Assembly: GCA_934547065.1 (NCBI GenBank)
Contig: CAKTEF010000019.1
Location: forward strand, 1-33,868
DNA: 33,868 bases
Source: an uncultured Faecalibacterium sp.
Lineage (GTDB): Bacteria; Bacillota; Clostridia; Oscillospirales; Ruminococcaceae
Direction of reading: 5' to 3'
In this document: positions 1 to 33,868 of the stretch, piece by piece
How the letters are laid out: each line of letters begins with the position of its first letter
Numbering within the stretch: the first letter of the stretch is position 1
Translations under genes and position numbers: made by a program
Notes under the pieces: generated by a model
What the model was told of the DNA's origin: nothing
What the model saw: only the letters and a program-made list of their open reading frames with translations
Database searches by the model: none

Positions 1-46
1 GCTTGTTGAAAAGAAAAATCATTGTTAAAATGCGTAGTTAATAATA

Positions 47-340
47 GACAGCCATCTATTTGCAAGTCGCAAGTAGATGGCTGTCGGTTTGGGTAGCTTG
101 AGCGAGCGACAACCACCAGCTTCGCTGGTGGAGAAGAAAATGCTTTAGCTATAAGATTCGAGCGAAGCGAGATGACAGAGAAATTGTCATCTTAGAAGAT
201 GCACTTTGCAACATAGCTCGTTAGAGCGGTAGGGCAGGTAATGCAGATGAAAGGCGCTTGCTCGAGGCCCCTTGAGGGGCTTTGCCAGTAGGATGCCCTT
301 CTAGGGCTTACTCAAGCCACCGGCTTAGCCGGTGGTTTTG
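47..340 (+). ncRNA. Hairpin-rich structured RNA, resembling an IS200/IS605-group omega-RNA or HEARO RNA
   Basis: No protein is readable here, but the stretch is packed with short perfect hairpins: 47-63 with 69-85 (17 bp including a wobble, 5-nt loop), 113-120 with 124-131, 171-177 with 185-191 (alternative 188-193 with 196-201), 267-271 with 276-280, 295-299 with 303-307, and 317-324 with 328-335. The last hairpin (CCACCGGC-TTA-GCCGGTGG) is followed by TTTTGACTG. A long 5' hairpin, several small hairpins and a strong terminal hairpin before an ACTG-like end resemble omega-RNAs of TnpB/IscB elements and HEARO RNAs. The match is from memory of such elements and was not tested. No tnpB or iscB frame is visible beside it, so it may be a solo (non-autonomous) element or the right end of an IS whose gene lies left of the window. 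Strand is inferred from the terminal hairpin. Confidence 0.45.
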
Positions 341-525
341 ACTGCTGGTGCGTGAAACTCACGAACGCGCGGGCGGATTCGAACAGAGCGGCCCGGCTGC
401 CGGGCATCAACAGTGTGCGGCTTTCTGGCCGCAGGCGAGGTGCGGAGCTTGCGGATGACGGTGTACGGTTTTCGCGGGTTCCGGGGAACGCGGCATCAGG
501 CCTGAATGCTCAGGCCCAAACAAAC
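341..525. other. Gene-free stretch with small hairpins
   Basis: Nothing coding is supported here. Small perfect hairpins occur at 351-363 (CGTGA/TCACG), 391-405 (GCCCGG/CCGGGC) and 499-516 (GGCCTGA/TCAGGCC). The plus frame opening at 352 has no recognisable protein features and runs into the terminator and the antisense of the ABC ATPase gene. Confidence 0.4.
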
Positions 526-559
526 AAAAGCCGCCGGGAAATGCTTCCCGGCGGCTTTT
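526..559 (-). terminator. Intrinsic terminator after the sugar-ABC ATPase gene
   Basis: A perfect 15-bp stem (526-540 with 545-559) around an ATGC loop has AAAA on its left arm and TTTT on its right arm, so it can work in both directions. On the minus strand it follows the ATPase stop by about 40 bases and runs into TTTTGTTTGTTT. Confidence 0.85.
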
Positions 560-598
560 GCTTTATTAGGAGGATCTTAAACGATCCTTTGGAAGATC

Positions 599-1714
<1,116 letters not shown>

Positions 1715-1775
1715 AAGGATTTACCTCCATCAATTGGTTTTCTGTAAGGCGCACCTTGACGGTGCGTTCATTCGT

Positions 1776-1791
1776 TGTTATTATAATAACA
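1776..1791. promoter_or_regulatory. 16-bp perfect palindrome in the divergent msmK/araC promoter region
   Basis: TGTTATTATAATAACA is a perfect palindrome in the AT-rich gap between the two divergent starts. It contains TATAAT-like hexamers readable on both strands, so it may be an operator or simply overlapping -10 elements. A second hairpin (CGCACC/GGTGCG, 1750-1766) lies in the ATPase leader. Confidence 0.4.
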
Positions 1792-1841
1792 GATTATAGA
1801 GTGATATAAAATAGCATTTTATTGATTTGAGGTGTCAGATA

Positions 1842-2687
1842 TTGCTTTACGATTGGAACACCACGGCAGCGCTGGCCACGGTGCAGGATGTCCAGCCAGA
1901 ACAGCCGCTGACATTGGCGGGCGAGGGGCTGTGGGTCTGTCTGCTTTCCAGCGGAAAATGCACGGCATCGCTGCCGGGGATGGGGCCGTCGCCCGCAGGC
2001 AGTGCGTTGATCCTGCCGCCGCAAAGCGTTCCGGCCGGGCACCTGGTGCTCAGCCGGGCCCCGCTGACGCTGAGCCCGGAGGGCGGGTGCCACCTGCTGT
2101 GCGTTCAGCTCACGGGCCAGGCGGCGCGGCAGTTCCTTTCGGGGCTGACGGAGCTGCCGTTTCTGGCGCGGGGCGAGACCTGCCCGGCGGCCGCCGAGCT
2201 GATGGGCCGCCTGGCCGCCGAGGGGGCTGCACCCGGCAGCCGGGTGGCAAGCCAGCTGGCTTTTGCGCTGCTGTGTGAGCTTGCCGGGGCGGACAGCGCT
2301 GCCCCGCCGCTGCCGCCGCTGGTGGCTGCCGCCATGGAAGACATCCGCCAGAACTACGCCGGACTGTATGGCGTGGAGGAGCTGAGCGAGCGGCTGGGCG
2401 TGTCCAAAAGCCACCTGGTGCGCACCTTTACGGCGGCTGTGGGGGTTCCGCCGGGGCGCTACCTGACCACGGTGCGCATCGAAGCCGCCATGCGGCTGCT
2501 GCTGCACCGGGAGTACACGCTGGATGTCATTGCCAGCCTGTGCGGCTTTTCCGGGGCCAACTACCTGTGCCGGGTGTTCAAAAAAGAAACCGGCCAGTCC
2601 CCCGCACAGTGGCGGGCGATGGCCGGGCAGAGCGTGCGCACCCTGACCCCGGAGGAGACCCGGCGGGAGCAGGCGCTTTATATTTAA
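1842..2687 (+). CDS. AraC-family transcriptional regulator
   Basis: A transcription factor of about 281 residues. The N-terminal half resembles a cupin-like sensing domain but is poorly conserved. The C-terminal 100 residues hold the double helix-turn-helix of AraC/XylS proteins: GVEELSERLGVSKSHLVRTF and, about 45 residues later, TLDVIASLCGFSGANYLCRVF, ending in the usual KKETGQSPAQWR. The start is chosen as TTG at 1842 because GAGGTG sits seven bases upstream and no ATG is available; a TTG at 1827 is the alternative. It is divergent from the sugar ATPase gene, which suggests a carbohydrate-related signal (inference). Its stop overlaps the stop of the convergent MATE gene, with no terminator between them. 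Confidence 0.8.
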   Translation: MLYDWNTTAALATVQDVQPEQPLTLAGEGLWVCLLSSGKCTASLPGMGPSPAGSALILPPQSVPAGHLVLSRAPLTLSPEGGCHLLCVQLTGQAARQFLSGLTELPFLARGETCPAAAELMGRLAAEGAAPGSRVASQLAFALLCELAGADSAAPPLPPLVAAAMEDIRQNYAGLYGVEELSERLGVSKSHLVRTFTAAVGVPPGRYLTTVRIEAAMRLLLHREYTLDVIASLCGFSGANYLCRVFKKETGQSPAQWRAMAGQSVRTLTPEETRREQALYI

Positions 2688-4003
2688 GAATGCAGGTTGG
2701 CGGCTGCGGCATCCGGGCGGGCGCGCCGCAGCAGGAACACGGTCAGTGCGGCGGTGATGACCTCCGAGGCCGGGAATGCGGCCCAGACACCGTTTATGCC
2801 GAACAGGGCGCTCAGGATCAGCGAGCAGGCCACGATGGCAGCCACGCCCCGGCTCACCGAGGTGATGGTGGCCTCAGTGGGGCGGTTGACCGCGCCCAGA
2901 TACCCGGCCGCCACGATGTTGCACCCGGCAAAGAAATAGCCTACAAAGTAAATGCGCATCCCGTTGTGGGCAAAGGCGGCCATCTGGGCCGAGTGCTCAC
3001 TGTTGAACACGGCCACCAGCGAGTCGGTAAAGCCGAACACCACGGCATACAGCCCAGCGGCCAGCACCAGCGCGGTGCAGCAGCCCAGCATCAGTAGCCT
3101 GCGGGCAGAGGACATCTCGTTTTTGCCGTAGCACTGGCTGACCAGCGGCTGGGCACCCTGGGCCACGCCGTTGAAGATGGCGGTGGCCACCAGCGCAAAA
3201 TTGGCCACCACGCCATAGGCGGCCACAGCCACGTTCCCGGCCAGCCGCAGCAGCAGGAAATTGAACACGGTGGTGGTCACAGCTGAGGAAAGCTCGCCCA
3301 CAAAGCCGGAGATGCCCAGCTGGCAGCTCTGGGCCAGCAGCCGCACCGAGGGGGCACGCCGCACAAAGGTGATGGTGCTGCTTTGCTTGAAAAAGTGGCG
3401 GCTGCAGATCGCGATGCTGAGCATGGGGGAAATGGCGGTGGCCAGGGCCGCACCGGCCAGGCCCAGCCCCATGGGGAAGATGAAGATGTAGTCGAACACC
3501 ACGTTGAACAGGCTGCCGCTCAGGGTGGCCACCATGGCCAGCGAGGGGTCGCCGTCGTTGCGGACAAACGCCGAAACGATATAGTTGCACATGAAAAACG
3601 GCGTAAACAACAGGAAGATGCGCACATAGCCGGTGCCCAGCGCCACAATGCCCGCGTCGCCGCCCATCAGCCGGAGCAGGCGGTCCGGGCAGAAGATGCC
3701 TGCCAGCACAAAGGGGACGGCGATCAGGCAGGCGCAGAAGATGCCGTTGGAAAAATACCGATGCGCCCGTGCGTCGCCCTGCGCCTGCAAAATGGCGTAG
3801 CGGGTGGCTGCGCCCAGCCCGATCATGGAGCCGAACGCAAAGATCAGGTTGTAGATGGGCAGGCAGAGGTTGAGCAGGGTCACGCCGTCGGTCCCGGCGG
3901 CCTGCGCAATGAAATAGGTATCGGCCAGGATGTAGCACGAGGTGCCGATCAGCCCGAAGATGTTCTGCGACACATATTTGAAAAACTGCTTTGTCAGGTT
4001 CAT
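2684..4003 (-). CDS. MATE-family multidrug/cation antiporter
   Basis: A 439-residue integral membrane protein with about twelve hydrophobic segments arranged as two similar halves, as in MATE (NorM/DinF-like) efflux pumps. It opens with QFFKYVSQNIFGLIGTSCYI and contains the family-type segments LADTYFIAQAAG, GSMIGLGAATRYA and the second-half IFNGVAQGAQPLVSQCYG. Such pumps export drugs or metabolites using sodium or proton gradients; the substrate cannot be read from sequence. The ATG at 4003 has AGAAAGGATC upstream. The gene is convergent with the AraC gene and the two stop codons share bases. The length is normal for the family. Confidence 0.87.
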   Translation of the reverse strand: MNLTKQFFKYVSQNIFGLIGTSCYILADTYFIAQAAGTDGVTLLNLCLPIYNLIFAFGSMIGLGAATRYAILQAQGDARAHRYFSNGIFCACLIAVPFVLAGIFCPDRLLRLMGGDAGIVALGTGYVRIFLLFTPFFMCNYIVSAFVRNDGDPSLAMVATLSGSLFNVVFDYIFIFPMGLGLAGAALATAISPMLSIAICSRHFFKQSSTITFVRRAPSVRLLAQSCQLGISGFVGELSSAVTTTVFNFLLLRLAGNVAVAAYGVVANFALVATAIFNGVAQGAQPLVSQCYGKNEMSSARRLLMLGCCTALVLAAGLYAVVFGFTDSLVAVFNSEHSAQMAAFAHNGMRIYFVGYFFAGCNIVAAGYLGAVNRPTEATITSVSRGVAAIVACSLILSALFGINGVWAAFPASEVITAALTVFLLRRARPDAAAANLHS

Positions 4004-4099
4004 AGGTAGATCCTTTCTGATATTCCTACACTGATTCGCAAGTTTATCACAAAATCGCGTGGTTTGTCAACAAAAAGAACGCAGTGCGGCGCGCCCTGG

Positions 4100-4129
4100 T
4101 TGACGCGCCGCTTTTCTTTGGTGTATACT
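4100..4129 (+). promoter_or_regulatory. Sigma-A promoter for the PfkB-like gene
   Basis: TTGACG at 4100-4105 and TATACT at 4124-4129 are 18 bases apart. The predicted start is near 4136, about 28 bases before the ATG, with GGGAGGAAG as the ribosome binding site. Confidence 0.75.
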
Positions 4130-4163
4130 GAAACCCGATTTTGTTTGAGGGGAGGAAGCACCC

Positions 4164-4994
4164 ATGCCGGAAAAGCCGCTGGTATGCCTGGGTGAGGCCT
4201 GGCTGGAGCTGGAGGCGGACACTGCGCCGGAGCTGGCCGGGCAGTTTGCCGTGCAGGTGGGCGGCTGGGGCGCGGCGCTCTGCCGGGCGTATGCCCGCTG
4301 CGGCGGCCCGGCTGTGCTGCTCTCCCAGCTGGGGGCTGACCCCTTTGGCCGGAAGATCGCCGCCCGCCTTGCGGCCGATGGCGTGGACTGTTCCCGCCTG
4401 TGCTTTACCGGAGCGGCCCGGACGGCTGTGGTGTTCTGCGGCACGGCGGGGGAGCCGGTGGCATTCCGGGCCCCCTCGGCCGAGCAGCTGCTGGCCCCGG
4501 AGCAGCTGGATCGGGCCGCGTTCCGGGGGGCCGGGGCGTTCTGCTTTTCCTCGGTCGGCCTGACCGACTGCCCCCTGCGGCTGACCCACCTGACGGCCCT
4601 TGCCGCCGCACGGGATGCCGGAGTGCTGTGCTGCTATGCGCCCCGCCTGGCCGAAGCCGCCGCGTTCTGGCCGGAGGACGAAACGCTGGCGCAGACGGCC
4701 CGGCAGTTTTTTCCACAGGCAGACGTTTTGCTGTTGAAAGAAAGCGACCTTTTGCCGCTGTTTGGCTCGCGGGAGCTGCGCACCGCCCTGTTTGCGCTGT
4801 TCACCGGCCATGTGCAGCTGATTTTTTATTCCGCTTTGGACAAAAACTTGCTTTTTACACGCAACGTCATGGCGGAATGCGCGCAAAACGGGTTGACGGA
4901 AGCCGAATTCCTCCACCGGCTGGTAGAACTGGACCTTGGACCGGGGCAGCTGCCCGGCCTGCGCCAGACCCAATTGCAGCAGCTTTTATTGTAA
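4164..4994 (+). CDS. Shortened PfkB-like (ribokinase-fold) protein, probably catalytically impaired
   Basis: A 276-residue protein whose N-terminal half reads as a PfkB-family sugar kinase: a first strand LVCLGEAWLEL, a glycine motif VQVGGWGAALCRAYARCGG in place of the usual GGAPANVA, and LLSQLGADPFGRKIAARL, which matches the family's KVGDDPFG box. The C-terminal hallmark (a DTTGAGD-type ATP-binding and catalytic-base motif) is absent, and the protein ends about 30-40 residues short of a typical family member. It has its own good promoter and ribosome binding site, so it is probably expressed. It could be a pseudokinase, or a kinase that has lost activity. No substrate can be assigned. Confidence 0.65.
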   Translation: MPEKPLVCLGEAWLELEADTAPELAGQFAVQVGGWGAALCRAYARCGGPAVLLSQLGADPFGRKIAARLAADGVDCSRLCFTGAARTAVVFCGTAGEPVAFRAPSAEQLLAPEQLDRAAFRGAGAFCFSSVGLTDCPLRLTHLTALAAARDAGVLCCYAPRLAEAAAFWPEDETLAQTARQFFPQADVLLLKESDLLPLFGSRELRTALFALFTGHVQLIFYSALDKNLLFTRNVMAECAQNGLTEAEFLHRLVELDLGPGQLPGLRQTQLQQLLL

Positions 4995-5002
4995 ATAAAG
5001 AA

Positions 5003-5050
5003 AAAGCATCCCCGGCAGGCTGTGGTTTGCAGCTTTGCCGGGGATGCTTT
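5003..5050. terminator. Bidirectional terminator between convergent genes
   Basis: A perfect 15-bp stem (5003-5017 with 5036-5050) has A-tracts on the left and TTT on the right. It lies between the stop of the PfkB-like gene and the stop of the M50 gene and can serve both. Confidence 0.85.
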
Positions 5051-5053
5051 GCG

Positions 5054-6172
5054 TTACAGGGCAGCCAAAAGGTCCATCAGCTCCTGCTCGGCCTGGACCT
5101 CGGCCGGGTAAGGGTAGCTTGCGCAGCGCTGCACAAAGCGGGCACGGAGCGGTTCCACTTTTTTGGCATCTCCCAGGTGGAGGGCGGCCGCATATTCCGT
5201 GCGCAGAACGGCGGGGAAATCTTTCATCTGGGTCCGGAACTGCCGCACCGGGCGCGTCTCCCACTCCATCAGCCAGGGGGCGGCATCCTCGCGGCGCAGC
5301 AGGGCGATGGTCAGTCGGTCGCACAGCAGCAGGTGTTGGTACAGCGGCATCAGGGCGTGGGGTGTTTGGTCCAGGTGATCGATCAACTCGGCCGCTGCGT
5401 CAAAATCGTGCGCGTCCATCCGGCGGTTCTCGCACAAAATGGCCAGCACCGCCGTCATGCTGTTTTGCAGTTGGTCGTCCGGCGGCAGGGTGAACCATTC
5501 GGCGGGCATCTCGCGTAGGCGCACGCCCTCGGTCTGCCGGGCATTGACGTTCAGCTGCACCCACAGTGAGCGCAGGGCTGCCGGGTCCCTGCCCAGGGAG
5601 AGGGCGTTGGCTCCATCGTTGTTGACCGTGCCCCGCAGCGGCAGGCCGTTGGTCAAGGCCAGCAGCAGCCCCACCAGCGCCTGGGTACCCAAGAGCATCC
5701 GCGCCATGCCGGAGCCGGGCAGCAATACCACCGCCAGTCCCAGCACCGCAGCGGTCAGCAAATTGGCCAACGGTCCGCCCAGATTGTATAAAATGTACGG
5801 CATTTTCCCATCTGTCAACGGCGGAGGGGCCAACAGGCACTGCCCGGCGGTCCCGGTCAGCTGGAACCGACGCAGCCGGAGGCGGCCCTGTTCCCGCTGC
5901 CACACCCAGCTGCCAATGCGGAACGAAACGAACCGATACCCCGTTGCCAGTCCGCAGACCAGGTGCCCGGCTTCGTGCAGGATGAGCTGTACATAAAACC
6001 CGACCAGGGTGCCCGCCAGCCAGAACAGGACTGCCCCGATCCCGATGTCGGCAGAATCAAGTGCCCAGGCCATGCCGATACCGGCCCCAAAGCCTGCCGC
6101 CATGCCCAGCAGCACGAACAAAAGCTTTTGCCCAAAGTTCCGGCCGGGATGCATCTGTGATGTCTTTTTCAT
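5054..6172 (-). CDS. M50-type (site-2-protease-like) membrane zinc metalloprotease
   Basis: A predicted membrane protein of 372 residues. After two hydrophobic segments it carries the zinc motif HEAGH (about 66-70) inside a membrane helix, and a later NNDG (about 184-187) in the place of the LDG/NxDG motif of M50 proteases, preceded by NLGGPLANLL. The C-terminal 170 residues look soluble, with helical character. M50 proteases cut substrates within the membrane, for example in sigma-factor or peptide-signal pathways; the substrate here is unknown. The start is ATG at 6172 with AGGAGGGC upstream; earlier in-frame starts lack a binding site. It stands alone, convergent with the PfkB-like gene. 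Confidence 0.72.
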   Translation of the reverse strand: MKKTSQMHPGRNFGQKLLFVLLGMAAGFGAGIGMAWALDSADIGIGAVLFWLAGTLVGFYVQLILHEAGHLVCGLATGYRFVSFRIGSWVWQREQGRLRLRRFQLTGTAGQCLLAPPPLTDGKMPYILYNLGGPLANLLTAAVLGLAVVLLPGSGMARMLLGTQALVGLLLALTNGLPLRGTVNNDGANALSLGRDPAALRSLWVQLNVNARQTEGVRLREMPAEWFTLPPDDQLQNSMTAVLAILCENRRMDAHDFDAAAELIDHLDQTPHALMPLYQHLLLCDRLTIALLRREDAAPWLMEWETRPVRQFRTQMKDFPAVLRTEYAAALHLGDAKKVEPLRARFVQRCASYPYPAEVQAEQELMDLLAAL

Positions 6173-6195
6173 ATTGCCCTCCTGCGTTTTTTGCC

Positions 6196-6223
6196 AGTAT
6201 AGCATATCCATAAAAAAGAACAA
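6196..6223 (-). promoter_or_regulatory. Promoter for the M50 protease gene
   Basis: Reading the minus strand, TTGTTC (6218-6223) and TATACT (6196-6201) are 16 bases apart, with a TGC extended -10 element. The -35 lies inside the right arm of the upstream TRAP-operon terminator. Confidence 0.6.
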
Positions 6224-6256
6224 GACCTCCGGCCTTGAAACCGGAGGTCTTGTTCT
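6217..6256 (-). terminator. Terminator of the TRAP transporter operon
   Basis: A perfect 16-bp stem (6217-6232 with 6241-6256) is followed on the minus strand by TTTTTT, about 50 bases after the dctM stop. Confidence 0.9.
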
Positions 6257-6304
6257 GCATTCGATTCTGTTTCCCAATCGGGAAAGAAACAGGAAGACGC
6301 TTGG

Positions 6305-7645
6305 TTAATGGATGAACACCGGGCCCAGCGGGTTTGCAATGGGGCTGACATAGCCGCCCAGCAGCTTGGGGATGGCCAGGCTGATATCGGGGATGAACGT
6401 CAGCAGCAGCAGGGCGATGAACATGCACAGGTAGAACGGCAGGGTCGCCTTGACAACTTTCTCCATGGGGCGCTTTGCCACGGCGGAGCCGATGAACAGG
6501 ACCGCGCCAACGGGGGGAGTCAGCAGGCCGATGCCGCAGTTCAGCACCACGATGATACCAAACTGGATGGGATCGATGCCAATGGAGGTTGCGATGGGCA
6601 GCAGGATGGGAGTGGCGATCAGGATGATGGGAGCCATATCCATGATGCAGCCCAGAACCAGAATGATCAGGTCGATCAGCAGAGCAATGATGTAGGGGTT
6701 ATCGGTGACGCTGGTGATGGCATTTGCGGCCAGATCGGGCACATGCAGCATGGTCAGGCAGTTGCCGAACACCGCAGAGGTGGCGATCAGGATCAGAACG
6801 ATGGACAGAGTGTTCACACACTCATCCAGCGCATGCCAGACGCCTTTCCAGTCCAGACCTTTGTAAATGAACACGGAAACGAACAGCGAGTAGATAACGG
6901 CGATTGCAGCGGACTCGGTCGCAGTGAACACACCGCCAACAACGCCGAACACAACGATGACAACGGCGGCCAGTGCCCAGATGGAAGTGCCCAGCTGCTT
7001 CACAAAGCCCTTGATGCTGAACGGAGAGCCCTTGGGGTAATTCTCCTTGACCGAGATGATGTAGGAACCGATCATCAGGACGATGGCCAGCAGTGCGCCG
7101 GGCAGATAGCCCGCCAGGAACAGGCTGCCGACCGAGATGCCGCCGGCGGTGGTGGCGTAGATGACCATGTTGTGGCTCGGAGGAACCAGCAGGCCCTCGC
7201 AGGAGGAGGTAATGGTAACGGCGGTGGAGAAATCGGCGTCATAGCCCTGATCGACCATCATGGGGATCATGATGGAACCGATGGAGGCGGTATCGGCAGA
7301 TGCCGAACCGGAAATGCCGCCAAAGAAGTAGGAAGCCACGATGTTGACCATGGCCATGCCGCCGCGCATCCAGCCCACGCAGGCATCCGCCAGCGCGATC
7401 AGCTTTTCCGAAATACCGCCGGAGCCCATGAGCACGCCCATGGTGATGAAGAACGGCACGGCCATCAGGCTGAACGACGAAATGCCCTTGACCATCAGAC
7501 GGCAGACATCGGTCAGTGCCTGGCCCTGCACCATCAGGCACAGCACGCTGGAAAGGCCGACTGCGTAAGCAATGGGGAACCGCAGGAAGATCATGACAAA
7601 GAAGCTGACCAGAAGGACAACAATTGCCAGTGTTTGTACTGTCAT
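6305..7645 (-). CDS. dctM: TRAP transporter large membrane subunit DctM
   Basis: The 446-residue transport channel of a TRAP importer, which uses a sodium or proton gradient and a binding protein to take up organic acids (dicarboxylates, sugar acids and others). It has about twelve hydrophobic segments and the DctM hallmark stretches FFGGISGSASADTAS, LVPPSHNMVIYA, GVFTATESAAIAVIYSL, CIMDMAPIILI and the C-terminal NCGIGLLTPPVGAVLF. The ATG at 7645 has GGAGGAGAACTG upstream and lies one base after the dctQ stop, so translation is coupled. The substrate cannot be told from this subunit. Confidence 0.95.
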   Translation of the reverse strand: MTVQTLAIVVLLVSFFVMIFLRFPIAYAVGLSSVLCLMVQGQALTDVCRLMVKGISSFSLMAVPFFITMGVLMGSGGISEKLIALADACVGWMRGGMAMVNIVASYFFGGISGSASADTASIGSIMIPMMVDQGYDADFSTAVTITSSCEGLLVPPSHNMVIYATTAGGISVGSLFLAGYLPGALLAIVLMIGSYIISVKENYPKGSPFSIKGFVKQLGTSIWALAAVVIVVFGVVGGVFTATESAAIAVIYSLFVSVFIYKGLDWKGVWHALDECVNTLSIVLILIATSAVFGNCLTMLHVPDLAANAITSVTDNPYIIALLIDLIILVLGCIMDMAPIILIATPILLPIATSIGIDPIQFGIIVVLNCGIGLLTPPVGAVLFIGSAVAKRPMEKVVKATLPFYLCMFIALLLLTFIPDISLAIPKLLGGYVSPIANPLGPVFIH

Positions 7646-7646
7646 A

Positions 7647-8168
7647 TCAGTTCTCCTCCTTTACAAAAAGGCTCTTGATGTGGTTGTAGATGGCCTCGAT
7701 CTCAAAGATGATCATGGCCACACCGGCCAGCGGCACCGGGAAGTACATCCAGAAGCGGCTCAGCCAGGGCATGGACACGTAGAAGCCGCGGCCGCCCAGA
7801 GTGGTGGCGTAGTTCCAGCCGACTGCCATCATGATGACGCCCAGAATGCACACGGCAAGGTCGGACAGAATGTCCAGCACCTTGATCGCGGTCTTGGGCA
7901 GGTAGACATCAAAGGCGGTCATGCGGATGTGTGCGCCGCGGCGGATGGCCAGAGCGGCGCTCAGCACGGCCATGTAGCTCATGCAGGTCAGGACCACTTC
8001 CTCCGACCAGGCGGGGTCCGGGATGAACGGAACGTAGCGGCCGATGACCGACATGGTGGTAATGGCAATATCTGCGATCAGCAGGATCTTGCAGATGAAC
8101 AGGACCACCTTGTAAGTGATATCATAGGCCGGCTTGATCTTATCCAATGTGGTAAAGATTTTCGGCAT
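7647..8168 (-). CDS. dctQ: TRAP transporter small membrane subunit DctQ
   Basis: A 173-residue protein with four hydrophobic segments, the size and layout of DctQ. The family motif is visible as RYVPFIPDPAWSEEVVLTC (a variant of the usual W-x-EE) followed by LAIRRGAHIRMT. DctQ partners DctM in the membrane. The ATG at 8168 has GGAGGGAAAACT just upstream and matches the normal DctQ N-terminus; a longer in-frame start lacks support and would run into the dctP-dctQ hairpin. Confidence 0.92.
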   Translation of the reverse strand: MPKIFTTLDKIKPAYDITYKVVLFICKILLIADIAITTMSVIGRYVPFIPDPAWSEEVVLTCMSYMAVLSAALAIRRGAHIRMTAFDVYLPKTAIKVLDILSDLAVCILGVIMMAVGWNYATTLGGRGFYVSMPWLSRFWMYFPVPLAGVAMIIFEIEAIYNHIKSLFVKEEN

Positions 8169-8189
8169 AGTTTTCCCTCCTGACAAAAA

Positions 8190-8230
8190 CCCGGCGGGCA
8201 GGCGGGAGGCTCCCGTCAACACCCGCCGGG
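8190..8230 (-). terminator. Terminator-like hairpin between dctP and dctQ
   Basis: CCCGGCGGG (8190-8198) pairs with CCCGCCGGG (8222-8230), with an inner CGGGA/TCCCG stem (8203-8215). On the minus strand TTTTTG follows. It lies after dctP and before dctQ, so it probably stops part of the transcripts and lets dctP be made in excess. Confidence 0.75.
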
Positions 8231-8264
8231 GCTTTTACGATTTGTCGCGCGTTACAAAACGGGA

Positions 8265-9344
8265 TCAGGCTTTCATATCCAGCAGCTTCTGGTACAGCTC
8301 AGCCTGGTCGGAGGTGTTCTCGCTGATGACCTTGGCGCAGGCTTCCTGCCAGGGTGCCTTATCGGGAACATCCACCACGTTGCAGCCGGAGGACTTCAGC
8401 TCATCCAGCACCTTGTTCTCAGCGGTCTCAGACAGATCGGCGTTGAACTTCTGGGTGTCGGCACCGGCCTCCAGGATGGCAGCCTGCTGGTTGGCAGTCA
8501 GCTTGCCCCATGCGTTATCGGTGATAACTGCCTGGATCGCGCCCAGAGTGTGGCCGTCCAGGATCAGGTTGTTGGCAACTTCGGGGAATGCGTTGGACTT
8601 GTAGTTTGCGATGGGCTGCTCTGCGCCATCCACAACGCCGGTCTGCAGTGCGCTGTACAGCTCGCCGAACGAAACGACGGTGGGGTTCGCGCCCAGGCCC
8701 TCGACCATGCCGTTCATGACGGGGTCGTTGGACACGCGCAGCTTCAGGCCCTTGAAATCCTCAATGCCGGAAACGGGCTTGACGGTGAAGAAGTGACGGA
8801 AGCCCTCCTCGCCGTAGAAGATGCCGCGGACAGGCAGGCCCAGCTCCTGGGGCTCGTTCAGGAAATCCGGAGCGAGGTCGCTGTTGGCAAAGTTCCAGAA
8901 GTGTGCGCGGTTCTCAAAGGTAAAGGGGATGCTCAGCAGCTTGGACTTGTTGCAGCCGTAGCTGGTCAGTGCAAACGCGGAGATACGGCTCATGTCGATG
9001 GAAGTGGAGCCGCCCAGGATGGCATCCAGAACGTCGTTCTCAGAGCCCAGGACACCGGAAGCCTGCACGTCGATGACAACAGAGCCGCCGGTCAGCTCCT
9101 CGACCTTCTCCTTGAAGTGGGTAGCGGTCTGGCCAACGATGGTGTCCAGGGGGTTGACCTCGGCGTAGACCAGGGTCACCTTGGGATCGGAAGCGGCAGC
9201 GGCTGCATCACCGGTGGCGGAAGCGGCGGGAGCAGCAGAAGAAGCTGCAGTGGAGCTGCCGGAACCGCCGCAGGCGGTCAGGGCAGCAGCTGCGGCAGCT
9301 GCACCGGAAACAGCGAGAAAGCTGCGGCGAGAGATCTTTTTCAT
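8265..9344 (-). CDS. dctP: TRAP transporter substrate-binding lipoprotein DctP
   Basis: The 359-residue solute receptor of the TRAP importer. It begins with a lipoprotein signal (KKISRRSFLAV, an alanine-rich core, then LTACGG with the lipobox Cys) and a Ser/Ala-rich linker. DctP features follow: LVYAEVNPLDT, FKEKVEELTGGSVVIDV, FKGLKLRVSNDPVM (the arginine that usually pairs with a substrate carboxylate) and ALQTGVVDGAEQPI. It is therefore likely to bind an organic acid. The start at 9344 is behind AAGGAGGAGTTT. The signal also contains SRRSFL, a twin-arginine-like motif. It is the first gene of the dctPQM operon. Confidence 0.94.
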   Translation of the reverse strand: MKKISRRSFLAVSGAAAAAAALTACGGSGSSTAASSAAPAASATGDAAAAASDPKVTLVYAEVNPLDTIVGQTATHFKEKVEELTGGSVVIDVQASGVLGSENDVLDAILGGSTSIDMSRISAFALTSYGCNKSKLLSIPFTFENRAHFWNFANSDLAPDFLNEPQELGLPVRGIFYGEEGFRHFFTVKPVSGIEDFKGLKLRVSNDPVMNGMVEGLGANPTVVSFGELYSALQTGVVDGAEQPIANYKSNAFPEVANNLILDGHTLGAIQAVITDNAWGKLTANQQAAILEAGADTQKFNADLSETAENKVLDELKSSGCNVVDVPDKAPWQEACAKVISENTSDQAELYQKLLDMKA

Positions 9345-9427
9345 AATAAACTCCTCCTTGAAGTTGTCCTTGTGCGGCGGCGCACCCCTGCACAGGTTTT
9401 TGCACCGCCCGTTCATTCACTGTTCAT

Positions 9428-9456
9428 ACTTTAGCAAATTTTCTGAGCCGGAACAA
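9428..9456 (-). promoter_or_regulatory. Promoter of the dctPQM operon
   Basis: On the minus strand, TTGTTC (9451-9456) and TAAAGT (9428-9433) are 17 bases apart, giving a start near 9421 and a leader of about 75 bases before dctP. It separates dctPQM from the sensory operon upstream. Confidence 0.65.
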
Positions 9457-9527
9457 GGGATTTCAAAAAATGTCCTGTTTTTTGAAAGAATGTGAAAATA
9501 AGTTTTGTGCTGATTGCATAAACAAAA

Positions 9528-9564
9528 ATCCCGGTCTTTGAGCAGAACTGCCAAAGACTGGGAT
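9528..9564 (-). terminator. Terminator of the TRAP sensory operon
   Basis: A 13-bp stem (9528-9540 with 9552-9564, one wobble) is followed by TTTTTG on the minus strand, shortly after the stop of the second dctP gene. Confidence 0.85.
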
Positions 9565-9581
9565 ACAAGAACTGGAGGTTT

Positions 9582-10598
9582 TCAGGCTTTCTGGATGCGG
9601 CCGATCAGTTCCGCCTGGTCGGAAAAGGCAGCGTACAGGGGCTGGACGGCGGCGCGAAACTTCTCTTTTTCCGCGTCCGGAAGCAGCGTGACCTCCACGC
9701 CCCAGGCCCGCATGTTCTCCTCGGCCCGGCGCTCCCGCTCGGCCCAAAGGCGGCGCTCGGTGCGGGCCGATTCCCGCGCACAGGTGCGCAGGATGGCCGG
9801 GAACGCCGGGTCCAGCGCTTCCAGCTTTTCCAGTGCGGCGGTGCTGGCCAGCTGCAATTCCGGCACACGGGTGTGCTCGTCCTGCAAAAAATAGGGGGCG
9901 ACTTCGTAGTGGCCCATGGCCTCGTAGCTGGGCCAGTTGTTCTCGGCCCCATCAATGCGGCCGTTGTGCAGCGCGGCGTAGACCTGGCTGTATACCACCT
10001 GCACCGGCGCAGCCCCCATATCGGCCACCATCTCACTCATCATGTCGGACTCCTGCACCCGCAGGGTCCGGCCCTGCAGGTCCTCCAGGCAGGTGACTTT
10101 TTCGCGGGTGTAAAAGCTGCGCACTCCGGCATCGAACCAGGAGAGCCCCACCACGTCCATCGTGTCCAGTGCGGCCAGGAACTCATCGCCGATGGCCCCA
10201 TCCAGAACCCGCCACATCTGGTCGGCATCCCGGTAGAGGTAGGGCAGCTGCAGCACGCTGAGCTGGGGTACATATTCGGCCAGCTGGCTCAGGGAGACGC
10301 GGGCAAAGTCGATGCCGCCGAACTGCATCTGCTCGATCACGCTCTGCTCCGCGCCCAGTTCCCCGCCGCTGTACACGGCCACCTTGACCCGGCCGCCGGT
10401 CTGCTCGTTCATCAGCCCGGCAAAGGCCAGGGCGGCCTGGGTGGTGGGGTAATCTTCCGGCTGGTTCTCGGCGTAGCGCAGCACAAGCTCCGGCTTCTCG
10501 CTTTCAGCCGACGTTTCTTCCCGGCGGCAGCCGCACAGCCCCAGCGCGGCGGTCCCGGCAGCCAGCAGCACCTGCCGCCGGGAGAGGCGGCGGCTCAC
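9582..10598 (-). CDS. Second DctP-like lipoprotein, coupled to a two-component system
   Basis: A 338-residue DctP-family binding lipoprotein: signal SRRLSRRQVLLAAGT followed by LCGC (lipobox), then LRYAENQPEDYPTT, GLMNEQTGGRVKVAVYSGGELG, LQGRTLRVQESDMMSEMV and ALHNGRIDGAENNWPSYEA, the usual DctP landmarks including the Arg after LQGR. Its ATG overlaps the stop of the response regulator gene (ATGA-type overlap), so it is translated with the regulator rather than with the transporter, and it ends in its own terminator. This argues that it is a ligand sensor presenting the substrate to the histidine kinase, or an alternative receptor for the nearby dctQM. Its sequence is clearly different from the first DctP, so it is not a recent duplicate. 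Confidence 0.88.
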   Translation of the reverse strand: MSRRLSRRQVLLAAGTAALGLCGCRREETSAESEKPELVLRYAENQPEDYPTTQAALAFAGLMNEQTGGRVKVAVYSGGELGAEQSVIEQMQFGGIDFARVSLSQLAEYVPQLSVLQLPYLYRDADQMWRVLDGAIGDEFLAALDTMDVVGLSWFDAGVRSFYTREKVTCLEDLQGRTLRVQESDMMSEMVADMGAAPVQVVYSQVYAALHNGRIDGAENNWPSYEAMGHYEVAPYFLQDEHTRVPELQLASTAALEKLEALDPAFPAILRTCARESARTERRLWAERERRAEENMRAWGVEVTLLPDAEKEKFRAAVQPLYAAFSDQAELIGRIQKA

Positions 10599-11422
10599 AG
10601 CAGGGCCTCCGCACTGCTCTCCCGCGCGGCCCGGCTGGCCTGGCGGCGGTACTGGGTGGGCGTGACTCCGGTCCGCTTTTTGAACGCGCGGGCAAAGTAG
10701 CTGGCATCCTCGTACCCCACCATGGAAGCCACCTCGGCCGCCGAGCGGAACGGGTCGGCCAGCAGCTCCTTGGCCGCGTTGATCCGCAGCTCGGTCAAAC
10801 AGTCCAGGAAGTTCATCTTCTGGTACTTCTTGAACTGGGCCGAAAGATAGGCCGGGCTGATGTGCAGTATTTCGCCCACGCTGTCCAGCGAGATGTCGAA
10901 CATGTAGTTGTCTTCCAGATACCGGCGGACATGATCCATGACCAGGGCGTTCTGGCTGTTCTCGTCCTCGCCGCGCGGCGGCTCCTCGGCTTTCGGGGCG
11001 GGTTCCGGCTCCGGCTGCACCGGGGCCAGAGCTTCCAGCCTGCGCTCCGCCTCGATCTGCCGGATGGCCCGGCGGATCGAAGCTTCCAGTTCGTCCGGGT
11101 CCACCGGCTTGAGCAGGTAATCGCAGGCCCCCAGATGCACGGCTTCGTGGGCGTACTGGAACAGGCTGTACGCAGTGACAAAGATCACCCGGCAGCCGGG
11201 GCGCTGGGCCAGCACGGCGCGGGCGGCATCCAGGCCGTTCATGCCGGGCATCTCAATGTCCATCAGGATCAGGTCTGCACCCCACAAAATGGCCGAATCG
11301 GCGGCCTTGCGTCCGTTTTCGGCAGTCTCCAACACCAGCTCATGTTCAAAGCGCCGGGCTGCCATTTCGGCCAGAGCTTCCCGCTCCAGCCGTTCATCAT
11401 CTGCGATCAACAGGCGAATCAT
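10595..11422 (-). CDS. YesN-type response regulator with AraC DNA-binding domain
   Basis: A 275-residue response regulator. The receiver domain (1-120) has the acidic pair DD near residue 8, the phospho-acceptor Asp55 in LILMDIEMPGMNG, Thr83 in FVTAYS and Lys105 in LLKPVDP. A proline/glutamate-rich linker (about 130-155) leads to an AraC-type double helix-turn-helix (about 165-265): ISLDSVGEILHISPAYLSAQF and AAEVASMVGYEDASYFARAF. The gene overlaps the kinase gene by 26 bases and the second dctP gene by 4. It probably activates the adjoining dctPQM promoter; this is inferred from position. Confidence 0.93.
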   Translation of the reverse strand: MIRLLIADDERLEREALAEMAARRFEHELVLETAENGRKAADSAILWGADLILMDIEMPGMNGLDAARAVLAQRPGCRVIFVTAYSLFQYAHEAVHLGACDYLLKPVDPDELEASIRRAIRQIEAERRLEALAPVQPEPEPAPKAEEPPRGEDENSQNALVMDHVRRYLEDNYMFDISLDSVGEILHISPAYLSAQFKKYQKMNFLDCLTELRINAAKELLADPFRSAAEVASMVGYEDASYFARAFKKRTGVTPTQYRRQASRAARESSAEALL

Positions 11423-12926
11423 CGTCCAATTCCTCCTCTGTCAGTTCCACAAGGGGCAGGTACAGGCACACCGCCGTGCCCCATGCCGGGCGGGAGCGCA
11501 CCTCCAGCCGGCAGCGTTTGTCCAGCAGCCGCAGGCGGGCGGCCACGTTGTACACACCGATATGCTCCCAGCGCTCTCCGGGCTGGGCCAGGGCTGTCTG
11601 CAGCTGAGCCAGCTGCTCCGGGGCAATGCCCACGCCGTTGTCGCACACGCTGATCCGCAGCAGGCCCTTTTCCCGCAGCGGTGCGATCCGGATGCGCACC
11701 ACACCGCCCTCCTCCTTGGGGGCGATGCCGTGCTTGAAGGCATTTTCCACAATGGGCTGCAAAATGAACGAGGGCACCATCGTCTCGGTCAGATCCAGCG
11801 CGTCCGAGATGCACCACCGCATCCGGATCCGCTCGCCAAAGCGGACATGGTAGATGGAGTAGTATTCATCCACGATCCGCACCTCCCGCGAGAGGGGCAC
11901 CTGCTCGTCGTTGCTCATCAGGCTGTACCGCAGCAGGTGGCTCAGGGCGGTGATCAGCGCCTGGGTGCGGTAGGCCGTTTCCTGCCCGGCGGTCTGCAGG
12001 ATCACGTTCAGGGTGTTGAACAGGAAATGCGGGTCGATCTGGCTGCGCAGCTGCTGTAAACGGCTGCGCTCCATCCGGTTCTGCAGTTCCAGCGCCTGGG
12101 TCTTTTGCTGGTGCAGCTCCCGCTCCATCTCGTTGCGCTCCCGCAGGGTGTTCATCTGCTGAGCCATCGAGTGCTTCATCCGGTTGAACGCCTCGATCAG
12201 GGCACCAATCTCATCCCGGCTGGGCACGGGCAGGTCCGGCATGTCGTAGTGCCCGGCAATGATCTCCTGCGAGGCACCGATCATCTGCTGCACCGGGGTC
12301 AGCAGCCGCATCACGGCCCGCGCCGTGATCAGGCCCATGCCAAGGCAGACCGCCGCCACAATGGCCTGAAGCCACTTGACCTGGCTGCTGCGGGCCGAGA
12401 TCTCGGTGTAGATGCCCTGTGCATCGGCAATGGCCGTGTTGAGCAGCTGCTGGGTGTACTGGCGCAGATACCCCCCGCAGGGCGAAACTTTGTTGTAGTA
12501 CAGCTGGGCGGCTTTGGCGTTGTTTCCGGCCCGCACGGCATCTTCCAGCTGGCCCACCAGGGCGGTATAGCTTTTGTAGGTGGTGCAGACCGCGCTGTAC
12601 AGCAGGTACTGCTCCTCGCTGACCGTGTGCAGGCTGCCGTCGAACCGCCAGAGCCAGGCGTTCATGATCGAAAACGAGTCTGAGAGCTGGCTGAGCAAAG
12701 CATCGGCATCGCCGTACTCCCAGCGGTAATCATCCAGTGCGGTCAGGCTCTGCTCCACGCCGCCCTGGAACCGGCTGATGGCGTTGAAACGGCCCATCTG
12801 GTCGTCCATCTGCCGCAGCACCGTGTTGGACTGATAAAAGCTCAGGGCGATCTGCGCCGCCAGGCTCAGGAAAAACACGGCCAGCGCCAGGCTGATCCGC
12901 TGTTGGAGCGTCATGGGACGATGCAC
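11397..12926 (-). CDS. YesM-type sensor histidine kinase
   Basis: A 509-residue membrane kinase. A first membrane segment (about 11-31) is followed by an outside region of about 155 residues, a second membrane segment (about 186-206), a HAMP-like linker and a coiled coil. The catalytic part then has the phospho-acceptor His (about 300) in QIDPHFLFNTLN, the N box ENAFKHGI (about 394) and the G box DNGVGI, as in the His_kinase/HATPase_c pair of YesM and LytS proteins. The start is set at GTG 12926 because AAAGGAGG sits nine bases upstream; ATG at 12914 and 12953 are alternatives with poorer sites. It heads the kinase-regulator-dctP2 operon and probably senses the TRAP substrate. Confidence 0.9.
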   Translation of the reverse strand: MHRPMTLQQRISLALAVFFLSLAAQIALSFYQSNTVLRQMDDQMGRFNAISRFQGGVEQSLTALDDYRWEYGDADALLSQLSDSFSIMNAWLWRFDGSLHTVSEEQYLLYSAVCTTYKSYTALVGQLEDAVRAGNNAKAAQLYYNKVSPCGGYLRQYTQQLLNTAIADAQGIYTEISARSSQVKWLQAIVAAVCLGMGLITARAVMRLLTPVQQMIGASQEIIAGHYDMPDLPVPSRDEIGALIEAFNRMKHSMAQQMNTLRERNEMERELHQQKTQALELQNRMERSRLQQLRSQIDPHFLFNTLNVILQTAGQETAYRTQALITALSHLLRYSLMSNDEQVPLSREVRIVDEYYSIYHVRFGERIRMRWCISDALDLTETMVPSFILQPIVENAFKHGIAPKEEGGVVRIRIAPLREKGLLRISVCDNGVGIAPEQLAQLQTALAQPGERWEHIGVYNVAARLRLLDKRCRLEVRSRPAWGTAVCLYLPLVELTEEELDDDSPVDRR

Positions 12927-12971
12927 CGCGCTCTGCCTCCTTTGGGAAAACATTTCCGGTCATTTGGCTCT

Positions 12972-13001
12972 ATTTTAACATGCATTGCGTCAATTTTGCA
13001 A
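12972..13001 (-). promoter_or_regulatory. Promoter of the TRAP sensory operon
   Basis: On the minus strand, TTGCAA (12996-13001) and TAAAAT (12972-12977) are 18 bases apart with a TGT extended -10. A dyad ATTGC-N9-GCAAT spans the -35 region and could be an operator. Confidence 0.65.
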
Positions 13002-13008
13002 TAATTTC

Positions 13009-13037
13009 TTGCCAGCGCCCCAAAAATATGGTACGAT
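13009..13037 (+). promoter_or_regulatory. Promoter for the small membrane protein gene
   Basis: TTGCCA (13009-13014) and TACGAT (13032-13037) are 17 bases apart. The start falls near 13044, a short leader before the ATG at 13058, with AAAGGAG as binding site. Confidence 0.55.
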
Positions 13038-13057
13038 GCGTAGAAAGGAGTTGATCG

Positions 13058-13600
13058 ATGATGTCTCAGCCGATCCGGGTATCGGTCCAAATGGACGCAG
13101 AGTCGTTCCGGAAATTTGCAGTGTTCGACCTGCTGCGCCACCGCAAGGGCTGGCAGCGCCCGGCGCTGTTCATGGCCATCCTGCTGGTGTTTGCCGGGGT
13201 CTGCCTTTCTCAGGTGGGGGCCCGGGAGGGTGCCGGGCTGCTGGCGGGCGTGCTGGCACTGGTGGGCGTGGGACTGCCCGCTGCATATTTTGGCAGCTTT
13301 TTTCAAAACCTGCGCAGTCAGATCAAAAAAATGGGCCTGCCCCGGCCCTTTTACCGGCTGGAGCTGGACGACCAGGGGATTTCGGTCTGGATGGCCGGGG
13401 AGCAGGACAAGGCCGAGCCGGGCCGCCGGTATGCCTGGCAGGACCTGCATCTGGCCTACCGCACGCAGGATGCCATCTACCTGTATGTCCACAAAACACA
13501 GGCTTATCTGCTGAACGACGCGCTGGACAGCACCTGGGAGCTGCTGCACACGGTGCTGCCGGAAGCCCGCCTGCGGGATCTGCGCCATACCAAAGAATAG
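13058..13600 (+). CDS. Small membrane protein of unknown function, YcxB-like
   Basis: A 180-residue protein. About 35 N-terminal residues precede two close hydrophobic segments (about 36-55 and 60-80). A soluble C-terminal domain contains ELDDQGISVWMAGEQDKAEPGRRYAWQDL spread over about 30 residues, then DAIYLYVHKTQAYLL. Two adjacent helices followed by a beta-rich cytoplasmic domain with an aromatic-W-x-D-L stretch resembles YcxB-like proteins, whose role is not known. It has its own promoter and terminator and is divergent from the TRAP sensory operon. The family label is tentative. Confidence 0.7.
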   Translation: MMSQPIRVSVQMDAESFRKFAVFDLLRHRKGWQRPALFMAILLVFAGVCLSQVGAREGAGLLAGVLALVGVGLPAAYFGSFFQNLRSQIKKMGLPRPFYRLELDDQGISVWMAGEQDKAEPGRRYAWQDLHLAYRTQDAIYLYVHKTQAYLLNDALDSTWELLHTVLPEARLRDLRHTKE

Positions 13601-13616
13601 GAACAAAAACCAAAAA

Positions 13617-13669
13617 CTCCCCGGCGGGGACTCTGTGCAAGACACAGGGACCCTGCCGGGGAGCTTTTT
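13617..13669 (+). terminator. Terminator of the YcxB-like gene
   Basis: CTCCCCGGC (13617-13625) pairs with GCCGGGGAG (13655-13663), with an inner CTGTG/CACAG stem. CTTTTTT follows on the plus strand. Confidence 0.88.
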
Positions 13670-13684
13670 TACGCCAAACAAAAA

Positions 13685-13727
13685 ACAGGCAGCGCCGTGG
13701 AAAGGAGGAGAAAGCGGCGCTGCCTGT
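13685..13727 (-). terminator. Orphan minus-strand terminator-like hairpin
   Basis: A perfect 13-bp stem (13685-13697 with 13715-13727) is followed on the minus strand by TTTTTTG. No minus-strand protein gene ends here, and the liv operon already has a terminator at 14004-14035, so it may end a small minus-strand RNA or act as a back-up. Confidence 0.5.
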
Positions 13728-13997
13728 TGTATGAGAACTCCCGAACATTTGCGGCTGTCAGGAGATGGTTGGTAGTCTGTCCGCCGCCATTGGCTATTGC
13801 CTCGCATCGGCGGGGGGACAGTGTTTTTTCAAAGGGGCCGCGCGGGCAGGCTTTCTGGCTTTGCTGCGCGGCTTTTATTGCCTGCATGGCATCGTTGGGA
13901 GCGGCGGCTTGTGGCGTTTCCGCCTCTCCCGGACTGCATCTTTATTCTATCGGAAAAAAATGGAGTTTCTTTGTGAGGAATTTGAACAAATTGCAAA
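13728..13997. other. Gene-free, hairpin-rich intergenic stretch
   Basis: No protein is convincing on either strand. The stretch contains a CTGTCC...GGACAG long-range stem with an inner CCGCC/GGCGG, and GCCGCGC...GCGCGGC followed by TTTTATT (terminator-like on plus). It may encode a small RNA; I recognise no known family. Confidence 0.35.
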
Positions 13998-14003
13998 TAA
14001 AAA

Positions 14004-14035
14004 CCAGAACCCCTGCCCGGCGGGCAAAGGCTCTG
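14004..14035 (-). terminator. Terminator of the liv operon
   Basis: A stem built from CCAGA/TCTGG and GCCCG/CGGGC is followed on the minus strand by TTTTTATTT, about 35 bases after the livF stop. Confidence 0.82.
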
Positions 14036-14070
14036 GCCTGTAACAAGTGATTCGGAAACCGGTAGGATCC

Positions 14071-14784
14071 TCAGCCGCCCAGGTAGGCGCTGCGCACCCG
14101 CTCGTTGGTCAGCAGTTCGGCACCGGTGCCGGTCATGACCACGCGGCCGGTCTCCAGAACGTAGGCGCGGTCCGCAACGGAAAGGGCCATCTGCGCGTTC
14201 TGCTCCACCAGCAGGATGGTCATGCCTTCCTTGTGGATGCTGCGGATGATGTCGAAGATCTCCTGCACCAGCAGGGGCGACAGGCCCATGGACGGCTCGT
14301 CCAGCATCAGCATGGAGGCGTTGCTCATCAGGGCACGGCCCATGGCCAGCATCTGCTGCTCGCCGCCGGACATGGTACCGGCCAGCTGTTTGCGGCGCTC
14401 TTTCAGGCGGGGGAACAGGGTGAACACCTTTTCCTTGTTGGCGGCAATGGTGGAAGCGGGCTGGGTGTAGGCACCCATATCAAGGTTCTCGTCCACCGTC
14501 ATGTGCAAAAACACATGGCGTCCCTCCGGCACCTGTGCAAGGCCGCTTTCCACGATCTTGTGGGCGCGCACGCCCTTGATGCTTTTGCCCTTGTACAGCA
14601 CATCGCCGGTGCGGGGCTTCAAAAGGCCGGAAATGGTTTTCAGGGTGGTGGATTTGCCCGCGCCGTTTGCACCGATCAGGGTGACGATCTCGCCCGCGTT
14701 GACGGTGAAGGAGATATCCTTTACGGCGTGGATGTTGCCGTAGTAGACGTTGATGCCGTCCACCTTCAGTAATGTATCAGCCAT
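14071..14784 (-). CDS. livF: Branched-chain amino acid ABC transporter ATPase LivF
   Basis: The 237-residue second ATPase of the Liv importer. It shows Walker A GANGAGKST, the LivF-type QVPEGRHVFLHMTVDENL, the signature MSGGEQQMLAMGRALM, Walker B LMLDEPSMGLSP and the switch region LLVEQNAQMAL, all typical of LivF rather than LivG. It pairs with LivG beneath the LivH/LivM channel and hydrolyses ATP to bring in leucine, isoleucine, valine or related amino acids. It is the last gene of the operon, three bases after livG. Confidence 0.95.
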   Translation of the reverse strand: MADTLLKVDGINVYYGNIHAVKDISFTVNAGEIVTLIGANGAGKSTTLKTISGLLKPRTGDVLYKGKSIKGVRAHKIVESGLAQVPEGRHVFLHMTVDENLDMGAYTQPASTIAANKEKVFTLFPRLKERRKQLAGTMSGGEQQMLAMGRALMSNASMLMLDEPSMGLSPLLVQEIFDIIRSIHKEGMTILLVEQNAQMALSVADRAYVLETGRVVMTGTGAELLTNERVRSAYLGG

Positions 14785-14787
14785 GGC

Positions 14788-15627
14788 TCAGCCCTCCTTT
14801 TTGCCCAGATAGGCCTCGATGACCTGCGGGTTATTGCGGATCTCGTCCGGGGTGCCCTTGGCGATGATGCGGCCAAAGTTCAGCACCGCAATGCCCTCGC
14901 AGATGCCCATGACAAGGCTCATGTCGTGCTCGATGAGCAGCACGGCAATGTTGAACTCGTCGCGGATGCGGCGGATGGTCTCGGTCAGCTCGGCAGTCTC
15001 GGAGGGGTTCATACCGGCGGCAGGCTCGTCCAGCAGCAGAAGCTTCGGGCCGGTAGCCAGTGCGCGCATGATCTCCAACCGGCGCTGTGCGCCGTAGGGC
15101 AGGCTGCCGGCCTGTGCGTTGGCAAGGTCTGCCATGTGGAAGATGTCCAGCAGCTCCAGCGCACGCTCGGTGCACTGCTTTTCCTCTTTCCAGTAGTTCG
15201 GCATCCGCAGCAGGGAGGACGCCAGATTATACTTCATGGACTCGTGCAGACCCACCTTGATGTTGTCGATGACGCTCAGCTCCTTGAACAGACGGATGTT
15301 CTGGAAGGTACGCGCCACGCCCATGCGGTTGACCTGATAGGTCTTTTTCCCGGCGGTGGGCATCCCGTCGATCAGGATGGAGCCGCGGGTGGGCTGGTAG
15401 ACGTTGGTGAGCAGGTTGAACACGGTGGTCTTGCCTGCGCCGTTGGGGCCGATCAGGCCGGTGATCTCGTTGCGGCCGATCATCAGGTTGAAGCCGTCCA
15501 CGGCGGTCAGACCGCCGAAGTCGATGCCCAGCTCGCGGACATCCAGGATGGGCTTTTTGTCCTTGTCGCGGTCGGTCAGAAAGCCGCCGGAGGGGACACT
15601 GTTCAGTCTGGTCTGGAACTCACTCAT
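14788..15627 (-). CDS. livG: Branched-chain amino acid ABC transporter ATPase LivG
   Basis: The 279-residue first ATPase of the Liv importer. It shows Walker A GPNGAGKTT, GVARTFQNIRLF (typical LivG), LPYGAQRRLEIMRAL as the signature region, Walker B LLLDEPAAGMNPSE and the switch VLLIEHDMSLVM. An N-terminal extension of about 25 residues precedes the ATPase fold. The gene starts eight bases inside the end of livM, so translation is coupled. Confidence 0.95.
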   Translation of the reverse strand: MSEFQTRLNSVPSGGFLTDRDKDKKPILDVRELGIDFGGLTAVDGFNLMIGRNEITGLIGPNGAGKTTVFNLLTNVYQPTRGSILIDGMPTAGKKTYQVNRMGVARTFQNIRLFKELSVIDNIKVGLHESMKYNLASSLLRMPNYWKEEKQCTERALELLDIFHMADLANAQAGSLPYGAQRRLEIMRALATGPKLLLLDEPAAGMNPSETAELTETIRRIRDEFNIAVLLIEHDMSLVMGICEGIAVLNFGRIIAKGTPDEIRNNPQVIEAYLGKKEG

Positions 15628-16648
15628 GGTCTGCGCCCTCCTTTGCGTCTTTCTTGCGGAACAGCTCGCCGTTCATGGCCTTTTCCACGATGCGGCTCAT
15701 GGAGAAATCGTAGCTGCCCAGCAGTCCGCCGGGGCGGAAGATCATCATCAGGATCAGCACCAGCGAGTAGATGACCATGCGGTAGCTGTCAAAGCTGCGG
15801 GTAGCTTCCGGCAGGATGGTCAGCACGGTGGCCGACAGGATGGAGCCCAGCATGGAACCCATGCCGCCCAGCACCACCATGACCAGGATCTCGATGGATT
15901 TCATAAAGCCAAATGTGGAGGGGTTCAGCACGCCGATGTAGCACGCATACAGGCCGCCCGCCATCCCGGCAATGGCTGCCGAGAACGCAAAGGCCATGAC
16001 CTTGTAGTAAGTGGTCTGGATGCCGCAGCTCTCGGCTGCGATCTCGTTGTCGCGGATGGCCAGGATCGCCCGGCCGTGGCGGCTTTTCATCATGGCGTGG
16101 ATCAAAAAGCAGGCGATGACCACGCAAAGGAACACGTTGGTGAAATTGGAATATTTGGGGATGTTCTTCAGGCCTTTGGCACCGTAGAACAGGTTGTAGC
16201 CCAGCACATCGTCAATGTTGTTCAGCGTGATGCGGATGATCTCGCCAAAGCCCAGCGTCAGAATGGCCAGATAGTCGCCGGTCAGGCGCAGGGCGGGCAC
16301 GCCGATCAGCACGCCGAACAGCCCGGCCACCACGCAGGCCAGCGCCAGGCCGATGGCAAAGGAGATGCCGCCCGGCAGGGGGCTGTACTTGGTGAACAGG
16401 GCGCAGGTGTAGGCACCCACGGCCATGAAACCGGCGTGGCCCAGCGGCAGCTGGCCCAGGTAGCCGGTGGCAACGTTCAGCGAGACGGCCAGGATGATGT
16501 TGATGCCCACCGTCAGCAGCACCTTGTTCTGATAGGTGGAGAGCACGCTGTCGGTGATGTAAGAAAGCACTGCGAACAGCAGCGCCACCAGCACGGTGTT
16601 CATCAGGTAGCGCACGGGCATTTTGAGCGTTTTGCGGTTTGTTTTCAT
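15620..16648 (-). CDS. livM: Branched-chain amino acid ABC transporter permease LivM
   Basis: A 342-residue permease with about ten hydrophobic segments and the LivM landmarks LGQLPLGHAGFMAVGAY, PALRLTGDYLAILTLGFGEI, SRHGRAILAIRDNEIAAESC and VMVVLGGMGSMLGSILSA. It forms the membrane channel together with LivH. It lies 13 bases after livH, within the livKHMGF operon, and its length is normal. Confidence 0.95.
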   Translation of the reverse strand: MKTNRKTLKMPVRYLMNTVLVALLFAVLSYITDSVLSTYQNKVLLTVGINIILAVSLNVATGYLGQLPLGHAGFMAVGAYTCALFTKYSPLPGGISFAIGLALACVVAGLFGVLIGVPALRLTGDYLAILTLGFGEIIRITLNNIDDVLGYNLFYGAKGLKNIPKYSNFTNVFLCVVIACFLIHAMMKSRHGRAILAIRDNEIAAESCGIQTTYYKVMAFAFSAAIAGMAGGLYACYIGVLNPSTFGFMKSIEILVMVVLGGMGSMLGSILSATVLTILPEATRSFDSYRMVIYSLVLILMMIFRPGGLLGSYDFSMSRIVEKAMNGELFRKKDAKEGADHE

Positions 16649-16661
16649 CTTGCTGCCCTCC

Positions 16662-17540
16662 TTACACCTTTTCCTGCACCTGACGGCCGAGGAAGCCTGT
16701 GGGCTTGACCAGCAGCACGATGATCAGGATGGCAAACGTAACGGCATCTTTCCAGGCGGAAAGACCGATGGCGGAAACAAAGCACTCGCACAGGCCGATG
16801 GCAATGCCGCCGACCATGGCACCGGGGATGGAGCCGATGCCGCCCAGAACCGCGGCAACAAAGGCTTTCAGGCCCAGCATGGAGCCCATGGTGGGGGTGG
16901 CCTGCGGGTAGGAGCAGCAGTACAGCACCGAGCCGATGCCGGCCAGCGCAGAACCCACCGCAAAGGTAAAGGAGATGGTGCTGTTGACGTTGATGCCCAT
17001 GAGGCGGGCAGCGTCCATGTCCTCAGAGACGGCGCGCATGGCCTTGCCGAGCTTGGTCTTTTGCACCAGGAACGTCAGGACCAGCATGGAAAGCACCGTG
17101 ACTGCCAGCGTGGTCAGGGAGGTCAGGCCTACCGGCACCTTGCCAAGGTAGAACGTGCGGGCCGTAAAGTAGGAGGGGATGACCTTGGCACCCGAACCCA
17201 TGACCAGCTCCGCCGTGTACTCCAGGAAAAACGAGACACCGATGGCGGTGATCAGCAGCGAGATACGGGGCGCGCTGCGCAGCGGGGTGTAGGCGATCTT
17301 TTCGATCACGACACCCAGCAGCGTGCAGGTGAGGATGGTGGCGCACACAGCGGTGACCGGGCCGAGACCCAGCTGGTTCATGACGAACCAGGACATGTAT
17401 GCACCCACCATAATGATATCGCCATGGGCAAAGTTCAGCAGCAGGATGATACCGTACACCATGCTGTAACCCAGTGCGATCAGTGCGTAGATGCTGCCAA
17501 GGGACAGGCCGTTGATCAGCTGGCTGAAAAACACTGTCAT
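16662..17540 (-). CDS. livH: Branched-chain amino acid ABC transporter permease LivH
   Basis: A 292-residue permease with about eight hydrophobic segments: QLINGLSLGSIYALIALGYS at the start, then LLNFAHGDIIMVGAY, GKAMRAVSEDMDAARLMGIN and FVAAVLGGIGSIPGAMVGG, all standard for LivH. It follows livK after a terminator-like hairpin and precedes livM by 13 bases. Its start is ATG at 17540 with GAAAGGAAG upstream. Confidence 0.95.
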   Translation of the reverse strand: MTVFFSQLINGLSLGSIYALIALGYSMVYGIILLLNFAHGDIIMVGAYMSWFVMNQLGLGPVTAVCATILTCTLLGVVIEKIAYTPLRSAPRISLLITAIGVSFFLEYTAELVMGSGAKVIPSYFTARTFYLGKVPVGLTSLTTLAVTVLSMLVLTFLVQKTKLGKAMRAVSEDMDAARLMGINVNSTISFTFAVGSALAGIGSVLYCCSYPQATPTMGSMLGLKAFVAAVLGGIGSIPGAMVGGIAIGLCECFVSAIGLSAWKDAVTFAILIIVLLVKPTGFLGRQVQEKV

Positions 17541-17602
17541 GGAGGGATACTTCCTTTCTTTGCGGCGTGTCTGCCACGCCTTTTTGGATCCACTTTTTTA
17601 CC

Positions 17603-17638
17603 AAAAAAGCGGAGACAACCCGTTCCGGCGGTCTCCGC
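17603..17638 (-). terminator. Terminator-like hairpin between livK and livH
   Basis: GCGGAGAC (17609-17616) pairs with GTCTCCGC (17631-17638), and the minus strand continues with TTTTTT. It sits just after livK and probably stops most transcripts so that the binding protein is made in excess. Confidence 0.8.
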
Positions 17639-17661
17639 AAATGGTTCTGTTCGAAAAGAGA

Positions 17662-18879
17662 TCAGAACATCTCTTTCAGTTCGGGCTTGCCGTCCACATA
17701 GGTCAGGATGGCAGTGCTCTTAACGGGGTCGTGATGCTCGTTGAACGTGAACGTGCCGGTCAGGCCGGTGATGGTGCCGGAGGCGATGGCATCAATGACC
17801 GCCTGCTTGTACTCGTCGGTACCGGCTTCCAGGCCGGCATCCTCAGCGGCCTGCAGGCCGTAGACGATGGTGGTGGCGGCATCGTAGCCCAGGGGAGCAA
17901 AGCCGTTGGGGTAGTCCTCGCCGTACTCGGCCTTGTAAGCAGACTCAAACTCCGGGGAAGCGCCCTTTGCGTAGTTGGCGCAGAAGTAGCTGTCCTTCAG
18001 CTGGTCGGCGGTCGCATAGCCCTCCAGGCCGTCCCAGCCGTCGCCGCCCAGGAACGGAACGGCCAGGCCGACGCTCTCTGCCTGGGAAAGGATCTGGCCC
18101 ACTTCCTCGTAGTAGTTGGGGCAGAACACGGTCTCCGGGTTCTTGCCCAGGATGCTGGTCAGCTGGGTCTTGAAGTCCACATCGCCCTCGGAGTAGCTCT
18201 CCTGGTCAACGATGGTGCCACCCAGGCTCTCGAACTCGTTCACAAAGTTCTCGGCCAGGCCCTCGTTGTAGTCAGCGCCCTTTTTGAAGATGACGGCTGC
18301 CTTGGTGTAGCCCAGCTTCTGGTAAGCGTAATCGGCCATCTTCACGCCCTGGAACGGGTCGGTAAAGGTGGTGCGGAACACATTGGCGTTCACGGTATCG
18401 GTCTCGGCATCGTAAGTAACAGCCTCAGCGGTAGCGGAAGCGGTGACCATGGGCATGTTGTAGTCGGCGCTCTCGGCGGCAACGGCCAGGGTGGGGGCGG
18501 TGGTCACATCGCCCACCAGAGCGGTGATGCCCTCGTCCACCATCTTGGTGAAGCAGTTCACGGCCTGGGTGGCATCGCCCTGTTCATCTTCGGTCAGGAT
18601 CTCGATCTGCTTGCCGTTGATGCCGCCCTTTTCGTTGACCTGCTTCAGGTACAGGGTAGCGCCGTTGACAACAGCCTGGCCGTAAACGGAGACGTTGCCG
18701 GTCAGGGGGCCCATGACACCCACCTTGATGGTGCTGCCGGAAGCGGCAGCCGTGGAGCCTGCTGCGGAAGCGGAAGCAGCCGTGCTGCCGGAAGAACCAC
18801 CACAGGCGGTCAGAACACCGGCAGCGGCGGCAACACCGGCGGCGGCCAGGAAGCTGCGGCGGGAAATCATTGTTTTCAT
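17662..18879 (-). CDS. livK: Branched-chain amino acid ABC transporter binding lipoprotein LivK
   Basis: A 405-residue receptor of the Leu/Ile/Val-binding type (periplasmic-binding fold type I). The signal contains ISRRSFLAAAGV and the lipobox VLTACGG, followed by a Ser/Ala-rich linker. The mature part begins IKVGVMGPLTGNVSVYGQAV, with the later landmarks LVGDVTTAPTLAVAAES, VIFKKGADYNEGLAENF and FAPLGYDAATTIVYGL, typical of LivJ/LivK. It delivers amino acids (or, in some family members, urea or amides) to LivHMGF; the exact ligand is not readable. The start is ATG at 18879 with AAGGAGGATG upstream (ATG 18870 is an alternative). Confidence 0.94.
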   Translation of the reverse strand: MKTMISRRSFLAAAGVAAAAGVLTACGGSSGSTAASASAAGSTAAASGSTIKVGVMGPLTGNVSVYGQAVVNGATLYLKQVNEKGGINGKQIEILTEDEQGDATQAVNCFTKMVDEGITALVGDVTTAPTLAVAAESADYNMPMVTASATAEAVTYDAETDTVNANVFRTTFTDPFQGVKMADYAYQKLGYTKAAVIFKKGADYNEGLAENFVNEFESLGGTIVDQESYSEGDVDFKTQLTSILGKNPETVFCPNYYEEVGQILSQAESVGLAVPFLGGDGWDGLEGYATADQLKDSYFCANYAKGASPEFESAYKAEYGEDYPNGFAPLGYDAATTIVYGLQAAEDAGLEAGTDEYKQAVIDAIASGTITGLTGTFTFNEHHDPVKSTAILTYVDGKPELKEMF

Positions 18880-18925
18880 AATAGATCATCCTCCTTGCTT
18901 TGGATGCAATTTCGTGTGAAATGTT

Positions 18926-18965
18926 ACAAAGCAGAGCCCTTTCCCTCAAAGCGGCTCTGCTTTGT
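18926..18965 (-). other. 5'-terminal hairpin of the livK mRNA
   Basis: A perfect 13-bp stem (18926-18938 with 18953-18965) with a 14-base loop starts at about the predicted +1 of the livK promoter. No U-run follows it on the minus strand. Such 5' stems are known to protect mRNA from decay; this role is inferred. Confidence 0.55.
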
Positions 18966-18971
18966 GGTTTC

Positions 18972-19000
18972 ATTATAGCCCCATCGGGCGGGTTGCGCAA
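18972..19000 (-). promoter_or_regulatory. Promoter of the liv operon
   Basis: On the minus strand, TTGCGC (18995-19000) and TATAAT (18972-18977) are 17 bases apart, giving a start near 18965 and a leader of about 85 bases before livK. Confidence 0.75.
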
Positions 19001-19327
19001 TTCACAAAACGTCCATACTTTTTGGAGAGGTCCCCGGCGTTTCGTGTGAAAATAACCAAAAAATCCGCATTGAATTTGGATGATTTTTGATATCATTCAC
19101 GTTGTTTCGGGCTGACATGAACGGCTTTCAACCGTGTCAAAAAAGTTACAGATGCGTTTTTTCTTCTGCAGGGCAAACGATCACAGTCCGATAAATCACC
19201 ACGGAAATGCCCGCAGAAAGCGGCATTCCGATCGAAACGGCTTCCGAAAAAGGCGGCGGCAGGGATGCCGGGCCGCTGCGCCGGGAATACTGGAAATGTT
19301 TACAGCCCCAAACATCGCCAAAGCCCC
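19001..19327. other. Gene-free region between divergent livK and eno
   Basis: No coding potential is supported here. Only a weak TGACA...TGTCA stem (about 19113-19140) and scattered AT-rich runs are visible between the liv and eno promoters. Confidence 0.4.
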
Positions 19328-19356
19328 TTGCGCGGGGAACAAAAGCGTGATAAGAT
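19328..19356 (+). promoter_or_regulatory. Promoter of the enolase gene
   Basis: TTGCGC (19328-19333) and TAAGAT (19351-19356) are 17 bases apart. The start is predicted near 19363, exactly where the GGTTAG dyad begins. Confidence 0.65.
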
Positions 19357-19362
19357 CATTAC

Positions 19363-19380
19363 GGTTAGTTAGATAGAACT
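19363..19380 (+). promoter_or_regulatory. GGTTAG-type dyad at the enolase transcription start
   Basis: GGTTAG-TTAGAT-AGAACT is an imperfect match to the GGTTAG-N6-CTAACC dyad seen at 32847-32864 and upstream of pflB at 32504-32521. It covers the predicted +1 to +18 of the eno mRNA, a natural place for a repressor. Confidence 0.45.
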
Positions 19381-19435
19381 ATCCGCAAAAGAGAACACCC
19401 CCGCCGCCGCACCGGCAGCAGCGGGATGAACATGA

Positions 19436-20752
<1,317 letters not shown>

Positions 20753-20882
20753 AAAACGTTCCTCTTTTCTGATTTTCACATTCTATCGCAATGTTCAAAA
20801 ATAGCGCCGATCGAAACGGCATCTTTGCGATCTGCAGTTTGCGGATGCTGCTTGTGCATTCAAAACGTAAACTGCTAAAAGG

Positions 20883-20927
20883 CAGCCCCCGGAGTGGAAA
20901 AGCAATCGCTTTCCGTTCCGGGGGCTG
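20883..20927. terminator. Bidirectional terminator between eno and the hydrolase gene
   Basis: CAGCCCCCGGA (20883-20893) pairs with TCCGGGGGCTG (20917-20927), extended inward by GGAAA/TTTCC. CCTTTT follows on the minus strand after the hydrolase stop. It is about 130 bases from the eno stop, so eno may use it only as a distal stop. Confidence 0.75.
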
Positions 20928-20946
20928 TTCGTATCTTCAGAAAAAA

Positions 20947-21837
20947 TCAGGCTCTGGCAGCGCAGATGTGGCGGGCCAGCGTTTCGGCCCCACCCTCCCA
21001 GCACTGGGTGAAGTGGGGAATGAACCCGTGAGAAGCCTCCGGGAAGCGGCGGACTGTCGTTTCCACACCCAGGCGGATGAGCCGCTGGGCAAAGGCTTCG
21101 TCCTGGTCACGGAACGGGCACTTGCCTGCCGTGATGAGCAGGGTGGCGGGGAACTGCGCCAGCAGGCTGTCGGCAGCGCAGGCGGGGTTGAACACCGGGT
21201 CCTGGCGCAGGCTCTCGTCGCCGTCCAGCACCAGCGCCTCAAAGGCGATGCTCCGTTTTTCAAAGTTGGTCTGGGGGTCCTGGGTGGGGCCGTGGCTCAT
21301 GTCGGCCGGGGAGTAGCAGAGCGCCTGCATGGCAAAGGGGGCGCGGCCCTGCTGGAGCAGATGGAGCACCACGGCGCTGGTCAGGTGGCCGCCTGCGCTG
21401 TATCCGCCAATGGAGATGCGGGCCGGGTCGCAGCCATACTCAGCTGCGTGGGCAATGGCATATTGAGCAGCCGCGACGCACTGGGCGAACATGACCGGCC
21501 AGGGGGCGGAAGCGGTGGTCGTGTAGTCCACGTCAAACACCACGCCGCCGATCCGGTCGGCCAGCCAGGCGGCAAAGTAGGTGTCGTTCTCCTCGTGGCC
21601 CACATACCAGCCGCCGCCGTGGATGTTGATGAAAAGCGGTGCGCCGGGCTGCACCGTGTGGGCGCGGTTCAGATAGCACGGGAACGAGTGCCCGGCGGCT
21701 TCCAGAGTCAGGATTTCGCGGTCAGCCCGGCTGGCAAAGGCCTGGATCTCCGGCGGGTAGCCGCCCGCAGCGGTCAGGCGTTTGGTGTTGTTCAGGATGT
21801 CGATGTAGTGGTCGTGTTGATCTTTGGTCAGCGGCAT
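20947..21837 (-). CDS. Alpha/beta hydrolase of the HSL (hormone-sensitive lipase-like) family
   Basis: A 296-residue putative carboxylesterase. It has the oxyanion motif HGGGW (about 73-77), the nucleophile elbow GYSAGGH with Ser at about 147, and the C-terminal His of ASHGF at about 270. The usual motif around the third triad residue (E-x-D-P-L-R-D-E) reads AGKCPFRDQDE here, placing Cys at about 240 where Asp is expected; a neighbouring acid would have to substitute. The start is ATG at 21837 with GGGAGGAAAT upstream. It has its own promoter and terminator. The substrate is unknown. Confidence 0.85.
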   Translation of the reverse strand: MPLTKDQHDHYIDILNNTKRLTAAGGYPPEIQAFASRADREILTLEAAGHSFPCYLNRAHTVQPGAPLFINIHGGGWYVGHEENDTYFAAWLADRIGGVVFDVDYTTTASAPWPVMFAQCVAAAQYAIAHAAEYGCDPARISIGGYSAGGHLTSAVVLHLLQQGRAPFAMQALCYSPADMSHGPTQDPQTNFEKRSIAFEALVLDGDESLRQDPVFNPACAADSLLAQFPATLLITAGKCPFRDQDEAFAQRLIRLGVETTVRRFPEASHGFIPHFTQCWEGGAETLARHICAARA

Positions 21838-21874
21838 AAAAATTTCCTCCCGAAATGAGTCTGGTTCACCCTGT

Positions 21875-21903
21875 ACTCTACCTGAAATGCGGCGGGAACA
21901 CAA
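21875..21903 (-). promoter_or_regulatory. Promoter of the HSL-family hydrolase gene
   Basis: On the minus strand, TTGTGT (21898-21903) and TAGAGT (21875-21880) are 17 bases apart, about 35 bases before the start codon. Confidence 0.6.
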
Positions 21904-21984
21904 GAGCCGGACTGCTCAAAAAACAGCGCGATTCTTGTGCGCTTTGTCAAAAGTGCAGGAGGTGAAACCTTTGTTGCAAAAAAA

Positions 21985-22018
21985 CTCCCCGCCGCTGTGA
22001 ACAGACAGCGGCAGGGAG
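21985..22018 (-). terminator. Terminator of the serC-serA transcript
   Basis: CTCCCCGCCGCTGT (21985-21998) pairs with ACAGCGGCAGGGAG (22005-22018), one mismatch. TTTTTTT follows on the minus strand, about 25 bases after the serA stop. Confidence 0.9.
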
Positions 22019-22042
22019 AAAGCTAAGGGCTCAAAGGAAGAA

Positions 22043-23203
22043 TTACAGGATGCGCACCCGGATCACGGCGGGGATGGCGGCCAGCTTTTCGGCCAGCTTG
22101 CCGTCCACGGCACCGGTGGCATCCAGCATGGTGTAGGCCAGGTTCTTTTTGCTCTTGTTCACCATGTTTTCGATGTTCAGCCCGGCCTCGGTGGTCAGGG
22201 CGGTGATCTGGCTGATCATGCCGGGCTCGTTTTTGTGGATGATGCAGATGCGCTTGCCGCCGGCGCGGGGCTGGTTGACTTCCGGCAGGTTCACCGAGTG
22301 GGTGATGTTGCCGTTCTTCAGGTAGTCGCTCAACTCCCTGGCGGCCATGATGGCGCAGTTGTCCTCGGCTTCCGGGGTGGAAGCGCCCAGGTGCGGCGTG
22401 CAGGTGATGCCGGGCCTGCCCAGGATGGCTTCGGACGGGAAGTCGGTCATGTAGGCGGAGACCTTGCCGCTTTCCATGGCTTCCAGCAGGGCGGGGGTGT
22501 TCACCAGCTCGCCGCGGGCGTAGTTCAGAATTTTCACGCCGTCCTTGCACAGGGCCAGGGTCTGGGCGTTGATGGTATCCTTGGTGGTGGGCAGATAGGG
22601 CACATGGATGGTGAGGTAATCGCACAGGGGCAGCATGTCGTTCAGGTTCACGCAGTGGTGGACCTGGCTGCTCAGGTTCCAGGCGGCATCAATGGAGATG
22701 TAGGGGTCGTAGCCGTAGACCTCCATGCCCAGCTCGATGGCACAATTGGCAACGCGGGAGCCGATGGCACCCAGACCGATGACACCCAGCGTTTTGCCCT
22801 TGATCTCGTTGCCCACAAACTGCTTTTTGCCCTTTTCCACGCTCTTGGCCATGGCGGGGTCCCCGGCCAGGCCCTGGGTCCACTGGGCGGCGGCGGGCAC
22901 ATTGCGGCTGCCCGCGATCAGCATTCCGATCACCAGCTCGGCCACGGCGTTGGCGTTGGCACCGGGGGTGTTGAACACCACGATGCCCTGCTCCGAGCAG
23001 CGGTCCAACGGGATGTTGTTCACACCGGCACCGGCGCGGGCAATGGCCAGCAGGTTTTCATTGAACGTGGTGTTCAGCAGGTCGGCACTGCGTACCAGGA
23101 TGCCGTCCGGAGCCTCGGCATCCACCGAGACATCAAACAGGTTTTTGGGGAGCTTGGCCAGCCCCACCGGGCTGATGGCGTTCAGGGTTTTTATGGTAAA
23201 CAT
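22043..23203 (-). CDS. serA: D-3-phosphoglycerate dehydrogenase
   Basis: First step of serine synthesis: it oxidises 3-phosphoglycerate to 3-phosphohydroxypyruvate with NAD. The 386 residues show the dinucleotide fold GVIGLGAIGSRVAN, the catalytic Arg in NYARGELVN, the Glu region and the catalytic His in CTPHLGASTPEAEDN. A short C-terminal ACT domain (about 318-386, beginning RICIIHKNEPGMISQITAL) suggests feedback control by serine. It is the short ACT-bearing type, without the extra intervening domain. The ATG at 23203 has AAAGGAGATC upstream; longer starts would run into the palindromic repeat. It follows serC in the same direction. Confidence 0.94.
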   Translation of the reverse strand: MFTIKTLNAISPVGLAKLPKNLFDVSVDAEAPDGILVRSADLLNTTFNENLLAIARAGAGVNNIPLDRCSEQGIVVFNTPGANANAVAELVIGMLIAGSRNVPAAAQWTQGLAGDPAMAKSVEKGKKQFVGNEIKGKTLGVIGLGAIGSRVANCAIELGMEVYGYDPYISIDAAWNLSSQVHHCVNLNDMLPLCDYLTIHVPYLPTTKDTINAQTLALCKDGVKILNYARGELVNTPALLEAMESGKVSAYMTDFPSEAILGRPGITCTPHLGASTPEAEDNCAIMAARELSDYLKNGNITHSVNLPEVNQPRAGGKRICIIHKNEPGMISQITALTTEAGLNIENMVNKSKKNLAYTMLDATGAVDGKLAEKLAAIPAVIRVRIL

Positions 23204-23230
23204 CGTAAGATCTCCTTTATAAACGGGCTC

Positions 23231-23366
23231 ACCCTCTCCGTCAGCGCTCACGCGCTGCCACCTCTCCCGGAGGGAGAGGCCTTGGCAGTCCTTGCAAAGC
23301 TTCCGGTTTTGTCAAGAGCTCTCCCTTTGGGAGAGCTGGACGCGAAGCGGCCTGAGAGGGCGAGGT
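23231..23366. repeat. Palindromic intergenic repeat between serC and serA
   Basis: The gap is framed by CCCTCTC (23232-23238) and GAGAGGG (23354-23360). Inside are CAGCGC/GCGCTG (23242-23257), CCTCTCCC/GGGAGAGG (23261-23279) and AGCTCTCCC/GGGAGAGCT (23317-23337). This layout looks like a dispersed palindromic (REP- or MITE-like) repeat of gut clostridia; copy number was not checked. It is transcribed within the serC-serA message. Confidence 0.6.
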
Positions 23367-23375
23367 TGTTTTCTT

Positions 23376-24458
23376 TTAAGCATTTGCTTTCCGGAACTTC
23401 TCCATGAAGTCCACCAGCTTATCGATGCCCTCCGGCGGCATGGCGTTGTAGATGGAAGCGCGCATACCACCCACCAGCCGGTGGCCTTTCAGGTTCACGA
23501 ACCCGGCCTCGGCGGCCTCGGCGCAGAACTTTTTGTCCATGTCGGGGTCGGGGCTGGTAAAGGTGACGTTCATCGTGCTGCGGTAGCGGTGCTCCACAGG
23601 ATTTTTGAAGAATTCCTGGCCGTCCAGATAATCGTACAGCACCTTGGCTTTGGCTTCGTTGATCTTCTGCATGTTGGCCAGGCCGCCGATGTCGTTTTCC
23701 AGATACTTGAGCACCAGACCGGTCATGTAGATGCACCAGCAGGGGGGCGTGTTGTACATGCTGTCCTTGGCCAGCAGGGTGGTGTAGTTCATCATGGTGG
23801 GCACGGTGTCGGCGGCGTGGCCCAGCAGGTCGTCCCGCACAATGGCAATGGCCATGCCGGCGGGGGCAACGTTCTTCTGCACGCCGAAGTAGATGCAGCC
23901 GTACTTGGTCACGTCCACGGGCTTGGAAAGGATCATCGAGCTCAGGTCAGCCACCAGCGGAACGCCCTCCACCTGGGGCACTTCCACATACTGGGTGCCG
24001 AAGATGGTGTTGTTCTGGCAGATGTGGATGTAGCTGGCATCCTTGTCGTAGTCGATGGCGTTCACGTCCGGGATGTAGGTGAAGTTTTTATCCTTGCTGG
24101 AAGCCACGATCTTCGCTTCGCCGAACTTGGCGGCCTCCTTGGCGGCCAGGTTGGAGAAGTTGCCGGTGACCAGGTAATCGGCCTTGCCGGTGGTCATAAA
24201 GTTCAGGGGCACCATGGCAAACTGCTGGGTGGCACCGCCCTGGAAGAAACCGACCTTGTAGTTGTCGGGGATGTTCATGACCCGGCGCAGGGAAGCTTCC
24301 GTCTCGGTGATGATGGCATCGAACCATTTGCTGCGGTGGCTCATCTCCATCACGCTCTGGCCGCTGTCACCGTATTCCAAAAGCTCTGCCTGGGCCTGCT
24401 GGAGGACCTTTTCCGGCAGCATGCTGGGGCCTGCGCTGAAGTTGTATACTCGTGCCAT
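23376..24458 (-). CDS. serC: Phosphoserine aminotransferase
   Basis: Second step of serine synthesis: a PLP enzyme that transfers an amino group from glutamate to 3-phosphohydroxypyruvate. The 360 residues begin ARVYNFSAGPSMLPEKVL, as in all SerC proteins, and include GGATQQFAMVPLNF, the PLP lysine in IYFGVQKNVAPAGMAI, the substrate-site HRYRSTMNVTF and the C-terminal GGMRASIYNAMP. The ATG at 24458 has AAAAGGAGAG upstream. No serB phosphatase is in the window. It shares its upstream region with the divergent BlaI-type repressor. Confidence 0.95.
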   Translation of the reverse strand: MARVYNFSAGPSMLPEKVLQQAQAELLEYGDSGQSVMEMSHRSKWFDAIITETEASLRRVMNIPDNYKVGFFQGGATQQFAMVPLNFMTTGKADYLVTGNFSNLAAKEAAKFGEAKIVASSKDKNFTYIPDVNAIDYDKDASYIHICQNNTIFGTQYVEVPQVEGVPLVADLSSMILSKPVDVTKYGCIYFGVQKNVAPAGMAIAIVRDDLLGHAADTVPTMMNYTTLLAKDSMYNTPPCWCIYMTGLVLKYLENDIGGLANMQKINEAKAKVLYDYLDGQEFFKNPVEHRYRSTMNVTFTSPDPDMDKKFCAEAAEAGFVNLKGHRLVGGMRASIYNAMPPEGIDKLVDFMEKFRKANA

Positions 24459-24524
24459 GATCGCACTCTCCTTTTCCGATCGCAACCGCCGAAGTGCGGT
24501 GTTCTGTGTGTTGGATTTGTCCGT

Positions 24525-24554
24525 AGTATACCGGTTTTGCGGGGGGCAAAACAA
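24525..24554 (-). promoter_or_regulatory. Promoter of serC-serA
   Basis: On the minus strand, TTGTTT (24549-24554) and TATACT (24525-24530) are 18 bases apart. A perfect CATCTTTG-CA-CAAAGATG palindrome (24558-24575) lies directly upstream of the -35. Confidence 0.65.
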
Positions 24555-24609
24555 GAGCATCTTTGCACAAAGATGGGGTTTGCCTGCCTGCCTGTGCCGC
24601 ACAAAACAA

Positions 24610-24743
24610 ACAAATGTACGCCCTGCAAGAACAAAAAGTAAGACAAATGTAAAAGATACCGGATAAATCCGCGTGAAAGCTTACTTTCTGCTCTTGCGTT
24701 CCGGGACGGAATGCAGTATACTGAAACAAATTAAGACAAATGT
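24610..24743. promoter_or_regulatory. Three ACAAATGT operator-like sites (BlaI/MecI type)
   Basis: ACAAATGT occurs at 24610-24617, 24643-24650 and 24736-24743; the last two sit in the longer shared string AAGACAAATGTAAAA. The ACA-N2-TGT core matches the centre of known BlaI/MecI operators (ACATATGT in the mec operator). The third site lies just after the predicted start of the repressor mRNA, so it probably gives autorepression. The first two are closer to the serC side. Confidence 0.6.
24694..24722 (+). promoter_or_regulatory. Promoter of the BlaI-type repressor gene
   Basis: TTGCGT (24694-24699) and TATACT (24717-24722) are 17 bases apart. The start falls near 24729, directly before an ACAAATGT site. 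Confidence 0.7.
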
Positions 24744-24771
24744 AAAACGCAATCAGGAGGGGAAAAACAGC

Positions 24772-25194
24772 ATGTATGGGATCCCGGACAGCCTGAAGCC
24801 CCTTTCGGCGGCCGAAGAACAGGTGCTGCTGGCCCTGTGGGCCTGCCGTGCCCCGGCCTCCCGGCGGGAGATCGGGGAGAAGCTGGCCGAGAAAGGCTGG
24901 GCCCCGGCCACCGTGCTGAACTTTTTGTACCGGCTGGAAGCCAAGGGCTGGGTGAAGCGCGAAAAGAGCGGCAACTGCAATGCCTACACCCCGGCGGTGA
25001 CACAGCGCGCCTACACGGTGGCGGCGATGCGCCAGCGGCTGGACACCCTGTTTGGCGGCGATCTGGCGGCGGCTGTCCATGCTCTTGTCAGCGAGAGCGG
25101 CTGCTCCCAGAGCCAGCTGGAACAGGCGATGCGGGTGCTGGAAGAAAAGCACCTGGAAGCGGAAGAATACGATCTGTACGACCCTTACGGGTAA
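24772..25194 (+). CDS. BlaI/MecI-family (penicillinase repressor-type) regulator
   Basis: A 140-residue winged-helix repressor. LSAAEEQVLLALWACRAPA at the start, REIGEKLAEKGWAPATVLNF as the recognition region and YRLEAKGWVKREKSGNCNAY for the wing match BlaI/MecI proteins, whose C-terminal part dimerises. Classical members are cleaved by a BlaR1/MecR1 sensor protease, but none is encoded nearby, nor is a beta-lactamase, so this is an orphan. It lacks the C-terminal Cys pairs of CopY, so copper sensing is unlikely. The start is ATG 24772 with AGGAGGGG upstream. It probably represses itself through the ACAAATGT sites; other targets are unknown. Confidence 0.85.
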   Translation: MYGIPDSLKPLSAAEEQVLLALWACRAPASRREIGEKLAEKGWAPATVLNFLYRLEAKGWVKREKSGNCNAYTPAVTQRAYTVAAMRQRLDTLFGGDLAAAVHALVSESGCSQSQLEQAMRVLEEKHLEAEEYDLYDPYG

Positions 25195-25198
25195 CAAA

Positions 25199-25222
25199 AA
25201 ACGCCCCGCAAAGGGGGCGTTT
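25199..25222 (+). terminator. Terminator of the BlaI-type gene
   Basis: AAACGCCCC (25199-25207) pairs with GGGGCGTTT (25214-25222), five bases after the stop codon region. Confidence 0.85.
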
Positions 25223-25224
25223 CG

Positions 25225-25253
25225 TTGCATTCTGACAAAAGATATGGTAAAAT
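25225..25253 (+). promoter_or_regulatory. Promoter of the small hydrophobic peptide gene
   Basis: TTGCAT (25225-25230) and TAAAAT (25248-25253) are exactly 17 bases apart. The start falls near 25260, giving a leader of about 62 bases. Confidence 0.7.
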
Positions 25254-25321
25254 CGGATGCGAAAAGGTACTGCACATAACGGCAGGCGGTCGGCCCACAC
25301 TTCCGAAAGGAGGTGAGAGCG

Positions 25322-25405
25322 ATGCCGATTACTTTGACATTCCATATCTTCGGATTGGTTTTTACGATCAAGGTAAAAAGCGAAAACCGCCACCCTGGCC
25401 GGTGA
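25322..25405 (+). CDS. 27-residue hydrophobic peptide, candidate type I toxin
   Basis: A tiny gene with a near-perfect ribosome binding site, AAAGGAGGTGA (25306-25316), five bases before ATG. The peptide has a hydrophobic stretch (LTFHIFGLVFTI) followed by a basic, polar tail (ending NRHPGR). The hydrophobic part is only about 17 residues, short for a full membrane helix but similar in style to membrane-acting type I toxins. The stop codon lies inside the stem of the transcript's own terminator. It has its own promoter and a strong opposing promoter 65 bases beyond its end, which would make an antisense RNA. I do not recognise it as a named toxin family; the toxin role is inferred from architecture. 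Alternative: a leader or regulatory peptide. Confidence 0.6.
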   Translation: MPITLTFHIFGLVFTIKVKSENRHPGR

Positions 25406-25464
25406 CGGTTTTCTGATAAACCTATAACCTAAAAGGGCCAACCGCTTGTCGCAGTGCCTTTTCT
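25375..25464 (-). ncRNA. Predicted antisense RNA opposing the small peptide mRNA
   Basis: From the strong minus-strand promoter the transcript would start near 25464 and end after the hairpin at 25413-25382, which is followed on this strand by GCTTTTT: about 90 bases. Its 5' part can fold through AAAAGG...CCTTTT (25462 to 25431), and its 3' part is complementary to the last third of the peptide gene and its terminator. No protein gene lies downstream on this strand that the promoter could serve. Confidence 0.6.
25382..25413. terminator. Shared bidirectional terminator of the peptide mRNA and its antisense
   Basis: GAAAACCG (25382-25389) pairs with CGGTTTTC (25406-25413), and CACC (25391-25394) with GGTG (25401-25404). 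The minus strand continues GCTTTTT and the plus strand ends GTTTTCT. The peptide's stop codon (25403-25405) is within the stem. Confidence 0.8.
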
Positions 25465-25470
25465 ATTTGC

Positions 25471-25499
25471 AGTATAGTGAATTTTTTATGTTTTGTCAA
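25471..25499 (-). promoter_or_regulatory. Strong minus-strand promoter for the antisense RNA
   Basis: On the minus strand, a consensus TTGACA (25494-25499) and TATACT (25471-25476) are exactly 17 bases apart. It is among the best promoters in the window, and the next minus-strand gene is more than 1 kb away past two oppositely oriented genes. Confidence 0.8.
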
Positions 25500-25518
25500 G
25501 TGGTGGGAGGAAGAACGG

Positions 25519-26709
25519 ATGAACTGCAAACTGCGTGCCAAAAACTGCGGCGGCTGCCCGATGCTGGGCATGGACTACGCCGCGCAACTGAAGCAGAAAG
25601 AGGAAAAAGTGCGTGCCCTGCTGGGCCAATACGGCCCGGTGAACCCCATCCGGGGCATGGAGAACCCCTACCACTACCGCAATAAGGTGATCTCCACCTT
25701 TACCACCGGCTGGGGCGGCAGCCTGACCTCCGGCATCTATGCAGCCGGGAGCCACAAGGTGCTGCCGGTGGAAAGCTGCCTGTTGCAGGATGGGGTGCTG
25801 GACACCGTGATGCAGGCGGTGCGGGCCGCCGCGGCCGCCTGCCGCTATCAGCCCTACAACGAGGACAAGGGGACCGGCCTGCTCCGCCACTGCCTGCTGC
25901 GGCGCGGTGTTGTGACCGGGCAGGTGATGGTGGTGCTGGTCACGGCGCAGCCGGTGCTGCCGGGGGCCAGGAACTTTGTCAAGGCCCTGCTGGCCGAAGC
26001 GGAAAAGCGGCAGGTGCCGGTGACCACCGTGGTGCAGAACTACAACCCCCGCCGCACCAGCGTGGTGCTGGGCGAGCAGGAAAAGGTGCTGTACGGAAAA
26101 GGCTTTATCCTGGATACCCTGTGCGGCCGGACCTATGCCCTCAGTCCCCGCAGCTTTTACCAGATCAACCACAGCCAGACCGAGGTGCTGTACGGCCTGG
26201 CCGTGGAAGCCGCCGGCCTGACCGGCCGCGAGGTGGTGCTGGATGCCTACTGCGGCATTGGCACCATCGGCCTGACGGCTGCCGGGCACGCAAAGCAGGT
26301 GGTGGGCGTGGAGCTGAACCGGGATGCCGTGCAGGACGCGATCAGCAACGCCCGCCGCAACGGCGTGAAGAACGCCCGCTTCTTTGCGGCCGATGCCACC
26401 CGCTGGATCGGCGAGGCCGCCGCCGCAGGGCAGAAAGCGGATGTCATTTTCATGGACCCGCCGCGGGAAGGCTCGACCCCGCAGTTCATCGAGAGCGTGG
26501 CCCGCATGGCTCCGCAGCGGGTGGTCTATGTCAGCTGCAACCCGGAAACGATGGCCCGCGACCTGGCCCTGTTTGCCCGGAAAGGCTACCGCGCCGCAGA
26601 CTTTACCCCCGTGGATATGTTCCCCCACAGTGAACATATTGAAGTGGTGTGCGCATTGTCCAAACCGGATGCCTGCCGGAAAAAGAAAACACCGTCCGGA
26701 AAGCGCTGA
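25519..26709 (+). CDS. rlmD: 23S rRNA (uracil-5-)-methyltransferase, RumA/RlmD type
   Basis: An S-adenosylmethionine enzyme that makes 5-methyluridine in 23S rRNA. The 396 residues carry the iron-sulfur cysteines Cys3, Cys10, Cys13 and Cys87 (C-x6-C-x2-C-x73-C), close to RumA spacing. The SAM motif is LDAYCGIGT (about 241-249), followed by FMDPPREGS, the catalytic Cys340 in VVYVSCNPETMA and a C-terminal HSEHIEVV containing the general base. There is no N-terminal TRAM domain, as in several short Firmicute members. The start is ATG 25519 behind GGGAGGAA; an upstream GTG lacks a binding site. Which uridine it modifies (RlmC, RlmD or RlmCD activity) is not decidable here. Confidence 0.85.
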   Translation: MNCKLRAKNCGGCPMLGMDYAAQLKQKEEKVRALLGQYGPVNPIRGMENPYHYRNKVISTFTTGWGGSLTSGIYAAGSHKVLPVESCLLQDGVLDTVMQAVRAAAAACRYQPYNEDKGTGLLRHCLLRRGVVTGQVMVVLVTAQPVLPGARNFVKALLAEAEKRQVPVTTVVQNYNPRRTSVVLGEQEKVLYGKGFILDTLCGRTYALSPRSFYQINHSQTEVLYGLAVEAAGLTGREVVLDAYCGIGTIGLTAAGHAKQVVGVELNRDAVQDAISNARRNGVKNARFFAADATRWIGEAAAAGQKADVIFMDPPREGSTPQFIESVARMAPQRVVYVSCNPETMARDLALFARKGYRAADFTPVDMFPHSEHIEVVCALSKPDACRKKKTPSGKR

Positions 26710-26739
26710 AAGATTTTATTTAAAAGAATATAAGAAAAC

Positions 26740-26772
26740 GTGGGACGGTACCTGCAAAAGGTACTGCCCCAC
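26740..26772. terminator. Bidirectional terminator between rlmD and the toxin-antitoxin operon
   Basis: GTGGG/CCCAC and GGTACCT/AGGTACT stems (26740-26772) are followed on plus by ATTTTTGG and on minus by CGTTTTCTT, serving both convergent transcripts. Confidence 0.85.
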
Positions 26773-26790
26773 ATTTTTGGTTGTTGGGAC

Positions 26791-27111
26791 TCACTTCATT
26801 CTCCGCAAACGGCGCACAAGGTCGGATGCACTGTACAGTACACGAGCCACCGACACGGTATCCTTGCCCACAATGTAGAACACCGAGTAGTTATCCACCA
26901 GCATCTGCCGCAGCCCTTGGGTGTGCTCCGGCTCACTTTCCACCAACGCACAGCGTTCCGGCAGGATGTTCAGCGATTGGATTGCTTCTGCAATGCGGTT
27001 ATACTGTCCCATGGCCGTGTCAGGCTCCAGCAGACGGTCGGCAATGTAGCTGTAAATCTGCTCCATATCGCTGAGGGCTGCATGAGAAATTTTCACGTCA
27101 TATTGCTTCAT
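26791..27111 (-). CDS. RelE/ParE-family toxin
   Basis: A 106-residue toxin of the RelE/ParE fold: KISHAALSDMEQIYSYIAD at the start, the central RIAEAIQSLNILPE and the C-terminal GLRQMLVDNYSVFYIV and VARVLYSASD strands, which follow the family pattern. RelE members cut mRNA on the ribosome and ParE members poison gyrase; sequence alone does not decide between them. It starts four bases inside the antitoxin gene (ATGA overlap), the usual coupled arrangement. Confidence 0.88.
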   Translation of the reverse strand: MKQYDVKISHAALSDMEQIYSYIADRLLEPDTAMGQYNRIAEAIQSLNILPERCALVESEPEHTQGLRQMLVDNYSVFYIVGKDTVSVARVLYSASDLVRRLRRMK

Positions 27112-27413
27112 CTGTGCTGTTCCCTGAACTGTGCGAATGCACTTGCGGCATCCACGGTGTCACCGTTCTGAATCTCCTTGATACCCACCTGCAAGGCTGC
27201 ATGGAGTTGGTCATCGGTCATGGTGTCAGTGTTCAGAGCCGCAGGAGCCTTCGGCAAAGACAGAGAAAAGGGGATGCCGCCAGTCAGGGTGATCTGGCGC
27301 AGGTACATATCAATGGCGGTTGCCATTGGGATGCCAAGCTGCTTCAGCACATCCTCGGCTTGCTGCTTGACGGTAGGGTTCACACGAAGATTGAGCGTCA
27401 TCGTTTTTTCCAT
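27108..27413 (-). CDS. RelB/DinJ-family antitoxin
   Basis: A 101-residue antitoxin. The N-terminal KTMTLNLRVNPTVKQQAEDV and LGIPMATAIDMYLRQITLTG form the ribbon-helix-helix DNA-binding part of RelB/DinJ proteins, with GGIPFSLSLP typical of DinJ. The C-terminal half wraps the toxin. The start is ATG 27413 with GAGGTGAT upstream; a longer in-frame start would cover the promoter and operator. It is the first gene of the pair and probably represses the operon through the dyad in its promoter. Confidence 0.9.
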   Translation of the reverse strand: MEKTMTLNLRVNPTVKQQAEDVLKQLGIPMATAIDMYLRQITLTGGIPFSLSLPKAPAALNTDTMTDDQLHAALQVGIKEIQNGDTVDAASAFAQFREQHR

Positions 27414-27431
27414 GGTTATCACCTCAAGGAT

Positions 27432-27460
27432 ATTGTAACGCATTTTGCGTTGCAAATCAA
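27432..27460 (-). promoter_or_regulatory. Promoter with embedded operator of the toxin-antitoxin operon
   Basis: On the minus strand, TTGATT (27455-27460) and TACAAT (27432-27437) are 17 bases apart. The dyad AACGCA-TTT-TGCGTT (27437-27451) fills the spacer, where an autorepressor would block polymerase. Confidence 0.75.
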
Positions 27461-27480
27461 TGGAGACTTGTATGGAAAGA

Positions 27481-27518
27481 AAAATCTCCAGCTTGCACAA
27501 AAACAAGCTGAAGATTTT
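27481..27518 (-). terminator. Terminator of the LysR-type gene
   Basis: A 15-base arm (27481-27495) pairs with 27504-27518 with one mismatch, and the minus strand continues TTTTTCTTTCC. It separates the LysR-type gene from the toxin-antitoxin operon. Confidence 0.82.
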
Positions 27519-27535
27519 GGAGCATTTATTTTGAG

Positions 27536-28465
27536 TCAATGCCGTGCGTTTCCCCCCGCCTTTTCCATGCGGGCCGGGGCGGGCTTTGTGAGCAGCTGCT
27601 GGAACTTCCGGGCGGCGGTGTTCAGGGGGCGGTGATGGTCGCAGACCAGGCAGACCGAGCGGGAGGGGATGATCTCCTGCAGGTGCAGCTGGAGGATCTC
27701 GCCCCGCGCCAGCGCGTCCTGGGCCATCGGCTGCGGCACAAAGGCGAGGCCCAGCTCACTTTTGACCAGCGTGAGCATCTGGTCGGTGGTGGCGGCCTCG
27801 GTGTCCGGTTTCAGCACGGCATCGTGATCCAGGAAAAACTGCCGGTACAGGCTGCGGGTCATGCTCTCCTCGCTCAGGGAGATGAGCGGATAGCCGGCCA
27901 GGTCTTTCAGGCTCAGATTCCGGCGGGCCAGCGCGGCAAACGTTTTGCCACCCACCAAAACCTCATAAAAGGGCATCAGCTCTGTCAGTTTCAGCCCCGG
28001 CTCGGTTTCGACCGGGGTCGTGATGATGGCAAAATCCACTTCGCCGTTTTTCACGGCCTGCATCGCCTGCGGGGTGGAGTGGTTCGAGATGCGCAGCCGG
28101 ATACCGGGATACTCGGTGTGGAACGCACGCAGCTTTTCCGAAAGGTAGATGTTCAGTGCCGTTTCCGTGGCGCTGATGCTGATGGAACCGTGTTCCAGCG
28201 TGGCGCTGGCGCTCAGTTCTTCCTCGGCCTCCTGGATCTGGACGGCGGCTGACGCGATTCGGGAATAGAGCATCTCGCCCTCCGGAGTCAGCGTTACGCC
28301 CCGGTTGGAGCGGATGAACAGGACGCAGTTCAGCTGGCTTTCCAGCCGGTTCATCGAGTGGGTGATGTTGGGCTGATTGCTGCCCAGTACCCGTGCCGCC
28401 TTAGTAAAGTTCTGATACTTTGCAACGTAATAGAAAATTTTGTAGTATTCCCAATCCACATACAT
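27536..28465 (-). CDS. LysR-family transcriptional regulator
   Basis: A 309-residue regulator. The N-terminal winged helix reads YYKIFYYVAKYQNFTKAARV, QPNITHSMNRLESQLNCVLF and RSNRGVTLTPEGEMLY, typical of clostridial LysR proteins. The C-terminal effector domain follows (GSISISATETALNIYL onward; VDFAIITTPVETEPGL; LVKSELGLAFVPQPMA). The start is ATG 28465 with AAGGAGGAAC upstream. It is divergent from the DUF554 gene, a common arrangement for a LysR protein and its target, so DUF554 may be the regulated gene (inference). The ligand is unknown. Confidence 0.9.
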   Translation of the reverse strand: MYVDWEYYKIFYYVAKYQNFTKAARVLGSNQPNITHSMNRLESQLNCVLFIRSNRGVTLTPEGEMLYSRIASAAVQIQEAEEELSASATLEHGSISISATETALNIYLSEKLRAFHTEYPGIRLRISNHSTPQAMQAVKNGEVDFAIITTPVETEPGLKLTELMPFYEVLVGGKTFAALARRNLSLKDLAGYPLISLSEESMTRSLYRQFFLDHDAVLKPDTEAATTDQMLTLVKSELGLAFVPQPMAQDALARGEILQLHLQEIIPSRSVCLVCDHHRPLNTAARKFQQLLTKPAPARMEKAGGNARH

Positions 28466-28640
28466 GGGGTGTTCCTCCTTTTCCTGCACGAAAGATCGTT
28501 CGCTGATTCCACCGGTCAGGTGTGCCGCCCAAATCAGAGTAAATCACGCGGATGTTCTGTCTGTCAAGTGGGCTGGCGCAAATTGCAGGGAAGACGGCGT
28601 GCGGTGTGATCCCGGCCCTTGATCTTTTTCTTTTTTCCCC

Positions 28641-28670
28641 TTGTGCAGCGGCACGGAGACATGCTATAAT
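28641..28670 (+). promoter_or_regulatory. Promoter of the DUF554 gene
   Basis: TTGTGC (28641-28646) and TATAAT (28665-28670) are 18 bases apart, with a TGC extended -10. It lies between the divergent lysR and DUF554 genes. Confidence 0.72.
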
Positions 28671-28714
28671 ATTTCGAGATCGTACGAAAATTAAGGAATC
28701 ATGGAGGAATGAAA

Positions 28715-29410
28715 ATGCCGATTGGTGTGTTGACGAACTGTGCCGCTGTGCTGCTGGGCGGCGTGCTGGGTACTGCACTGGGAAAAGTGCTGCCGGAGGA
28801 CCTGAAAGACAACCTGCCCACCCTGTTTGGGCTGTGTTCCATCGGCATCAGCATCAACTCGGTCATCAAGGTGTCGGGCATGACGGCGGTGGTCCTGGCC
28901 CTGCTGGTCGGGTTTACCATCGGTCATCTGCTGCATCTGGAGTATTGGACTTCGAAGTTTTTCCAGAAACTGGTCCACGTGCTTCACATGGGCGGGGATG
29001 AGATCGATATGGATTTCTACATCACGGCCGTGGCGCTGTTCTGCTGCAGCGGCTTTGGCTGGTACAGCACCCTGACCGAGGGCATCACCGGCGACCCCAG
29101 CCTGCTGATGAGCAAGGCCGTTCTGGACGGCTTCACGGCGATGATCTTTGCTTCGACGCTGGGCCGCTCGGTGTGTGCCATCCCGCTGCCGCAGTGTGGG
29201 ATCCTGCTGCTGGTGTTCGGGGCGGGCCGCCTGCTGGCCGGGGTGCTGACCCCGACCATGTTCGCAGACCTTTCGGCCTGCGGCGGCATCCTGAGCATGG
29301 CGGCAGGTTTCCGCGTGGCAAAGATCAAGTCGCTGCCCCTGGTGGACCTGATGCCGGCGCTGATCTTAGTCATGCCGTTCAGCGTGCTGTGGTCCACCCT
29401 CATGGGCTGA
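28715..29410 (+). CDS. DUF554 family integral membrane protein (YdfK-like)
   Basis: A 231-residue protein with about six or seven hydrophobic segments, opening PIGVLTNCAAVLLGGVLGT and including LFGLCSIGISINSVIKV and a C-terminal LPLVDLMPALILVMPFSVLW, as in the DUF554 family (Bacillus YdfK and relatives). The function of the family is not established; a transport or channel role is only a guess. The start is ATG 28715 because GGAGG lies seven bases upstream; the ATG six bases earlier abuts the binding site. Confidence 0.85.
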   Translation: MPIGVLTNCAAVLLGGVLGTALGKVLPEDLKDNLPTLFGLCSIGISINSVIKVSGMTAVVLALLVGFTIGHLLHLEYWTSKFFQKLVHVLHMGGDEIDMDFYITAVALFCCSGFGWYSTLTEGITGDPSLLMSKAVLDGFTAMIFASTLGRSVCAIPLPQCGILLLVFGAGRLLAGVLTPTMFADLSACGGILSMAAGFRVAKIKSLPLVDLMPALILVMPFSVLWSTLMG

Positions 29411-29427
29411 TCGCCTGAAAAAAAGAA

Positions 29428-29465
29428 ACAACGCCCTCGGAACCGTCAGGTTCCGGGGGCGTTGT
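29428..29465. terminator. Bidirectional terminator between DUF554 and pflA
   Basis: A 17-bp stem (29428-29444 with 29449-29465, one wobble) is followed on the minus strand by TTTCTTTTTTT. It ends the pflBA transcript and, in the other direction, the DUF554 message. Confidence 0.88.
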
Positions 29466-29483
29466 GCGTTATGAGAAACAGGA

Positions 29484-30236
29484 TCAGCCGGGGTAACGGC
29501 TCACTTCCAGCAGCTCCTCGGCCCGGCGGATCTGTTCCGCCGTGGGCGGGACGGCATCCGGCAGGGGATAGGAGATGCCGAGCTTCTGCCACTTGAACAG
29601 GCCCAGCGTGTGGTAGGGCAGCACCTCCACCCGCTGCACGGTTTTCAGGCTGCGGATCAAGTCTGCAGTCCTGCGCAGACCCTCCTCGTCGTCGGTCAGG
29701 CCGGGCACCAGCACATGCCGGATCCACAGCGGCACCCCGAGGTCCGAGATGCGGCGTGCCATGGCCAGGATGTTGGCATTGTCTTTTCCGGTGAGCCGAC
29801 GGTGCTTTTCGGGGTCGATCTCTTTCAGGTCCAGAATGACCAGACTGGTGGACTGCATCAGCCGGTCAAAAGCGGCAAGGTATGCCGGATCATCGGGCCG
29901 GAAAGGCTCCCCGGCAGTATCCAGAGCCGTGTGGACCCCTTTGGCGCGTGCCAGCTGGAAAAACTGTGTCACAAAGGGCATCTGGCGCAGCGGTTCCCCG
30001 CCGCTGACGGTGATGCCGCCCTTTTTGCCCCAATAATTGCGGTAGCGGTAGACGCGCTGGAACAGCTTCTCCGGAGACCATTCCTCGCCGCCCTCCGCCC
30101 AGGTTTCGGGGTTGTGACAGTATTTGCAGCGCAGGGCACAGCCCTGTAAGAACACCACGAACCGGACTCCCGGCCCATCCACGGAGCCGAAGCTTTCCAG
30201 CGAGTGGACATAGCCCACAGGGTTACAGGGCTGCAT
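29484..30236 (-). CDS. pflA: Pyruvate formate-lyase activating enzyme
   Basis: A radical SAM enzyme that installs the glycyl radical on PFL. The 250 residues show [20 protein letters not shown], the cluster motif C-x3-C-x2-C (Cys33, Cys37, Cys40 in [11 protein letters not shown]), [13 protein letters not shown] and [12 protein letters not shown], as in PflA. The start is ATG 30236, 14 bases inside the pflB reading frame end; a longer start (30272) is possible but adds residues unlike the family. No strong binding site is visible, so translation is probably coupled to pflB. Confidence 0.93.
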
Positions 30237-32475
30237 GGCAGGTGCGGGAGATGACATCCATCTGCTGCTCACGGGTCAGGTCGATGAACTTGACCGCATA
30301 GCCGGAGACGCGGATGGTGAAGTTTGCGTATTCTTCCTTTTCGGGGTGCTCCATGGCATCCAGCAGTTTCTCCTTACCAAAGACGTTCACGTTCAGGTGG
30401 TGGGCACCCTGATCGAAGTAGCCGTCCAGGACCTGCACCAGATTCTCCACACGCTCGCCCTCGCTGTGGCCCAGGGCATCGGGGTTGATGGTCTGGGTGT
30501 TGGAGATGCCGTCCAGTGCCCAGTGGTAGGGGAGCTTTGCCACCGAGTTCAGGGATGCCAGAAGGCCGTTCTGCTCCGCGCCGTAGCTGGGGTTTGCACC
30601 GGGAGCAAACGGAGTGAATGCGGCACGGCCATCGGGCAGTGCGCCGGTGTACTTGCCGTACACCACGTTGGAGGTGATGGTCAGGATGGAGGTGGTTGCC
30701 TCGGAGTTGCGGTAGGTGTGGCGCTTTTTGATCATCTCCAGGAACGTCTTCAGCAGCCACACGCCGATCTCGTCGGCGCGGTCGTCGTCGTTGCCGTACT
30801 TGGGGAAGTCGCCCTCGATCTCAAAGCCGGTGGCAAGGCCGCTCTCGTCACGCACCACCTTGACCTTGGCGTACTTGATGGCGCTCAGGGAGTCGATGAC
30901 GTGGGAGAAGCCTGCAATGCCGGTGGCAAAGGTGCGGCGCACATCGGTGTCGATGAGTGCCATCTCGGCTTCCTCGTAGTAGTACTTGTCGTGCATATAC
31001 TGGATGAGGTTCAGCACGTTGACGTACAGCCCGGCCAGCCAGTCCAGCATCTGCACATACTTGGGCAGCACCTCGTCATAGGTCAGGTACTCGCTGGTGA
31101 TGGGGGCGTAGTTGGGGCCGCACTGCTCGTGGCTCTTTTCGTCCACGCCGCCGTTGATGGCGTACAGCAGGCACTTTGCCAGGTTGGCGCGGGCACCGAA
31201 GAACTGCATCTCCTTACCGGTCTGGGTGGCAGACACGCAGCAGCAGATGGAGTAATCATCGCCCCACACGGGTTTCATCACATCGTCGTTTTCGTACTGG
31301 ACAGAGCTGGTGTTGATGGACACCTTGGCAGCATAGTTCTTGAAATTCTCCGGCAGGGCCGAGGAGTACAGAACGGTCAGGTTCGGCTCCGGTGCGGGGC
31401 CCATGTTTTCCAGCGTGTGCAGGAAGCGGTAGCAGTTCTTGGTGACCATGCTGCGGCCGTCCATGCCGATGCCGCCCACTTCCAGGGTAGCCCACACGGG
31501 GTCGCCGGAGAACAGCTGGTTGTAGCTGGGGATGCGGGCAAACTTGACCATGCGGAACTTCATGACCATGTGGTCGATCAGCTCCTGAGCCTGGCTCTCG
31601 GTCAGGGTGCCGTTGTCCAGATCGCGCTGGATGTAGATATCCAGGAAGGTGGAGATGCGGCCCACGCTCATGGCAGCGCCGTTCTGGGTCTTGATGGCGG
31701 CAAGATACCCGAAGTACAGCCACTGGCAGGCTTCCTTGGCGTTTTTGGCGGGCTGGGAGATATCATAGCCGTAGGCCTCGGCCATCTTCTTCATGCCCTT
31801 CAGGGCGCTGATCTGGCGGGCGATCTCCTCGCGCAGGCGGATCACATCGTCGGTCATGGTGCCGTCGCCGCAGTTGGCAAGATCCTCCTGCTTGAACTGG
31901 ATCAGTGCATCAATGCCGTACAGGGCCACACGGCGATAGTCGCCCACGATGCGGCCGCGGCCATAGGTGTCGGGCAGGCCGGTGATGATGTGGGTGTGAC
32001 GAGCCTTTTTCATCTCCGGGGTGTAGGCATCGAACACGGCCTGGTTGTGGGTGCGGGTGTAATCGGTAAAGATCTTGTGCAGTTCCTCGCTGGGCTGATA
32101 GCCGTAGGTGGAGCAGGCCTGCTCGGCCATCTTGATGCCGCCGTAGGGCATGAAGGCTCGCTTGAGGGGCTTGTCGGTCTGCAGGCCGACGATCTGCTCC
32201 AGGTCTTTCAGGCTTTCGTCAATGTAGCCGGGGCCGTAGGCGGTCAGACTGCTGACGACTTCCGTCTCCATGTCCAGCACGCCGCCCTTGGCACGCTCGG
32301 CCTTCTGCAGCTTCTGCAGGGCACCCCACAACTGATCGGTTGCCTCGGTGGGACCGGCCAGGAAGCTTTCGTCGCCGTCGTAGGGGGTGTAGTTCTTCTG
32401 GATGAAGTCGCGCACATTGACTTCCTCTTTCCAGATGCGGCCCTCAAAGCCTTCCCACTGTTCAAAATTGATCAT
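30223..32475 (-). CDS. pflB: Pyruvate formate-lyase
   Basis: The anaerobic glycyl-radical enzyme that converts pyruvate and CoA to acetyl-CoA and formate. The 750 residues include the adjacent active-site cysteines in [13 protein letters not shown] (about 411-413) and the radical glycine in RVSGYAV (about Gly725), both hallmarks of true PFL rather than of glycerol dehydratase relatives. The length matches the family. The start is ATG 32475 with AAGGAGGTTC upstream. It is followed by its activase, overlapping. Upstream are a promoter, a long leader (about 170 bases) and a GGTTAG dyad, pointing to regulation at both transcription and leader level. Confidence 0.97.
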
Positions 32476-32503
32476 CGGAACCTCCTTGCTCCATTTCATG
32501 TAT

Positions 32504-32521
32504 GGTTAGCATATTCTAACT
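32504..32521. promoter_or_regulatory. GGTTAG-N6-CTAACT dyad upstream of pflB
   Basis: GGTTAG (32504-32509), six bases, CTAACT (32516-32521), 28 bases before the pflB start codon. It has the same half sites and spacing as the dyad at 32847-32864 and resembles the one at the eno start. It lies within the mRNA leader of the promoter at 32653-32681. Confidence 0.5.
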
Positions 32522-32652
32522 ATTGAGCCTTTGAAAAGCCGCTCTTGTTGGCGGCCTTCTGGGGGCATAGGGTTTCAGCGCGGGGAACCCCCGCTGCTGT
32601 TGTGCAGCTGTCAACGCAGGCAAAATGCGTCTGCTCCCGGCAGCCTGTTAAT

Positions 32653-32681
32653 ATAATAACAACGATTCCTGAAAAAAGCAA
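32653..32681 (-). promoter_or_regulatory. Promoter of pflBA
   Basis: On the minus strand, TTGCTT (32676-32681) and TATTAT (32653-32658) are 17 bases apart. The leader is about 170 bases and contains GCGGGG/CCCCGC (about 32580-32594). A closer promoter next to the dyad is possible but not visible. Confidence 0.6.
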
Positions 32682-32804
32682 GAGGGAAGAAGTGGATTTT
32701 TCACAAAAGCGGCCAAGGTTTCCTAGCACACTACACAGAAACGGGAGAGATCGGCCCGGCCAAAGCAGTTCCCCCGATTTTTTGAAAAAATTTCAAAACA
32801 GGGC

Positions 32805-32833
32805 TTGACAGTCAAGACAAACTATGATATCCT
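32805..32833 (+). promoter_or_regulatory. Promoter of a probable small RNA
   Basis: A consensus TTGACA (32805-32810) and TATCCT (32828-32833) are 17 bases apart, with a start near 32840. Confidence 0.55.
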
Positions 32834-32846
32834 GTTGTCACGGCAA

Positions 32847-32864
32847 GGTTAGTTAAATCTAACC
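32847..32864 (+). promoter_or_regulatory. Perfect GGTTAG-N6-CTAACC dyad
   Basis: GGTTAG-TTAAAT-CTAACC, a perfect 6-bp dyad, sits at about +7 to +24 of the predicted small-RNA promoter. It may be an operator or the 5' hairpin of the RNA. It is the best copy of the motif shared with eno and pflB. Confidence 0.5.
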
Positions 32865-33016
32865 AAGGCTGCGGAGCCCTCTGCAAGGGGTTCCGATTCC
32901 TCCATTCCATACTCTCTTTTTCTTTTTCTGGCGTGATGCAGCTTCTGGTTTGCTCTGCATCCGCTGCGCGGCACACAGGGCTCTGGTACGGCACTGTGGG
33001 CGAATGAAAACAAAAA

Positions 33017-33049
33017 CGGGACACACCGCTTGACCACCGGTGCGTCCCG
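33017..33049. terminator. Bidirectional terminator of the probable small RNA
   Basis: CGGGAC/GTCCCG and CACCG/CGGTG stems, each with one unpaired base, are followed on plus by ATTTTTGTTTTTT and on minus by TTTTTGTTTT. Confidence 0.85.
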
Positions 33050-33060
33050 ATTTTTGTTTT

Positions 33061-33340
33061 TTCCAGCCGTTGATAGCCGTTTGCGTTTTTAATGCACAAG
33101 CAACAGCCCTTTCAGTAAAAGAAAGTGCTCAGAAAATTTTTGCATCTTAACAATTCGGAAACAATTACCCGGAAACGATTTTGAGCGCAGCGGTAGAGGG
33201 CAAGAACCGTCCCGTGGCCACAAATTTTCAATTCTTGAAAATTTCCTGTCCATCCGGGACTTCACTTCTTCAATGCGTCTGCATTTCCGAAGTGATCTTG
33301 TTGGGGCGTGCCTGCCCCAAACCCTGCTTAGAACGGACGA
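33061..33340. other. Gene-free, palindrome-rich stretch
   Basis: No protein gene is supported. Visible are a perfect AAATTTTCAA/TTGAAAATTT hairpin (33222-33244) nested inside a distant GTCCCG/CGGGAC pair, CACTTC/GAAGTG around 33263-33295, and TGGGGC/GCCCCA at about 33302-33319. It may be a structured RNA or a remnant of a mobile element. Confidence 0.4.
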
Positions 33341-33553
33341 GGAGGAATTGTGTCAAATTGACACAATTCCTCTAACTATAGAGAGAAACAGAGCGTTCCC
33401 GACGGGGAACGCCCTGTTGTACATATCACTATCGTATGTGGATTTTGGCAGGGTGCGTCCATTCAGGGGCGCACCCTGTTTTTGTTTCACCCCCGATAAT
33501 TTTAACGGCGTACTCTTGTAGGAAGAATCGTGTCAATTTGACACAATTCCTCC
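33341..33553. repeat. 213-bp element bounded by 24-bp perfect inverted repeats
   Basis: The left end (33341-33364) is the exact reverse complement of the right end (33530-33553), and each end sits in its own palindrome: 33342-33372 is a perfect 15-bp stem around one base, 33521-33553 an imperfect one. Inside are hairpins at 33387-33418 and 33449-33478, the latter followed by TTTTTGTTT (terminator-like). No coding region is present. It could be a MITE or a pair of operators (core GTGTCAA/TTGACAC); no target duplication is evident. Confidence 0.55.
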
Positions 33554-33570
33554 GCAGCAGTTCATGCGGG

Positions 33571-33868
33571 TCAAGCTGCAAAATAACGCTCGGCATATTC
33601 CAAGGACTTTTCCAGAAATTCCTGCAGCTTATCCGGGTCATTATACATCCCGTGGTTGGACTTCGGAAATTCGATATAGTCGTATGGAACGTTGTGCAGA
33701 ATGTACGCCCCCATCAGATAATATTTTTGGTTCACAGGAACACAATGGTCGATCCGGCCATAGGCGATCAACGAAGGCACAGAATCATCATTCACGATGC
33801 CTGCCGGAGAGATCTTCCGGATCTCCTGTGTATAATCGTCCAGTTCTTTTCCGGTCATCATCTTGCAG
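33571..33868 (-). CDS. Alpha/beta hydrolase (esterase/BD-FAE-like), C-terminal part, cut by window end
   Basis: The last 98 or so residues of a serine hydrolase. The triad Asp region reads SLIAYGRIDHCVPVNQ and the triad His is in FPKSNHGMYND. A short C-terminal helix follows, ending AERYFAA. The nucleophile Ser and the N-terminus lie beyond the right edge of the window. The pattern fits prolyl-oligopeptidase/acetyl-esterase-like hydrolases. The gene runs on the minus strand, ending beside the inverted-repeat element. The substrate is unknown. Confidence 0.7.
   Translation of the reverse strand, partial: CKMMTGKELDDYTQEIRKISPAGIVNDDSVPSLIAYGRIDHCVPVNQKYYLMGAYILHNVPYDYIEFPKSNHGMYNDPDKLQEFLEKSLEYAERYFAA

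Follow-up and report, generated by a model that had tools for sequence, protein, structure and literature searches.

A probable chromosomal type I toxin-antitoxin-like module with a predicted beta-hairpin peptide in Faecalibacterium and related gut bacteria

Introduction

The toxin mRNA of hok/sok is closed by a long-distance helix between its 5' and 3' ends, and in systems of the hok or aapA type the antisense RNA is directed at the 5' leader region; in TxpA/RatA and BsrG/SR4 of Bacillus it is the 3' end of the toxin mRNA with which the antisense overlaps. Full-length aapA mRNA is described, in the available portion of PMC6733600, as silenced by a 5'-3' interaction until its 3' end is trimmed. 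The par locus has one bidirectional terminator, its direct repeats give the RNAs complementary 5' regions, and contact between the RNAs starts at the terminator loops (PMC7472228, partial text). Membrane-associated type I toxins are all said to display an alpha-helical transmembrane segment (PMC8309996, excerpt), and a Table 1 legend in the type I toxin literature also marks beta-sheet for some toxin or toxins. The type I modules of C. difficile (CD2517.1-RCd8 and others) encode toxins of 34-59 residues with predicted transmembrane segments, and the portion of that paper available to us (PMC6563280) contains no word beginning Faecalibacterium, Oscillo or Ruminococc.

Here we describe a locus in a 33,868-nucleotide stretch of DNA from an uncultured Faecalibacterium sp. 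(the whole stretch is called the window below), which a first-pass annotation had proposed to be a type I module of an unnamed family. From comparisons with its relatives we put the probability that it is a chromosomal type I toxin-antitoxin-like module at roughly 0.7. That proposal held for the layout, to which coding selection, a conserved antisense promoter, the distribution of the family and swapped peptides were added; the details of the RNAs had to be changed.

Layout of the locus

On direct reading we found all the elements reported earlier on the sense strand (a promoter, a leader of about 61 nt, a GGAGG, a 27-codon ORF, and a stop codon within a hairpin), together with the opposing promoter and, on the antisense strand, GCTTTTT directly after that hairpin. 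The features are as follows.

25225-25253, plus strand: sense promoter TTGCAT-17-TAAAAT (TTGCAT 25225-25230, TAAAAT 25248-25253), read directly
25261-25465, plus strand: predicted full-length sense RNA of about 205 nt, from promoter spacing, the 5'-3' helix, and the T-run past the 3' arm
25261-25296, plus strand: 5' arm (leader) of the long-distance 5'-3' helix, partner 25435-25463, from covariation
25298-25315, plus strand: hairpin CACTTCC-GAAA-GGAGGTG hiding the Shine-Dalgarno sequence, from the predicted fold
25309-25313, plus strand: Shine-Dalgarno GGAGG, read directly
25322-25405, plus strand: 27-codon ORF for the putative toxin (type A, predicted beta-hairpin), from dN/dS and an AlphaFold2 model of a relative
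25382-25413, strand not assigned: ORF-end hairpin with the last codons and the stop, from covariation, T-runs, and a hypervariable loop
25435-25463, plus strand: 3' arm closing the 5'-3' helix; the T-rich stretch after it is the probable sense terminator
25376-25464, minus strand: predicted antisense RNA of about 89 nt, from promoter and terminator positions
25471-25499, minus strand: antisense promoter TTGACA-17-TATACT, with 11/12 consensus matches here

The ORF encodes the 27-residue peptide MPITLTFHIFGLVFTIKVKSENRHPGR. The predicted antisense RNA is complementary to the ORF end and to the 3' region of the mRNA, so that the two predicted units overlap at the ORF end in the TxpA/RatA-like manner suggested by the first-pass annotation. 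The complement of 25435-25463 forms the 5' stem-loop of the antisense, and the fold of the antisense region 25375-25464 has a z-score of -4.2. Both RNAs begin GAAAAGG.ACTGC; since the repeats are inverted and the 5' ends alike rather than complementary, we rejected 5' ends that are complementary in the par manner.

As previously proposed, the locus has a gene for a BlaI-type repressor (Pfam Penicillinase_R) on one side and a gene for an rlmD-like methyltransferase (tRNA_U5-meth_tr as best Pfam match) on the other. Three Faecalibacterium genomes match the rlmD region of the window in DNA, two of them with 82% identity and one with 79%, so that the host is probably a Faecalibacterium relative. 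We also saw, just past rlmD on the minus strand (26794-27419) and about 1.3 kb from the module, a type II pair of toxin and antitoxin genes with Pfam matches to ParE_toxin and RelB. Taken from the window alone, the promoters and terminators do not exceed chance (1 promoter-like match in 1.5 kb vs 0.6 expected, and 2 terminator-like matches vs 2.7 expected in 1.5 kb); the locus rises above chance because its relatives could be compared, in which the opposing promoter is conserved and the ORF is under coding selection.

Distribution of the family

The examined DNA held 219 distinct peptide matches as counted by script, and 214 of these, scoring at least 20 across examined Oscillospirales DNA, show the peptide to be conserved beyond this strain. 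At the DNA level there was similarity to three faecal scaffolds (80-87%) and to six places on one Vescimonas replicon. The 20-mer at the 5' end of the antisense occurred in 54 stretches of public genomes, titled Faecalibacterium, Gemmiger, Subdoligranulum, Oscillibacter, Dysosmobacter, and Anaerotruncus, as well as uncultured Oscillospiraceae and Clostridiales, one Blautia, and one Lachnospiraceae bin; it was also present on 6 viral contigs. The faecal scaffold MT835905.1 bears the unverified label 'Bacteriophage sp.'; we rejected a phage origin on that label as the scaffold carries serC-, blaI-, and rlmD-like DNA just as the window does, and it looks bacterial rather than phage.

At an E-value of 0.01, a peptide profile (A1) built from 24 rows found matches in 15 of the 295 genomes taken from the order, at least one of these matches being false: a low-scoring match, L115, sits inside a long protein and was rejected. 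At an E-value of 1e-4 there were matches in 9 of 247 genomes for the Faecalibacterium family, 68 of 300 for the family to which genome G283 belongs, and 2 of 291 at class level, one being the search centre itself. There were up to 10 matches per genome, some in tandem about 300 bp apart. Three loci of genome G682 (L249, L255, and L260) encode beta-family peptides of 39-40 residues whose tail is without the NRH motif.

The module is easily overlooked. No Rfam antitoxin RNA matched at its gathering score anywhere in the window (the best weak match was SIB_RNA, E-value 0.16, 19.3 of 56 bits), no Pfam, NCBIfam, or PHROGs model matched the peptide at its cut-off (the best weak Pfam match, MpPF26, scored 15.2 of the required 37.2 bits), and the Vescimonas record in PLSDB has no feature annotated at the module sites, its gene table being incomplete. 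Since no match to the peptide was acceptable in Pfam, NCBIfam, or PHROGs, no known family vouches for the putative toxicity. A literature search over titles and the starts of abstracts, with subscription papers and preprints mostly outside its range, gave no paper describing such a family among the matches listed.

Coding selection and predicted shape of the peptide

Pooled dN/dS was 0.18 for 82 distinct ORF cores of the 27-residue form and 0.09 for 52 distinct cores of the 25-residue form, the tail lying in the hairpin being excluded in both, while in both alternative frames the synonymous rate was lower than the non-synonymous rate. Entropy at the three codon positions was 0.71/0.42/1.45 in the 27-residue set and 0.54/0.26/1.23 in the 25-residue set, and 189 of 212 elements had GGAGG or GGGGG no more than 22 nt ahead of the start codon. 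As judged from these sequence patterns, the ORF is under coding selection and the peptide is translated.

Polar and hydrophobic residues alternate in the peptide pattern, (P)ITLTFHI-x-G-x-TVTIxVK. AlphaFold2, run with 34 rows on a 30-residue relative (L239) in place of the shorter window peptide, placed strands at residues 3-9 and 12-18 with pLDDT of 86 for residues 1-10 and 85 for residues 11-20 (pTM 0.30). The peptide is thus predicted to be a beta-hairpin rather than the usual transmembrane helix, and the alpha-helical transmembrane segment of membrane-associated type I toxins was not seen in this predicted structure of the relative. Because a literature legend already marks beta-sheet somewhere, any claim of novelty is limited to a wholly beta-hairpin toxin. 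The PXXXG motif was sought in 212 peptides, and P...G occurred in none.

Promoters

Of the 200 elements for which both flanks were available, 193 have an opposing promoter that matches the consensus at 10 or more of 12 positions (12/12 in 127; shuffles 1.0%), as do 151 of the 157 elements found by the peptide alone; exceptions, with fewer than 9/12, were 3 of the 157 peptide loci. The sense promoter reached 10/12 in 119 of 200 elements (shuffles 0.8%) and scored below the antisense promoter in 158 of 200 elements and above it in 11. L132, in which the ORF runs on, was excluded from the promoter count by a length filter. We looked for an asymmetry between toxin-only and antisense-only remnants and found none, both being rare.

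A helix closing the sense RNA

In the predicted fold of the sense RNA, the leader (25261-25296) pairs with 25435-25463 through 28 pairs with pairing probabilities of 0.84 to 1, and the folding energy is -88.5 kcal/mol at 208 nt vs -50.8 kcal/mol when the RNA is cut at 25420. When we scanned 4809 placements of the same geometry along the window, two reached the observed score, both at a palindromic repeat at 33.3-33.5 kb.

Support from the relatives came in two forms, the first being independent of any score threshold. In 118 dereplicated elements, the leader scored 29.6 against the reverse complement of its own 3' region, 18.8 against foreign ones, and 14.3 against shuffled ones (p ~1e-20); the own partner ranked in the best 5% in 75 elements and beat all foreign partners in 37, and it fell outside the best half in 6. 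The second was an alignment, A3, of 50 sequences chosen by hand from 75 dereplicated ones, which had themselves been drawn from 185 elements with a leader/3' match of at least 22 in a way that favoured A3 helix pair counts. On this alignment, pre-selected for leader/3' similarity, RNAalifold found the 5'-3' helix unguided, and with the same pre-selection 17 of the 22 helix pairs changed on both sides, a count that 0 of 500 shuffles reached. Pairing was possible in 90.5% of A3 cells (shuffled 82.5%, slid 34-51%), and 103 cells were changed on both sides vs 32. An example of compensated arms is CCCGGTCAT / ATGACCGGG, which replaces GCGCTGC / GCAGCGC in L111 and L259.

The 1100 cells of A3 comprised 830 Watson-Crick pairs, 146 G-U or U-G, 30 A-C or C-A, 72 other combinations, and 22 gaps. 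Since G-U is favoured over A-C mismatches, the pairing takes place in the sense RNA. Among 209 elements, 105 passed a score cut of 30, with 166 wobble-type differences and 36 broken pairs compared to 146 and 80 in a partner-swapped control. These data also bear on the idea that the locus is a mobile or repeat element of MITE or REP type, its inverted ends being DNA signals and its peptide incidental. Such an element would have inverted ends, many copies, and tandem copies, as here; it would leave unexplained the coding selection and the G-U/A-C asymmetry, a property of RNA pairing, and the arms change by compensation with no single sequence kept, while the same site is occupied in MT835905.1. 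On the grounds of the asymmetry and the coding selection we rejected a DNA-only repeat, and we regard this explanation as extremely improbable.

For the covarying helix to form, the sense RNA must be about 205 nt long, more than the roughly 155 nt previously predicted as its full length; a shorter form of that size may coexist with it. The sense RNA thus probably runs to about 25465 with its own 5' end paired to its own 3' end. For the hairpin hiding the Shine-Dalgarno sequence, 74.1% of cells were paired on A3 vs 72.4% in shuffles, a weak covariation, and the Shine-Dalgarno sequence remains paired even in the truncated predicted fold.

The palindromes reached by the placement scan are of the AGGAATTGTGTCAAATTGACACAATTCCT type and lie about 180 bp apart at 33343-33371 and 33524-33552, with two GC-rich hairpin-like stretches seen by eye between them; they are perhaps a small repeat element or a recombination site.

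The hairpin at the ORF end

The ORF-end hairpin, which covaries in A3, had been proposed as a terminator shared by both RNAs. That role is best supported for the antisense side, which was the T-richer one in 115 of 188 elements (sense 31, tie 42); on the sense side the answer depends on where the T-run window starts. A sense T-run (5 T in 8) was found in 60 of 188 elements when counted from the hairpin end and in 134 of 188 when counted from 4 nt inside it, the corresponding antisense counts being 146 and 161 of 188. Past the 3' arm, a sense T-run was present in 141 of 169 elements with equal windows (144 of 169 with a 16-nt window there and 14 nt elsewhere), compared to 40 of 188 in a control, which fits a sense RNA end near 25465.

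A reading closer to par/Fst would have an mRNA of about 155 nt that ends at the ORF-end hairpin, a terminator common to it and the antisense. The convergent promoters, a hairpin that is strong in both directions, and the 134 sense T-runs counted from inside the hairpin all suit this reading, which we nonetheless consider improbable, as the antisense side is the one richer in T (115 vs 31), a sense T-run also lies past the 3' arm, the covarying 5'-3' helix with its sense-strand wobble bias needs a longer RNA, and the RNA 5' ends are alike, not complementary. Of the par/Fst features, the convergent promoters are present here; the complementary 5' ends (DRa/DRb pairing) and a PXXXG toxin are absent. 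From the sequences at hand, the hairpin suits best the role of antisense terminator; because the sense T-run count shifts with the window start, partial sense termination may also occur at this hairpin and would give a form of the mRNA without the 3' arm.

We parsed 190 hairpins with a loop segment of 10 nt; their closing pair was T-A in 112, C-G in 76, and mismatched in 2. We compared 45 element pairs, not mutually independent, whose ORF cores differ at 2 or fewer of 48 nt: the loop segment had diverged by 28% (126 of 450 sites) vs 1.6% (34 of 2160) for the ORF core, and the stem arms differed at 4 of 360 and 0 of 360 sites. The leader in these pairs also showed 28% divergence, a value that was compared unaligned and is not used as evidence. 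Residues encoded by the loop (HPGR, HSAK, HRAG) vary along with it. As contact in par begins at the terminator loops, we infer that the ORF-end hairpin loop is probably a recognition loop; its specificity has the same status, since loops were not clearly more different within genomes than between them (at core identity of 0.95 or more, loops were identical in 2 of 13 pairs from the same genome and in 8 of 34 pairs from different genomes).

Other peptides in the same RNA frame

The 20-mer loci L031-L090 contain 61 antisense sites, at which we found a beta-type peptide in 53 cases, a contig edge in 1, and another peptide in 3; the remaining 4 lacked both a type A peptide and a leader motif upstream. 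These four (L080, L083, L084, and L047) have an intact antisense promoter and hairpin, and are possible antitoxin-only remnants as far as their sequences indicate.

Peptides other than the beta type included MVTYSELFQ...KRK at L055 (the same locus as L265), L072, and L264, all in genome G008; MVTYGELIAY... at L263 in genome G601; and MEYMW... at L079. By eye, the non-beta peptides have hydrophobic cores and basic tails rich in K/R, and the RNAs of these three kinds of locus are predicted to take the same closed fold. At the blaI/rlmD site of F. prausnitzii APC923/61-1 (genome G005, L269) there is a 47-residue peptide, MDYLNLVF..., with a 5'-3' helix of its own and with an antisense promoter and 5' end 90% identical to the window over 50 nt. 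Another site in this genome (L276) carries the 39-residue MTLSEVLLLL... in a similar frame, with 41% identity to the 47-residue peptide over 34 residues. Beta-type and other peptides coexist in both G601 and G005, and in two other Faecalibacterium genomes (L267 and L268) a different gene lies upstream of rlmD.

BlastP gave no alignment at an E-value of 100 or better for the pairs A-B, A-D, B-C, B-D, and B-D', absent alignments that do not prove types B, C, and D unrelated, and C-D gave an 8-residue match in the tail (E-value 0.07). Type B had no match among phages or plasmids; type D was found only in F. prausnitzii APC923/61-1 among 197 genomes, and 12 clusters in the protein database contained it. 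From these sequences the control frame appears to have been kept while the peptide was exchanged, and this is the best indirect support for the putative toxin role.

Genes with non-toxic products can also be under antisense control, and the module might by the same RNA mechanics govern a small non-toxic peptide such as a membrane or stress regulator. This would be in keeping with evidence that goes as far as coding selection and with the lack of a match to any known toxin family. We consider it unlikely, as dissimilar hydrophobic peptides with K/R tails occupy the same frame, as would interchangeable poisons, and the distribution is patchy and multi-copy.

A wider proposal, for which we see an even balance, is that the toxin-antitoxin-like module is a plug-in toxin platform of gut Oscillospirales in which one RNA frame, a ring of mRNA closed 5' to 3' together with an antisense that repeats the mRNA leader at its 5' end, serves at least two, perhaps four, unrelated kinds of peptide, swapped even at one site, and which includes the first wholly beta-hairpin type I toxin. 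Because the putative recognition loop lies within the ORF, the specificity of the RNA would set the toxin's C-terminal residues (HPGR, HSAK, HRAG), letting paralogues diverge.

Proposed mechanism

In the toxin-antitoxin reading, we infer the transcripts, the loop contact, the invasion, the degradation, the toxicity, and the membrane target as follows. The weaker promoter would supply an mRNA that is low in level, stable, and silent, with both ends buried in the 5'-3' helix and the Shine-Dalgarno sequence in its hairpin; an open form would arise by 3' trimming or by premature termination at the hairpin that ends the ORF. The antisense RNA, in excess, would first meet the mRNA by loop-loop contact at that hairpin and then invade the 5'-3' helix, where it could displace the leader because its own 5' end has the leader's sequence; the resulting duplex, about 85 bp long and spanning the stop codon, would be degraded or not translatable. 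Should the supply of antisense drop, open mRNA would be translated to a peptide that may act on the membrane as an amphipathic cationic beta-hairpin, its toxicity and target being guesses. Antisense bound to the 3' arm should free the leader, so the model needs degradation or a block. It also calls for a step that opens the Shine-Dalgarno hairpin, which is predicted to stay closed even in the truncated fold.

Comparison with known systems

If this reading is true, gut commensals of several genera, including Faecalibacterium, carry an unannotated type I-like module, type I systems gain a beta-hairpin peptide, what is inherited as a unit can be the RNA part rather than the toxin, and the loop variants form a natural series for measuring antisense specificity.

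The predicted antisense (25376-25464) covers the ORF end and the 3' arm, and by layout this differs from the hok and aapA type. By their descriptions, TxpA/RatA and BsrG/SR4 are set apart by longer, alpha-helical toxins, and the C. difficile modules encode the 34-59-residue toxins noted above. With aapA/IsoA of Helicobacter the locus shares a toxin mRNA closed by a 5'-3' long-distance helix (PMC6733600, available portion), which is predicted here. With par/Fst of pAD1, of the Fst/Ldr family, it shares convergent promoters, a very short peptide, and a sequestered mRNA 5' end (here predicted), along with a hairpin-loop contact that is shown for par and would be expected here (PMC7472228, partial text); the local stem-loop that holds the Shine-Dalgarno sequence in par may have a counterpart in the weakly covarying hairpin predicted for the window. 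Unlike par, with its direct repeats, the ends of the present locus are inverted copies, so that the two RNAs start alike and the mRNA is predicted to pair with itself, and the peptide, unlike Fst, is a predicted beta-hairpin without PXXXG.
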